From assembly GCA_026400395.1 (NCBI GenBank), contig JAPLPD010000145.1:1-55245 (forward strand): a stretch of 55,245 nt of DNA. Reading direction: 5' to 3'. The stretch comes from Alphaproteobacteria bacterium. Its GTDB lineage: Bacteria > Pseudomonadota > Alphaproteobacteria > Rhizobiales > Xanthobacteraceae. Below, in pieces: positions 1 through 55,245 of this stretch (positions are counted from its first letter, which is position 1; each line of letters starts with the position of its first letter). The notes under the pieces were generated by a model that saw only the letters and a program-made list of their open reading frames with translations, made no database searches and was not told where the DNA came from. A program made the position numbers and the translations under genes.

Positions 1-76
1 ATGCCCCGTCGAATCAAACTCGAAAAGGGGACATTCTCACTTTGCACAAAGGGGACATTCTCATTGTGCGCTAACA
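1..76. mobile_element. Right-hand end of an IS21-like insertion sequence (partial)
   Basis: Two 16-bp copies of AAAGGGGACATTCTCA lie at 24-39 and 48-63, and the element appears to end with the CA at 75-76. Repeated GGGGACATTCTC motifs inside a terminus that ends in CA are a layout I associate with IS21-family elements; the transposase genes would lie outside the window. Just beyond the proposed end, the minus strand resumes an mtgA-like reading frame, which supports an insertion boundary here. The family assignment is from memory of terminus style, and the target duplication cannot be seen. Confidence 0.5.
24..63. repeat. Two direct repeats in the IS end
   Basis: The 16-mer AAAGGGGACATTCTCA occurs twice, at 24-39 and 48-63, a 24-bp period. 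In IS21-like elements such sub-terminal repeats are thought to be transposase binding sites. No third copy is visible in the window. Confidence 0.75.
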
Positions 77-221
77 GCGCCAGCATCAGGGTCGACACCG
101 GATCGATCCCGCGGTACAGCGGCGTGAGCAAATAGGGCAGAAGCAACAGGACGACCACCGCGGCGACCAGCCAGCGGGCCACGCGGAATACCGTCTTTCG
201 GCGTGATCCAGAGCTTGTCAT
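77..221 (-). pseudogene. mtgA: N-terminal fragment of monofunctional peptidoglycan glycosyltransferase MtgA, cut by an IS
   Basis: Reading leftwards from an ATG at 221, the frame gives a short basic N-terminus, a hydrophobic stretch (WLVAAVVVLLLLPYLL) and then TPLYRGIDPVSTLM. Single membrane anchors followed by PLYR and DPVSTxM are typical of the start of MtgA, which polymerises lipid II glycan strands in the periplasm. After about 48 codons the frame runs into the IS-like repeats and codes for unrelated residues, so the glycosyltransferase domain is missing here. The rest of the gene may lie beyond the IS. The frame stays open to the window edge, so a junk tail would be translated. Confidence 0.6.
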
Positions 222-260
222 TGCCCCCGAGTTAAGCACAATTCATCCCAGACCAGACAC

Positions 261-1232
261 ATGCCGAGCACCGCCACCAAATCCGAATCCGCCAAGTCCG
301 GGGCTGCCGCCAGCGCTTCGTTTGCCGACCGGCTGACCGCCGCGGCGAACGAGACCGAGCACCTGCTCGACCGGCTGCTGACAACCGCGCCCGCCGACAG
401 CGAAATCGCGCGCCCCGCTCGCATCGTCGAGGCGATGCGCTACACCAGCCTCGGCGGCGGCAAGCGGCTGCGTCCGTTCCTCACCGTCGAAACCGCGTTG
501 CTGTTCGGCGTCAAGCGCGAGCAGGCGCTGATGGCCGGCGCCGCGATCGAGCTCGTGCATTGCTACTCGCTGGTGCATGACGATCTTCCGGCCATGGACA
601 ACGACGATCTGCGCCGCGGCCGGCCGACCGCGCACAAAAAATTTGACGAAGCGACCGCGATCCTCGCCGGCGACGGACTGCTCACCTTCGCCTTCGACGT
701 GCTGGCGTGCCCGGAAACACATCCCGACGCATCGGTGCGCATCGCGCTGGTGATGGGCCTTGCCCGCTCCGCCGGACTCGGCGGCATGGTCGGCGGCCAG
801 ATGCTCGATCTCGCAGCCGAAGGCCGCTTCGGCAAAAACGATACGCCGCAGGGCGAGCAGGACGTACTCACCCTGCAGGCGATGAAGACCGGCGCGATCC
901 TGAAATTCTGCTGCGTGGCCGGCGCCATTCTCGGCAATGCGCCGAAGGAGAAGCGCGACGCCGCCGCGCGCTACGGCCAGGTGATCGGCCAGGCTTTCCA
1001 GATCGCCGACGACCTGCTCGACGTCGAGGGCGACGCCGCCACCCTCGGCAAGGCCGCCGGGAAGGACGCCGCCCACGGCAAGGCAACGCTGGTCGATCTG
1101 CTCGGCATCGCCGGCGCACGCGCCCGCCTTGCGCAACTGGTCAAGGACGCCGAGGACGCGCTCAAGCCGTTCGGCGCCGACGCGGTCATCCTGAAAGACG
1201 CCGCTCATTTCGTTGCCGAGCGGCGCGCCTAG
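261..1232 (+). CDS. ispA: Polyprenyl synthetase (farnesyl/geranylgeranyl diphosphate synthase type)
   Basis: 323-residue all-helical trans-prenyltransferase that condenses isopentenyl diphosphate with allylic diphosphates in the cytoplasm. The first aspartate-rich motif is DDLPAMDND (residues 107-115, the bacterial DDx4D form) and the second is DDLLD (250-254) within GQAFQIADDLLD; GGGKRLRP (66-72) binds the diphosphate of IPP. Length and motif spacing fit IspA-type FPP synthase, though product length (C15 or C20) cannot be settled from sequence. It starts 39 bp from the mtgA fragment on the other strand and is followed after 6 bp by the DUF1345 gene. IspG of the MEP pathway, which makes its substrates, is encoded at 6.6-7.9 kb. 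Confidence 0.85.
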   Translation: MPSTATKSESAKSGAAASASFADRLTAAANETEHLLDRLLTTAPADSEIARPARIVEAMRYTSLGGGKRLRPFLTVETALLFGVKREQALMAGAAIELVHCYSLVHDDLPAMDNDDLRRGRPTAHKKFDEATAILAGDGLLTFAFDVLACPETHPDASVRIALVMGLARSAGLGGMVGGQMLDLAAEGRFGKNDTPQGEQDVLTLQAMKTGAILKFCCVAGAILGNAPKEKRDAAARYGQVIGQAFQIADDLLDVEGDAATLGKAAGKDAAHGKATLVDLLGIAGARARLAQLVKDAEDALKPFGADAVILKDAAHFVAERRA

Positions 1233-1238
1233 GGCGCG

Positions 1239-1907
1239 ATGAAAAGCAAGACCAACCGTCCGGCCTATGTTGTGCGGGTCGGCATGGCGCACAAGCGCCT
1301 GATGGTTTCCGTCGCCATTGGGATCGCCGCCATGCTGGCGCTGCCGGCGGCGCCGATCACCCGCATCCTGATGGGCTGGGACCTGGGCGTGCTGATTTAT
1401 CTCGCCGCCGCCGCGGTCGTGATGACGCAGTGCTCCTCGGTCGCGCAAATGAAGTCCAACGCCGCGGCTCAAGATGAGGGCGGCGTCGCGATCCTCGCCC
1501 TGACCGCGGCCGCCGCGATGGCGAGCCTCGTCGCGATCTTCGCCGAGCTTGCCGTGATCGACCGCGCCGGGCCGCACTACGGAATCTACGTCGCTCTCGC
1601 GATCGGCACCGTGGTGCTGTCCTGGGCGTTCATCCACACCATCTTCGCCCTGCATTACGCCCATGAGTTCTACGGCGATGGCGAACACCACAACGGACTT
1701 CACTTTCCCGGCGGCGGCCAGCCGGACTACTGGGACTTCGTGTATTTCGCGTTCGTGATCGGCATGACGTTCCAGGTGTCGGACGTCGCCGTGACCCAGA
1801 AGGTGGTCCGCCGAACCGTTGTGATTCACGGCGCGCTGTCGTTTTTCTTCACCACGGCGGTGGTGGCGATGGCGGTGAACATTGCGGCCAGCATCATTCA
1901 GAAATAG
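1239..1907 (+). CDS. DUF1345 family membrane protein
   Basis: 222-residue integral membrane protein with about five hydrophobic segments (residues about 20-40, 46-65, 82-105, 115-140, 195-218). The soluble loop has the family-like stretch HYAHEFYGDG and then PDYWDFVYFAFVIGMTFQVSDV, which I recognise as DUF1345. Function is unknown. The start is 6 bp after the ispA stop, so the two are probably co-transcribed. Confidence 0.8.
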   Translation: MKSKTNRPAYVVRVGMAHKRLMVSVAIGIAAMLALPAAPITRILMGWDLGVLIYLAAAAVVMTQCSSVAQMKSNAAAQDEGGVAILALTAAAAMASLVAIFAELAVIDRAGPHYGIYVALAIGTVVLSWAFIHTIFALHYAHEFYGDGEHHNGLHFPGGGQPDYWDFVYFAFVIGMTFQVSDVAVTQKVVRRTVVIHGALSFFFTTAVVAMAVNIAASIIQK

Positions 1908-1933
1908 ATCAGGCCGGCGGGCGGAGAGCGGCT

Positions 1934-3538
1934 TTGACGGCAACCCTTCAGATCGTGATGTTCCTGGTGGCCGTGCTGGTGCTGGTCGCCGTCGTCGCCC
2001 AGCGCCTCAAGACCGCGCCGTCGATCCTGCTGGTGGTCGCTGGCATCGCGCTGGCGCTGATTCCGGGGCTGCCGCCGATCGAGCTTGCGCCGGAGTTGGT
2101 GCTGCTGGTGTTGCTACCGCCGCTGATCTACTCGGCCGGCGTGTCGATGAGCTGGCGCGAGTTCCGCTTCAACCTGCCCCCGATTATTCTGCTCGCCTTC
2201 GGCTGCGTCGTTTTCACCACCTGCGCAGTTGCCGCCGCCATGCATTACCTGCTCGGCTGGCAATGGGGCGTGGCTTTCCTGCTCGGCGCCATCGTCGCGC
2301 CGCCGGACGTGGTGGCTCCTCTCGCCATCGCGCGGCGGCTGGCGCTGCCGCGCCGGCTTCTGGTCATCCTGGAGGGTGAAGGTCTAGCCAACGACGCCAC
2401 CGCGCTGATCATGTACCGGTTCGCGGTGCTGGCGATCGTCACCGGCGGCTTCTCGATGAGCAAGGCGGGCGGCACTTTTGGACTGATCGTGGTCGGCGAA
2501 ATCATTTTCGGCATCGGCGTCGGCTGGCTGAGCCTGCGGCTGCGGCAATGGGCCGCCAATCCGCGCGTCGAGATTACGCTGTCGCTGATGACGCCCTACA
2601 TCGCTTATTGGATTCCCGAACATATCGGCGGCTCGGGCGTTCTCGCAACCGTCGCCGCCGGCCTCTACGTGAGCTGGAACGGGCCGCGGCTGATTCCCGC
2701 GGCGACCCGGCTTCAGGGCATCTTTTTCTGGGACTTGATCATCTATCTAATCGAAGGCTTCGTCTTTCTCATCACTGGCCTGCAGGCGCGCACCCTGATC
2801 GAGAAGGCCCATGATTTTCCAGTCGGCCAATTGCTGATGGTCATCGCGCTCACCGCCACTATCACGATCCTGGCGCGCTTCGTATGGATCTATCCAGGGA
2901 CGTATTTGCCGCGCTGGCTCATTCCGCCGCTGGCGCGCCGCGATCCGGCGCCGCCATGGCAATATGTGTTCGCACTGAGCTTCACCGGCGTGCGCGGCGT
3001 GGTGTCGCTCGCCGCGGCGCTGGCGATACCGCTCACCATCAACAATGGCGCGCCATTTCCACAGCGCGACATGATCCTGTTCGCGACCTTTGGCGTCATC
3101 ATCATCACCCTGGTCGGCCAGGGTCTGATGCTGCCGACCGTGACCGGCTGGCTCGGCATCGGCAAGGACGGACATTTGGAGCACCGGCGCGAGCAGGAAG
3201 CCGAACTCGCAGCGCGCAACGAAGCAATAGCCGCTTCGCGGGGACACCTCGCCCGGCTTGCCGACGAACGAAACCTCAGCCCAGCGATCGTCGCTTTCCT
3301 GAATGCGCGCCACGATCACCGCGAACGGCTTATCCCGGACGATCTGGACGGTGGCCTTGAACTTATGCGCGTGGGCAACAACCTGCGCCGGGAACTGATC
3401 GAGGCCGAGCGTAACTTTCTTCATCAACTCCTGCGCGACGGCAAGATCACCGACGAGTCACGACGGCGGTTGGAGCGCGATCTCGATCTGGAGGAAGCCG
3501 CGATCCTGGCCCGCCGCGAAGGCATGACACCTCTCTAG
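1934..3538 (+). CDS. CPA1-family Na+/H+ antiporter
   Basis: 534-residue transporter with about 12 hydrophobic segments, of the NhaP/YjcE type, exchanging protons for Na+ or K+ across the inner membrane. Family marks are the re-entrant stretch GAIVAPPDVVAPLAIARRL followed by EGEGLANDATALI, where the acidic residues sit in the ion path, and FTGVRGVVSLAAALAIP near residue 355. A hydrophilic tail of about 120 residues rich in Arg and Glu is cytoplasmic and may be regulatory. The start is TTG at 1934. It lies 26 bp after the DUF1345 gene on the same strand. Confidence 0.85.
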   Translation: MTATLQIVMFLVAVLVLVAVVAQRLKTAPSILLVVAGIALALIPGLPPIELAPELVLLVLLPPLIYSAGVSMSWREFRFNLPPIILLAFGCVVFTTCAVAAAMHYLLGWQWGVAFLLGAIVAPPDVVAPLAIARRLALPRRLLVILEGEGLANDATALIMYRFAVLAIVTGGFSMSKAGGTFGLIVVGEIIFGIGVGWLSLRLRQWAANPRVEITLSLMTPYIAYWIPEHIGGSGVLATVAAGLYVSWNGPRLIPAATRLQGIFFWDLIIYLIEGFVFLITGLQARTLIEKAHDFPVGQLLMVIALTATITILARFVWIYPGTYLPRWLIPPLARRDPAPPWQYVFALSFTGVRGVVSLAAALAIPLTINNGAPFPQRDMILFATFGVIIITLVGQGLMLPTVTGWLGIGKDGHLEHRREQEAELAARNEAIAASRGHLARLADERNLSPAIVAFLNARHDHRERLIPDDLDGGLELMRVGNNLRRELIEAERNFLHQLLRDGKITDESRRRLERDLDLEEAAILARREGMTPL

Positions 3539-3579
3539 CGAGCAGGCGCCCTGGCGCTGGCGCGTGTAGTATGCCGTAA

Positions 3580-4740
3580 ATGACAGCGCCAACCCCCGCC
3601 GATGACTTCTACGCCAGCCTGCCGCTGTTTCGCGACTTCACCGCTGTGATGGACCCGAACCTGTTCCGGCCGCTGCCTGATGACTGGGTGGTCGGCACCG
3701 CCGACGTGGTACAATCGACCAAGGCGATCGCCGAGAACCGCTACAAGGCGGTGAACATGGCCGGAGCCGCGGTGATCGTGGCTGTGACCAACGCGCTGCA
3801 AGACCGCGACTTTCCCTTCGTGTTCGGCGGCGACGGCGCAAGCTTCGCAGTGCTGCCCGAGGCCGTCCGGCCAGCGCGCCAGGCGCTCGCCGAAACCGCG
3901 ACATGGGTGAAAGAAGACCTCGATCTGACTCTGCGGATAGGCATGGTCGCCGTCAGCGACATCCGCGCCCAGGGACACGACGTCCGCGTCGCCCGTTATG
4001 CGCCGTCGGAAAACATCTCGATTGCCATGTTCTCCGGCGGCGGTATCGCCTGGGCCGATTCCGCCATGAAGCAAGGCGACAACGCGGTGCAACCTGCGCC
4101 GCCCGGCGCGCACCCCGATCTGTCCGGCCTATCCTGCCGTTATGAGGAAATTCCGGCATCGCGGGGCCTGGTGCTGGCGCTGGTGGTCGCGCCGGGACCA
4201 GGGGCGCAAACCGACAGCTTCCGCTCAGCCATCGAGGAGATCGCCCGCATCGTCGAGCGCACGCCGGAGGGCTCGCGCCCGGTTCCCGGGCAGCGGCTTC
4301 GCATCACCTGGCCGCCGCCCGGCGCCGACCTCGAGGCCCGCGCGTCGCGGCGAGCCGGCGAGCCGGTGTGGCGGCGAAAGATCAAGGTGCTGGCCTGGAC
4401 GCTGTTCGTGTTCATGGTGATGCGCTTCAACATCGTCGGCGGCGGCTTCATACCGGCAAAATACACCCGCGAGCTGATCGATAATTCGGACTTTCGGAAG
4501 TTCGACGACGCGCTTCGCATGGTGCTCGATTGCACGCCGGCGCTTGCCGAAGATATCGAACGGCATCTGACCGCCTGTGCGGCGCTGGGCATCGTGCGCT
4601 ATGGCACGCACCGCCAGAGCGCGGCGATGATGACGTGCTTCACACCTTCGCCGACCCGCTCCAATCATGTGCATTTCATCGACGGCGCCATGGGCGGCTA
4701 TGCGATGGCGGCAAGCGCGCTGAAGGACAGCGCGGGTTGA
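3580..4740 (+). CDS. DUF3095 family protein, cyclase-like N-terminal half
   Basis: 386-residue soluble protein matching the DUF3095 pattern: an N-terminal part with TADVVQSTKA (about 40-49) and FVFGGDGASF (80-89), and a C-terminal part ending in a conserved-looking HVHFIDGAMGGYAMAASALK. The first two motifs resemble the two metal-binding aspartate sites of class III nucleotide cyclases (here D42 and D85). That likeness is my reading; enzymatic activity is not shown. No signal peptide. It follows the antiporter by 41 bp, so they may share a transcript. Confidence 0.7.
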   Translation: MTAPTPADDFYASLPLFRDFTAVMDPNLFRPLPDDWVVGTADVVQSTKAIAENRYKAVNMAGAAVIVAVTNALQDRDFPFVFGGDGASFAVLPEAVRPARQALAETATWVKEDLDLTLRIGMVAVSDIRAQGHDVRVARYAPSENISIAMFSGGGIAWADSAMKQGDNAVQPAPPGAHPDLSGLSCRYEEIPASRGLVLALVVAPGPGAQTDSFRSAIEEIARIVERTPEGSRPVPGQRLRITWPPPGADLEARASRRAGEPVWRRKIKVLAWTLFVFMVMRFNIVGGGFIPAKYTRELIDNSDFRKFDDALRMVLDCTPALAEDIERHLTACAALGIVRYGTHRQSAAMMTCFTPSPTRSNHVHFIDGAMGGYAMAASALKDSAG

Positions 4741-4791
4741 CAGCACCGGCCGTGGCGCTGTTCTTTCGACCTCGAAGGAAAGGACCACTTC

Positions 4792-5421
4792 ATGAGTAAA
4801 GCCACCACCGTTCTCGTCCCCGGCGTGTCGGTCACGTTGCCGCCGGCCGGGAACATCAGCTTCGAGATCGAGCAGGGTCAGCGCTTCAAGATGACTCAGC
4901 CGGAGGGCGAGCAGGTTGCCGACCTGATCTCGTTCAACCGCGACGATCCGCGCGAGCTTTTGTCGATGCACGGCAGCCGAGCGGTCAACTTGAACTGGAA
5001 GCTGACCAAGCCGCACGTGCTCTATTCGAACCGGACCCGCGAGATGTGGCGGATCGACGAGGACCTGACCGGCGAAAACTATTGCGGCGGCGGCTACTGC
5101 TCCGAGCATCTCAACATGATGCGCTACGGCGAGAAGGGCAAAGGCGCGCCGACCTGTCAGCAGAATCTGGAGCAGGCCGTGCGAGGCTACGGCATGGACC
5201 GCTGGAATTTCAACGTCGATGCCTGCTTCAACGTATTCATGACGGTGGCTTACGACGCCGACGGCAAGTGGGAGATCCGCGAGGCTAAGGGCAAGGTGGG
5301 CGACTACATCACCATGACGGCGCTGATGCCGCAGATCGTGGCGATTTCGAACTGCCCGATCCTGTTCAACGCGTGCAACAACTTCAAGCTGAAGCCGCTG
5401 ACGCTGGAGATTTTGAAATAG
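4792..5421 (+). CDS. DUF1989 domain protein (urea carboxylase-associated family)
   Basis: 209-residue cytoplasmic protein. Marks of the DUF1989 family are QPEGEQVADLISFN near residue 40, the cysteine-rich GGGYCSEHLNMMRYG near 100-115 and the late CPILFNACNNF. Several relatives are encoded beside urea carboxylase or amino-acid degradation genes and some members may act in aminomethyl transfer, but no such genes lie nearby. The start at 4792 is preceded by an AAAGGA ribosome-binding site. A MetE-like gene follows after 52 bp on the same strand, so a shared role in one-carbon or methyl metabolism is possible, though only by position. Confidence 0.75.
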   Translation: MSKATTVLVPGVSVTLPPAGNISFEIEQGQRFKMTQPEGEQVADLISFNRDDPRELLSMHGSRAVNLNWKLTKPHVLYSNRTREMWRIDEDLTGENYCGGGYCSEHLNMMRYGEKGKGAPTCQQNLEQAVRGYGMDRWNFNVDACFNVFMTVAYDADGKWEIREAKGKVGDYITMTALMPQIVAISNCPILFNACNNFKLKPLTLEILK

Positions 5422-5473
5422 CGTTGCAGCCCACCGATCGATCCGAACCGCCAGCGACGCCAAGGGCCTTGCC

Positions 5474-6595
5474 ATGACCGTATCCGTGAATCCTCCGTTC
5501 AAGGCCGAGGTCGTCGGCAGCCTGCTTCGGCCTGACAGCATTCACGACGCCCGCAGTCTCCGCGCGCGAGGCAGCCTCAGCGCCGACGAGCTATGGGCGA
5601 CCGAGACGCGCGCCGTCGAAGACGCACTGGCCCTGCAACGCGCCGCCGGCCTCAAGGTCTGCACCGATGGCGAACTGCGCCGCCGGCACTGGTTCATGGA
5701 CTTCATCGAACGCATCGAGGGTGTCGGTTTCGAGGGATCGCTGCCGACGCGGTTTCACAACGAAGCCGGGAACATCGAGTTCGCGCCGCCGCGCGTGGTG
5801 ATCAATAGCAAGCTGAAACGGGTTCAGCCGCTCGCTGCGCATCATTTCGCGGCGCTCAAGCCGCTCGCCGACCGCGCCAGACTCGTCGCAAAGCAGCCGA
5901 TTCCGTCGCCAACGATCCTGCATTTTCGTGGCGGGCGCGCCGCCATCGACAAGACCGCCTATCCGGACATCGAGGAGTTTTTCGCCGATGTGGCCAAGGT
6001 CTATCGCGAGGAGATCGCGGCGCTCTACCACGCCGGTTGCCGCTACGTGCAGATCGACGAGACCAACCTGCCGTTCCTCTGCGATCCGAATATAAAGGAA
6101 AGCGCGATCCGGATCGGCGAGGACCCGGATAAGCTGCCGGCGAAGTACGTCGCGCTGCTGAACGACTGCCTGCGCGACGTGCCGGCCGACATGGTCGTCG
6201 GCATGCATATGTGTCGCGGCAACCACGAAAGCAGTTGGGCCGCGGAAGGCGGATACGATCCGGTGGCGGAGCTTGCGTTCAGCGCCATCGACGTGGATGC
6301 GCTGTTCCTCGAATACGACAGCCCACGCGCCGGCACGTTCGCACCGCTGCGGTATCTCGCCAAGGACAAGGTCGCGGTGCTGGGCCTGGTCACGACGAAA
6401 AAGGGTACGCTCGAAACCAAGGACGAGATCAAACACCGGATCGAGGAAGCCGCCCGCGTCGCGCCGCTCAGCCAGCTCGCGTTGAGCCCGCAGTGCGGCT
6501 TTGCCAGCACCATCAAGGGCAACGCGCTGACGTTCGACGAGCAGCGGCGAAAGCTGGAACTGGTGGTCCAGGTGGCGGAAGAAATCTGGGGCTGA
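5474..6595 (+). CDS. MetE C-terminal-like methyltransferase, stand-alone paralog
   Basis: 373-residue single-domain TIM barrel of the cobalamin-independent methionine synthase II family. Zinc ligands expected from MetE are present: His-x-Cys in MHMCRGN, Glu in LFLEYDS and the late Cys in LSPQCGFAS. The N-terminus VGSLLRP and the TDGE motif also match. It lacks the N-terminal folate-binding half of MetE, so it is unlikely to be a normal methionine synthase; relatives include epoxyalkane:coenzyme M transferase. It differs from the five minus-strand paralogs at 19-25 kb (RGNHESSW instead of RGNxxSTF/W; HWFMDFIE instead of aromatic-rich WxxDF), so its substrate may differ. Confidence 0.8.
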   Translation: MTVSVNPPFKAEVVGSLLRPDSIHDARSLRARGSLSADELWATETRAVEDALALQRAAGLKVCTDGELRRRHWFMDFIERIEGVGFEGSLPTRFHNEAGNIEFAPPRVVINSKLKRVQPLAAHHFAALKPLADRARLVAKQPIPSPTILHFRGGRAAIDKTAYPDIEEFFADVAKVYREEIAALYHAGCRYVQIDETNLPFLCDPNIKESAIRIGEDPDKLPAKYVALLNDCLRDVPADMVVGMHMCRGNHESSWAAEGGYDPVAELAFSAIDVDALFLEYDSPRAGTFAPLRYLAKDKVAVLGLVTTKKGTLETKDEIKHRIEEAARVAPLSQLALSPQCGFASTIKGNALTFDEQRRKLELVVQVAEEIWG

Positions 6596-6630
6596 CGCGC
6601 GCCAGCCAGACCCCCCGACACTGATGGCGG

Positions 6631-7884
6631 CTATTCCGCCGCCGTCCGCCCGACTCCGCCCGCGCCATAGCGCCGCTCGATGTAATCGATCACCAGCTTC
6701 TGGAAATCCGCCGAGACGGTCGGGCCACGCAAGGTCACTGCCTTCTTGCCGTCGATGAACACCGGGGCTGCCGGCGCCTCACCAGTTCCTGGCAGCGAGA
6801 TTCCGATGTCGGCGTGCTTTGACTCGCCCGGACCATTAACGATGCAGCCCATCACCGCCACGTTCAAACCCTCGACACCCGGATAGCGCTTCTTCCACTC
6901 CGGCATCGAGTCGCGGATGAACGACTGAATACCGCCGGCCAGTTCCTGGAACGTCGTCGATGTGGTGCGGCCGCAGCCCGGACATGCCGCCACCAGCGGT
7001 ACGAAGGTGCGGAAGCCCATTGTCTGCAGGATCTCCTGCGCGACCTTGACCTCGAGCGTGCGGTCGCCGTTCGGCTCCGGCGTCAGCGAAACGCGGATGG
7101 TGTCGCCGATGCCCTGTTGCAGCAGGATGCCGAGCGACGCCGCCGACGCGACGATACCCTTCGATCCCATGCCGGCCTCGGTGAGGCCGAGATGGATCGC
7201 ATAGTCGGAGCGCTTGGCGAGATCGATGTAGACCAGCACCAGATCCTGCACCGAGGAAACCTTGGCGGAGAGGATGATGCGGTTGCGCGGCAGGCCGATA
7301 TCCTCGGCTCGCGCGGCCGACAGCAGCGCCGACTGCACCATCGCCTCGCGGGTCACCGCGCGCACATCCTTCGGATCGCTCGACGTAGCGTTCTCGTCCA
7401 TCAGGTGCGTCAGCAGTTCCTGATCGAGCGAGCCCCAATTGGCGCCGATGCGCACCGGCTTGTTGTGCTTGATCGCCATCTCGACGATGGCGGAGAACTG
7501 CCGGTCCTTCTTGTCCTTGAAGCCGACGTTGCCCGGGTTGATGCGATACTTGTCCAGCGCCTCGGCGCAGCCGGGATGATCGGCGAGCAGCTTGTGGCCG
7601 ATGTAATGAAAGTCGCCGACGATCGGCACTTCGCAGCCGATCTTGAGCAGGCGTTCCTTGATCTTGGGCACCGCCGCCGCGGCTTCGTCGCGGTCCACCG
7701 TGATGCGGACGATTTCGGACCCGGCATTGGCCAGCGCTGCCACTTGGCGGACGGTTCCGTCGATATCGGCGGTGTCGGTGTTGGTCATCGACTGGACGAC
7801 GACCGGGGCGCCGCCGCCCACCGTCACATTGCCGACCTGAACTGGCACCGACTGGCGGCGTTGGTAGATGGAAGCTTCGGACAT
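6631..7884 (-). CDS. ispG: 4-hydroxy-3-methylbut-2-enyl diphosphate synthase (IspG/GcpE)
   Basis: 417-residue [4Fe-4S] enzyme that converts methylerythritol cyclodiphosphate to HMBPP in the MEP isoprenoid pathway. The cluster cysteines are in CPGCGRTT and GCIVNGPGE; the TIM-barrel start is seen in [16 protein letters not shown]. The start at 7884 was chosen over an upstream in-frame ATG at 7929 because GAGGAG lies 6 nt ahead of it and the protein then starts [10 protein letters not shown], as in relatives. It stands alone, convergent with the MetE-like gene and divergent from the gene at 8053. Confidence 0.95.
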
Positions 7885-8052
7885 TGCGTCTCCTCGCACT
7901 CGGCCAGGCCACAGGCATAAGCATCTCAAATGCGCTGTGACAACCTGCCCGCAGATAGGCTAATCAATATATAGCACGTCCGCGGCCGTTTGCTTCGCGC
8001 AACGCCAAATTGGCCGCAATTTCATAGTGTTCACGGATGCGAAGGGGGCATC

Positions 8053-8772
8053 GTGGATCAGTCCACCGAAAACCGCGTCACATTTCGATGCCCGCCGGAA
8101 CTGGCGGCCGCCCTGCCGCGGCCGATCCCGGCGGCTCTCGGCCTGCCGGACTGGTTCAAGTCCCTGCCGCCCAGCGCCTTCAGCCCGGATCTGCAGGGCG
8201 AATACCTGACCATGAAGAAATGCCCGCCGGTCATCGATGCCATGACATATGGCTTCCTGATGCCGCTGGCCACCGACCTCAAGGTCGAAAACGGCGAGTT
8301 CACCTGGGACACCGGCTGGCCCGGCGGCGAATTCGCCAACATCACGCGCTCGCCCATCGGTTTCCACGACGGCGCCCAGGTCGCGGGAACGCCGTTTTTC
8401 GACGCTGACCAGTTCATCATCAAGTTCAACAATTTCTGGACCGTCCAACTCCCACCCGGCTATTCGATGCTGGTTCAGCACCCGATCAACCGCGACGACC
8501 TGCCGTTCCGCGCCTTGAGCGGGCTGGTCGATTGCGACCGCTATCACGACGCGTTCGTGCAGTTTCCAGCGCGCTGGGTCGATCCAAATTTCAGCGGCGT
8601 GCTGCCGAAGGGAACGCCGGTGGTGCAGTGCCTGCCGGTCAAGCGCGAGAACTGGGCGCTGCAATTCGACACCTTCACCGAGGCGGAGCAGAAAAAGGTC
8701 TACGACACAGGGCTCGATGTTTCCGGCTCGACCGGTGTGTATCGCCACCAGTTCCGCGCGCCGAAGCGCTGA
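8053..8772 (+). CDS. Hypothetical protein, possibly DUF6065-type
   Basis: 239-residue soluble protein without signal peptide or membrane segment. I cannot name a function. Recognisable stretches are LPDWFKSLPP near the start, KKCPPVIDAMTYGF, KFNNFWTVQLPPGYSML and LVDCDRYHDAF; the pattern recalls DUF6065 proteins, a weak match from memory. The GTG at 8053 was preferred to an upstream start at 7990 because GAAGGGGG sits 5 nt before it. Upstream, about 170 bp shared with divergent ispG contain an AT-rich stretch near 7960-7975 that could hold promoters. Confidence 0.6.
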   Translation: MDQSTENRVTFRCPPELAAALPRPIPAALGLPDWFKSLPPSAFSPDLQGEYLTMKKCPPVIDAMTYGFLMPLATDLKVENGEFTWDTGWPGGEFANITRSPIGFHDGAQVAGTPFFDADQFIIKFNNFWTVQLPPGYSMLVQHPINRDDLPFRALSGLVDCDRYHDAFVQFPARWVDPNFSGVLPKGTPVVQCLPVKRENWALQFDTFTEAEQKKVYDTGLDVSGSTGVYRHQFRAPKR

Positions 8773-8796
8773 CCGAACACGGGCGCTGATACGATC

Positions 8797-9639
8797 GTGG
8801 CAAATCCACCGCCCAACAACCCGCGAGGTCCGGCCGCCGTTGACGCTGCGCTTGCACGCGCCAAGACAGCGCTCGATCAGGGCCGCGCCAGCGAAGCCGA
8901 ACAACTCGCCCGGACGGTGCTCGCCAAGGACGCGCGGCACGCGCACGCGCTGCGGCTGCTCGGCGGCGCGCTGCTGCTCCAGGAGCGGCACGCGGAGGCC
9001 ATCGAACCGCTTGAACGCGCGGCAAAGGTCCTGCGCGAACCCGGCCTCGACACACAGCTTGCCATCGCGCTGCGGACCGTCGGACGCACCGACGACGCGC
9101 TGTCGCGGCTGAAGCGCGCCATCAAGCGCGAGCCGCCTTATGCTTTCGCCTTCCATGAACTTGGATTTCTGCTGAACGCTCTGCACCGGCACGACGAAGC
9201 CATCGCGACGATCCGGCGCGGCATCGAAATCGCGCCGCTTGCGTCGAACCTTTGGGTGCTGCTCGGCAGCATCTACCACGCACGGCGCGATCTGCAGGGC
9301 GCCCAGGCCGCATTTGCCCGCGCGCTGACAATCTCACCCAACCTCGCCAGCGCTCATTACGGCATTGGAACCGCGCTGATGTCGCAGGCCGCATTCGCGC
9401 GGGCGGCCGAGCATTTCCGCATCGCCTCAATCAACGACCCAGGCGACCTCCAGGCCCGCCTCAAGCTTGCCGGCTGTCTGCTGGAAACCGGCCAGACCGA
9501 CACGGCGCTGGCGTCGCTGCGCACTGTCGTTCGCGGCGGCCCCCAGGAGGTTTATGCGATGTCGCTGAAGCTCATGCTGAGCACCGGCCGCGGCCGATTC
9601 TGGCTGCGGCCCAGCGCCGCCGCGCGCGCGTTATCATAG
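8797..9639 (+). CDS. Tetratricopeptide repeat protein
   Basis: 280 residues made largely of 34-residue TPR units with the usual small/large alternation, for example AEQLARTVLAKDARHAHALRLLGGALL, then units near residues 75, 110, 145 and 180. Such superhelices bind partner proteins or peptides. No signal peptide or catalytic domain is visible. The GTG start lies 24 bp after the preceding stop, suggesting co-transcription. Its stop overlaps the end of the convergent EamA gene by 6 bp. Confidence 0.75.
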   Translation: MANPPPNNPRGPAAVDAALARAKTALDQGRASEAEQLARTVLAKDARHAHALRLLGGALLLQERHAEAIEPLERAAKVLREPGLDTQLAIALRTVGRTDDALSRLKRAIKREPPYAFAFHELGFLLNALHRHDEAIATIRRGIEIAPLASNLWVLLGSIYHARRDLQGAQAAFARALTISPNLASAHYGIGTALMSQAAFARAAEHFRIASINDPGDLQARLKLAGCLLETGQTDTALASLRTVVRGGPQEVYAMSLKLMLSTGRGRFWLRPSAAARALS

Positions 9640-10548
9640 CGGCGCGCGCTGACTCGGCCGATTGACCAGCACGAGCCCCGCCGCCACCAGCAAAACGGCG
9701 ACTGCGAACGCAGGCGTCAGCGGCTCGCCGAGCACCAGATGGCCTGCCGCGACGCCAAACAGCGGCGTCAGGAATGTGAACGCCGACAGGCGGCTCGCCG
9801 AAAACTTCACGATCAGCGCAAACCACAGGCTGAACGTGGTGCCGACCACAAGTGTCTGATAGGCGAGCGAGCCAAGCGACACCGCCGACGGCATCGAAAC
9901 GATCCGTTCGCCGAACACCAGCGCGCCGGCGGTCACGATCGGCACGCAGAGCACGAGTTGATAGAGAAGCGTCTTTTCCGGGGACACCCGGGCGAGCGAA
10001 GTGGCTTTTATGATCAGCGTGGTCGCGGCCCAGGCCAGCGCCACGCCGGCCATCATCAGATCGCCGAGCAACTGGTCCGGCGATGAAGCCGGCGCCGGCA
10101 CGCCGAACGCCACCACCATGCCGACGAAGGCCATCAGCAGGCCGAGCCATTGCATCAATCCGAAGCGGTCGCCGGGAAACAACCGGCGCGCGCCAAGCAC
10201 GACGAAGAACGGCGCGAGATAGATGAACAGCACCGCGCGCGACGCGGTGGTGTAGAGGAGCCCGCGGTAGATCAGCAGGAACTCCAGGCCGAATAGCGCG
10301 CCCGCGGCCAGCCCGGCGGCCAGCGAGCCGTCCCGCGCCGCGATCGGCAGTCCCCTCCAACGCATGAGGCCGAGCACGACGAGCGTCGCCAGCGCGGAGC
10401 GGATCGCACATTGGGTGAGTGGCGGCACGTCGTGAATGGCGAGCTTCACCGCCGGCTGGTTGAAGCCCCAGGTCAGGCAGATCATCACCACCAGCACCAT
10501 GCTGGCGGCGTCAAGCGGCCGCGTGTGACTCGCTGGAACGTCAGCCAT
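9634..10548 (-). CDS. EamA/DMT superfamily transporter
   Basis: 304-residue membrane protein with ten hydrophobic segments arranged as two EamA halves; the first half begins VLVVMICLTWGFNQPAVKLA and the second is marked by LGDLMMAGVALAWAATTLI. Members export amino acids, purines or other metabolites; substrate unknown here. The C-terminal end overlaps the convergent TPR gene. The zur gene lies upstream on the same strand, 51 bp away. Confidence 0.85.
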   Translation of the reverse strand: MADVPASHTRPLDAASMVLVVMICLTWGFNQPAVKLAIHDVPPLTQCAIRSALATLVVLGLMRWRGLPIAARDGSLAAGLAAGALFGLEFLLIYRGLLYTTASRAVLFIYLAPFFVVLGARRLFPGDRFGLMQWLGLLMAFVGMVVAFGVPAPASSPDQLLGDLMMAGVALAWAATTLIIKATSLARVSPEKTLLYQLVLCVPIVTAGALVFGERIVSMPSAVSLGSLAYQTLVVGTTFSLWFALIVKFSASRLSAFTFLTPLFGVAAGHLVLGEPLTPAFAVAVLLVAAGLVLVNRPSQRAPL

Positions 10549-10599
10549 TAATTCAGGCGTTGCATGATTTCGTCCGGAAACCGGCGCCCACTTTCGAGA

Positions 10600-11091
10600 T
10601 CATGCGTGCTCATGCTCTCGGCAATGCGCGCAAACACCGCCGATCTCGATCACGGGCGCCTTCGGCGTAAAACCCGCCGCGCGCGCCGCGGCTTTGAGCT
10701 GCTCGCCCACCGCCGCCGAGGCGGCTTCGCCCACCGCGCCGCAGTGCTCGCAGATCAGGAACACCACCATGTCGCCGGTGGCGTGGTTGTTGACGCAGGC
10801 GACGAAGGCGTTGCGGCTCTCGATCCGATGCACCAGCCCGTTGTCGCGAAGGAAGTCGAGCGCGCGGTAGATGGTGATTGGCGCCGGTCGCACGCCCCGA
10901 ACGGCGGCGCGGTCCATGATTTCGTAGGCACCGAGCGGCTTATGACTCTCCAGCAGCACCTCCAGCACCTGACGGCGGATCGGTGTGAGCCGCTGTGAGC
11001 GCTGCGCGCACAGGGTCTCCGCATGCGTCAGCGCTTCCGCCGTGCAGCGTTCGTGATCGTGGTCGGGTGCGTGGAAGACCGGCTGGGACAT
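10600..11091 (-). CDS. zur: Fur-family transcriptional regulator, Zur-like
   Basis: 163-residue winged-helix repressor. The DNA-binding part reads RLTPIRRQVLEVLLES then PITIYRALDFLRDNGLVHRIES; the dimer domain has two CxxC pairs, CEHCG and CAHCREHEH, binding structural zinc, and a His-rich N-terminus (FHAPDHDHERC). CxxC placement and AFVAC match Zur more than iron-type Fur. The start at 11091 gives a usual length; an upstream ATG at 11184 would add 31 unrelated residues. No zinc transporter lies nearby. Confidence 0.8.
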   Translation of the reverse strand: MSQPVFHAPDHDHERCTAEALTHAETLCAQRSQRLTPIRRQVLEVLLESHKPLGAYEIMDRAAVRGVRPAPITIYRALDFLRDNGLVHRIESRNAFVACVNNHATGDMVVFLICEHCGAVGEAASAAVGEQLKAAARAAGFTPKAPVIEIGGVCAHCREHEHA

Positions 11092-11251
11092 ATCGCCAAA
11101 AATGGGTTGCTGACCGGACGACTGTACCCCGCGGCGGAGATTCCCGGAAAACTTCCCGCAGCGGCCGGCGGCTGTGCGTTGCAACGCGACACGCCCATTT
11201 CGAGCGTTCAGGTTCCACCCCGGGGCGGCGATTCGGCATGTCGAATCTGAA

Positions 11252-11264
11252 ATTATCTAGTAAT
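11252..11264. promoter_or_regulatory. AT-rich near-palindrome between zur and a Bug gene
   Basis: ATTATCTAGTAAT stands out in a GC-rich gap between the zur start (11091) and the end of the Bug gene (11322). The outer ATTA/TAAT arms match; the centre does not. Zinc-repressor boxes in alphaproteobacteria are AT-rich palindromes, so zur autoregulation is conceivable, but the distance of about 160 bp from the start codon is large. Confidence 0.2.
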
Positions 11265-11321
11265 ATGAGATGCTTGAGAAGACAACCCACGCTGAGGCGC
11301 CCGAAATCACAGGCGAGAGAT

Positions 11322-12293
11322 TTACTGCGCCTCGAGTCCCGCGGTCTTCGCCACCTCGCGCCAGCGAGTCACCTCCTCGGCGATCTGATTGCCGAACGCC
11401 TCCGACGACGACAGCGACGCCTCGGCGCCGATGTTCTCAAGCTGTTTCCTGACGGCATCGCGGGATACCACCTCCGCCAGCGCCTTGTGAGTCTTGACGA
11501 CGATGTCCTTCGGCACGCCGGCCGGATAGACCATGCCGTACCAGCCGTTGATCTCGAAGCCCGGCATGCCGGACTCGACCATGGTGGGGACGTTCGGTAA
11601 CGACGGGAATCGCTTCCCTGTCGTCACCGCGATCAGCTTCAGTTCGCCCGAGGCGACCTGCCCGCGCACCGCGTGCGCGAGATCGACCGCATAGGCCACG
11701 TCCTTCCGCAGCAGCGCCGTGACCACCTCTCCGGTGGTGCGAAACGCAACGGCCTGCGCCTGCAGCCCGGCACGCTGCCGGAACAGTTCGGCGATGAGGT
11801 GCTGGGTCGAACCGACGCCGACCGTCGCATAGTTGTATTTGCCCGGATCCTTCTTGATGATTTCGATCAGGCCCTTGAGATCGTTCGCCGCGAAATCCTT
11901 CGGCACCACAATGGCGATGGCGGAGTTGGCGAAAATACCGACCGGCGCGAAATCCTTCACCGCATCGTAGGCCTGCGACTTGATCATCGCCGCGGACACG
12001 GTGTGACCCGTCGAGATCATCAGCGCGTTGTAGCCGTCCTTGGTGCCCTTCGCGACCAGATCGCCGGCGATGGTTCCGCCGGCACCCGGCTTGTTCTCGA
12101 CCACGAAGCGCTGGCCGAGCACTTCGCCCAGTGGCTCGGCGACGATACGGGTGGCGACGTCAGTGCCGCCGCCGGCCCCGAATCCGACCATCAAGCGGAT
12201 CGGCCGGGAGGGCCACACGTCCTGCGCGGAAGCGGGCATGTTTATCGCGAATGCCGCGAAGACAAACGCTGCCGAAACGGCAATGCGCTTCAT
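11322..12293 (-). CDS. Bug/TctC-family periplasmic solute-binding protein
   Basis: 323 residues with a Sec signal peptide ending near PASAQ, then the family opening WPSRPIRLMVGFGAGGGTDVATR and FVVENKPGAGGTIAGD. Bug proteins bind carboxylates (tricarboxylates, aromatics, nicotinate) for tripartite TctABC transporters. No tctA or tctB gene is in the window, so it is an orphan receptor. Start at 12293 has GGGAGG 6 nt upstream; a longer frame upstream would bury the signal peptide. Divergent from the macro-domain gene. Confidence 0.9.
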   Translation of the reverse strand: MKRIAVSAAFVFAAFAINMPASAQDVWPSRPIRLMVGFGAGGGTDVATRIVAEPLGEVLGQRFVVENKPGAGGTIAGDLVAKGTKDGYNALMISTGHTVSAAMIKSQAYDAVKDFAPVGIFANSAIAIVVPKDFAANDLKGLIEIIKKDPGKYNYATVGVGSTQHLIAELFRQRAGLQAQAVAFRTTGEVVTALLRKDVAYAVDLAHAVRGQVASGELKLIAVTTGKRFPSLPNVPTMVESGMPGFEINGWYGMVYPAGVPKDIVVKTHKALAEVVSRDAVRKQLENIGAEASLSSSEAFGNQIAEEVTRWREVAKTAGLEAQ

Positions 12294-12392
12294 GACGATC
12301 CTCCCTGATGGCCGCCTTTTCGGCGTTGTTCCCGACAGCAAACGCGGGCCGCCGCATCTGGTCAAGCGGGATGGGACGGCTAGATTGACGCA

Positions 12393-12947
12393 ATGCAAAC
12401 CCCGCTGGTCTCCGCCCACGCCGGCTCGTCCCGGATCGAAGTCCTGATCGCCGATATCACCACGCTCGCGGTCGATGCCATCGTCAACGCGGCGAACACC
12501 TCGCTGCTGGGTGGCGGCGGTGTCGATGGCGCAATACATCGCGCCGCTGGGCCGGAATTGCTGGCCGAGTGCCGGACGCTCGGCGGCTGTGCCACCGGTT
12601 CGGCCAAGCTCACGCGCGGCTTTGGCCTGCCGGCGCGGCACGTCATCCATGCGGTCGGCCCGGTCTGGAACGGCGGCAAACACGACGAGGCGGGGCTGCT
12701 CGCCTCCTGCTACAGCACCGCGCTGACGCTGGCCGCCGGGCACGGCCTGCTGTCGATCGCTTTCCCGGCGATTTCGACGGGCGTGTACTGTTTCCCCGCC
12801 GACCTGGCGGCGCGGATCGCAGTCGGGACCGTGGTGTCGGAGATGGCCGCCAACGCGCGCGGGATCAGGGACGTGGTATTCTGCTGCTTCTCAAATGAAT
12901 CGGCGCAACATCACGTCACGGCGTTCGGCGAGTTGGGGCTGGCCTGA
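12393..12947 (+). CDS. Macro domain protein (ADP-ribose binding, YmdB-like)
   Basis: 184 residues forming a single macro domain: IEVLIADITTLAVDAIVNAANTS, the GGGGVDGAIHRAAG loop, and AFPAISTGVYCFP that cradles the diphosphate of ADP-ribose. Bacterial members hydrolyse O-acetyl-ADP-ribose or remove mono-ADP-ribose from proteins. The Asn of NAAN and the Asp of GVDGAI, needed for the deacetylase reaction, are present. No ADP-ribosyltransferase gene lies next to it. Confidence 0.9.
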   Translation: MQTPLVSAHAGSSRIEVLIADITTLAVDAIVNAANTSLLGGGGVDGAIHRAAGPELLAECRTLGGCATGSAKLTRGFGLPARHVIHAVGPVWNGGKHDEAGLLASCYSTALTLAAGHGLLSIAFPAISTGVYCFPADLAARIAVGTVVSEMAANARGIRDVVFCCFSNESAQHHVTAFGELGLA

Positions 12948-12964
12948 GCCTCGATTCGAATGCG

Positions 12965-13762
12965 TCACAGCGTCGGGTCGACGTCGAGACGAATCACCAG
13001 CCCATTCAAAGCCTCCGACGCCGCCGGATAAATCTTCATCACAGCCGGATCATGGCCCGGAACGATGTGATTGCGCGACGTCGCCAGGCGCTTCAGCGTC
13101 TCGTAGCCTTCAAGGACCTTGGCGAGATTGTACGTGGTCGGAAACACCCGCGCCTCGTCGAGATGCGGGAACAGATGCACCGCGTCGGCGGCCAGCATGA
13201 CGAAGCCACGCTTGGTCTTCACACGGATGCTTTGCAACCCCATCGCATGGCCGCCGATATGATGCAGCGTGATGCCCGGCGCGATCTCGCTGGTGCCGTC
13301 GTGGAACGCGACGCGGCCGGCGAACAGCTTGCGCACCATCGAGACGACGTAATCCTCTTCATAGGAGGAGCGAAGTTGACGGTGGCACATGCAGCGCCCG
13401 GTGCAGTTCTGCATCTCCTTGTCCTGGATGTGATAGCGGGCGCGCGGGAACAGATCGACGTTACCGCAGTGGTCGTAGTGCATGTGGCTGATGATGACGT
13501 CCTCGACCGTATCCGGATCGATGCCGAACCGCTTCAGCGCCTCACCCACCGGCGTGATGAGGGTGCGGCCGCGCCTCGATCCGACCGGTTGATCAAAGCC
13601 GGTATCGACCACGAAGGTTCGCTTGCCGTTCTTGATCACCCAGACGAAATAATCGAGCGGCTGCAGCACGTCGTGCGGATCGCCGCCGATGTAGTTGTCC
13701 GTGGCCTTGCGCTGATGCTCGGCGTAGCGGACCGCGTAGACCTCCCAGATATCGTCGCTCAT
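12965..13762 (-). CDS. Metallo-beta-lactamase-fold hydrolase, N-acyl-homoserine lactonase family
   Basis: 265 residues with the dinuclear zinc motif HMHYDHCG, a second His in HHIGGHAMG, Asp in AADAVHLFP and late GHDP, the full MBL ligand set of AHL-lactonase-like enzymes. Many such proteins act on lactones other than quorum signals; within this catabolic operon a lactone or thioester intermediate is a reasonable substrate. Start at 13762; a longer frame from 13879 would overlap the upstream gene. Last gene of the operon, 11 bp after the dehydrogenase. Confidence 0.8.
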   Translation of the reverse strand: MSDDIWEVYAVRYAEHQRKATDNYIGGDPHDVLQPLDYFVWVIKNGKRTFVVDTGFDQPVGSRRGRTLITPVGEALKRFGIDPDTVEDVIISHMHYDHCGNVDLFPRARYHIQDKEMQNCTGRCMCHRQLRSSYEEDYVVSMVRKLFAGRVAFHDGTSEIAPGITLHHIGGHAMGLQSIRVKTKRGFVMLAADAVHLFPHLDEARVFPTTYNLAKVLEGYETLKRLATSRNHIVPGHDPAVMKIYPAASEALNGLVIRLDVDPTL

Positions 13763-13773
13763 TGTTCCGGCCC

Positions 13774-14667
13774 CTATTTCTTCTTCGCTCGCATCTGCAC
13801 GCCGGCGCGCTTCTCCACCGTTTTGGCCAGTTCCGTGAAGTCCGAGCGCTCGCCTTGTTCGGCCATCGCCGTCTCCCATAGACTACCGACCGCCTTCGCT
13901 ACCTCGACCGGAATGCCGAAGTCCTCGGCTTCGGCGAGGAACAGCCGCACGTCCTTCACCATCAACGCCATGCCGAAGCCGTAGTCGAACGTGCCGGGCA
14001 ACACCGAGCGCGGAAACTTCTGCGTGGTCGCCGTGTTCATGCCGCTGCCGGCGTTGATCACATCGCACATCAGGCTCGGGTCGAGGCCGGCCTTCACGCC
14101 CATCGCGATGGCCTCGGAGCTCGCCGCCATGCCGGTGGCGGACAGGAAGTTGTTCGCAAGTTTCATGCTCTGCGCCATGCCTGGCCGCTCGCCGCAGACG
14201 AACACCTTGCCGAACACTTCGAGCGCCGGCCGGACGTGCTCGATCTCCTCGCTCGGACCTGACACCATCACCGCGAGCGTGCCCTTCTCGGCTCCGGCGA
14301 CGCCACCGCTGACCGGGCTGTCGATCTGCACGATGTTGCGCTGCTTGAGGATCTCCGCGGTCTTGATCGCCGCCCGCGATCCGGTGGTCGACAGATCGAC
14401 ATAACGCCGGACCCGATTGCCGCGGATCAGGCCCTCGTCCCCGCTCACCACCTTCATGCCGATATCGAGCGACGGCAGGCTGGTGATCACGGTCTCGACG
14501 CGGTCGGCCACATCGGCCGGCGAGCGCGCGGCCTCGGCACCGAGCTTGACCAGCGGTTCCATCGCCTCCTTGCGGGTGTCGAACACTGTGAGCTTGTGGC
14601 CTGCCTCGATCAGCCTCCGGCTCATCGGGCCCCCCATGCTGCCCAGGCCGATGAATCCGATTTCCAT
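13774..14667 (-). CDS. NAD(P)-dependent beta-hydroxyacid dehydrogenase (3-hydroxyisobutyrate dehydrogenase family)
   Basis: 297 residues. N-terminal Rossmann fold with GFIGLGSMGGPMSRRL; substrate loop SPVSGGVAGAEKGTLAVMVSG; catalytic Lys expected in the helix MAQSMKLANNFLSA. These are the marks of 3-hydroxyisobutyrate, tartronate semialdehyde and 6-phosphogluconate-like dehydrogenases. The operon suggests oxidation of a hydroxyacid formed after CoA release. Exact substrate is not predictable by eye. Confidence 0.85.
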   Translation of the reverse strand: MEIGFIGLGSMGGPMSRRLIEAGHKLTVFDTRKEAMEPLVKLGAEAARSPADVADRVETVITSLPSLDIGMKVVSGDEGLIRGNRVRRYVDLSTTGSRAAIKTAEILKQRNIVQIDSPVSGGVAGAEKGTLAVMVSGPSEEIEHVRPALEVFGKVFVCGERPGMAQSMKLANNFLSATGMAASSEAIAMGVKAGLDPSLMCDVINAGSGMNTATTQKFPRSVLPGTFDYGFGMALMVKDVRLFLAEAEDFGIPVEVAKAVGSLWETAMAEQGERSDFTELAKTVEKRAGVQMRAKKK

Positions 14668-14731
14668 TCCGTCCTCCCCAAAATCCTTTTGAAACGTCTG
14701 CGTTGAGAGTGCCCGAGCGCGATAGCGTTGG

Positions 14732-15853
14732 CTACCGCGTAAACTCCGCGCGAATCATCGCGCTGTGCTCGCCCACCGCGGGCACCGGGCCGTATGTCCG
14801 TGCCTCACCGGTCCAGCACGCCGCCGGCGCCGGATAGGACAGCGGCCCGCTCGGCGAGCCGACCGTGATACGCCGCAGATGCGGATGCTTCCCCAGTTCG
14901 CCCGGCCCGTTGACGCGGCCGAAGGCAATGTCGGCCCCGGCGAGCTTTTCAGCCAGCGCATCGACATCGAGCGCGCCGAACGCCGAGGCAACCTTGCCGT
15001 CGGTCTGCGCGCGCCGTTTCACCCGCTCGATGTTGGTGGCAAAATCGGGATCGGCGGCCAGCGCCTTGTCGCCCAGCACCTTTTCGGCCAGCACGCGCCA
15101 TTCCCGGTCGCTCTGGATCGAAATGAGAATGTCGGCGCCATCCTTCGACTTGAACACGCCGTAGGGCGCGATCGACGTGTGGGCCAGACCGATGCGCTTC
15201 GGCGGCGTGCCGCCCTCGTGCTGCAGCAGCGGCGTGGTCATCCAATCGGCAATCGCGTCGAACATCGAGACCGAAATGGCGGCGCCCTCGCCGGTGCGGG
15301 CGCGCCGGATTAGCGCCTCAAGGATCGCCTCGTAGGCGTTCATGCCGGACCCGATATCGCAGACCGAAACGCCGACGCGCGCGGGGGCTTCAGGTCCGCC
15401 GGTGACCGACGCGAGACCGGCCTCGGCCTGGATCAGCATGTCGTAGGCCTTGCGCTCGGCGTAGGGGCCGGTGTCGCCGTAGCCGGAGACCGAGCAGGTG
15501 ATCAGCTTCGGATAATCGCGGCGGAGCCGCTCGATGGCGAAGCCGAGCTTGCCCACCGCGCCGGGCTTCAGGTTCTGGATGAACACGTCGGCCTTCGCGA
15601 GCATCGCTTCGAGCAGCGCCTTGTCCTCCGGCTTGGTCAGATCGAGGACCAGCGATTCCTTGCCGCGGTTGAGCCAGACAAAATACGTGCTCTGGCCGTT
15701 GGCCAGCGCGTCGTAGCCGCGCGCGAAATCACCCTCGGGCCGCTCGATCTTGATCACCCGCGCGCCCGCGTCGGCGAGCCGGCACGAACACATCGGCGCG
15801 GCGACCGCCTGTTCGAGCGAGACGACGAGAATGCCTGAAAGGGGGAGAGTCAT
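14732..15853 (-). CDS. CaiB/BaiF-type (class III) CoA transferase
   Basis: 373 residues moving CoA between acyl groups. The opening LPLSGILVVSLEQAVAAPMCSCRLADAGARVIKIE and the NRGKESLVLDL block are typical; the catalytic Asp is expected at D166 in VCDIGSGMNAYEAIL. It probably activates the pathway substrate using succinyl-CoA or another donor. Start at 15853 was chosen because it gives the family N-terminus; an open frame extends further upstream into the acyl-CoA dehydrogenase gene. Spacing to that gene is 17 bp. Confidence 0.9.
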   Translation of the reverse strand: MTLPLSGILVVSLEQAVAAPMCSCRLADAGARVIKIERPEGDFARGYDALANGQSTYFVWLNRGKESLVLDLTKPEDKALLEAMLAKADVFIQNLKPGAVGKLGFAIERLRRDYPKLITCSVSGYGDTGPYAERKAYDMLIQAEAGLASVTGGPEAPARVGVSVCDIGSGMNAYEAILEALIRRARTGEGAAISVSMFDAIADWMTTPLLQHEGGTPPKRIGLAHTSIAPYGVFKSKDGADILISIQSDREWRVLAEKVLGDKALAADPDFATNIERVKRRAQTDGKVASAFGALDVDALAEKLAGADIAFGRVNGPGELGKHPHLRRITVGSPSGPLSYPAPAACWTGEARTYGPVPAVGEHSAMIRAEFTR

Positions 15854-15870
15854 GTGCGATACGGCCTGCC

Positions 15871-17043
15871 TCAATACGACCTGGGCAATCCGAGCACATG
15901 CTCGGCGATATACGACAGCACCATGTTGGTCGAGATCGGCGCCACCGTATAAAGCCGCGTCTCCCGGAACTTGCGTTCGATGTCGAACTCCTCGGCGAAG
16001 CCGAACCCGCCGTGGGTTTGCACGCACATATCGGCGGCGGCCCATGACGCCTCGGCGGCGAGTTGCTTGGCCGTGTTGGCCTGTTCGCCGCAATCCTCAC
16101 CCGCCTCGTACAAGCGCGCCGCCTCGTGCACCATAAGTTCGGCTGCGCGCATCTGCATGTAGCAGCGCGCGATCGGGAACTGCACACCCTGGTTCTGGCC
16201 GATCGGCCGGCCGAACAGGCTGCGCTCCTTGGCATAGGCTGTAGCCTTATCGACGAACCATTTGGCGTCGCCGATGCACTCCGAGGCGATCAGGATGCGC
16301 TCGGCGTTCATTCCGGAAAGGATATAGCGGAAGCCCTTGCCCTCCTCACCGACGAGGTTCTCAACCGGCACCTTCATGTTGTCGAAGAACACTTCGGTGG
16401 TGGCGTGGTTCATCATGGTCCGGATCGGCCGGATGGTAAGGCCCTTGTCCTTCACGGTTCGCATGTCGACCAGGAACACCGAGAGCCCCTCGGTGCGCTT
16501 CTTGATCTGCTCGCGCGGCGTGGTGCGCGCCAGCAACAACATCAGATCGGAATGCTCGGCACGCGAGGTCCATATCTTCTGGCCGTTGACGGCGTAGTCG
16601 CTGTTGCCCTCGCGCACCGCCGTGGTGCGGAGCGAAAGCGTGTCGGTGCCCGATGTCGGTTCAGTGACGCCGAACGCCTGCAAGCGCAGGTCACCCTTGG
16701 CGATGCCGGGCAAATACTTCTGCTTCTGCTCGGCGCTGCCGTGACGGAGCACCGTGCCCATGGTGTACATCTGCGCGTGGCAGGCCGCGCCGTTGCAGCC
16801 GGCGTGGTGAATCTCCTCCATGATGGCGACCGCCGCCGACATGGTGAGCCCGGAGCCGCCGTATTCCTCGGGAATGAGCGCCGCGAGGAAGCCCGCCTTG
16901 GTCAGCGCGTTGACGAATTCGGTCGGGTAGGCGCGGTCGCGATCGACCTTGCGCCAGTACTCACCGGGAAACTCCGCGCACAGCGCCCGCACCGCCTCGC
17001 GGATCGGCTCAAGGTCGTCGTCGTGGGCAGCGCGCCCGCTCAT
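15871..17043 (-). CDS. Acyl-CoA dehydrogenase family protein
   Basis: 390-residue FAD enzyme introducing an alpha,beta double bond in an acyl-CoA. FAD/substrate motifs VTEPTSGTDTLSL and QKIWTSRAEHSD are clear, as is the C-terminal HGGFGFAEEFDIERKFRETR. The usual YEGT catalytic glutamate is absent: the matching stretch reads VAPISTNM. E248 in GMNAERILIA sits where isovaleryl-CoA dehydrogenase keeps its base, so the enzyme may use that position. Its start overlaps the hydratase stop by 4 bp (ATGA), implying translational coupling. Confidence 0.85.
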   Translation of the reverse strand: MSGRAAHDDDLEPIREAVRALCAEFPGEYWRKVDRDRAYPTEFVNALTKAGFLAALIPEEYGGSGLTMSAAVAIMEEIHHAGCNGAACHAQMYTMGTVLRHGSAEQKQKYLPGIAKGDLRLQAFGVTEPTSGTDTLSLRTTAVREGNSDYAVNGQKIWTSRAEHSDLMLLLARTTPREQIKKRTEGLSVFLVDMRTVKDKGLTIRPIRTMMNHATTEVFFDNMKVPVENLVGEEGKGFRYILSGMNAERILIASECIGDAKWFVDKATAYAKERSLFGRPIGQNQGVQFPIARCYMQMRAAELMVHEAARLYEAGEDCGEQANTAKQLAAEASWAAADMCVQTHGGFGFAEEFDIERKFRETRLYTVAPISTNMVLSYIAEHVLGLPRSY

Positions 17044-17900
17044 TCCTTGATCTCGGCGCGGCCGTTGGTCATGGCAACGATATTGCGCTCCGGAACGAGC
17101 GCGCGGAAGCTCACCACGTTGCCGTCACGCCAGATTTCCGTGCGGATGGTCTCGCCCGGGAACACCGGCGCCGAGAACCGCCCGCTCATCGCCGTCATCC
17201 GCGACGGATCGTATCCGCACGCGCTTTTGAGCAGCGCATGGCCAACCACGCCGAAGGTGCCGAGGCCATGCAGGATCGGCCGTGGAAACCCCGCCGCCTT
17301 CGCGACATCGAGATCGGCATGCAGCGGGTTGAGATCGGCGGACAGGCGATAGATCAGCGCCATCTCCGGCCGGGTGCCGAGATCGCAGGTGAGGTCGGGC
17401 GCACGGTCGGGCAGCTTGTGCGACGGCGGGCTCTCGCGCGGCGGCCCGCCGAAGCCGCCGTCGGCGCGGCAGAAGGTGGTCTGCGTCACGGACGCAAGGA
17501 GCTGGCCGCTCGCCTTGTCGGTGATGCTACGCTCGGTATAGACCACCGCGCCCTTGCCCTCGCCCTTGTCGATGACTTCGAGAATGCGCGTGCGCCCGAT
17601 CACCGTGCCGGACGGCTGCACAGGAGCGTGCAGGGTGAACCCTTGTTCGCCGTTGACGATACGAACCCAATCGATGCCGGTGTCGAGATCGCGCACCCAG
17701 AAGCCGGGATAGCCGAGCAGGCAGGCGAACGTTGGCATCGCCTTGAGATTCTTCTCGTAGACGAATTCGAGCTGCTGGCGATCGGTCGGGTCGTGGCCGA
17801 CGCCCACGCCGAGCGCGTAGAGCATCGTGTCCTTTTCGCCGTAGCTGTGCTCGGCGTCCGGGATTTTCAGCCCCATGAGCTTGTCGTAGTTGATGGCCAT
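17040..17900 (-). CDS. MaoC-like (hydratase 2) enoyl-CoA hydratase
   Basis: 286-residue double hot-dog protein like the hydratase 2 region of peroxisomal multifunctional enzyme 2. The active-site motif is YRLSADLNPLHADLDVAKAAGFPRPILHG, with the Asp/His dyad in D-x-N-P-L-H. It hydrates trans-2-enoyl-CoA to the (R)-3-hydroxy product. It is directly next to an SDR of MFE-2 dehydrogenase type and to the acyl-CoA dehydrogenase, so three consecutive beta-oxidation steps are encoded together. Confidence 0.9.
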   Translation of the reverse strand: MAINYDKLMGLKIPDAEHSYGEKDTMLYALGVGVGHDPTDRQQLEFVYEKNLKAMPTFACLLGYPGFWVRDLDTGIDWVRIVNGEQGFTLHAPVQPSGTVIGRTRILEVIDKGEGKGAVVYTERSITDKASGQLLASVTQTTFCRADGGFGGPPRESPPSHKLPDRAPDLTCDLGTRPEMALIYRLSADLNPLHADLDVAKAAGFPRPILHGLGTFGVVGHALLKSACGYDPSRMTAMSGRFSAPVFPGETIRTEIWRDGNVVSFRALVPERNIVAMTNGRAEIKE

Positions 17901-18815
17901 CTAGATCGGATCCCAAGAGAACACATCGCCAGAGCGGTCGAGCGGCGTGAACGACGGCCCGAACGCGCCCTTGAGCTGCGCATCGAGCTTGTCCGGCGTC
18001 CAGCCCTCGGAGCGGTGAATCGAACGGATCGGGCGGGTCTGGTTGAACAGAAACACCTCGTTGTTGCGCACCGAGAATATCTGCCCGGAGATTCCCGCAG
18101 CCTTGTCGGAACCGAGATAGACAACCAGCGGCGCGATCTTTTCCGGAGTCATCTGCTGCAAGCGCGCGACGCGCTCCTTTTCGGCGTCGGTCTCGGTCGG
18201 AATCGAGCCGATCATTCGGCCCCAGGCGAACGGCGCGAGGCAGTTCGAGCGCACGTTGAACCGCTGCATGTCGAGCGCGATGCCGCGCGACAGGCCGACG
18301 ATGCCCATCTTCGCCGCCATGTAGTTGGCCTGGCCGAAGTTGCCGATCAGGCCCGACGTCGATGTCATGTGGATCATCGAGCCGGAATTCTGCTCGCGAA
18401 AGTGAGTCGCGCAGGCGCGGCTCATGGAGAACGAGCCGTGCAGATGCACCATGATCACGTCGGACCAGTCCGACCAACTCATGCGGTGGAAGATCTTGTC
18501 GCGCAGGATGCCTGCGTTGTTCACCAGGATATCGATGCGCCCGAACGTATCGAGCGCCGCCTGCACGATCTTGTCGGCGCTCGCAGGCTCGCCGATCGAA
18601 AGCGTGGAAGCGACCGCCTGACCGCCCTTCGCCTTGATCTCGTCGACCACCTGCTGCGCCGGGCCGCCGTCGCCACCGGAGCCGTCCAGCGCCGCCCCGA
18701 CATCGTTGACCAGGACCTTGGCGCCCTCCTCAGCCATCAGCATGGCGATGGCACGGCCGATACCCCGCCCCGCCCCCGTGACAATGGCGACTTTTCCTTC
18801 GACGATGCCCGGCAT
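17901..18815 (-). CDS. SDR oxidoreductase, (R)-3-hydroxyacyl-CoA dehydrogenase type
   Basis: 304 residues. Cofactor motif TGAGRGIGRA, then NNAG, Ser in MTSTSGLIG and YMAAK for catalysis. The insert VNDVGAALDGSGGDGGPAQQVV is characteristic of SDRs related to the dehydrogenase part of peroxisomal MFE-2, which fits the hydratase 2 gene directly downstream. Start at 18815 gives MPGIVEGKVAIVTG; an upstream ATG at 18863 lies inside a palindromic repeat and is unlikely. First gene of the operon. Confidence 0.85.
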   Translation of the reverse strand: MPGIVEGKVAIVTGAGRGIGRAIAMLMAEEGAKVLVNDVGAALDGSGGDGGPAQQVVDEIKAKGGQAVASTLSIGEPASADKIVQAALDTFGRIDILVNNAGILRDKIFHRMSWSDWSDVIMVHLHGSFSMSRACATHFREQNSGSMIHMTSTSGLIGNFGQANYMAAKMGIVGLSRGIALDMQRFNVRSNCLAPFAWGRMIGSIPTETDAEKERVARLQQMTPEKIAPLVVYLGSDKAAGISGQIFSVRNNEVFLFNQTRPIRSIHRSEGWTPDKLDAQLKGAFGPSFTPLDRSGDVFSWDPI

Positions 18816-18835
18816 TGATGTTTCCAGCCTTACGT

Positions 18836-18918
18836 TCGTCATGCCCGGCATTGTGCCGGGCATCCAAGTCTTGGCCGCACATTAAAGGCGTGGATGGCCG
18901 GGACAAGCCCGGCCATGA
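18836..18918. repeat. Dispersed palindromic repeat with two hairpins
   Basis: Two perfect hairpins: ATGCCCGGCA/TGCCGGGCAT at 18841-18863 (10 bp stem, 3-nt loop) and ATGGCCGGG/CCCGGCCAT at 18894-18916. The element is bordered by GTCAT and ATGAC. Related elements lie at 20091, 21311 and 23731. It separates the beta-oxidation operon from the MetE-like array; no T-tract follows, so terminator action is uncertain. Confidence 0.8.
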
Positions 18919-18936
18919 CTGGGACAGGTCAGTGCC

Positions 18937-20040
18937 TCAACCCCAGACCTCGTCCGCCACCTCGACTATCATCGAGAGCTTCGCCCATTGCTCGTCCTCG
19001 GTGAGCGTGTTGCCCTCTTCGGTCGAGGCGAAGCCGCATTGCGGCGACAGCGCGAGCTGTTCGAGCGGGACGAACTTGGCCGCCTCGTCGATGCGGCGCT
19101 TGATCGTATCCTTGGATTCGAGCTGGCCGTTCTTCGTGGTGACCAGCCCGAGCACCACCGTCTTGCCCTTCGGCAACAGCCGCAGCGGCTCGAAGCCACC
19201 GGCGCGCTCGGTGTCGTACTCCATGAAATAGCCGTGCACGTTGATGCGGTTGAACAGCACCTCGGCTTCGGCCTCGTAGCCGCCGGCGCCCATGAAGGTC
19301 GATTTATAATTGCCGCGACACAGATGCATGGTGATGGTCATGTCGGAGGGTATATCCGACATCGCCGCGTTGATCAGATCGCCGTAGAGCGGCCCAAGCT
19401 TCTCCGGATCGTCGCCGCGCTTCACCATCTGGTCGCGGTATTTCGCATCGCACAGCATGGCGATGAACACCTCGTCCAATTGGAGATAGCGGCAACCGGC
19501 ATCGGCGAAGCCGCGCACCGCTTTGCTGTAGGCGTTGCCGAGATCGGCCCAGAACGCATCCATGTCCGGATACGCCTGCTTGTGAATCGGCGTCATCGAC
19601 GGGCGGCCGTAGATCGCCGACGGCGCAGGAATGGTGATCTTCGGCGTGCGCTTGGTTTGTGCCGCGACAAACTTGAAGTGATCGACCATCGGATGCGGCT
19701 TGGCCATGCCGAGCTTGCCGGTGACCTGCACGCCTTCGTTCCGCGTGTTCACCGCGGCGAATTTGATTCCGGTGTCCATGACGTGCTTTTCAGCGCCATC
19801 GAGACCCCACAGGAAATCCAGATGCCACCACGAGCGGCGGAACTCGCCGTCGGTGATCGCCTGCAGGCCCACGTCTTCCTGCTTCTTGATGATCCGCGCG
19901 ATCTCGCGATCCTCGATCTCCTTTAACGCCTGGGCCGTCATCTCGCCCTTGGCGCGCTTGCTCCGGGCTTCATGCAGCACGGCCGGACGAAGCAGGCTGC
20001 CGACGTGGTCGGCGCGGAATGGCGGTTTGGTGCGTTGCAT
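18937..20040 (-). CDS. MetE C-terminal-like methyltransferase, array copy 1
   Basis: 367-residue single-domain cobalamin-independent methionine synthase II family protein. It has the shared N-terminus KPPFRADHVGSLLRP, ITDGEFRRSWW near residue 63, LQLDE near 193, the zinc His-x-Cys in MHLCRGNYKSTF, Glu in YFMEYDTERAGGF and Cys in LSPQCGFAS. The folate half of MetE is missing. Last gene of the five-copy minus-strand array, 154 bp after the broken copy 2, with a palindromic repeat in that gap. Compared with its siblings it carries SWWHLDFLWGL in the variable segment that probably shapes the substrate pocket. Confidence 0.8.
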   Translation of the reverse strand: MQRTKPPFRADHVGSLLRPAVLHEARSKRAKGEMTAQALKEIEDREIARIIKKQEDVGLQAITDGEFRRSWWHLDFLWGLDGAEKHVMDTGIKFAAVNTRNEGVQVTGKLGMAKPHPMVDHFKFVAAQTKRTPKITIPAPSAIYGRPSMTPIHKQAYPDMDAFWADLGNAYSKAVRGFADAGCRYLQLDEVFIAMLCDAKYRDQMVKRGDDPEKLGPLYGDLINAAMSDIPSDMTITMHLCRGNYKSTFMGAGGYEAEAEVLFNRINVHGYFMEYDTERAGGFEPLRLLPKGKTVVLGLVTTKNGQLESKDTIKRRIDEAAKFVPLEQLALSPQCGFASTEEGNTLTEDEQWAKLSMIVEVADEVWG

Positions 20041-20090
20041 CTATTTCGCTCCCTGATTTTATTTTCTCGGCGGAGCATCCTCACTCCGAT

Positions 20091-20167
20091 CGTCACCCCC
20101 GGGCTTGACCCGGGGGGCCATCATTTACGAAGACAAATGGATCGCCGGGTCAAGCCCGGCGATGACG
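20091..20167. repeat. Dispersed palindromic repeat in MetE array gap
   Basis: Runs from CGTCACC to GATGACG, with a left hairpin around CCCGGGCTTGACCCGGG and a right hairpin CGCCGGGTCAAGCCCGGCG. The CGTCA and TGACG borders are inverted copies. It has the same plan as the elements at 21311 and 23731. Confidence 0.85.
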
Positions 20168-20194
20168 CCGAGCGCGTAGCAGCGCGCCCAAAGA

Positions 20195-21281
20195 TTATCG
20201 CCCCCAAACCTCATCGGCTATCTCGACGATCATCCGCAATTTCGCCCATTGCTCGTCTTCCGCCAGCACATTGCCTTCTTCGCTCGAGGCAAATCCGCAT
20301 TGCGGCGACAGGCAGAGCTGGTCGAGCGGCACGAACTTGGCCGCCTCGTCGATCCGGCGCTTGATCTCGTCCTTGGACTCCAAGGTTCCGGTCTTTGAGG
20401 TGACAAGTCCAAGCACCACCAGTTTGCCTTTCGGCACGAAGCGCAACGGCTCGAAGCCGCCGGCTCGCTCGCTGTCGAACTCCATGAAATAGCCGTGGAC
20501 GTTGATCCCATTGAACATCACCTCCGCCACCGGCTCATAGCCGCCCGAGGCGATGAAGGTGGAGCGGAAGTTTCCGCGACACAGATGCATGGTGATGGCC
20601 ATGTCCGACGGAATGTCCGACATCGCCGCGTTGATCATGCCGGCATATGCATTGAGCAGAACGGCGGGGTCTTCGCCGCGGTCGCGCACCTGCTGGATCA
20701 GCTTTGGATCGCAAAGATAGGTCAGGTTGACCTCATCCATTTGTAGATAGCGGCAGCCGGCGTCGGCGAACGCGCGCACCACCTTGCGATAGGTCAGGCC
20801 GAAGTCGTGGTAGAACTCGTCCATGTCCGGATAGACCGACACCGGCACCGCGTCGCGGCCATCGCGGAAATGCACCGCCGAGGGCGACGGGATCGTCATC
20901 TTCGGCGTCTGCGCCGTGTGATCTTTCAGAAACTTGAAGTGCTCGATCATCGGATGGCTGTCGAAGCCGCCGAGTTTGCGCGCCACGCGTACCAGCAGTT
21001 GCTGCGGCTGCACGCCTCCCTGGAACGCCACCTTGCGCGTGCCCTGGTACGTTTCGATGCCCGGCAGCGCCGAGATGAAATCGGTCTGCCAGGACTTCCG
21101 GCGGTTCTCGCCGTCGGTGATCGACCTTGATCAGCGTCTCGATCTCGCGATCCTCGACCGCTTTCAGTTGCGCCGGCGCAATCTCCCCGCGCTCGCGTTT
21201 GGCGCGCGCGTCTTTCAGTGCAGCCGACCGCAGCAGACTGCCGACCTGATCGGCGCGGAAGGGAGGCTTGGTTCGTTGCAT
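20195..21281 (-). pseudogene. MetE C-terminal-like methyltransferase, array copy 2, frameshifted
   Basis: The 5' part (21281 to about 21125) starts KPPFRADQVGSLLRS and runs to REIETLIK; the 3' part resumes in another frame with ITDGENRRKSWQTDFIS and continues to ADEVWGR. Intact siblings have KKQEAVGLKSITDGE here, so about 23 nt encoding KQEAVGLK were lost at about 21125, shifting the frame. All later motifs (MHLCRGNFRSTF, EFDSERAGGF, LSPQCGFAS) are unspoiled and no further stop is seen, so the loss is recent or an assembly artefact. A fragment could restart at a GTG at 21031, but it would lack the N-terminal strands. Confidence 0.8.
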
Positions 21282-21310
21282 TTTCTACTGCTTTCTCAAC
21301 TCGCTCAGTG

Positions 21311-21383
21311 GTCACCCGCGGGCTTGACCCGCGGGTCCATCCCTTCGCAAAAGCTGGATCGCCGGGTCAAGTCCGGCGATGAC
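21311..21383. repeat. Dispersed palindromic repeat in MetE array gap
   Basis: Bordered by GTCACC and GATGAC, with arms CCCGCGGGCTTGACCCGCGGG and CGCCGGGTCAAGTCCGGCG. Same organisation as the 20091 element, here with one mismatch in the right arm. It lies between array copies 2 and 3. Confidence 0.85.
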
Positions 21384-21415
21384 GCCGAGGCGTGTGGCCG
21401 GTGGCCACCGTCACC

Positions 21416-22522
21416 TCAACGCCCCCAAACCTCGTCCGCCAACTCCACGATCATCCGCAGCTTCGCCCATTGCTCGTCTTCGGCGAGGATATTGCCCTCC
21501 TCCGTCGAAGCGAAGCCGCACTGCGGCGACAGACAAAGCTGATCGAGCGAAATGAACTTCGACGCCTCGTCGAGGCGGCGCTTCAACTCGTCCTTCGACT
21601 CCAAGGTTCCGGACTTCGACGTGACAAGACCGAGCACCACCATCTTGTTCTTCGGCACGAAGCGCAGCGGCTCGAACCCGCCGGCACGGTCGGAGTCGTA
21701 TTCCATGAAATACGCCTGGATGTTGATATCGTTGAACAGGATCTCCGCCACCGGCTCGTAGCCACCCGAAGCCACAAAGGTTGACTGGAAATTGCCGCGG
21801 CACAGATGCATCGCCGTCATCATGTCGGCGGGCGCGTCGGAGATCGCCGCGTTGATCATCCTCGCATACTCGTGCGGCAGCTTGGCCGGATCGTCGCCGC
21901 GCTCGGTGACCTGCTGGCGCAACGCGGGATCGCAAAGATAAGTGAAGTTCACCTCGTCGAGCTGGATGTAGCGGCACCCGGCATCGGCGAAAGCGCGCAC
22001 GGCCTTGCGATAACTTTCTCCGAGATCGCGATAGAATTCCGCCATGTCGGGATAAATCGACTCCGGCACCGCCGCACGTCCATAACGAAAGTGCATCGAC
22101 GACGGCGACGGAATCGTCATCTTCGCCGTCTGCGTTGTGTGCGCCTGGACGAATTTGAAATGCTCGATCATCGGATGGGGCGTATAGGCGCCGAGTTTGC
22201 CGCTGACTCGCACCATCATCGGCTTCGGGTTCTTGCCCTGGAACTTGATCTTGCGCTCGCCGAGATAGGTTTCCGCGCCGACAAGCTCGCCGAGGAAATC
22301 GTAGTTCCAGAAGGCGCGGCGATACTCACCGTCGGTGATGGACTTCAGCCCCACCGCCTCCTGCTTCTTGATGACAGCGGCGATCTCGGCATCCTCGATC
22401 GCCTTCAGCTGCTCGGCGGTAATCGCGTTGCTCTCGCGCTTCAGCCGCGCCTCTTTCAGCGGCGCTGAGCGAAGCAGACTGCCGACATGGTCAGCGCGGA
22501 ACGGAGGCTTGGCTCGTTGCAT
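21416..22522 (-). CDS. MetE C-terminal-like methyltransferase, array copy 3
   Basis: 368 residues. Motifs: KPPFRADHVGSLLRS, KSITDGEYRRAFW, IQLDEVNFTYLCDP, zinc ligands in AMHLCRGNFQSTF, YFMEYDSDRAGGF and LSPQCGFAS, end ADEVWGR. The start at 22522 matches the shared N-terminus; the open frame extends 32 codons upstream but that part overlaps no conserved region. The variable segment reads AFWNYDFLGEL. Spacing to copy 4 upstream is only 76 bp, without a palindromic repeat, unlike the other gaps. Confidence 0.8.
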   Translation of the reverse strand: MQRAKPPFRADHVGSLLRSAPLKEARLKRESNAITAEQLKAIEDAEIAAVIKKQEAVGLKSITDGEYRRAFWNYDFLGELVGAETYLGERKIKFQGKNPKPMMVRVSGKLGAYTPHPMIEHFKFVQAHTTQTAKMTIPSPSSMHFRYGRAAVPESIYPDMAEFYRDLGESYRKAVRAFADAGCRYIQLDEVNFTYLCDPALRQQVTERGDDPAKLPHEYARMINAAISDAPADMMTAMHLCRGNFQSTFVASGGYEPVAEILFNDINIQAYFMEYDSDRAGGFEPLRFVPKNKMVVLGLVTSKSGTLESKDELKRRLDEASKFISLDQLCLSPQCGFASTEEGNILAEDEQWAKLRMIVELADEVWGR

Positions 22523-22598
22523 TTGTTTGCTTACTCTTTCCACTTGCTCTGGCGTCACACGGCGATGGCGACTGCGTTTATTTCGGCGACGAACGCCG

Positions 22599-23705
22599 TT
22601 ACCGACCCCACACCTCATCCGCCAGTTCCACGATCATCCGCAGCTTCGCCCACTGCTCCTCCTCGGCTAGGACGTTGCCCTCTTCGGTGGAGGCAAAGCC
22701 GCATTGCGGCGACAGGCACAACTGGTCGACCCCGACGTACTTGGTCGCCTCCTCGATGCGGCGCTTGATCGCGTCCTTGCTTTCGAGCTGGCCGGTCTTC
22801 GAACTGACAAGGCCGAGAACGACGATCTGCTTGCCCTTCGGCAGGAAACGCAACGGCTCGAAACCGCCGGCGCGCTCGGTGTCATATTCAAGGAAAAAAC
22901 CGTCGAGCTTGACCTTGCCGAGAAGGTGCTCGGCCACGAACTCGTAGCCACCCGAGGCGATGAAGGTCGAACGGAAATTGCCGCGGCAGGAGTGCATCGA
23001 CACACACATGTCGGCCGGCTTTCCCTCCAGGGCCTTGTTGGTCATAGCCGCGTATTTCGCCGGCAGCGAATCCGGATCGTCGCCGCGCCCGCGCGACCTC
23101 TCGCGCTCCTTGGGATCGCAGAGCATCGACCATGCGGTGTCGTCCATCTGCAGGTAGCGGCAGCCGGCGTCGTAGAACGCGCGGATCGCATCGCGGTAGG
23201 CTTTTGCCACATCGTCGAAATAGGCGTCGAGTTCCGGATAGGTCGTCTTGTCGATCGATGGCCGGCCCTGCCGGAAATGCAGCGTGCTCGGCGCCGGAAT
23301 GGTCATCTTCGGCGTGACCTTCGCGTGGCGCTTCAGAAACTTGAAATGCTCGACGTGCGGATGGGTCGAGAAGCCGACCTTCCCGGTCACCCGCACGCTC
23401 TCGGCCTTAGTAAGGACGCCGGCGAACTGGATTCCCTCGCCGACGGTGTACATTTCAACGTTATCGAGGTCCTTGTAGAAGTCGAATTGCCACCATGAGC
23501 GGCGAAACTCGCCATCGGTGGCGAGCTTGAGACCCAACTCCTCCTGCTTGCGGATGACCTTTTCGATCTCGCGATCCTCGACCTCGGCCAGTTGCGCGGC
23601 GGTGATCTTCTTCTCGGCATGCTTCGCCCGCGCTTCCTTCAGCGCGGCGGGTCGCAGGAGGCTGCCGACGTGATCGGCGCGAAACGGCGGTGTTGATCGC
23701 TGCAT
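22599..23705 (-). CDS. MetE C-terminal-like methyltransferase, array copy 4
   Basis: 368 residues, beginning MQRSTPPFRADHVGSLLRP. Variable segment SWWQFDFYKDL; LQMDDTAWSMLCDP has Asp-Asp where copies 1 to 3 have Asp-Glu, a change shared with copy 5. Zinc ligands are MHSCRGNFRSTF, FFLEYDTERAGGF and LSPQCGFAS. Copies 4 and 5 form one subgroup by the DD motif and by WxxDFYxxL, and copies 1 to 3 another. Probably transcribed with the rest of the array. Confidence 0.8.
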   Translation of the reverse strand: MQRSTPPFRADHVGSLLRPAALKEARAKHAEKKITAAQLAEVEDREIEKVIRKQEELGLKLATDGEFRRSWWQFDFYKDLDNVEMYTVGEGIQFAGVLTKAESVRVTGKVGFSTHPHVEHFKFLKRHAKVTPKMTIPAPSTLHFRQGRPSIDKTTYPELDAYFDDVAKAYRDAIRAFYDAGCRYLQMDDTAWSMLCDPKERERSRGRGDDPDSLPAKYAAMTNKALEGKPADMCVSMHSCRGNFRSTFIASGGYEFVAEHLLGKVKLDGFFLEYDTERAGGFEPLRFLPKGKQIVVLGLVSSKTGQLESKDAIKRRIEEATKYVGVDQLCLSPQCGFASTEEGNVLAEEEQWAKLRMIVELADEVWGR

Positions 23706-23730
23706 CGTCGTCCCCTCGATTTATTCAGCC

Positions 23731-23816
23731 GTCCATCCCCCGGGCCTGACCCGGGAGGCCATTTCGAAAAAAACCTGCGAAGAAAATCGGATCTCCGGGA
23801 GAAGCCGGCGATGACG
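23731..23816. repeat. Dispersed palindromic repeat, degenerate, in MetE array gap
   Basis: Left arm CCCCCGGGCCTGACCCGGG is well kept; the right arm CTCCGGGAGAAGCCGGCG is degraded; GATGACG closes the element. It has the same plan as the elements at 20091 and 21311 and lies between copies 4 and 5. Confidence 0.7.
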
Positions 23817-23845
23817 CCAAGCCTACCTCGGCGCGTCCGTAAAGA

Positions 23846-24952
23846 TCACTTTCCCCAAATCTCCTCAGCCACCTCAACCACCTCACGCATCTTCGCCCAC
23901 TGCTGCTCGTCGGTCAGCACGTTGCCCTCCTCCGTGCTGGCGAAGCCGCACTGCGGGCTCAACGCCAATTGTTCGAGCGGGGCGAACTTCGACGCCTCGT
24001 CGATCCGGCGCTTGACCGTGTCCTTGCTTTCGAGCGTGCCGCTCTTGGAGGTGATCACTCCAACCACCGCGATCTTGTTGCCCTTGGGCAGAAAGCGCAG
24101 CGGTTCGAACCCGCCGGCGCGCTCGGAATCGTATTCGAGGAAATAGCCGTCGTAATTGCACTGGCCGAGCATTCGTTCCGCGATCGGCTCGTAACCACCC
24201 GACGCGATCCAGGTGGAGCGGAAATTGCCGCGGCAGACATGCGTGGTGATCGTCATGTCGGCGGGCTTGTCCTTGATCGACTCGTTGATCACCCGCGTGT
24301 AGTCGTCGGCGATGGTCGCGGCATTCATGCCGCGATCCTTAGCCTTTTTCATCTCGACGTCGGAGCAAAGATAGGCCCACGCAGTATCGTCGAACTGCAG
24401 ATAGCGGCAGCCGGCATCGTAAAACGCCTTAACCGCCTTGCGGTAAGCAGCCGACAGGTCGGAGTAGATCGCATCGCGGTTGGCGTACGTCTTTTGGTCG
24501 ACGGCGCCCGGCTCCAACCGGAAGTGCAGCACCGTCGGCGATGGGATGCACATCTTCGGCATCACCTTGGTGTTTGCCTTCACGAATTTGAAGTGCTCCA
24601 GCATCGGGTGATTGCTGAAGTCGATCTTGCCTGTGATGCGAACGCCCTTCGGCTTGGTCTGCACGCCTTGGAACTGGATGCCGCCGGGCAGTTCGTAGAC
24701 CTCGACGTTGTCGAGGCCATCGTAGAAGTCGTAATGCCAGAACATGCGGCGATACTCGCCGTCGGTCGCGCATTGCAGCCCGACCTCTTCCTGCTTCTTG
24801 ATGACCTTCGGGATTTCCTGGTCCTCGATCTTCTTCAGATCGGCGTTGCTGATCTCGCCCTTGTCGCGCTTGGCGCGGGCTTCCGTGATCGCCGGTGTGC
24901 GCAGATAGCTGCCGACGTGGTCGGCGCGAAAGGGGGGCTTGGTTCGCTTCAT
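23846..24952 (-). CDS. MetE C-terminal-like methyltransferase, array copy 5 (first transcribed)
   Basis: 368 residues beginning MKRTKPPFRADHVGSYLRT. Motifs: CATDGEYRRMFWHYDFYDGL, LQFDDTAWAYLCSD, zinc ligands in THVCRGNFRSTW, YFLEYDSERAGGF and LSPQCGFAS, end EEIWGK. It opens the array and faces a divergent Liv-type ABC transporter across about 350 bp, so the array and the importer may share control. Start at 24952 follows the shared N-terminus; an in-frame ATG at 25018 is less likely. Confidence 0.8.
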   Translation of the reverse strand: MKRTKPPFRADHVGSYLRTPAITEARAKRDKGEISNADLKKIEDQEIPKVIKKQEEVGLQCATDGEYRRMFWHYDFYDGLDNVEVYELPGGIQFQGVQTKPKGVRITGKIDFSNHPMLEHFKFVKANTKVMPKMCIPSPTVLHFRLEPGAVDQKTYANRDAIYSDLSAAYRKAVKAFYDAGCRYLQFDDTAWAYLCSDVEMKKAKDRGMNAATIADDYTRVINESIKDKPADMTITTHVCRGNFRSTWIASGGYEPIAERMLGQCNYDGYFLEYDSERAGGFEPLRFLPKGNKIAVVGVITSKSGTLESKDTVKRRIDEASKFAPLEQLALSPQCGFASTEEGNVLTDEQQWAKMREVVEVAEEIWGK

Positions 24953-25305
24953 GGGGACCGTCTCCTCGCTAGAAATCTTGTGGCGTGCGTGTTGGATCGG
25001 AGCATCGCACGGGCGCATGTCAGTGGTCGATAAGCAGCCCTCTCGTCAACCCTCGCCTCATCAGCCTTTTGGCGCTGCCGCGCCGCCGGGCGCTTACGGT
25101 GGGCCGGTTCCCATGCCGCCCATTCGCGAATTGCCTCCGGAAGCGCCACCCCGTTTCGTGCCGGTTTTCGTTGCAAAATGCGCCTTAACGCCGCGCCCAG
25201 GCCGTCTCCCTCGCTTGCGATGGTTCAGCCTTTCGCCCTAGTATCTCGCCCGAAAACCGCCGCGCTCTGGGGGGCGCTGGCCGGTATCACCTTGGGAGGA
25301 CTTCT
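24953..25305. promoter_or_regulatory. Divergent intergenic region between MetE array and Liv-type ABC operon
   Basis: About 350 bp without a convincing gene. A small plus-strand frame from 25020 is proline-rich and looks like chance. Promoters for both directions must lie here, but no clear -35/-10 pair or operator could be picked out. GGGAGGA lies 7 nt before the binding-protein ATG at 25306. Confidence 0.4.
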
Positions 25306-26511
25306 ATGATCAACCGCGTTCTCATGGCGTCGGCTGCGCTCGCCGTATCGGCCGCGCTGGCCCAGGCGCAGGAGGTCAAGATCGGCTTGGTCGCGCCGTT
25401 CACCGGCATCGGCGCCGAGCTTGGTCAGCAGATCGACCGTGGCGTCGAACAGTACCTCAAACTGAACGCCGACGAGTTCAAGCCCTACAAGATCAAGATC
25501 ATCAAGCGCGACGACAAGAATCCATCCGGCGCCGATTCCAAGACCGCCGTGCAGGAGTTGCTGACCCAGGACAACGTCGATGCGCTGGCCGGCTGGATCT
25601 ATTCACCGAACGCCATCGCCTCGGCGCCGGTGGTCAGCGCCGGCAAAAAGATCGCCGTCATCATGAACGCCGGCACCGCGCACATCACTACCATGTCGCC
25701 TTACTTCGTGCGCACTTCGTTCAGCATGTGGCACTCCGGCTACGCCCTGGGCGAAGCTGCAGCCAAGCAGCTCAAGGCCAAGACCGCAGTGGTGGGCTAC
25801 AGCGACTTCCCACCCGGCAAGGACAGCCTGGCTGCGTTCAAGCGCTCGTTCGAGGCCAACGGCGGCAAGGTCGTCGATGAAATACCGATGGGCGGCCCGG
25901 CACAGGTGCCGGACTTCACGCCATTCTTCCAGCGCGCCAAGGACAAGAAGCCCGACGTGCTGTTCATGTTCGTGCCGGCCGGCGATCATTCGCTCGCGGT
26001 GGTCAAGACCTACGGCGCGCTTGGCATGAAAGAGGCCGGTATTAAGTTGATCGGCCCGGGCGACATCACCCAGGACATCAAGCTCCAGGCGATGGGCGAT
26101 GCCGCCATCGGCCTCATCACCATGCACCATTACAACGCAGACCTGGACAACGCCCAGAACAAGAAGCTGGTCGCTTCCTGGAAGAAGGACTACAGCCTTG
26201 ACTCCACGCCGGACTTTGTCGCCATCGGCGCTTTCGACGGCATGGCGGCCCTCGCCCGCATGATCGTCGCCACCAAGGGAAAGATGGATTCCGATGGCGC
26301 ACTCGCCGCACTGAAGGGCTGGCAATACAACAGCCCGCGCGGCCCAATCTCGATCGATCCCGAAACCCGCGACATCGTCATGAACGAGTATCTGGTCGAG
26401 GTGGTGAAGGGATCGGACGGCAAGCTCCACCAGAAGGAGATCGGCAAGATCGAGAACGTCAAGGATCCCTGCAAGGAGCAGAAGATCGGTCCGTGCGCGC
26501 CGAAGAGCTGA
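25306..26511 (+). CDS. Liv-type ABC transporter substrate-binding protein
   Basis: 401-residue periplasmic receptor of the branched-chain amino acid/aromatic acid class (type I fold). Signal peptide ends ALAQAQ; the mature start EVKIGLVAPFTGIGAELGQQIDRGVEQYL is typical. Two cysteines at the C-terminus (DPCKEQKIGPCAPKS) could form a disulfide. In Bradyrhizobium and Rhodopseudomonas such receptors often bind aromatic acids, which would fit the lig genes downstream, but the ligand is unknown. A strong terminator separates it from the permease genes, so receptor transcripts may be in excess. Confidence 0.9.
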   Translation: MINRVLMASAALAVSAALAQAQEVKIGLVAPFTGIGAELGQQIDRGVEQYLKLNADEFKPYKIKIIKRDDKNPSGADSKTAVQELLTQDNVDALAGWIYSPNAIASAPVVSAGKKIAVIMNAGTAHITTMSPYFVRTSFSMWHSGYALGEAAAKQLKAKTAVVGYSDFPPGKDSLAAFKRSFEANGGKVVDEIPMGGPAQVPDFTPFFQRAKDKKPDVLFMFVPAGDHSLAVVKTYGALGMKEAGIKLIGPGDITQDIKLQAMGDAAIGLITMHHYNADLDNAQNKKLVASWKKDYSLDSTPDFVAIGAFDGMAALARMIVATKGKMDSDGALAALKGWQYNSPRGPISIDPETRDIVMNEYLVEVVKGSDGKLHQKEIGKIENVKDPCKEQKIGPCAPKS

Positions 26512-26537
26512 GGCGCCCTGACGTTGGTTATTGGCAG

Positions 26538-26567
26538 ACCGCCGCCCCTCGGGCGGCGGTTTTGCTT
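26538..26567 (+). terminator. Rho-independent terminator after the ABC binding-protein gene
   Basis: Perfect 10-bp stem ACCGCCGCCC/GGGCGGCGGT (26538-26547 and 26551-26560), 3-nt loop CTC, followed by TTTGCTT. It lies 27 bp after the stop. It would reduce readthrough into livH, as is common between Liv receptor and permease genes. Confidence 0.85.
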
Positions 26568-26769
26568 AAGCGAATGAATTTCTGCGCTGCCGTTACTGGC
26601 CCACCCGGTCCAGGACATGACGTTGAGAAGTTGGTGAAGAAACAGAAAATGCTCTACTATTTACTGTATCAGGCTGGCCTTACCGGCGGGGGAATTTTGC
26701 GATGAAGCGGCCGCTAATCCTTGCGCTTCATGCCTCGGCGTCGCGCGCCGCTGCCCGGGCGGCGCGTCC

Positions 26770-27642
26770 GTGAGCACTTTGGTCGAACTGACCAACATGC
26801 TCCTCGGAGGGCTTGCGGCCGGCATGGTGCTTTTCATCGTGTCGGTCGGCTTGTCCGTCACCATGGGGCTGATGGGCTTTGTAAACCTCGCCCACGGCGG
26901 GTTCGCCATGATCGGTGGCTACGTCATCGTGCTGGCGATGAACCGCCTGGGCGTGCCGTTCGTAGCGGCGCTGGCGATCGGCTTCGTCGTCACGGCCGTC
27001 ATTAGCGTGATATTCGAGCGGCTGCTGTATGCGCGGCTCTATCGCGCCCCAGAGCTTGATCAAGTGCTCTTCACCATCGGCCTGGTCTTTGTGATGATCG
27101 CGGCGGTGACGTTGGTGGTCGGCCCAGAAACACAGCCGCTGACCCTACCGAGCGCGATGCAGGGCCAGGTCAACCTCGGCTTCATGGCCTATCGCACCTA
27201 CAGCATCGTGCTTATCGTGACAGGCTCGGCCATCATGCTGGCGCTCTGGCTTGGCTTCGAGCGCACCCGCATGGGCGCGCAGATCCGCGCCGCCGTCGAT
27301 AACCGGCGTATGGCCGAATCGCTCGGCATCAACATCACGCGGCTGTTCACCATCACCTTCGCGTTCGGCAGCGGCATGGCCGCGCTCGGTGGCGGGCTCG
27401 GCGCCGAGTTCCTTGGCCTCGATCCGCAATATCCGCTGAAGTACCTGGTGATGTTCCTGATCGTCGTCGCGGTCGGCGGGCTCGGCCGCATCACCGGCGT
27501 GTTCTACGCCTCACTGATCATCGGCGTGCTGGACTTCACCCTGAAGAAATACTTCCCGCAGGGCGGCACCGTGTTTATCTACGCCATGACCATCCTGCTG
27601 CTGCTGTGGCGGCCGCAGGGCCTGTTTGGCCGGCCCGCATGA
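26770..27642 (+). CDS. livH: Liv-type ABC transporter permease (LivH-like)
   Basis: 290-residue inner-membrane permease with about eight segments. Marks: GLSVTMGLMGFVNLAHGGFAMIGGY at residues about 28-52, AAVDNRRMAESLGINITRLF cytoplasmic loop facing the ATPases, and the C-terminal LWRPQGLFGRPA. It forms the channel together with LivM. GTG start. The last bases overlap the livM ATG (ATGA). Confidence 0.9.
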   Translation: MSTLVELTNMLLGGLAAGMVLFIVSVGLSVTMGLMGFVNLAHGGFAMIGGYVIVLAMNRLGVPFVAALAIGFVVTAVISVIFERLLYARLYRAPELDQVLFTIGLVFVMIAAVTLVVGPETQPLTLPSAMQGQVNLGFMAYRTYSIVLIVTGSAIMLALWLGFERTRMGAQIRAAVDNRRMAESLGINITRLFTITFAFGSGMAALGGGLGAEFLGLDPQYPLKYLVMFLIVVAVGGLGRITGVFYASLIIGVLDFTLKKYFPQGGTVFIYAMTILLLLWRPQGLFGRPA

Positions 27643-28581
27643 GCAGCGACAGCATTGTCCGCAGCGACAACCCGGCCGCCGTGGCGCTCGGCCGGCGCCA
27701 TCGCTTTCAGTGGTGGGAGGTGCTGCCGTGGATTCTGGGATTGGCCTTCTACTTCTTATTTCCGCGTTATCTCGGCTTCGGCACTGAACTGCTGAGTCGG
27801 CATGCTGGCCAAGCATGGAATATGGACCGAGCCGATCGGCGGGCTTGTCATCGCCGCCATCGTCGCGGGGCTGGTCGGTCTCGCCTCCGGATTGGTGCTG
27901 CTACGCACCACCGGCCTGACGCTCCTGATGCTGACGCTCTGCACCATGGGGCTGCTTGAGGAATCCGCCAACATGGCCGCCGAGGTCACCGGCGGTTTCG
28001 ATGGCCTCGACAGCCTGCCGATCAAGCCGATCTTCGGCAAATTCGAGTTCGACGTCCTCTATTCCAGCACGCAATATCTCTATGTGCTCGGCGTGACCCT
28101 GGTGTGCTTCGTGTTCGTGCGCACGCTGGTCTATTCGCCGTTCGGCCACAGCCTGACCGGCATCCGCGAGAACATGCTGCGCATGCACGCGGTCGGCGCG
28201 CCGGTGCGCTGGCGTCTTGTGCTCTGCTACTCGATATCGGCGGCGCTGGCCGGCGTCGCCGGAGCGCTGTGGGCGCAGGCGAACGCCTACGTGAACCTGT
28301 CCACGCTTGGACTCGACCGCGCGGCCACCGTGCTGATCATCCTGGTGCTCGGCGGGCACGGACGGCTGTACGGATCGATCGTTGGCGCAGTGGCCTATAT
28401 GGCGCTCTCGCACCTTCTGTCGAAGGCATATCCGACCGCGTGGCAACTCGGCCTCGGCCTGCTGCTGGTGGCCATCGCTCTGTTCGCCCGAGGCGGCATC
28501 CTCGGCATCTTCGACAATCTGATCGCGTGGCTGCGCAAGGATCGCAAGCCCGAGGCGCAGCCTCCGGGGCAGCCACGATGA
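27639..28581 (+). pseudogene. livM: Liv-type ABC permease LivM, broken by an internal deletion
   Basis: The 5' part codes for MSSDSIVRSDNPAAVALG through FPRYLGFGTELL, an ordinary LivM beginning. At about 27795 the frame shifts: the continuing frame becomes nonsense ending near 27959, while LivM sequence resumes from GMLAKHGIWTEP (27799 on) in another frame and runs intact to 28581. The segment normally there, about 33 residues with the LGYAG and LGHAAFFGVGAY motifs of membrane helices 2 and 3, is missing. About 100 nt were therefore lost. A 259-residue product could start at ATG 27802 but would lack these helices and probably not assemble. Confidence 0.8.
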
Positions 28582-29333
28582 CCGCGCTGCTGGAAACGCG
28601 TTCGCTCAGCAAAAGCTTCGGTGCGCTGCGCGCCACCCGCGACGTCACCTTCAAGCTGGAGGAAGGCGCGCGCCACGCGCTGATTGGCCCGAACGGCGCG
28701 GGCAAAACGACCTTCATCAATCTGCTCACCGGCGTTCTAATGCCGAGCGCCGGCACGGTGCTGTTCAAGGGAAGCGACATCACCACCGTCGAGCAGTCCG
28801 AACGGGTCAAACTCGGCATCGCCCGCACCTTCCAGATCAACCGGCTTTTCCGCGGGCTGTCGGTGCTGGAGAACGTCTACATGGCGATCGCCGAGCGGGT
28901 CGGCGCGGCGCCGGATATGTTCAGGCCGGCCGGCAAGCGCCTCGACGTGATCGATGAGGCGATGGATCTTCTGACCCGGCTCAAGCTCGCCGACATCGCC
29001 CACAAAACCATCCCGGAATTGCCGTACGGGCGCCAGCGGCTGGTCGAACTCGCCATCACGCTCGGACTGAAGCCGCAGGTGCTGCTGCTCGACGAGCCCG
29101 CCGCCGGCGTGCCCAGCGCAGAGAGCCACATCATTCTCGACGCCATCGACGCGCTGCCGAAGAGCATCGGCGTGCTCATCATCGACCACAACATGGACCT
29201 GGTGTTCCGCTTCGCTCAGAAGATCACAGTGCTGGTGCGCGGCGCGGTGTTTGCCGAGGGCACGCCGAAGGAGATCGGCGCCAACCCGGATGTCCGCGCG
29301 GTCTACCTAGGGCAGCAGGCCGCGCATGGCTGA
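28578..29333 (+). CDS. livG: Liv-type ABC transporter ATPase (LivG-like)
   Basis: 251 residues. Walker A GPNGAGKTT (about 37-45), Q-loop in ARTFQINRLF, signature-equivalent LPYGRQRLVELA in place of LSGGQ (normal for LivG), Walker B VLLLDEPAAGV and the switch His in IIDHNMD. It energises import together with LivF. ATG overlaps the livM stop (ATGA), so its translation could suffer if ribosomes leave the shifted livM frame early; the 27802 fragment would keep the coupling. Confidence 0.92.
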   Translation: MTALLETRSLSKSFGALRATRDVTFKLEEGARHALIGPNGAGKTTFINLLTGVLMPSAGTVLFKGSDITTVEQSERVKLGIARTFQINRLFRGLSVLENVYMAIAERVGAAPDMFRPAGKRLDVIDEAMDLLTRLKLADIAHKTIPELPYGRQRLVELAITLGLKPQVLLLDEPAAGVPSAESHIILDAIDALPKSIGVLIIDHNMDLVFRFAQKITVLVRGAVFAEGTPKEIGANPDVRAVYLGQQAAHG

Positions 29334-30054
29334 CAGAAATATGGCGGGCAGCAGCAACGCAGTCGAACTGAAGGGCGTGTCCGCCGGCTATGGCGACACC
29401 GTGATCCTGGAGGACGTCAATCTCGCCATCGCGCCAGGCGAAAGCATCAGCGTGATCGGACGCAACGGCGTCGGCAAGACCACGCTGCTCTCGACCATCA
29501 TGGGCCACACCACCTTGCACAAGGGCGAGGTTCTGCTTTCCGGCAAGAGCCTCAACCGGGTGCCGGTCTATCGCCGCGCCGCCGCCGGCATCGGCTTCGT
29601 GCCGCAGGAGCGCGAGATTTTCCCGTCGCTCAGCGTGCTGGAAAATCTCGAGGTCGGCGCCCGTGCCGGCCGATGGGACAAGGAGAAGATGTTCGAATTG
29701 TTCCCGAACCTCAAGGAGCGCCTCGACAACCGCGGCAACCAGCTCTCCGGCGGCGAGCAACAGATGCTATCGATCGCGCGCGCTCTGCTTACCAATCCCA
29801 GCGTGCTGCTGATGGACGAGCCGACCGAGGGACTGGCCCCGGTGATCGTCGAGGCGCTGACCGCGGTGCTGATCAAGTTGCGCAGCGAAAGCGGCCTTTC
29901 GATCATCCTGGTCGAGCAGAACAGCCGCGTCGCCTTCGAGTTCTCCGACCGCAGCGTCGTGCTGGACAAGGGCCGCATCGGCTATGACGGCGCGTCGGCG
30001 GTGCTGCGCGACGATCCCGAACGGCTGGCCAAAGTCATCGGCGTCAGCGAGTAG
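29326..30054 (+). CDS. livF: Liv-type ABC transporter ATPase (LivF-like)
   Basis: 242 residues. Walker A GRNGVGKTT, Q-loop GFVPQEREIFPSLSVLENL, signature LSGGEQQML, Walker B VLLMDEPTEGLAP and switch His replaced by Gln in VEQNSR, all usual for LivF. Starts inside the last 8 bp of livG. Closes the importer operon; a Bug gene follows after 85 bp on the same strand. Confidence 0.92.
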   Translation: MADRNMAGSSNAVELKGVSAGYGDTVILEDVNLAIAPGESISVIGRNGVGKTTLLSTIMGHTTLHKGEVLLSGKSLNRVPVYRRAAAGIGFVPQEREIFPSLSVLENLEVGARAGRWDKEKMFELFPNLKERLDNRGNQLSGGEQQMLSIARALLTNPSVLLMDEPTEGLAPVIVEALTAVLIKLRSESGLSIILVEQNSRVAFEFSDRSVVLDKGRIGYDGASAVLRDDPERLAKVIGVSE

Positions 30055-30139
30055 CTGCCCAAGCCTGCGCCCAAAGCCTTGCGGTCAATGCCCTGACGCG
30101 GGCATTCTGGCCTCAACAACGATTGTCCGGGGAAACGCC

Positions 30140-31117
30140 ATGCCAAGCACCCGCCGCCGATTTCTCACACTTGCAGCGTCCACTGCACTCGTGCCCTCTG
30201 TCTTGAACATGGCCAATGCGCAGACCTACCCCGCGAAGCCCGTCCGCTTCGTGGTCGGCTTCCCGGCCGGCGGACCGAACAGCATCCTCGCGGGACTTGC
30301 CGGCGACTGGCTTGCGGCCAAGCTCGGCCAGCCGTTCCAGATCGTGCACAAGCCGGGAAAGTCCGGCAACATCGCCACCGCCGAAGTCGTGCGCGCCGCG
30401 CCGGACGGCGACACCATCCTGCTGGGCGGTCCGGCGAACGCGATCGGCGCGTCGCTTTATCCGGACCTGCCTTACGTATTTCTGCGCGACATGCAGCCGG
30501 TGGCGGGCATCACCCGCGAGGCGCTGGTGCTGGTGGTCAATCCCGGCGTTCCGGCCAAGACCGTGCCCGAGCTGCTCGCGTACGCGAAGGCAAACCCCGC
30601 CGCGATCAAGATCGCCTCGACCGGCAGCGGCAGCGCGCCCCACGTCACCGCCGAATTGCTCAAACAGCTCACCGGCCTCAATCTCGAGGTCGTGCACTAC
30701 GCCGGCGGCGGTCCTGCGTTGAACGCGATCATCAACGGCGAAGCGCAGATGATGTTCGAGCCGATGTCGGCCTCGATCATTCCCGTGCGGGCCGGCAAGC
30801 TCCGCGCGCTCGCGGTTACCACCACGACGCCCTCATCGGCGCTGCCGGGCATTCCGCCGATGACCGCCGCGGTTCCGGGCTACGACGCGAGCGCCGCGAC
30901 CGGCATCGCGGTGCCGAAGGGCACGCCCACGGAGATTGTCGAGTTGCTGAACAAGACGATGCAGCTTGCGTTCAACGATGCGGGGTTCCAGGCCAAGGTG
31001 GCCGAAACCGGCGGCGCGCCGCTGCCGGGCTCGTCGGCGGATTTCGCAAAGCTGATGGCCGCCGAGACCGAGAAGTGGGGCAACGTCGTCAAGACCGCCG
31101 CCATCAAGGCGGAGTAA
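30140..31117 (+). CDS. Bug/TctC-family solute-binding protein with Tat-type signal
   Basis: 325 residues. The N-terminus MPSTRRRFLTLAAS has a twin-arginine motif followed by a hydrophobic stretch ending NMANAQ, so export folded through Tat is likely. The mature part has YPAKPVRFVVGFPAGGPNSILAG and the Bug ligand loop near VHYAGGGPALNAIINGE. No TctA/B partner. It sits between the ABC importer and the lig genes (convergent with ligC), so an aromatic or dicarboxylic acid ligand is an inference. Start at 30140 chosen for the signal peptide. Confidence 0.88.
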   Translation: MPSTRRRFLTLAASTALVPSVLNMANAQTYPAKPVRFVVGFPAGGPNSILAGLAGDWLAAKLGQPFQIVHKPGKSGNIATAEVVRAAPDGDTILLGGPANAIGASLYPDLPYVFLRDMQPVAGITREALVLVVNPGVPAKTVPELLAYAKANPAAIKIASTGSGSAPHVTAELLKQLTGLNLEVVHYAGGGPALNAIINGEAQMMFEPMSASIIPVRAGKLRALAVTTTTPSSALPGIPPMTAAVPGYDASAATGIAVPKGTPTEIVELLNKTMQLAFNDAGFQAKVAETGGAPLPGSSADFAKLMAAETEKWGNVVKTAAIKAE

Positions 31118-31129
31118 GGCGCGGGCTTT

Positions 31130-31151
31130 CTCTCCCCTCTAGCGGGGAGAG
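31130..31151. terminator. Hairpin between convergent Bug and ligC genes
   Basis: CTCTCCCC/GGGGAGAG, an 8-bp perfect stem with a 6-nt loop (TCTAGC), in the 52 bp between two convergent stops. It lacks a long T-run on either side, so it may be a bidirectional terminator or one of the CTCTCCCC-type repeats also seen at 44949 and 54805. Confidence 0.5.
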
Positions 31152-31169
31152 TGCCCCATCGCTGATAAA

Positions 31170-32126
31170 CTAAGCGTGCGCCTTGCGCTGCGGGTCGATG
31201 ATCTGTTCCAGCTTGCCCAGCACATGCATGCACGGCAGCACCTGCTGCAGGCTGCCGTTCGGCTCGCGCTTCTCCTGGATCGCCTTGATGAACTCGCGAT
31301 CCTCCAGCTCGATGCCGTCCATCGACACGTCCACCTTCGACACGTCGATCTTGTTGTCCTTGCCGTCGCTGAGATCGTCGTAGAACGCCTTGAAGGTGCC
31401 GTTGTCGCAGATGTAGCGGAAGAACGAACCGAGCGGCCCGTCGTTGTTGAACGACAGCGACAGCGACAGCATTGAGCCCGAGGGCGTCTTCGCCACGATG
31501 CCCATGTCCATGGCGATGTTGAGCTCCTTGTGGATCGGACCCTGCACGGCGTAGCAGTCGGAGATGTTCTCACCGCATTGGTACTGGAACAGATCGATGG
31601 TGTGCGCGGCGTGGTGCCACAGCAGATGATCCGTCCAGCTCCGCGCGTTGCCGGCGGCGTTGATGTTCTTCCTGCGGAAAAAATAGGTCTGCACGTCCAT
31701 CTGCTGGATCTTCAGCTCGCCGGCCTTGATCTTCTTGTGGACGTACTGGTGGCTCGGATTGAAGCGCCGCACGTGGCCGCCCATCGCGGTCACGCCGGTC
31801 TCCTTGGCGATCTTCACCAGGCCCTCGGCATCCTCCACCGAATCGGTGACCGGAATCTCGACCAGCACATGCTTGCCGGCGCGCATCACCTGCTCGGCCT
31901 GCCGGAAATGCATCTTGGTCGGCGTGGTGAGGATCACCGCGTCGGCGCGCCTGATGCCCTCTGAAAGATCGCCCGTGAAATGCGGCACGCCGTATTTCTT
32001 GGCGATCGCCGCGGTGGAGTCCTGGTTGCCGCCGACCAGCGACGTAACTTCAACACCCTGGATGCGCTTCAGCGCGTCGAGATGCTTCTGGCCAAAAGCG
32101 CCTTGGCCGGCGACACAGATTTTCAT
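31170..32126 (-). CDS. ligC: 4-carboxy-2-hydroxymuconate-6-semialdehyde dehydrogenase (LigC)
   Basis: 318-residue Gfo/Idh/MocA-type oxidoreductase. Rossmann motif GQGAFGQKHLDAL at the start, EIPVTDS in place of the usual EKP stretch, and the HH pair in LLWHHAAHTIDLFQYQCGE. This combination is what I recall for LigC, which oxidises the ring-cleavage product of protocatechuate 4,5-dioxygenase (as hemiacetal) to 2-pyrone-4,6-dicarboxylate. LigA and LigB, which make that product, lie directly upstream and LigI, which opens the pyrone, a little further, giving strong context. A repeat element fills the gap to ligB. Confidence 0.88.
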   Translation of the reverse strand: MKICVAGQGAFGQKHLDALKRIQGVEVTSLVGGNQDSTAAIAKKYGVPHFTGDLSEGIRRADAVILTTPTKMHFRQAEQVMRAGKHVLVEIPVTDSVEDAEGLVKIAKETGVTAMGGHVRRFNPSHQYVHKKIKAGELKIQQMDVQTYFFRRKNINAAGNARSWTDHLLWHHAAHTIDLFQYQCGENISDCYAVQGPIHKELNIAMDMGIVAKTPSGSMLSLSLSFNNDGPLGSFFRYICDNGTFKAFYDDLSDGKDNKIDVSKVDVSMDGIELEDREFIKAIQEKREPNGSLQQVLPCMHVLGKLEQIIDPQRKAHA

Positions 32127-32149
32127 GGAGACCTCTTAGGGCTGGCGTT

Positions 32150-32271
32150 GAATCTCAGCGGCATTCCAGGGCACGAGCAGAGAGCGAGCTCAGAATCCAG
32201 AGCGGGCGTACAACAGTGCTTCTCTGGATTTCGATCCCGGCGCTCCGCGCCATCCCGGAATGACCGCGGAT
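32150..32271. repeat. Dispersed repeat between ligC and ligB
   Basis: About 120 bp. Shares with 33781-33900 the stretches CGTACAAC-GTG, CTCTGGATT and an identical end TCCCGGAATGACCGCGGA (here 32253-32270). The plan resembles the GTCATTCCGGG...CCCGGAATCCAGAG repeats common in Bradyrhizobium-type genomes. It interrupts the spacing of the lig operon. Confidence 0.7.
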
Positions 32272-32288
32272 AGGCTTTCGTCATCTCG

Positions 32289-33690
<1,402 letters not shown>

Positions 33691-33732
33691 CGATGCGGCT
33701 CCTGCCGAGGTCCGGAGACCTGCGAAAAGGCT

Positions 33733-33751
33733 GATATATCGATGATATATC
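33733..33751. promoter_or_regulatory. Candidate operator upstream of ligAB
   Basis: GATATATCGATGATATATC: two copies of the self-palindromic 8-mer GATATATC separated by 3 bp, ending 42 bp before the ligA start. It is a striking AT-rich island in GC-rich surroundings. Such two-fold sites suit a dimeric repressor such as a GntR- or LysR-type regulator, though no regulator gene lies next to the lig genes. Confidence 0.5.
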
Positions 33752-33780
33752 CACCGCGCGGAGTCATTGCAACGGCGGGG

Positions 33781-33900
33781 CGATCCGTCGTTCCGGAGCG
33801 CGAGCGGAGCGAGCGAACCCCGACACCAGAGCCACGTACAACGGTGTGTCACTCTGGATTCCGGGCCCTGCGCCCGCGCCGTCCCGGAATGACCGCGGAC
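33781..33900. repeat. Dispersed repeat upstream of ligA
   Basis: About 120 bp, second copy of the element at 32150-32271. Begins CGTCGTTCCGGAGCGCGAGCG and ends TCCCGGAATGACCGCGG, which are partly inverted; contains ACTCTGGATTCCGGG. It separates ligA from the GlcG-like gene. Confidence 0.7.
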
Positions 33901-33910
33901 GGTCAGCCGA

Positions 33911-34402
33911 TTAAAGGCCCGCCTCTTTCCAGTTCGGCGCGGGCTGTTCCGGATGGCTCTTCAGCCCGGCCCGGTGCACTCCGGTGATGGCGGCGTATTC
34001 ATCCTTGTCGGAGGCGTCGCCGGAAATGCCGACAGCGCCGATCACGTCGCCTTTGTCGTTCAGCGCCAGCACCCCGCCCGGAACCGGAATGAAACGCCCG
34101 TCCGACGCCGCGGCGATCGCGCCCTGGAACGCCGGGCGATCCTTCAGCCGATCCCGGATGGTGCGGCTCGAGATGCCCATGCCGAGCGCACCGGCCGCCT
34201 TCCCGATGGCGATGTCGGCGCGCAGATTGCCCGAACCGTCCTGGCGCTTGAGCAGCACCACATGGCCGCCGACATCCAGCACGGCGACGGTGAGCGGCAG
34301 CAGGCCGGCGTCCGCGCCGGCCTTCAGCGCGCCGTCAGCGATCTTTTCCGCCTCCGCGAGCGGCATGCTGATCTGCAGGCGATGGACCCAGTGATCCGCC
34401 AT
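33911..34402 (-). CDS. GlcG/HbpS family protein
   Basis: 163 residues. Family marks: MPLAEAEKIADGALKAGADAG, VAVLDVGGHVVLLKRQDG, the FIPVPGGVLAL strand and GAVGISGDASDKDE. HbpS binds haem; many GlcG-like proteins lie in catabolic operons with unclear roles. Its ATG begins one base after the ligI stop, so it is surely co-transcribed with ligI, which suggests a role in pyrone dicarboxylate or oxaloacetate-branch metabolism rather than haem. No signal peptide. Confidence 0.85.
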   Translation of the reverse strand: MADHWVHRLQISMPLAEAEKIADGALKAGADAGLLPLTVAVLDVGGHVVLLKRQDGSGNLRADIAIGKAAGALGMGISSRTIRDRLKDRPAFQGAIAAASDGRFIPVPGGVLALNDKGDVIGAVGISGDASDKDEYAAITGVHRAGLKSHPEQPAPNWKEAGL

Positions 34403-34403
34403 T

Positions 34404-35279
34404 TCAGCTCCAGTAGAGCTTCATCGGATTATCCACCAGCAGCTTCTTCTGCAACTCGGCGGTCGGCGCGATCTTCGGAATCATGTCGGTGATGATGCCG
34501 TCGTCCGGCGCCTCCTTCGGCATGTTCGGATGCGGCCAGTCGGTGCCCCAGATCACGCGGTCCGGGAACCGCTCGACGATGGCGCGCGCGTACGGCACCA
34601 CATCGTCGTACGGCGGCCCGGCCAGCGTGAACCGCTCCGGGCACGTGACCTTCGTGACCCAGTTCTTGTTGGCGTCGAGCGCCTTCAGCCAGTTTTGACA
34701 ATTCTTGCCGTCGATGCCCTCTTTCAGGTTCGGGCAGGCCATGTGGTCGAACACCAGGGTGGTCGGCAGCGACTTCAGGAAAGGTCCCATTTCATCGAGG
34801 TCCGCGTGCTCGAAATAGACAACGATGTGCCAGCCGAGTTTGGCGATACGGTTGGCTATCCGCACCATCACATCCTTCGGCGTCGAATCGACCAGCCGCT
34901 TGATGAAATTGAAGCGCACGCCCTTGATTCCGTCGCGGTCGAGTTGCTTGAACTGATCGTCCGTAAAGCTCTCGTTGACGAAAGCGACACCCTTGGCCCG
35001 GCCGTTCGACGTCACCAGCGCATCGACCAGCGCACGGTTGTCGGTGTCGTGGCAGGTCGCCTGCACGATCACGGCCTTGTCGAAGCCGAGAAAGTCATGC
35101 AGCGCAAACAGCTTTTCCTTCGGCGCGTCGCAGGGCGTGTACTTGCGCGTGGGCGCAAACGGAAACTTTGCCTCCGGACCGAACACATGATTGTGCGCGT
35201 CCACCGCGCCCGCCGGCGGCCTGTACTTTGGCTTCGACGGATTCGGATGAAACGGGATGTAGCCGGCACTCATGGGCAC
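34404..35279 (-). CDS. ligI: 2-pyrone-4,6-dicarboxylate hydrolase (LigI)
   Basis: 291-residue amidohydrolase-superfamily TIM barrel that opens PDC to oxalomesaconate. Marks: PPAGAVDAHNHVFGP (His-x-His), VIVQATCHDTDN, GVRFNFIKRLVD, VFDHMACPN and VIWGTDWPHPN, ending NPMKLYWS, very similar to the LigI pattern of Sphingobium. Start: GTG at 35279 is 9 nt from GGAG; ATG at 35273 is the alternative, two codons shorter. Lies between the thiolase and GlcG-like genes; the enzymes after it (LigU, LigJ, LigK) are not in this window. Confidence 0.9.
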   Translation of the reverse strand: MPMSAGYIPFHPNPSKPKYRPPAGAVDAHNHVFGPEAKFPFAPTRKYTPCDAPKEKLFALHDFLGFDKAVIVQATCHDTDNRALVDALVTSNGRAKGVAFVNESFTDDQFKQLDRDGIKGVRFNFIKRLVDSTPKDVMVRIANRIAKLGWHIVVYFEHADLDEMGPFLKSLPTTLVFDHMACPNLKEGIDGKNCQNWLKALDANKNWVTKVTCPERFTLAGPPYDDVVPYARAIVERFPDRVIWGTDWPHPNMPKEAPDDGIITDMIPKIAPTAELQKKLLVDNPMKLYWS

Positions 35280-35311
35280 GTTGGGAGTCTCCTTGGGCTT
35301 TTCCAGTTTTC

Positions 35312-36517
35312 TTAAACGCGCTCGATCGCCAATGAAACCCCCTGCCCGACGCCGACGCACATCGAGGCGAGCGCGCGCTTGCCGCCCTGCTTGATCATCT
35401 GGTGCGCCGCCGTCAGCACCAGCCGCGTGCCTGACATGCCAAGCGGATGACCGAGCGCGATGGCGCCGCCGTTCGGGTTGACGTGCTCGGCGTCGTCGGC
35501 GAGGCCGAGCTGGCGCATGCACGCCAGCGCCTGGGATGCGAACGCCTCGTTCAGTTCGATCACGTCGAAGTCGCCGATCTTCAGCCCATACCGCGCCATC
35601 AGCTTCTGGGTGGACGGCACTGGGCCGATCCCCATGACGCGCGGCGGCACGCCCGCCGATGCCATGCCGGTGACGCGCGCGATCGGCGTGAGGCCGTGCT
35701 TCTTCGCCGCCGCCTCCGACGCGATGATCATCGCCGCCGCGCCATCGTTGACGCCCGACGCATTGCCCGCGGTGATCGTACCCGGCTGGCGCACGAACGC
35801 CTTGAGCTTGGCCAGCCCCTCCGCCGTGGTGTCGGGCCGCAGATGTTCGTCCTTGTTCACAGTGAGCGGACCGGCCTTGCCGCCCGGCAGAATGACCGGC
35901 TCGATCTCCTCGGCGAAAAAGCCCGCCGCCTGCGCCTTCGCCGCGCGCTGCTGCGAGCGAAGCGCGAACGCATCCTGGTCCGTCCGCGCCACCTGATAAT
36001 CCTCGGCGACGTTCTCGGCGGTGTCCGGCATCGGATCGACGCCGTACTGCTGCTTCATCAGCGGATTGATGAAACGCCAGCCGATCGTCGTGTCCTCGAC
36101 CGTCGCGCTGCGCTGGAATGCCTCCTGCGCCTTGCCCATCACCAGCGGCGCGCGCGTCATCGACTCGACGCCGCCGGCAATGGCAAAGTCGATCTCGCCG
36201 GCGTGGATGCCCTGGGCGGCGAGCCCCACCGCGTTCAGGCCCGATGAGCACAGCCGATTGACGGTGATGCCGGGCACCGAAGGGGGCAGCCCAGCCAGCA
36301 GCAGCGCCATGCGCGCCACGTTACGGTTGTCTTCGCCCGCCTGGTTGGCGCAGCCGTAATAGACTTCGTCGACCGCCCCCCAATCGATGTTCGGATGCCG
36401 CTTCATCAGCGCCTTGATCGGCAGCGAGCCGAGATCGTCGGTGCGCACGCGCGCAAGCCCGCCGGCGTAGCGGCCGATCGGCGTGCGGACGGTGTCGCAA
36501 ATGAAGGCTTCGGGCAT
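35312..36517 (-). CDS. pcaF: Thiolase, 3-oxoadipyl-CoA thiolase-like
   Basis: 401 residues. Nucleophile C90 in NRLCSSGLNAVG, GHPLGMSGTR with the catalytic His, and late Cys in MCVGVGQG. The stretches CANQAGEDNRNVARM and DTAENVAEDY are typical of PcaF/PaaJ, which split 3-oxoadipyl-CoA into succinyl- and acetyl-CoA. That belongs to ortho-cleavage or phenylacetate pathways, not the 4,5-route around it, so it may instead serve side-chain beta-oxidation. Start 36517 has GGAG 6 nt upstream. Confidence 0.85.
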   Translation of the reverse strand: MPEAFICDTVRTPIGRYAGGLARVRTDDLGSLPIKALMKRHPNIDWGAVDEVYYGCANQAGEDNRNVARMALLLAGLPPSVPGITVNRLCSSGLNAVGLAAQGIHAGEIDFAIAGGVESMTRAPLVMGKAQEAFQRSATVEDTTIGWRFINPLMKQQYGVDPMPDTAENVAEDYQVARTDQDAFALRSQQRAAKAQAAGFFAEEIEPVILPGGKAGPLTVNKDEHLRPDTTAEGLAKLKAFVRQPGTITAGNASGVNDGAAAMIIASEAAAKKHGLTPIARVTGMASAGVPPRVMGIGPVPSTQKLMARYGLKIGDFDVIELNEAFASQALACMRQLGLADDAEHVNPNGGAIALGHPLGMSGTRLVLTAAHQMIKQGGKRALASMCVGVGQGVSLAIERV

Positions 36518-36535
36518 GGCGGTCTCCTGAAGGGC

Positions 36536-37510
36536 TTACTCTATGACTTCGTTGGCGCGCAGCAGGATCGAGGTTGGCAGCTCGATGCCGAGGATTTTCG
36601 CCGTCTTCGCGTTGACGACAAGTTCGAAATTGGTCGGCCGTTCGATCGGCAGTTCGGCGACCTTGGCGCCGTTCAAGACCTTGCCGGCCCTGCCGCCGCA
36701 CTGCTGAATCGCGCCGAGCAGACTGACCCCGTAGGCCATGAATCCGCCGGCCCGGGCGAACTCGGGAAACAGCGTGATCGCCGGCAGCCTGTTGACCAAT
36801 GCCTGCTGCGCCACAGGGGCGGGATCGGCGCCGAACAGCGGCGACGACAGGATGAGGACGGCATCGGGGCCGCGCTCGCGCACCGAGCGAAACGCGGCAT
36901 CGAATTCAGCCGCGGTGCGGATATCGACGACCTCCACCTTGACCGCCATCGCGACGGCGGTGGTCTCGATCCCTTTCAACTGAGGCGAAGGGCTGGCCGG
37001 ATCGCGAACCACGACCACCTTGGCAAGCCGCGGAATCGCCTCCTTCAGGAGCTCCATCCACTTGGTGCTGAAATCCAGATAGTCGAAATAGACGCCGGTG
37101 ACGTTGCCGCCCGGCCTCGCCAGATTGGCAGCGAGACCGCTCGCGACGGGATCGGTCTCAAGGTCGAATGCGACGATCGGGATGGTCTTGGTCGCTGCAC
37201 GCGCCACCTCGACGGAAATGACGCTGATGGCGACCAGCACATCGACCTTGGCCTCGACCAGCTCCCGCGCAAGAACCGCATTCCGTTCGACGACCGTTTC
37301 GGCGTAGCGGGGCACAATTTCGATCTGCGTGGGATCCAAGCCGGCGCTTCGCAGTCCTTCGCGGAAGGCAGCGAGCCGGCTGCTTCCAGCCGCAGTCCGC
37401 CCGGGATAGAGAAAGCCGATCTTCTTGCGCGCCTGACCGACCGCAGCGATTGGCAGCAGGCCGCTTGCCGCCACCGCGCCCAACGATGCAACGAATGAGC
37501 GCCGCTTCAC
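36536..37510 (-). CDS. ABC_sub_bind-family periplasmic binding protein, copy A
   Basis: 324 residues with a Tat-like N-terminus KRRSFVASLGAVAASG, signal end near AVGQA. Body of the ABC_sub_bind type: IGFLYPGRTAAGSSRLAAFREGLR, then DPVASGLAANLARPGGNVTGV and C-terminal NAKTAKILGIELPTSILLRANEVIE. Bradyrhizobium-type genomes carry many of these without permeases; ligand unknown. GTG start overlaps the stop of copy B (GTGA). The two copies share plan but are clearly diverged. Confidence 0.85.
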   Translation of the reverse strand: MKRRSFVASLGAVAASGLLPIAAVGQARKKIGFLYPGRTAAGSSRLAAFREGLRSAGLDPTQIEIVPRYAETVVERNAVLARELVEAKVDVLVAISVISVEVARAATKTIPIVAFDLETDPVASGLAANLARPGGNVTGVYFDYLDFSTKWMELLKEAIPRLAKVVVVRDPASPSPQLKGIETTAVAMAVKVEVVDIRTAAEFDAAFRSVRERGPDAVLILSSPLFGADPAPVAQQALVNRLPAITLFPEFARAGGFMAYGVSLLGAIQQCGGRAGKVLNGAKVAELPIERPTNFELVVNAKTAKILGIELPTSILLRANEVIE

Positions 37511-38493
37511 TCGATCACCTCATCAGCGCGACCGAGCAGCGTGATCGGAATCGTAAGACCGAGCGCCTTGGCGGTCTTGAGATTGAGCACCAGTTCGATC
37601 TTGGTCGACTGCTGGATCGGCAGGTCAGCGGGGTTAGCGCCCTTGAGAATGCGGCCGGCATAGTCGCCGCACAGCTTGGCTGCACTGGCGATATCGGCGC
37701 CGTAGCTCATCAACCCGCCAGCGACCACAAACTCGCGCAGGAAGTAAACCGTCGGAATGGCGTGCTGCTTTGCCAGATCGGCGACGCCTTTGACATCGAC
37801 AAGGAACAAAGGATCGGATGCCACAAGCAACGCCCCGATCTTCTCAGCACGGGCCAATTCAAAGGCCGTGGCAACCTCGATCGCAGCCTTCACCGGAAAA
37901 ACCCGCAACGTCTTGCCGACAGCGCGGGCGGCCTCCTGTGCATTCTTGAGTTGCGCGTCGGCGGTCGGCCGTGTCGGATTCAACAGGATGCCGATCACGG
38001 TAACATCGGGCAGCAGTTCCCGCATCTGTTCCAGATTTTTCGCGCCCAGTTCCCCACCGAGCCAGGTCACGCCAGTCATGTGCCCGCCCGGCCGGCTGAG
38101 ACTGGTGACGAGACCCGACGCCACCGGATCGTCGCCGGTGAGAAATACGGTCGGTATCTTGGAGGTGGCCCGCTTTGCGGCGAGCGCTGCGACGTTGCCG
38201 CCGACGGTGATCAGCAAATCAACCGGCCGGCCCACCAGTTCCGCGGCCAGAGCGGGCAAGCGGTCGAAATGGCCTTCCGCCCAGCGGTATTCGATCGTGG
38301 CGTTACGCCCATCGACAAAGCCGCTGTCCTTGAACCCCTGAAGAAATCCATCGGCATGGGCTGTGAATGTTTTGAACGATACGCTGCCCAGAAAACCCAG
38401 AACGGGCCGGGCCTGAGCGCGCACAACTGACGGAGAAAAGACCAACGATGCCGCCGCGGCACCCAGGAGTTTGATGGCTTCGCGGCGTTTCAT
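37507..38493 (-). CDS. ABC_sub_bind-family periplasmic binding protein, copy B
   Basis: 328 residues, Tat-like start MKRREAIKLLGAAAAS, signal end VVRAQA. Family stretches RPVLGFLGSVS, DPVASGLVTSLSRPGGHMTGVTWL and NLKTAKALGLTIPITLLGRADEVIE. First gene of the minus-strand run that continues into copy A, thiolase, ligI and beyond. ATG at 38493 chosen because it begins the signal peptide; 88 bp separate it from a divergent DUF3237 gene. Confidence 0.85.
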   Translation of the reverse strand: MKRREAIKLLGAAAASLVFSPSVVRAQARPVLGFLGSVSFKTFTAHADGFLQGFKDSGFVDGRNATIEYRWAEGHFDRLPALAAELVGRPVDLLITVGGNVAALAAKRATSKIPTVFLTGDDPVASGLVTSLSRPGGHMTGVTWLGGELGAKNLEQMRELLPDVTVIGILLNPTRPTADAQLKNAQEAARAVGKTLRVFPVKAAIEVATAFELARAEKIGALLVASDPLFLVDVKGVADLAKQHAIPTVYFLREFVVAGGLMSYGADIASAAKLCGDYAGRILKGANPADLPIQQSTKIELVLNLKTAKALGLTIPITLLGRADEVIE

Positions 38494-38581
38494 GGGGTGC
38501 CAAACAATTGTCGCGCGCACATTGATCGTGCGGCGCTTTCATGCGCGAATCTAGTTGTCGTAGCCCCTGGGGTCAAACAAC

Positions 38582-39040
38582 ATGCCGCTCGTCGCCGATC
38601 AACCGATTTTCACCATCCGCTCCCCGCTCGGCAGCATTCAGAAACTCGGCAACACGCCCTATGGCGAACGGCGCATCATCAACATCCTGGGCGGCACCGT
38701 CGAAGGCCCGAAGCTGAACGGAACGGTTCTGTCCGGCGGCGCCGACTGGCAGATCGTACGCGCCGACGGCGTGGTGCATCTGCAGGCCCGCTACACCATC
38801 GAGACGAACACCGGCGGACAGGTCCTGGTCGATGCCGAGGGCTACCGTCACGGGCCGCCTGAGGTGATGGAGCGGCTCGCCCGCGACGAAACGGTCGATC
38901 CGGCGCTGTATTATTTCCGCACCTTCATGCGGTTCGAGACCGCCGACCCGGCCGCCGCCTGGCTCAACCGCATTCTGGCGATCGGCCATGGCGCCCGGCA
39001 GAAGGGCGCGGTGCGGATCGCTGTGTTCGAGGTGCTTTAG
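38582..39040 (+). CDS. DUF3237 domain protein
   Basis: 152-residue soluble protein with the DUF3237 pattern: a beta-barrel with GERRIINILGGTVEGPKLNGTVLSGGADWQ, VHLQARYTIET and YYFRTFMRFET. The family is frequent in aromatic catabolic clusters; no reaction is established to my knowledge. It begins the plus-strand run with crotonase, CoA ligase and TRAP genes. Confidence 0.85.
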   Translation: MPLVADQPIFTIRSPLGSIQKLGNTPYGERRIINILGGTVEGPKLNGTVLSGGADWQIVRADGVVHLQARYTIETNTGGQVLVDAEGYRHGPPEVMERLARDETVDPALYYFRTFMRFETADPAAAWLNRILAIGHGARQKGAVRIAVFEVL

Positions 39041-39081
39041 TCCGGCTTGACCGGTCCGATCGGACCCCGCATGACTCGGGT

Positions 39082-39900
39082 ATGCCGAAGCCATCCAAAA
39101 AGCCGCCCGGTAAACCTGTTGCGCCCAAGCTGCCGGCCTCGCTGACCGCTCTCCGGCATGGCAACGTCGCAATCCTGCGCCTCTCCCGGCCGCAAAAGCG
39201 CAACGCCCTTGACGACGCCACCATCCTCGGTATCGAGGCGTTTTTTGCTGCACTGCCGAAAGAGATTCGCGCAGTCGTGCTGCATGGCGAAGGCGAGCAT
39301 TTTTCCGCCGGCCTCGACCTCGGCGAACTGACCGAGCACGACGTGGCCGAAGGCGTGCAGCATTCGCGCATGTGGCACCGGGTGTTCGACTCGATCCAAT
39401 TCGGCAAGGTGCCGGTGGTGGCCGTGCTGCATGGCGCGGTGGTCGGCGGCGGCCTCGAACTCGCCGCCGCGTGTCATCTGCGCGTCGCCGAGCGGTCGGC
39501 CTACTACGCGCTGCCGGAGGGCAGCCGCGGAATCTTTCTCGGCGGCGGCGGCTCGGTGCGGCTGCCGCGCCTGATCGGCGTGTCGCGCGTGATGGAGCTG
39601 ATGCTGACCGGACGCACCTACGGCGCTGACGAAGGCCAGACCTACGGCCTCTCCCATATGCTGGCCGAGAACGGCGCGGGATTGGCCAAGGGCATCGAAC
39701 TGGCCGAGCGGGTTGCGACCAATGCGCCGCTGTCCAACTTCGCCGTCATGCACGCCCTGCCGCGCATCGCCGAGAGCGATCCGGCCGGTGGACTGATGAT
39801 GGAATCGCTCATGGCCGCGGTTGCCCAGGGCAGCGACGAGGCCAAGTCGCGGCTGAAGGATTTTCTGGAGAAGCGCGGCAAGAAGGTGCTTCGTGGCTGA
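39082..39900 (+). CDS. Enoyl-CoA hydratase/isomerase (crotonase) family
   Basis: 272 residues; Lys/Pro-rich start then the crotonase fold: RLSRPQKRNALDD, the oxyanion hole segments GEHFSAGLDL and LHGAVVGGGLELAAACHLRVA, and ALPEGSRGIFLGGGGSVRLPRLIG. Glu at EGSRGIF could serve as acid/base. Next to a feruloyl-CoA synthase gene (8-bp overlap) it may hydrate a cinnamoyl-CoA-type substrate; whether it also cleaves to the aldehyde, as in CouA/Ech, is not clear. Confidence 0.85.
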   Translation: MPKPSKKPPGKPVAPKLPASLTALRHGNVAILRLSRPQKRNALDDATILGIEAFFAALPKEIRAVVLHGEGEHFSAGLDLGELTEHDVAEGVQHSRMWHRVFDSIQFGKVPVVAVLHGAVVGGGLELAAACHLRVAERSAYYALPEGSRGIFLGGGGSVRLPRLIGVSRVMELMLTGRTYGADEGQTYGLSHMLAENGAGLAKGIELAERVATNAPLSNFAVMHALPRIAESDPAGGLMMESLMAAVAQGSDEAKSRLKDFLEKRGKKVLRG

Positions 39901-41778
39901 GGCGATGCGGACCAAGACGGCGGCCGATGCGCCGCTGCGTCCGGTCCGGCTCGGACCGCCCGACGTGCTGCTCGACCGCAAATCCGACGGCACACTCATC
40001 CTTCGCTCGCCGCACAAGCTCGACGCCTATCCCGACAAACTGACGCAGCGCCTGGAGTACTGGGCCAAGGCCGCGCCCGATCGCGTCTTCATCGCACAGC
40101 GAGCCGCCGACGGGTCGTGGCGCACGCTCACCTATGCGCAAATGCTGGCGAAGGTGCGCAGCGTCGCGCAGTCGTTGTTGCAGTTGCAACGGCCGCTCTC
40201 GGCCGAGCGGCCGATCGCGATCCTGTCCGGCAACGACCTTGAGCACGCGACACTTGGACTAGCCGCGATGATGGCCGGAATCCCCTACGCGCCCATCTCG
40301 GTACCCTACTCGCTGGTGTCGAGCGACTTCGGCAAGCTCAAATCGATCATGGACATCCTGACACCGGGGTTGGTGTTCGCCGCCGACGGCAAGGTCTTCG
40401 CGCGCGCCATCGCCGCGTCGGTGCCGCCCAGCGTCGAGATCGCGGTCATTTCCAATCCGCCGCCGGAGCGGCTCGCGACGTTGTTCATGGATTTACTGGC
40501 AACCAACGCAACCGAAGCCGTCGATGCCGCTCACGCCAAGGTCGGACCTGACACATCGCGAAAATCCTTTTCACATCCGGCTCCACCGGAAATCCCAAGG
40601 GCGTCATCAACACGCAGCGCATGCTGTGCTCGAACCAGGCGATGATTCGATCGACCCTCGCCTTCATCGCCGACGAACCGCCGGTTCTTGTCGATTGGCC
40701 GCCGTGGAATCACACCTTCGGCGGCAACCACGATTTCGGCATGGTGCTGTACAACGGGGGCTCCTTCTACATCGACGAAGGCAAGCCACTGCCCGGCGCC
40801 ATCGAAGCGACCGTCCGCAACCTTCGCGAGATCGCGCCAACGATCCATCTCAACGTGCCCAAGGGCTTTGAGATGCTCCTGCCGTATCTGCGCAGCGACG
40901 CGGCGTTGCGGCTGAATTTTTTCAGCAAGATGAAAGTGCTGTTCTACGCGGGCGCGGGTCTCGCGCGCCACGTCTGGGACGAATTGCAGCAGATGGCCGT
41001 CACGACCACCGGCGAGCGCATCATTTTCCTGTCGAGCCTCGGTTCAACCGAAACGGCACCGGCTGCCGTCGCCCGCACCTGGGAATCCGAGCAGCCCGGC
41101 AACATCGGCGTGCCCATGCGCGGTGTGGAGGTCAAGCTTGTCCCCAACGGCGGCAAGCTCGAAGCCCGCTACAAGGGGCCGAACATCACGCCGGGCTACT
41201 GGCGGCGGCCCGATCTAACCAGGGAGGCATTCGACGACGAGGGCTTCTACAAGATGGGCGACGCGCTCAAGTTCGAGGACGACGCGGATCCCTCCAAGGG
41301 CCTCATGTTCGACGGCCGGCTTGCCGAGGACTTCAAGCTGGCAAGCGGCACCTGGGTCAGCACCGGCGTATTGCGCGCGCAGCTCGTGGATCATTGCGCA
41401 CCGCTCGTCCGCGATGCCGTGATCGCCGGCATGAATCGCGATGACATTGCGGCGCTGGTGTTCCCCGATGTCGAGGCATGCCGCAAGCTCGCAGGCCTCG
41501 CCGCCGATGCGGCGCCCGAAGCGGTGTTGGCCGATCCGAAAGTGCGCGACGAGTTCAAAAAACGCCTCGACGCCCTTGCCCGCCGGAGCACCGGCGGCTC
41601 GACCCGCATCTGCCGGATCGTCCTGATGGCCGAACCGCCATCGCTCGATGCCGGCGAGGCCACCGACAAGGGCTCGATCAACCAACGCGCGGTGCTCACC
41701 CGCCGCGCGGGTTTGGTCGATGAGCTTTATTCTGTCACACCATCCGCCAATGTAATTGCCATCGAGCAACGGAACTGA
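39893..41778 (+). pseudogene. fcs: Feruloyl-CoA synthase-like acyl-CoA ligase, single frameshift
   Basis: Two frames together give a full-length ligase of about 628 residues: PLRPVRLGPPDVLLDRK to VGPDT in the first, then IAKILFTSGSTGNPKGV (AMP-binding P-loop), VDWPPWNHTFGGNHD, SSLGSTETAP, GYWRRPD, YKMGDALKFED and GLMFDGRLAEDFKLASGTWV in the second. The sequence at 40550-40557 reads GACACATC where GAC ACx ATC is expected, so one base is missing near 40554. The FxxxDWPPWNHT stretch is typical of feruloyl-CoA synthases. Either a recent null mutation or a base-calling error. Starts within the crotonase stop. Confidence 0.8.
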
Positions 41779-41783
41779 CCTGA

Positions 41784-42502
41784 ATGGATCCCAAAGGACA
41801 CGCCGCCATCGTCACCGGAGCCGCCTCGGGCCTCGGCGCGGAAACCGCGGCGCAACTCGCCAAGGCCGGCGCCAAGGTCGCCTGCTTCGACATCAACATC
41901 GACGGCGCGCGGGAGGTGGCCAGCAGGATCGGCGGCATCGCCGTCCACTGCGACGTCACCCGCGCCACCGGGGCCGAGACGGCGCTGAAGGAAGCGCGCG
42001 ACAAGCACGGAGCCGCCCGCATTCCCGCGACGGCCCGATGCCGCTGTCCGAATTCGAGTGGATCATCGGGGTCAATCTGACCGGCACCTTCAACATGATG
42101 CGGCTCGTCGCCGCCGACATGCAGAACCTTTCGCCTTTGCCTGACGGCGAGCGCGGCGTCATCGTCTCGACCGCTTCGGTCGCCGCCTACGAAGGCCAGA
42201 TCGGCCAGGCGCCCTACGCCGCCTCCAAGGGTGGCGTCGCCGCGCTGACCATCCCGATTGCGCGCGAGCTGTCGCAGTTCGGCATTCGCGTCATGGCGAT
42301 TGCTCCCGGCATCTTCGCCACCCCGATGTTGAAGGCGCTGCCGCAACCGGCACAGGATTCGCTCGGCGCCTCGGTGCCCTTCCCCAAGCGCCTCGGCGAG
42401 CCTCGCGAGTATGCTGAGTTGGTGCTGTTCATCCTGCGCAGCAGCTATCTGAACGGCGAGGTGATCCGCATCGACGGCGCGCTGCGCATGGCGCCCCGCT
42501 AG
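41784..42502 (+). pseudogene. SDR oxidoreductase (3-hydroxyacyl-CoA dehydrogenase-like), deletion and frameshift
   Basis: First frame: [38 protein letters not shown] to [11 protein letters not shown] at about 42023. SDR sequence resumes in another frame with [28 protein letters not shown], catalytic SVAAYEGQ and YAASKGG, to DGALRMAPR. The usual next residues after ARI, the LVNxAG strand that lines the cofactor site, are missing, so about 40-50 nt were lost. The product cannot be functional as read. Its place between CoA ligase and thioesterase genes fits oxidation of the 3-hydroxyacyl-CoA made by the crotonase. Confidence 0.8.
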
Positions 42503-42506
42503 TTCG

Positions 42507-42929
42507 ATGCTGACCTACACCCGCAACGCGCGCATCGAGTGGGGCGACTGCGATCCGGCCGGGATCGTGTTCTTCCCGCGCTATTTCGCCATGTTCGATT
42601 CCTGCACCACCGCGCTGTTTTCGCAGGCGCTGGGCATGAACAAACACCAGTTCCTGCGCCACTACGAATTTCAGGGCTATCCGATGGTCGACACGCGGGC
42701 GAAGTTCTACAAGCCCACGAAGTTCGGCGACGACGTCGTGATCGAGACCAAGGTGTCCGAGTTCCGGCGCTCCAGCTTCGACGTGCAGCATCGCATCACG
42801 CTCGACGGCGAACTGTGCGTCGAATGCTTCGACACCCGCGTCTGGGCCGCGCGGCATCCGGACGATCCGGAGAAGATCAAGGCCAAGCCCATCCCGCCCG
42901 AGGTTATCGCGAAGTTCGCGGGGCCCTGA
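42507..42929 (+). CDS. Acyl-CoA thioesterase, 4-hydroxybenzoyl-CoA thioesterase family
   Basis: 140-residue single hot-dog domain. The motif EWGDCDPAGIVFFPRYFAMFD holds the catalytic Asp of the Pseudomonas-type 4HBT enzymes. In this cluster it could release the benzoate or acyl product from CoA after side-chain shortening. Four bases separate it from the SDR stop and 1 base from the next SDR start, so all three are one operon. Confidence 0.9.
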   Translation: MLTYTRNARIEWGDCDPAGIVFFPRYFAMFDSCTTALFSQALGMNKHQFLRHYEFQGYPMVDTRAKFYKPTKFGDDVVIETKVSEFRRSSFDVQHRITLDGELCVECFDTRVWAARHPDDPEKIKAKPIPPEVIAKFAGP

Positions 42930-42930
42930 C

Positions 42931-43713
42931 ATGGCCAGCGCCAAGCCCGTTGCCGTCATCACCGGCGCTTCCGCCGGCATCGGCGCGGCGCTGGCTCACG
43001 TGTTCGCGGACCACGGCCACGCGCTCGTGCTGGTGGCGCGCCGCGCGCCGCAGCTCAAGGCGCTGGCCGATCTCATCGAGGAGCGTGGCCGGGCGCGCCC
43101 GACCGTCATCGTCATCGATCTGAGCCGGCCCGACGCCGCCGCGCGCATCGAGGAGGAGCTGCGCGAAAGCGGCCTCGAACCGCAATATCTGGTCAACAAC
43201 GCAGGCTTCGGCCTCGTCGGCGATTTCGCCGGCCTCGATCGCGCTGACCAGCTCGCCATGATCGACCTGAACGTGCGCGTGCTCACCGAGCTGTCGCTTC
43301 GTTTCGCCGCAAGCCTGGCGCAGCACCGCGGCGGCATGCTCAACGTCGCTTCGGTCGCGAGCTTCCTGCCGGGGCCGGGCATGGCGGTCTATCACGCTAC
43401 CAAGGCCTACGTGCTGTCGTTCAGCGAAGCGCTGCACTGCGAGATGCAGTCCCAGGGCGTGCGCGTCACCGCCCTGTGCCCCGGTCCGGTGGTGACCGAA
43501 TTCCAGGCGCGCGCCAGAATGCCCGACGGCTACTTCCCCCGTTTCCTAGCGCGGGCGGCGGAGCGCGTGGCCCGCGAGGGCTACGAGGGCATGATGCGCG
43601 GACAGCGCGTGGTGGTGCCGGGCTCAACCATCAAGATCGCCGTATCGCTCCTGCGGCTGCTGCCGCGCGGGCTCGTACTCTGGATGCTGCGAACCGCCGC
43701 GCGCCCGCGCTGA
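42931..43713 (+). CDS. SDR family oxidoreductase
   Basis: 260 residues: TGASAGIGAALAHVFADHGHALVLVAR, NNAGFGLVG, Ser in VASVASFLPGPG and YHATKAYV. The C-terminal half with TALCPGPVVTEFQARA and a hydrophobic end (RLLPRGLVLWMLR) resembles the DltE/YqjQ-type SDRs. Intact, unlike the SDR 430 bp upstream, so it might partly compensate for it; substrate unknown. Confidence 0.85.
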   Translation: MASAKPVAVITGASAGIGAALAHVFADHGHALVLVARRAPQLKALADLIEERGRARPTVIVIDLSRPDAAARIEEELRESGLEPQYLVNNAGFGLVGDFAGLDRADQLAMIDLNVRVLTELSLRFAASLAQHRGGMLNVASVASFLPGPGMAVYHATKAYVLSFSEALHCEMQSQGVRVTALCPGPVVTEFQARARMPDGYFPRFLARAAERVAREGYEGMMRGQRVVVPGSTIKIAVSLLRLLPRGLVLWMLRTAARPR

Positions 43714-43856
43714 TCGTGGCCGGCTCCCGGCCTTATCCGTGTTGCCGTTTACCGGAAAATGGCTACGCGGTTTGCTTTACAACCCTGCCATTCTCAGGCT
43801 GAATCGCCGCAAAGTTGGTGCACAAGCCAACCTCATATCCTGGGAGGGACCAAGCA

Positions 43857-44891
43857 ATGTCAGCGACGACATTCAAGCTCGCGCCGGCGGCCGCACTGGT
43901 GATTTTGCTCGCCGCCGCTCCATCAGCATCGGCGCAGGACAAGACCATCGAGCTCAAGCTCGCGCACTGGGTACCGGCGTCGCATCCGCTGCAGAAGGGC
44001 TTCGAGGAATGGGGCCAGTCGGTCGAGAAGGCCTCGGGCGGCACAATCAAATACAAGATCTATCCGTCCGAGCAGCTCGGCAAGGCGTTCGACCATTACG
44101 ACATGGCGCGCGACGGCATTGCCGACCTGACCTACATTAACCCGGGCTATCAGCCGGGCCGTTTTCCGATCATCGGCGCCGGCGAACTGCCGTTCCTGAT
44201 GGCGAACGCCAAGGGCGGCTCATCGGCGCTCGATGCCTGGTATCGCAAATACGCCGCCGCCGAGATGAAGGGCGTAAAGTACTGCCTCGCGTTCGTGCAC
44301 GATCCGGGCTCGTTTCATTCGCGCACCAAGAAGATCACGGTGCCCGCCGACATCAAGGGCATGAAAATCCGTCCGGCTCACGCCACCATGGCCACCTGGA
44401 TGACGCAGCTCGGCGCCACCAACGTGCAGGGCGCGGCGCCGCAGGTGCGTGACATCATCGAGAAGGGCGTCGCCGACGCGGTGACCTTCCCCTGGGGCTC
44501 GGTGGTGCTGTTCGGCGTCGACAAGGTGACGAAGTACCACATGGAGGCGCCGCTCTACGTGACCACGTTCGCCTTTACGATGAACAAAGGCACCTATGAC
44601 CGGATGTCCGCCGCGCAGAAGAAGGTGATCGACGATCACTGCACCACCGAGTGGGCCGGCAAGATCGGCGGGCCGTGGGCCGACTTCGAGCACGCCGGCA
44701 TCGCCAAGATCAAGGCGCAGGCCGATCACGAGGTCTATTCGATCTCGAAGGAGCAACTCGGCGAGTGGCGCAAGTCCGCCGAGCCGCTGATCAACACCTG
44801 GTCGGCCAACGTCAAGAAGACCGGCGGCGACCCGGATGGCGCGATGAAGGAACTGCAGGACAAGCTGAAGCAGTACACCGCGTCGTACTGA
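43857..44891 (+). CDS. dctP: TRAP transporter substrate-binding protein (DctP family)
   Basis: 344 residues; signal peptide ends PSASAQ, then LAHWVPASHPLQKGFEEWGQSVEKASGG, typical of DctP. The carboxylate-binding Arg is expected in KGMKIRPAHATM, and FPWGSVVLFGVDKVTKYH is the family hinge area. In Rhodopseudomonas, TRAP systems carry aromatic acids such as coumarate; the neighbouring CoA ligase genes make that a reasonable ligand class. Start at 43857 follows GGGAGGG. Confidence 0.9.
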   Translation: MSATTFKLAPAAALVILLAAAPSASAQDKTIELKLAHWVPASHPLQKGFEEWGQSVEKASGGTIKYKIYPSEQLGKAFDHYDMARDGIADLTYINPGYQPGRFPIIGAGELPFLMANAKGGSSALDAWYRKYAAAEMKGVKYCLAFVHDPGSFHSRTKKITVPADIKGMKIRPAHATMATWMTQLGATNVQGAAPQVRDIIEKGVADAVTFPWGSVVLFGVDKVTKYHMEAPLYVTTFAFTMNKGTYDRMSAAQKKVIDDHCTTEWAGKIGGPWADFEHAGIAKIKAQADHEVYSISKEQLGEWRKSAEPLINTWSANVKKTGGDPDGAMKELQDKLKQYTASY

Positions 44892-44948
44892 GCCGCCTGA
44901 ATGACGATCGTCATCGAGCGAAGCATCCGCCGCGACGGCGGCGAACTC

Positions 44949-44969
44949 CCTCTCCCCTTTGGGGAGAGG
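44949..44969. repeat. CCTCTCCCC hairpin between dctP and dctQ
   Basis: CCTCTCCCC TTT GGGGAGAGG: a perfect 9-bp stem with a 3-nt loop, 58 bp after the dctP stop. It resembles the repeats at 31130 and 54805 and the mutS element. As a stable hairpin it could lower transcription or protect the 3' end so that DctP exceeds DctQM. Confidence 0.7.
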
Positions 44970-45021
44970 TGAAGAGAGTGCGTGGCTGACACTTTTGGGC
45001 GCAGCCGAAGGGAGCGATCGC

Positions 45022-45534
45022 GTGCCGCGCAATCTGATGGATCGCTTCATCGATGCCATCGAACTGATCGCGGCTGTCTTCGTCGGCATCGTCGCCTTCG
45101 ACACGTTCCTGATCGTCATGCTGCGCTACTTCTTCAACATCGGCATTCCCGACAGCTACGACTTCGGCCAACTTCTGCTCGGCATCCTGATCTTCTGGGG
45201 CATCGCCGCCACCTCCTATCGCGGCGCGCACATCACCGTCGATCTGGTCTGGGCCAATGCCAGTCCGCGCTGGCAGCGCGTGATCGACGTGTTCGCCACG
45301 CTGGTGCTGCTGTTCGTCGTCACCGTGCAGACCTACACGCTGCTCGACAAGGTGATCTCGACCTACGAGTCGAACCTTGCGACGTTCGAACTGCGCCTGC
45401 CGACCTGGCCGTTTTTCGCCATTGCATGGCTCGGCGACGCCGCCGCCGTTCTGCTGATCGCGGTGCGGACCTATCGGCTGATCTTCCGTCCGGAGCTGCT
45501 TGGCGGCTCATACCAGATCAAGCCGGTCGAATGA
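45022..45534 (+). CDS. dctQ: TRAP transporter small membrane subunit (DctQ)
   Basis: 170 residues with four membrane segments (about 8-30, 44-64, 83-105, 125-147); marks are MLRYFFNIGIPDSYDFGQLLLGILIFWGIAATSYRGAHITVD. It joins DctM in the membrane complex driven by the Na+ gradient. GTG at 45022 was chosen because GGAG lies 7 nt upstream; an upstream ATG at 44959 would translate through the hairpin. Confidence 0.88.
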   Translation: MPRNLMDRFIDAIELIAAVFVGIVAFDTFLIVMLRYFFNIGIPDSYDFGQLLLGILIFWGIAATSYRGAHITVDLVWANASPRWQRVIDVFATLVLLFVVTVQTYTLLDKVISTYESNLATFELRLPTWPFFAIAWLGDAAAVLLIAVRTYRLIFRPELLGGSYQIKPVE

Positions 45535-45544
45535 GGCGCAACGC

Positions 45545-46855
45545 ATGAGCTTCGATCTCAGCCCCGAAGCGGTGGCTATCGTCGGCTTCGTCGCGCTGTT
45601 TGCGCTGATGCTGCTGCGCGTTCCGGTCGGCATGGCCATGGGTTTGGTCGGTGTCGCGGGCTTTGCCTATCTCAACGGCGGCGGCCCGGCGCTCAAGATC
45701 GTCGGCCACACCTCGATGCGAACCGTCACCGACTGGAATTTCGCGGTTATCCCGATGTTCCTGCTGATGGGCTCCTTCGCCACCACCTCCGGCATGAGCC
45801 GCGAGTTGTTTCGCGCGGGCAATGCCTTCCTCGGCCATCTGCGCGGCGGACTCGGCATTGCCACCATCGCCGCCTGCGGCGGGTTCGCCGCGATCTGCGG
45901 CTCCTCGGTTGCGACCGCGGCGACCTTCTCGCGCGTCGCCTATCCGGAGATGCGGCGCTACGGCTATCCGCAATCGTTCTCGACCGGCGTGATCGCCGCC
46001 GGCGGAACGCTCGGCATCATGATCCCGCCCTCGACCGTATTCGCCGTGTACGGCCTGATCACCGAGCAGGACGTCGGCAAGCTGTTCATCGCCGGCGTCG
46101 TTCCGGGCCTGCTCGCGGTCGCCATGTACATGCTGACCATCACCGCGATCGGCCTGCTCCGGCCGGGCTTCCTGCCGGCCGGTCCGCGCAGCACATGGCC
46201 GGAACGGCTGGCGGCGATGCGCGACGTCTGGGCGACGCTGCTGCTGTTCGCCTTCGTCATCGGCGGGATCTATGGCGGGCTGTTCACCGCGACCGAAGCC
46301 GCCGGCATGGGCGCGGCCGGCGCGTTCATCATCGGCGTCGCGCGCGGGCGGCTTTCGCTCGCCGACATCCGCCGCTCGCTGCTGGAAGCCACCCGCACCA
46401 CCGCCGCGGTGTTCACCGTGCTGATCGGCGCGCTGCTGTTCGGCTATTTCCTCACCATCACGCAGACGCCTCAGAACGTCACCGAATTCCTCACCGGCCT
46501 CGGCATCGGCAAGTACGGCATCCTGGCGCTGATCATGCTGATGTATCTCGTGCTCGGCTGCCTGATGGACGCCCTCGCCATGATCATTCTGACCGTGCCG
46601 ATCGTGTTCCCGGTGATCAAGGCGCTGGGCTTCGATCCGATCTGGTTCGGCGTCATCGTCGTGATGACGGTCGAACTCGGCCTGATCCACCCGCCGGTCG
46701 GCATGAACATCTTCGTGATCAAGAGCGTGGTCGAGGACGTGAAGATTTCGACCATTTTCTACGGCGTCCTCCCGTTCATCATCACCGACCTGATCCGGCT
46801 GGTCATCCTGATCGCCTTCCCGGTCCTCGCGCTCTGGCTGCCGTCGCATATGTGA
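45545..46855 (+). CDS. dctM: TRAP transporter large membrane subunit (DctM)
   Basis: 436 residues, about twelve hydrophobic segments, forming the ion-coupled channel. Marks: LRVPVGMAMGLVGVAGF, FLLMGSFATTSGMSRELF, AACGGFAAICGSSVATAATF, GTLGIMIPPSTVFAVYG and GLIHPPVGMNIFVIKSV. Start at 45545 after the DctQ stop by 10 bp. Almost 200 bp without a recognisable gene follow before the amidohydrolase. Confidence 0.93.
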   Translation: MSFDLSPEAVAIVGFVALFALMLLRVPVGMAMGLVGVAGFAYLNGGGPALKIVGHTSMRTVTDWNFAVIPMFLLMGSFATTSGMSRELFRAGNAFLGHLRGGLGIATIAACGGFAAICGSSVATAATFSRVAYPEMRRYGYPQSFSTGVIAAGGTLGIMIPPSTVFAVYGLITEQDVGKLFIAGVVPGLLAVAMYMLTITAIGLLRPGFLPAGPRSTWPERLAAMRDVWATLLLFAFVIGGIYGGLFTATEAAGMGAAGAFIIGVARGRLSLADIRRSLLEATRTTAAVFTVLIGALLFGYFLTITQTPQNVTEFLTGLGIGKYGILALIMLMYLVLGCLMDALAMIILTVPIVFPVIKALGFDPIWFGVIVVMTVELGLIHPPVGMNIFVIKSVVEDVKISTIFYGVLPFIITDLIRLVILIAFPVLALWLPSHM

Positions 46856-47050
46856 ACCGTCGCGTGATGGTGCAGCGCGACGGATTCGAGATCGGGCACG
46901 GCGAGCGCATCGAAAAGGCATCCGGATTGCCGGCGGCACTGGCCCGCGCCAATCAGGGAGCGGCATCATGCCCGTCAACGCGCCTCAATAAACCACTCGA
47001 CAAATCGCGGAACCCCGCCTTAAACACACATGGGCTCCAGGGAGAAACTC

Positions 47051-48073
47051 ATGACGATGCGCGTCGATGCCTACACCCACTTCATTCCGGAACGCTTCTA
47101 CAAGGACGTCATGTCCGTGGGCAGCCACAAGGACATCGGCAAACGCATGATGGGCGTGCCGGCCATCTTCGACATCAACGTCCGCAAGAAGGTCGTCGAC
47201 AAGTTCAAGGACTATTGCCAGATCCTGTCCTATCCGATGCCTCCCTTCGAGCTGATGACCAAGAACCCGAAGGAGACCGAGGAGTACGCCAAGATCGTCA
47301 ACGATGGCTTTGCCGAACTCTGCGCCAAGGACCCCGACCACTTCCCCGGCTGGGTCGCCCAGGCACCGATGTTCGCGCCGGACGTCGGCGTCCGAGAGGC
47401 CGCCCGCGCCATGAAAATGGGCGCGCTCGGCGTGCAGATCTACACCAACGTTGCCGGCAAGCCGCTCGACGATCCGTCCTTCGAGCCGTTCTGGAAAGCG
47501 ATGAACAAGACCAAGACGCCGATCTGGCTGCATCCGTCGCGCACCGCGAGCTTCCCGGACTACCAGAGCGAAACCAAGTCGAAGTACGAGATCTGGTGGA
47601 CGCTCGGCTGGTCCTACGAGACCGCCGCCGCCATGTCGCGGCTGGTGTTCTCCAAGATCATGGACCGCTATCCGAACCTGAAGATCATCACCCACCACAT
47701 GGGCGGCATCGTACCGATGCTGGAAGGCCGCATCGGCCCCGGCTGGGACCAGATCGGCGCGCGCACTTCGGATGAGGATTACCAGAAGCTGAAAAAGTCG
47801 CTGAAGAAGCGCCCGCTCGACTATTTCAAGGAGAGCTTCTACTGCGACTCCGCGGTGTTCGGCGCCAAGCCCGCGACCGTGGCCGGCCTGGACTTCTATC
47901 CGAACGACCGGATCGTGTTCGCCTCCGACTGCCCGTTCGACCCGGAGAAGGGCACCTATTACATCCGCGAGACGCTGAAGATTTTCGACGATCTCGATCT
48001 ATCGAAGAAGAAGTACAAGGCGATCATGCACGGGAACCTGGAGAAGATCACCGGCCGCAAGCTTGTGAAATAG
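47051..48073 (+). CDS. Amidohydrolase family protein, ACMSD-like
   Basis: 340 residues with the ACMSD/gamma-resorcylate decarboxylase outline: MRVDAYTHFIPERF at the start, GWVAQAPMFAPDVGVREAARAMKMGALGVQIYTN, WLHPSRTASFPDY, IITHHMGGIVPMLEGRI and FASDCPFDPEKG with the metal-site Asp. The first metal His of the D-x-H-x-H motif is Tyr here (DAYTH), so metal binding may be changed. It lies close behind the TRAP genes and could decarboxylate or hydrolyse an aromatic-derived acid. Start at 47051 has an AGGGAGA site; ATG 47030 is possible. Confidence 0.8.
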   Translation: MTMRVDAYTHFIPERFYKDVMSVGSHKDIGKRMMGVPAIFDINVRKKVVDKFKDYCQILSYPMPPFELMTKNPKETEEYAKIVNDGFAELCAKDPDHFPGWVAQAPMFAPDVGVREAARAMKMGALGVQIYTNVAGKPLDDPSFEPFWKAMNKTKTPIWLHPSRTASFPDYQSETKSKYEIWWTLGWSYETAAAMSRLVFSKIMDRYPNLKIITHHMGGIVPMLEGRIGPGWDQIGARTSDEDYQKLKKSLKKRPLDYFKESFYCDSAVFGAKPATVAGLDFYPNDRIVFASDCPFDPEKGTYYIRETLKIFDDLDLSKKKYKAIMHGNLEKITGRKLVK

Positions 48074-48436
48074 CGCGCAGACCGCGCCGAAAATCCAGAC
48101 CGCTATCGAATGGCCGGGCTCAGTCCCGGCCATTCTCTTTTGGCGAAGGCCGGTATTCGATGACGTTTCCAACATGCCCGCATGGCCCCTTGCAAAGCGA
48201 TACGGCCCCCTGTGAGGCGCCGGCCCGGGCAGCGGCGGCGCCGGTTCGATCAAATGAAACTCAAACCCTATCGAGCCGGAGAATAGGTGGGATGCGCCCA
48301 ATAACGCAAAATCCACCTTGAATTCCCGATGGCGGGCGGATACTCAAACCTGATCCATCTCCGATGGCTGCTGGTGAACCGGTGCGCTCGGCACTCGTGT
48401 GGACCGCAGCGATGACCTTCCAGCAAGTGGACCCGA
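48074..48436. other. Intergenic region with a terminator, no gene recognised
   Basis: About 360 bp. It holds the terminator hairpin at 48108 and otherwise shows no conserved reading frame in either direction. Promoters for the DUF6481 gene should lie near its right end, but no convincing -35/-10 pair was picked out. Confidence 0.5.
48108..48141 (+). terminator. Rho-independent terminator after the amidohydrolase gene
   Basis: GAATGGCCGGG/CCCGGCCATTC, an 11-bp perfect stem with loop CTCAGT, followed by TCTTTT. The arms resemble the ATGGCCGGG hairpin of the repeat at 18836, so a dispersed palindrome may serve here as terminator. Confidence 0.7.
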
Positions 48437-48826
48437 ATGGCCTTCAAATATCCCGATCTTAAAGAGCGACAACAGGCCGCGGCGACGGCCAAGAAGGCGC
48501 TCCTGGAAAAGTTCAAGGCGGCGGCGACCGACCCTGGTCTTGCCGAAAAGCAGGCCGAGCGCGTCGCCATCAACGAGGCACGGCTGGCCCGCGCCGCCGA
48601 GCGCGAAGCGGCCAAGAAGGCCCAAGAGGCCGAGCGTGCCAGGCAGGCTGCGATCGCAGCCGAACTGGCGGCCAAGGCACAGCGCGAGGCCGAAGAGGCC
48701 GCGGCGCAGTTGGAGCGTGAAAAGAACGAAGCCGCCGAACTTCTGGCGCTTCAGCAGAAGGCCGATCGCGACGCCCGCTACGCCGCGCGCAAGGCCGCAA
48801 AGAAGGAACGCCGGCGCGGATATTAA
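48437..48826 (+). CDS. DUF6481 family protein
   Basis: 129 residues, almost entirely charged helix rich in Ala, Glu, Lys and Arg, probably a coiled coil (residues about 15-120). Start MAFKYPDLKERQQAAATAKKALLEKFK is typical of this small alphaproteobacterial family. No function is known; it has its own terminator, so it is a single-gene unit. Confidence 0.8.
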   Translation: MAFKYPDLKERQQAAATAKKALLEKFKAAATDPGLAEKQAERVAINEARLARAAEREAAKKAQEAERARQAAIAAELAAKAQREAEEAAAQLEREKNEAAELLALQQKADRDARYAARKAAKKERRRGY

Positions 48827-48862
48827 TCGCGCGGCTCGCACGCGGAACTTACAATTTTGCTC

Positions 48863-48892
48863 AACGCCCGGACCCAAGCCGGGCGTTTTGCT
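48863..48892 (+). terminator. Terminator after the DUF6481 gene
   Basis: AACGCCCGG/CCGGGCGTT, 9-bp stem (48863-48871 and 48879-48887) with loop ACCCAAG, followed by TTGCTT. It lies 36 bp after the stop and 95 bp before mutS. Confidence 0.8.
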
Positions 48893-48986
48893 TGTGCGGA
48901 TCGCGTAACGCAACGCATCCCCAGCGTCCACAGCCCGCCACCCCATCCCATGAATCCCCGGCCCGCATCTGCTAGCGTTCCGCCTC

Positions 48987-51737
48987 ATGGACGCCGCCCG
49001 GAACCTGCCCCCCGATGACGCCGCTGCGCCGCCGCCGGAACCGGTGGCTCCGCCGACCCCCGTGATGGCGCAGTACATCGAGATCAAGGCGGCCAATCCG
49101 GAGTGCCTCTTGTTCTACCGGATGGGCGATTTCTACAAATTGTTCTTCGAGGACGCCGAGACCGCCAGCCGCGCGCTCGGCATCGTGCTGACCAAGCGCG
49201 GCAAGCACCTCGGCCGCGACATCCCGATGTGCGGCGTGCCGGTCATCCGCTCCGACGAATACCTGCACCGCCTGATCGCCCAGGGCCATCGCGTCGCAGT
49301 GTGCGAACAGACCGAGGACCCGGCCGAGGCGAAGAAGCGCGGATCGAAGTCGGTGGTGAAGCGCGACGTCGTGCGCCTCGTCACGCCCGGCACGCTGACC
49401 GAGGACACGCTGCTCGACGCCCGGCGCAACAACTACCTGCTCGCCATCGCGCGGGCGCGCGCCTCGGCCGCCGACGCGGCGAGCCAATTCGCGCTCGCCT
49501 GGATCGACATTTCCACCGGCGAGTTCCGCATCGCGGAATGCGACCGCGCCGGGCTGCCCGCAGAGATCGCGCGGCTGGAGCCCGGCGAGATCGTGGTGTC
49601 CGACGCGCTCTACTCCGACCCGGAGTTGGCGCCGTATCTGCGCACGCTGCCGGCCGTGACGCCGGTGACGCGCGACGTGTTCGATGGCGCCACCGCCGAA
49701 CGGCGGCTGTCGGATTATTTCGCGGTCGCCACCAGCGCGGCGTTCGGCGCGTTGTCGCGGCTGGAGCTGAACGCCGCCGCAGCCTGTGTCACTTACGTGG
49801 AGCGCACGCAACTCGGCAAACGGCCGCCGCTGTCGCCTCCGGTTCGCGAAGCGCACGGCACCACGCTGTCGATCGATCAGGCCACGCGGGCAAACCTCGA
49901 ACTGGTCCGCACACTCGGCGGCGAACGGCGCGGCTCGCTGCTCGCCGCCATCGACCGCACCGTCACCTCGGCCGGTTCGCGGCTGCTGGCGCAGCGGCTC
50001 GCCGCGCCGCTGACCGATCCGACGGCGATTGGCCAGCGGCTCGACACCGTGGAGATTTTCGTCGGCGACGCGCTCGCCCGCCAGCAGACCCGCGAACTGC
50101 TGGCGATCGCGCCGGACATGGCACGAGCGCTGGCCCGGCTGGTGGTCGGCCGCGGCGGGCCGCGCGACCTCGCCGCCATTCGTGACGGCATCGGGGTGGC
50201 GACGGGACTCGCTGCGCGGCTCGACAAGCTCGCGAAAAAGTCCTCGGAGCTGAACAGCGTGCTCGGCGCGCTGCTTGCGCCTGAGCAGGCCGTGATGCGC
50301 GAGATGATCGCAGCGCTCGCGGATGAACTTCCGCTGTTCAAGCGCGACGGCGGCTTTGTGCGCGAAGGCTACGACGCGGCGCTGGACGAGTCGCGGAGCC
50401 TGCGCGACCAGTCGCGCCAGGTGGTGGCTCAGCTGCAGGCCCGCTACGCCGACAACACCGGCGTCAAGTCACTGAAGATACGGCACAATAACGTGCTCGG
50501 CTATTTCGTCGACGTGACCGCGCAGCATGGCGAGAAACTGCTCGGCGCACCGCTCAACGCGACCTTCATCCACCGCCAGACCCTTGCGGGGCAAGTCAGA
50601 TTTACGACGACCGAGCTGGGCGATCTGGAATCGAAAATCGCCAGCGCCGGCGACCGCGTACTCGGCCTGGAGCTGGAGATATTCGAGCGGCTTTCCGCGA
50701 TGGTCGTGGCCGCGAGCATCGAAATCAAAGCCGCCGCCGAGGCGCTCGCGGTGCTCGATGTTTCGTCGGCGCTGGCGATGCTCGCGGTCGAGCGTGCCTA
50801 TGTTCGCCCGGAGATCGACCGCTCGGTGGACTTCATCATCGAAGGCGGCCGCCACGCCGTGGTCGAGCAGGCAATCAGCGATCCGTTCGTGGCCAACGAT
50901 TGCGATCTTTCGCCGCCACCCCCTCCCTTCCCTCCCCCGCTTGCGGGGGAGGGAAGGGAGGGGGCCGGGCGCATCTGGCTGCTCACCGGCCCGAACATGG
51001 CGGGCAAGTCGACCTTCCTGCGGCAGAACGCGCTCATCGTCGTGCTGGCGCAAATGGGCGGCTTTGTTCCGGCAAAGCGCGCCAAGCTCGGCGTCGTCGA
51101 TCGCTTGTTCTCGCGCGTCGGCGCCGCCGACGATCTGGCGCGCGGGCGTTCGACATTCATGGTCGAGATGGTGGAGACCGCGGCGATCCTCAATCAGGCC
51201 GGCGAGCGTTCGCTGGTCATACTGGACGAAATCGGACGCGGCACCGCGACGTTTGACGGCCTTTCGATCGCCTGGGCGTCGATCGAGCACCTGCATGAGC
51301 AGAACCGTTGCCGCGCGTTGTTCGCGACGCATTTTCATGAGCTCACCGCGCTGGCGCCCAAGCTCAACCGTCTGCACAACGCCACCGTCCGCGTGAAGGA
51401 ATGGCAGGGCGAGGTGGTGTTCCTGCATGAGGTGATCCCCGGCGCGGCCGACCATTCCTACGGTATCCAGGTGGCGAAGCTTGCCGGATTGCCCACCGGG
51501 GTGATCGAGCGGGCCAAGGTGGTGCTCGCGATGCTCGAAGCCGACGACCGCGCCAAACCGCGCGGTTTCGAGGACCTTCCGTTGTTCGCAGCGCCGCTCC
51601 GGCCGGCGGCGCCGGACCCAAGGCAGGCCGCGATCGACGCGGTGCTCACGATGCTCGGGTCCGTACATCCTGACGAACTGTCGCCTCGCGAGGCGCTCGA
51701 GGCGTTGTACGCGCTCAAGCAGCGTGCTCCCGGCTGA
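48987..51737 (+). CDS. mutS: DNA mismatch repair protein MutS, with altered mismatch motif and in-frame insertion
   Basis: 916-residue MutS, which scans DNA for mispairs and recruits MutL. Clear parts: mismatch domain from [26 protein letters not shown], connector, lever and clamp, then Walker [10 protein letters not shown], Walker [25 protein letters not shown] and a C-terminal helical tail. Two oddities. The Phe-X-Glu motif that contacts the mispair (GDFYEL in nearly all MutS1) reads GDFYKL: F49, K51, codon AAA at 49137. And residues about 645-660, just before Walker A, come from a 46-bp perfect palindrome inserted in frame. Otherwise intact and full length. Confidence 0.95.
50919..50964. 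repeat. 22-bp-stem palindrome inserted in the mutS coding frame
   Basis: Arms 50919-50940 and 50943-50964 are perfect reverse complements (22 bp) with loop TT, made of C-runs split by T on the left and G-runs split by A on the right. It translates into proline-rich [17 protein letters not shown]. The CTCCC/GGGAG make-up resembles the intergenic elements at 31130, 44949 and 54805. Reading frame is kept on both sides. Confidence 0.9.
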
Positions 51738-51815
51738 CCATTTAGACGCAGGCGCGGCGGCCCGCCCTGTGATAAATTCAGACCCAACGACAACAGAATA
51801 ACCTCGAGGGAGGCG

Positions 51816-52790
51816 ATGAACATCGTGCTTGGGCGCCTGATTCTGCTCGCCTGCCTGCTCGCTTGCGAAGCCCCGCCTGCGCTGGCGCAGACCTACCCCA
51901 ACCGCACCGTCACCATCGTGGTGACATCCGCCGCCGGCGCGCTGACCGACGCGCTGACCCGCGCCGTCGCCCAGCGGCTATCGCAGATGTGGGGCCAGAG
52001 CATCATCGTCGAAAATCGTGGCGGCGCGGGCCACAACCTCGCCGCCGCCGCGGTCAAGGCCGCCGCCGCCGACGGCTACACGCTGCTGTCCTCCGAGACC
52101 GGATTCGCCACCAGCCAGCCGCACCTGCACAGCAAGAGCAAGTCCGCCTACGACCCGGAGACGGACTTCATCCCGGTCGCGGGATACGCCGGAATCCCCA
52201 TCGGCGTGCTGGTGAATCCGTCGTTGCCGGTGAAGTCGATGGCCGAGTTCATCGCCGTCGCCAAGCAGAAGCCGCTCACCTATGGCACCGCGGGCCTCGG
52301 CACCGCCCCGCACACCGCGGCGCTGCTTCTGGAAAGCATGGCCGGCATCAAGATGACCGCTGTGCACTATCGCGGCGCAGCCCCAGCGCTGAACGACCTG
52401 ATCGCCGGCCACATCAACATGATCACCATGGGGCCGTCGGTGGCGCTGCCTGCGGTCAAGGACGGCAAGATCAACATCCTCGGCTTCGGCAGCGAGAAGC
52501 GCGTCGCGCAATATCCGGACGTGCCGACTGTGGCCGAAACGGTGCCGGGCTACGAGGCCGCCGTCTCGTTCGGCCTGTTCGCGCTGAAGACAACGCCGCG
52601 CGACATTCTCATCAAGATCAATACAGACATACAGAATGTCATCCACGACCCGGAATTTCACAAGCGCTTCCTGGAGTCGCTGGTGGTGCAGCCCATACCG
52701 GGCTCGCTGGATGCGTTCGCCGAGTATCTGCGCAAGGACTCCGCCAAGTGGGCCCAAGTCATCAACGCGGCAAATTTGAAAATCGATTGA
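51816..52790 (+). CDS. Bug/TctC-family solute-binding protein, tandem copy 1
   Basis: 324 residues; signal peptide ends PPALAQ, mature YPNRTVTIVVTSAAGALTDALTRAVAQRLSQMWGQ, ligand loop VHYRGAAPALNDLIAGHINM. The AAGALTD loop differs from AxGGVxD in copies 2 and 3, so the ligand may differ. Starts 78 bp after mutS with GGGAGG ahead of the ATG. Next copy starts 8 bp after its stop. No tctA/tctB in the window. Confidence 0.9.
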   Translation: MNIVLGRLILLACLLACEAPPALAQTYPNRTVTIVVTSAAGALTDALTRAVAQRLSQMWGQSIIVENRGGAGHNLAAAAVKAAAADGYTLLSSETGFATSQPHLHSKSKSAYDPETDFIPVAGYAGIPIGVLVNPSLPVKSMAEFIAVAKQKPLTYGTAGLGTAPHTAALLLESMAGIKMTAVHYRGAAPALNDLIAGHINMITMGPSVALPAVKDGKINILGFGSEKRVAQYPDVPTVAETVPGYEAAVSFGLFALKTTPRDILIKINTDIQNVIHDPEFHKRFLESLVVQPIPGSLDAFAEYLRKDSAKWAQVINAANLKID

Positions 52791-52798
52791 GGGGCGCG

Positions 52799-53779
52799 AT
52801 GCGGACCCGGCTCGGCACAATCGGCTTGCTTGGATGCATGCTGGCTTGCCTGTTGGCCGGAACGCCCGCGCAGGCGCAATCCTATCCTAACAGGCCGATC
52901 ACCATCGTGGTTCCGGCCGCGCCCGGCGGCGTCAGCGACGTGATGGCGCGCCTGGTGGCCCAGCGCCTCCAGACTGCATGGGGCCAGCAGGTCATCGTCG
53001 AAAACCGCGGCGGGGCAAACCATGCCATCGGCGCGGCAATGGTCGGCAAAGCCGCGCCCGACGGTCACACCATGATGGTCGCCGCCGAGACGGTTTTCGT
53101 CATCAATCCCACGCTGCATTCAGGGAAGCTGCCCTACGATATCAGTGACTTCGCGCCGGTCACCGGCCTTGTCCGCATCAACCAGGGGCTGCTCGCGCAT
53201 CCTTCGCTGCCGGCCAACAACATCGCCGAACTGATTGCGCTCGCCAGACAGAAACCCGGCGAGATCACCTACGGCAGTTCCGGTCTGGGCGCCGCCGGTC
53301 ACGTCAACGTCGCGCTGCTGGAAAGCATGTCCGGCATCAAGCTCTCGCCGATTCACTACCGCGGCGCGACGCCCGCGCTCAACGACGTGCTCGCCGGACA
53401 CATCATGCTCACCTCCGTCAGTCTCAGCGCGTCGGTGCCACCCTATCGCGCCGGCAAGGCGAAGATGCTCGCGGTCGGCAGCGCCAAGCGCCTGCCTGAC
53501 CTCCCCGAGGTGCCGGCGACCGCCGAGACGGTGCCCGGCTACGAAGCCGTCACCTGGTTCGGGCTGTTCACCACCAACGGCACGCCGCGCGAGATCATCG
53601 GCAGGATCAACGCCGAGATGCGGGGGCTGTTCGCCGACCAGGTTTTCATCGACCGGACCATCGCTCCCAACATGTTCGAGTCGATGGTCAGCACGCCCGA
53701 GCAATTCGCCGAGTTCATCAAGGCCGACAGCGCCAAATGGTCCAAGGTGCTGCGCGAAGCCAACATCAAGGTCGATTAG
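52799..53779 (+). CDS. Bug/TctC-family solute-binding protein, tandem copy 2
   Basis: 326 residues; signal peptide ends TPAQAQ, then YPNRPITIVVPAAPGGVSDVMARLVAQRLQTAWGQQ and IHYRGATPALNDVLAGHIM. ATG at 52799 chosen because it begins the signal peptide; the frame is open far upstream through copy 1. Copies 2 and 3 are closer to each other than to copy 1 by the GGV loop and GLVRINQ stretch. Confidence 0.9.
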   Translation: MRTRLGTIGLLGCMLACLLAGTPAQAQSYPNRPITIVVPAAPGGVSDVMARLVAQRLQTAWGQQVIVENRGGANHAIGAAMVGKAAPDGHTMMVAAETVFVINPTLHSGKLPYDISDFAPVTGLVRINQGLLAHPSLPANNIAELIALARQKPGEITYGSSGLGAAGHVNVALLESMSGIKLSPIHYRGATPALNDVLAGHIMLTSVSLSASVPPYRAGKAKMLAVGSAKRLPDLPEVPATAETVPGYEAVTWFGLFTTNGTPREIIGRINAEMRGLFADQVFIDRTIAPNMFESMVSTPEQFAEFIKADSAKWSKVLREANIKVD

Positions 53780-53805
53780 GGGACCGCGCCGGAAGGGGGA
53801 AACCC

Positions 53806-54783
53806 ATGAAGAACTGGATTTGCGTTCTGGCTTTGCTCGGTTGCCTGTCGGCCGTGACATCGGCGCAGGCGCAAACCTATCCCGCGCGCCCGATCAACCT
53901 CGTCGTGACGGCGGCCGCCGGTGGGGTGACCGACGTGGTGGCGCGCGCCTTCGGCCAAAAGCTGACTGAAGCCTGGGGCCAGCAGGTGATCGTCGAGAAC
54001 AAGGGCGGCGCCGCTCACGTCACCGGCGCCACATCGGTCGCGCGCGCTGCGCCCGATGGCTACACGCTGCTGGTGGCCGAGGCCGGCACCTTCTCTATCA
54101 ACCCGGCGATCTACCTGCGGGGCAAGCTGACCTACGACGAAAAGACCGACTTCATTCCGATCACAGGACTTGTTCGCATCAATCAGGCGCTGCTCGCCAG
54201 CAATTCGCTGCCGGTGTCGAACGTCAAGGAATTGATCGAACTTGCCAAGAAAAAGCCCGGCGAACTGACCTTCGGCACCGCGGGCGTCGGCTCCGCGCCG
54301 CACATGAACATCGAGCTTCTGCAGTACATGACGGGCATAAAACTCGTACCGGTGCATTACCGCGGCGCGGCTCCCGCGCTGACCGATGTGATGGCCGGAC
54401 ATATCAACCTGATGTCGGTCAGCGCCAGTTTGGCTCTGCCGCCGCATCGGGCCGGCCAGATCAAGATCCTCGGCATTGGCAGCGAGAAGCGGATGTCGGT
54501 GGCGGCCGACATCCCAACCGTGGCCGAGACCGGACTGCCGGGCTACGAGGCAACCACTTGGTTCGGCCTTTTCGCGCCGGCCGGCACGCCGCGCGACGTT
54601 GTGATGAAGCTCAACGCCGAAGCCAAGAAAGTCTTTTCCGATCCGGTGTTCGAGGAGAAGTTCATGGCGCCGCAAATGTTCCAGTCGCTGGTGATGGCGC
54701 AGGAGCATTTCGACACCTTCATCAAGGCCGAAATCCAGAAATGGTCGAAGGTGATCCAAGCCGCCAAAATCAAGATCGAATAA
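53806..54783 (+). CDS. Bug/TctC-family solute-binding protein, tandem copy 3
   Basis: 325 residues; signal peptide ends TSAQAQ, then YPARPINLVVTAAAGGVTDVVARAFGQKLTEAWGQQ and VHYRGAAPALTDVMAGHINLM. GGAAGGGGG precedes the ATG. The oligogalacturonide-lyase-like gene starts 187 bp downstream on the same strand, beyond a repeat, so a plant-sugar acid ligand is conceivable but unproven. Confidence 0.9.
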   Translation: MKNWICVLALLGCLSAVTSAQAQTYPARPINLVVTAAAGGVTDVVARAFGQKLTEAWGQQVIVENKGGAAHVTGATSVARAAPDGYTLLVAEAGTFSINPAIYLRGKLTYDEKTDFIPITGLVRINQALLASNSLPVSNVKELIELAKKKPGELTFGTAGVGSAPHMNIELLQYMTGIKLVPVHYRGAAPALTDVMAGHINLMSVSASLALPPHRAGQIKILGIGSEKRMSVAADIPTVAETGLPGYEATTWFGLFAPAGTPRDVVMKLNAEAKKVFSDPVFEEKFMAPQMFQSLVMAQEHFDTFIKAEIQKWSKVIQAAKIKIE

Positions 54784-54804
54784 GCCAAACTTCTGCGCCG
54801 CTGG

Positions 54805-54911
54805 TTTCCCCTCTCCCATTTGCGGACGGGCCGGCGCGAAGCGCGGGCGGGTGAGGGGTTAACCCAGATCGAGAGTCCAAGCCCCCCTCGCCCACCTCTC
54901 CCCAACGGGAA
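54805..54911. repeat. CTCTCCC-type dispersed repeat
   Basis: Begins TTTCCCCTCTCCCATTTGCG, contains CGGCGCGAAGCGCGGGCGGGTGAGGGGT and ends CCCACCTCTCCCCAACGGG. The CCCCTCTCCC and GGTGAGGGG parts are partly inverted. Similar C-run/G-run elements lie at 31130, 44949 and inside mutS. Confidence 0.6.
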
Positions 54912-54970
54912 GCCGCGCCGCCCGCCGCACCCGCTTCTAACCATCCGGCCGATGCTTTACTGATGTCCGC

Positions 54971-55245
54971 ATGAGCAAAGGCCAGCGCTATCCCTCCGAA
55001 AGTCGCGAAACCACCGACGCCGCCTCCGGCCGGCGCATCCGGCAGATCACCAGCCATCCGTCGATCCACCATCACCCGTTCTTCTTCGTGCCAGCCTACG
55101 ACCAGGCGATGAAGCGGCTTATCTTCGTGTCGTACCGCGCAGGGACCCCGCAAATCTTCTTCGAGGATCGCGCCAGCGGCGAACTGGTGCAGGCGACCGG
55201 CCGGCCCGATCTCGCCGACTGGTCGATCATTCCCTCCGGCGACGG
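54971..55245 (+). CDS. Oligogalacturonide-lyase-like protein, N-terminal part (cut by window end)
   Basis: 91 codons, open to the edge. MSKGQRYPSESRETTDAASGRRIRQITSHPSIHHHPFF, then KRLIFVSYRAGTPQIFFEDRASGELVQATGRPDLAD resembles the start of oligogalacturonide lyases (Ogl), seven-blade beta-propellers that split unsaturated pectin dimers; a TolB-like propeller is the alternative. The His-rich stretch HPSIHHHPFF is where Ogl has manganese-site residues, though this cannot be checked with the rest missing. Confidence 0.65.
   Translation, partial: MSKGQRYPSESRETTDAASGRRIRQITSHPSIHHHPFFFVPAYDQAMKRLIFVSYRAGTPQIFFEDRASGELVQATGRPDLADWSIIPSGD

Follow-up and report, generated by a model that had tools for sequence, protein, structure and literature searches.

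The window, that is, the whole stretch of 55,245 nucleotides analysed here, comprises the entire contig C200 of a draft genome of 5.31 Mb in 369 contigs, which is 99.16% complete with 1.37% contamination. It harbors a mutS gene on the forward strand with the following features.

48987-51737, + strand: mutS, coding for a protein of 916 amino acids that is MutS1 by descent, intact and with all five domains (open reading frame, profile matches)
49125-49145, + strand: mismatch-recognition motif, reading GDFYKLF in place of GDFYELF (sequence, alignment with relatives)
49137-49139, + strand: codon AAA for Lys51, which corresponds to Glu38 in E. coli MutS (sequence, alignment)
50919-50964, + strand: perfect 46-bp palindrome with 22-nucleotide arms and a 2-nucleotide loop, in frame in the linker of mutS (sequence)
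50988-51014, + strand: Walker A motif GPNMAGKST, intact (sequence)

The mutS gene and its substituted motif

The reading frame of mutS is open over its full length of 916 codons without a stop or a frameshift, and the encoded protein exceeds the cut-off of the mutS1 profile TIGR01070 of NCBIfam (810.1 bits versus 641.7, residues 24-912). Moreover, the MutS domains I to V of Pfam are all present, and the Walker A signature of domain V (GPNxxGKS/T) is found as GPNMAGKST. In the Phe-X-Glu motif of domain I, Phe is kept and Glu is replaced by Lys. The corresponding nucleotides 49125-49145 read GGCGATTTCTACAAATTGTTC, with the translation GDFYKLF. In a phmmer alignment with E. coli MutS (6i5f_A), residue 23 of the query corresponds to residue 10 and the alignment runs free of gaps through the motif; therefore, residue 51 takes the place of Glu38. 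An earlier note on this DNA had described the GDFYKL motif and its AAA codon at 49137-49139, and both are confirmed here. As the Glu of Phe-X-Glu is replaced, the protein is classed as MutS1 by descent only, and not as a mismatch-recognising protein of the Phe-X-Glu type. At an E value of 0.001, this mutS was the sole match in its genome, and the search did not reveal a second MutS that might compensate for the Lys copy.

Upstream of mutS, genes of a TRAP transporter are located at 43857-46855, of which DctP and DctM were confirmed, and downstream three consecutive TctC genes (tripartite tricarboxylate receptor) are arranged head to tail at 51816-54783. The DctP of the window shares only about 66% identity with its counterparts from the related genomes G002, G003 and G007, which may reflect replacement or paralogy. 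For DctM, the identity to G002 and G003 is about 87%, and for the next gene, encoding an amidohydrolase, 93-94%.

A palindromic insertion precedes the Walker A motif

The palindrome at 50919-50964 sits between the residues NDCDLSP and Walker A. The mutS gene of genome G003 carries the palindrome at the same place with the loop AA as compared with TT in the window, and a similar, less perfect palindrome is present at this place in three other genera (loci L012-L014). It is absent from this place of mutS in G005, in G007 and in G002, which is the sister of G003 (L003-L005). Including the one in mutS, the genome of the window contains 12 sites of this type with at most two mismatches. The palindrome looks like a dispersed repeat that inserted, perhaps on several occasions, into a linker of MutS that tolerates it. 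On the + strand, the part of the insert from 50943 to 50964 reads GGGGGAGGGAAGGGAGGGGG, a G-quadruplex-type motif, which lies within a gene whose E. coli relative reportedly binds G4 DNA (PMC3437207; all sources given here by PMC number are quoted from excerpts).

Lys at the wedge position is rare and private to the window among its relatives

The relatives set comprised 61 genomes, the window's own and 60 others, with a MutS match in 57. Thirty loci were read, including that of the window, and the motif was covered in 29 of them. All 28 relatives with a readable motif contain Glu at this position, encoded by GAG in 20 and by GAA in 8 cases, and Lys occurs in the window alone. In six relatives the codon pair is GAA TTG, as compared with AAA TTG in the window, in line with the earlier note, which had placed the AAA codon one G-to-A transition away from GAA. 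The alignment with the closest relatives, which the same note had proposed as a check, thus revealed Lys in none of those read. Among the congeners, Glu is present in nine of ten (the ninth being locus L031), and the tenth genome, G009, gave no MutS match; Lys as a shared clade state of the genus was therefore rejected.

In an even sample of 289 genomes of the class, 222 match the motif with any residue at this position and 220 with Glu, and 67 are without any match to the motif pattern. Among the matches listed, the genomes without Glu are that of the window, which is the only one seen with Lys, and one with the codon CCC for proline. Within the order, a Lys pattern was found in 3 of 397 genomes, namely in the window and in two frames of 24 and 191 residues that are not MutS and lack a Walker motif.

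We further scanned genome_contigs, which by its description covers 84,980 species, with the pattern Met-Gly-Asp-Phe-Tyr-Lys-[xTx]-Phe; this pattern is blind to variants with other neighbouring residues, and records near the window were possibly omitted. The scan yielded 12 stretches, two of which are located in MutS-like frames, and the other ten lie in frames that span 17-101 residues and lack a Walker motif. Within this exact pattern, the notion that Lys is common in bacteria is thus rejected. Taken together, the Lys in the MutS of the window is real in the assembly, rare, and private to it among the relatives read.

Separately, we observed a second MutS piece with Glu (L034, L035) on contig C541 of the same-genus draft G006, which is 39-52% identical and may represent contamination of that bin.

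Two further MutS frames with Lys

The first of the two MutS-like frames (L036) stems from the rumen Alphaproteobacteria MAG RGIG5026 and encodes an intact MutS of 893 codons with the motif GDFYKLFF, the Lys codon being AAG. It is the sole MutS match in its genome. As the protein is about 50% identical to that of the window and belongs to another clade, we infer that its Lys arose independently. In the family of RGIG5026, a MutS match was found in 48 of 49 genomes; 30 loci were read, the genome's own included, and 29 of them contain Glu. The locus closest to that of RGIG5026 is only 66% identical, and the rejection of a shared clade state is less sure here than for the genus of the window. Decay of MutL in RGIG5026 was likewise considered and set aside: the partial MutL match reaches the contig end and provides no evidence of loss.

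The second frame (L045; positions 2887-2910, - strand) belongs to a Beijerinckiaceae MAG and comprises 312 codons that cover only the first part of MutS; elsewhere, this genome contains a full-length MutS with Glu beside the truncated Lys copy. The name of its contig gives a coverage of 1493, so that a base-calling error is unlikely for this Lys. Altogether, three MutS frames with Lys were seen, one of them a surplus fragment, and none of the relatives read shared the Lys. Both cases outside the window carry MAG labels.

The remainder of MutS is constrained and MutL appears intact

Compared with 27 further sequences of the relatives set, the MutS of the window has two substitutions of its own in columns that are invariant in the others, namely E51K and A558V; over all 28 proteins the number of such private changes ranges from 0 to 8 with a mean of 3.25. 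In an alignment of 59 MutS proteins, 276 gap-free columns are identical in at least 57 sequences. Just two of these columns show a reversal of charge, at residue 51 in the window and in the RGIG5026 genome (there L089), and at residue 369 in one species (L105). Apart from this, neither decay nor an obvious compensating change was seen in the MutS of the window, subtle compensation being possible. A pseudogene was rejected, since the gene is open over its full frame and constrained.

The MutL of the same genome is encoded by a full-length open frame. It is regarded as intact because it matches its profile from position 1 to 554 of 555 and contains the endonuclease motif (DQHAAHERLVY); three text patterns for the ATPase motifs of MutL had no match in any of four MutL proteins, those of relatives included, and are thus uninformative. 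Judged by its sequence, the MutS of the window is, apart from residue 51, an ordinary, constrained MutS1, and the earlier view that the rest of the protein looks intact is borne out by the open frame, the five domains and the constraint. The accompanying suggestion that the strain may use MutS mainly for another role is not supported, given the lack of a second MutS match, the full-length MutL and the number of private changes, which lies below the mean.

The lineage bears no clear mark of a long-standing mutator

A tree was built from mutS, mutL and the neighbouring amidohydrolase gene, in which the branch of the window has a length of 0.102, as compared with 0.096-0.101 for the path to two sister species. 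Private changes were summed over mutS, mutL, the amidohydrolase gene and DctM; the two other TRAP genes were left out because the copies of the window share only about 66-71% identity with the rest. In the region of mutS, the DNA is about 79% identical to that of the sisters. At fourfold sites of the four genes, the ratio of transitions to transversions among these changes is 17:54 in the window, as compared with 8:33 and 14:28 in the two sister species; without DctM, the corresponding numbers are 14:38 versus 4:22 and 11:18.

The ratio of nonsynonymous to synonymous private changes over the four genes is 103:170 in the window versus 39:94 and 20:85 in the sisters, and this higher ratio runs against a reading without a mutator signature. 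Much of it is contributed by DctM (43:42). Without DctM, the ratio of 60:128 resembles that of one sister (32:70) and lies above that of the other (17:67), and for mutS alone the values are 28:50 versus 15:20 and 8:23. Regarding rate and transition bias, there is no clear excess over the two sisters that would point to a long-standing mutator, in a test with small counts that is blind to a recent one. Since neither branch length nor transition bias lies clearly above that of the sisters, any mutator state would have to be recent. Of the proposal that the strain may be a mutator, the lasting form is consequently not supported, and a recent mutator would have been missed.

Discussion

MutS licenses repair after recognition of a mismatch, and the negative charge of Glu38 limits its binding to normal DNA. 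In the excerpted literature, Phe36 is described to stack on the mispaired base, and Glu38 to bond with N3 of T or N7 of purines. According to a review, the E38Q exchange abolishes discrimination, and structures of E. coli MutS with E38A, E38Q and E38T are available (1WBB, 1WBD and 1WB9, respectively; PMC3848065). Likewise, replacement of Glu38 by Ala is reported to leave the enzyme unable to recognise mismatches (PMC12292046). These reports agree with the earlier statement that replacing this Glu in model MutS proteins changes function. Among the papers searched, three mention both MutS and E38K, and judged by title and abstract start none of them deals with such a protein.

The protein encoded in the window shares with E. 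coli MutS and the bacterial MutS1 family (TIGR01070/NF003810) the domain order, Walker A, the wedge Phe and the occurrence of one copy alongside MutL in the genome, and differs from them by Lys at the place of Glu38 and by the palindromic insert in the linker before Walker A. In the E. coli variants E38A, E38Q and E38T the same residue is replaced and the same Glu contact is lost, whereas the Lys of the window adds a positive charge and is, if real, a natural change. A natural loss of wedge residues has been described for the cyanobacterial-like MutS1 of Zygnema and ferns, which lack Phe36 and/or Glu38 (PMC12292046); however, these proteins come from plants and algae and belong to a different lineage. 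A parallel state, the intact MutS1 with Lys in RGIG5026, differs in its AAG codon and is about half identical in sequence.

In our judgement, the MutS of the window is most likely explained by a damaging variant of recent origin or by an error of sequencing, rather than by a novel type of repair protein. As to the first, there is an even chance that an otherwise normal single-copy MutS1 carries a recent, private and damaging G-to-A allele in this lineage or strain, a reading in which the presence of the substitution in living cells is inferred. A single recent transition from GAA to AAA would have replaced the wedge Glu by Lys. Phe49 could still stack on the mispaired base, but Lys51 would not be able to provide the hydrogen bond of the Glu38 type to N3 or N7, and the negative charge that restrains MutS on normal DNA would be lost. 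MutS would then distinguish less between matched and mismatched DNA in binding and fail to license repair, which would make the strain a typical mutS mutator whose history is too short to show in sequence divergence. By analogy with the published role of Glu38, loss of mismatch discrimination through Lys51 is the natural expectation, since Lys cannot make the Glu bond and would add charge toward the DNA; the earlier prediction that Lys should disturb discrimination is in accord with this. The missing mutator trace fits a damaging allele only if the change is young.

It is also quite possible, if less so, that the consensus is wrong at one base, miscalled or taken from a minority strain in a draft that is perhaps derived from a metagenome, and that the MutS of the cells is an ordinary one with Glu. 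The base at 49137 may be wrong because the genome is a draft of 369 contigs, and only one assembly of the species was seen. Both other Lys cases in MutS frames are labelled as MAGs, Lys was found in no relative read, and neither relaxed constraint nor a mutator history is visible. On the other hand, the high completeness and low contamination of the genome, the reading frame without frameshift or stop and the below-average number of private changes at invariant columns argue against an error, as does the coverage named for the contig of the Beijerinckiaceae MAG, which renders a miscall improbable at least there.

We consider it unlikely that Lys is simply tolerated, with Phe49, DNA bending and other contacts providing enough discrimination, so that the change would be nearly neutral in this background. 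The second intact Lys protein, in a genome without another MutS match, leaves room for such tolerance: two intact and otherwise typical MutS1 proteins contain Lys, and a mutator trace is missing. Moreover, some mismatches, for example C:C, are said not to be bonded to the equivalent Glu434 of human MSH6 (PMC8395337). This reading is opposed by the Glu found in all 28 relatives and in 29 of the 30 loci from the family of RGIG5026, and by the loss of recognition or discrimination reported for Ala or Gln (PMC12292046, PMC3848065).

A re-purposed MutS, in which Lys shifts binding to loops or non-B DNA, appears very improbable. The eukaryotic Msh3 uses a Tyr-Lys pair for insertion/deletion loops (PMC11912836), and E. 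coli MutS F36A is reported to retain binding to G4 DNA (PMC3437207); however, this possibility is rated low because the Msh3 pair is a different arrangement, and in the window Phe is kept, no relative read shares the Lys, and the genome lacks a second MutS match that could take over repair. Equally far-fetched is the idea that the exchange of the wedge Glu for Lys is a viable, independently repeated alphaproteobacterial state, in which MutS is not destroyed but changes its target structures, with loops or G-rich DNA preferred to base mismatches.

Few residues of this widespread repair protein are as constrained as the wedge Glu, and a natural reversal of its charge represents a ready-made functional test. 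If the Lys codon is due to a base-calling error, it is a caution against inferring function from a single base of a draft genome. A real but harmless substitution would call the accepted role of Glu38 into question. If the change is both real and damaging, an environmental mutator would have been caught from sequence alone.
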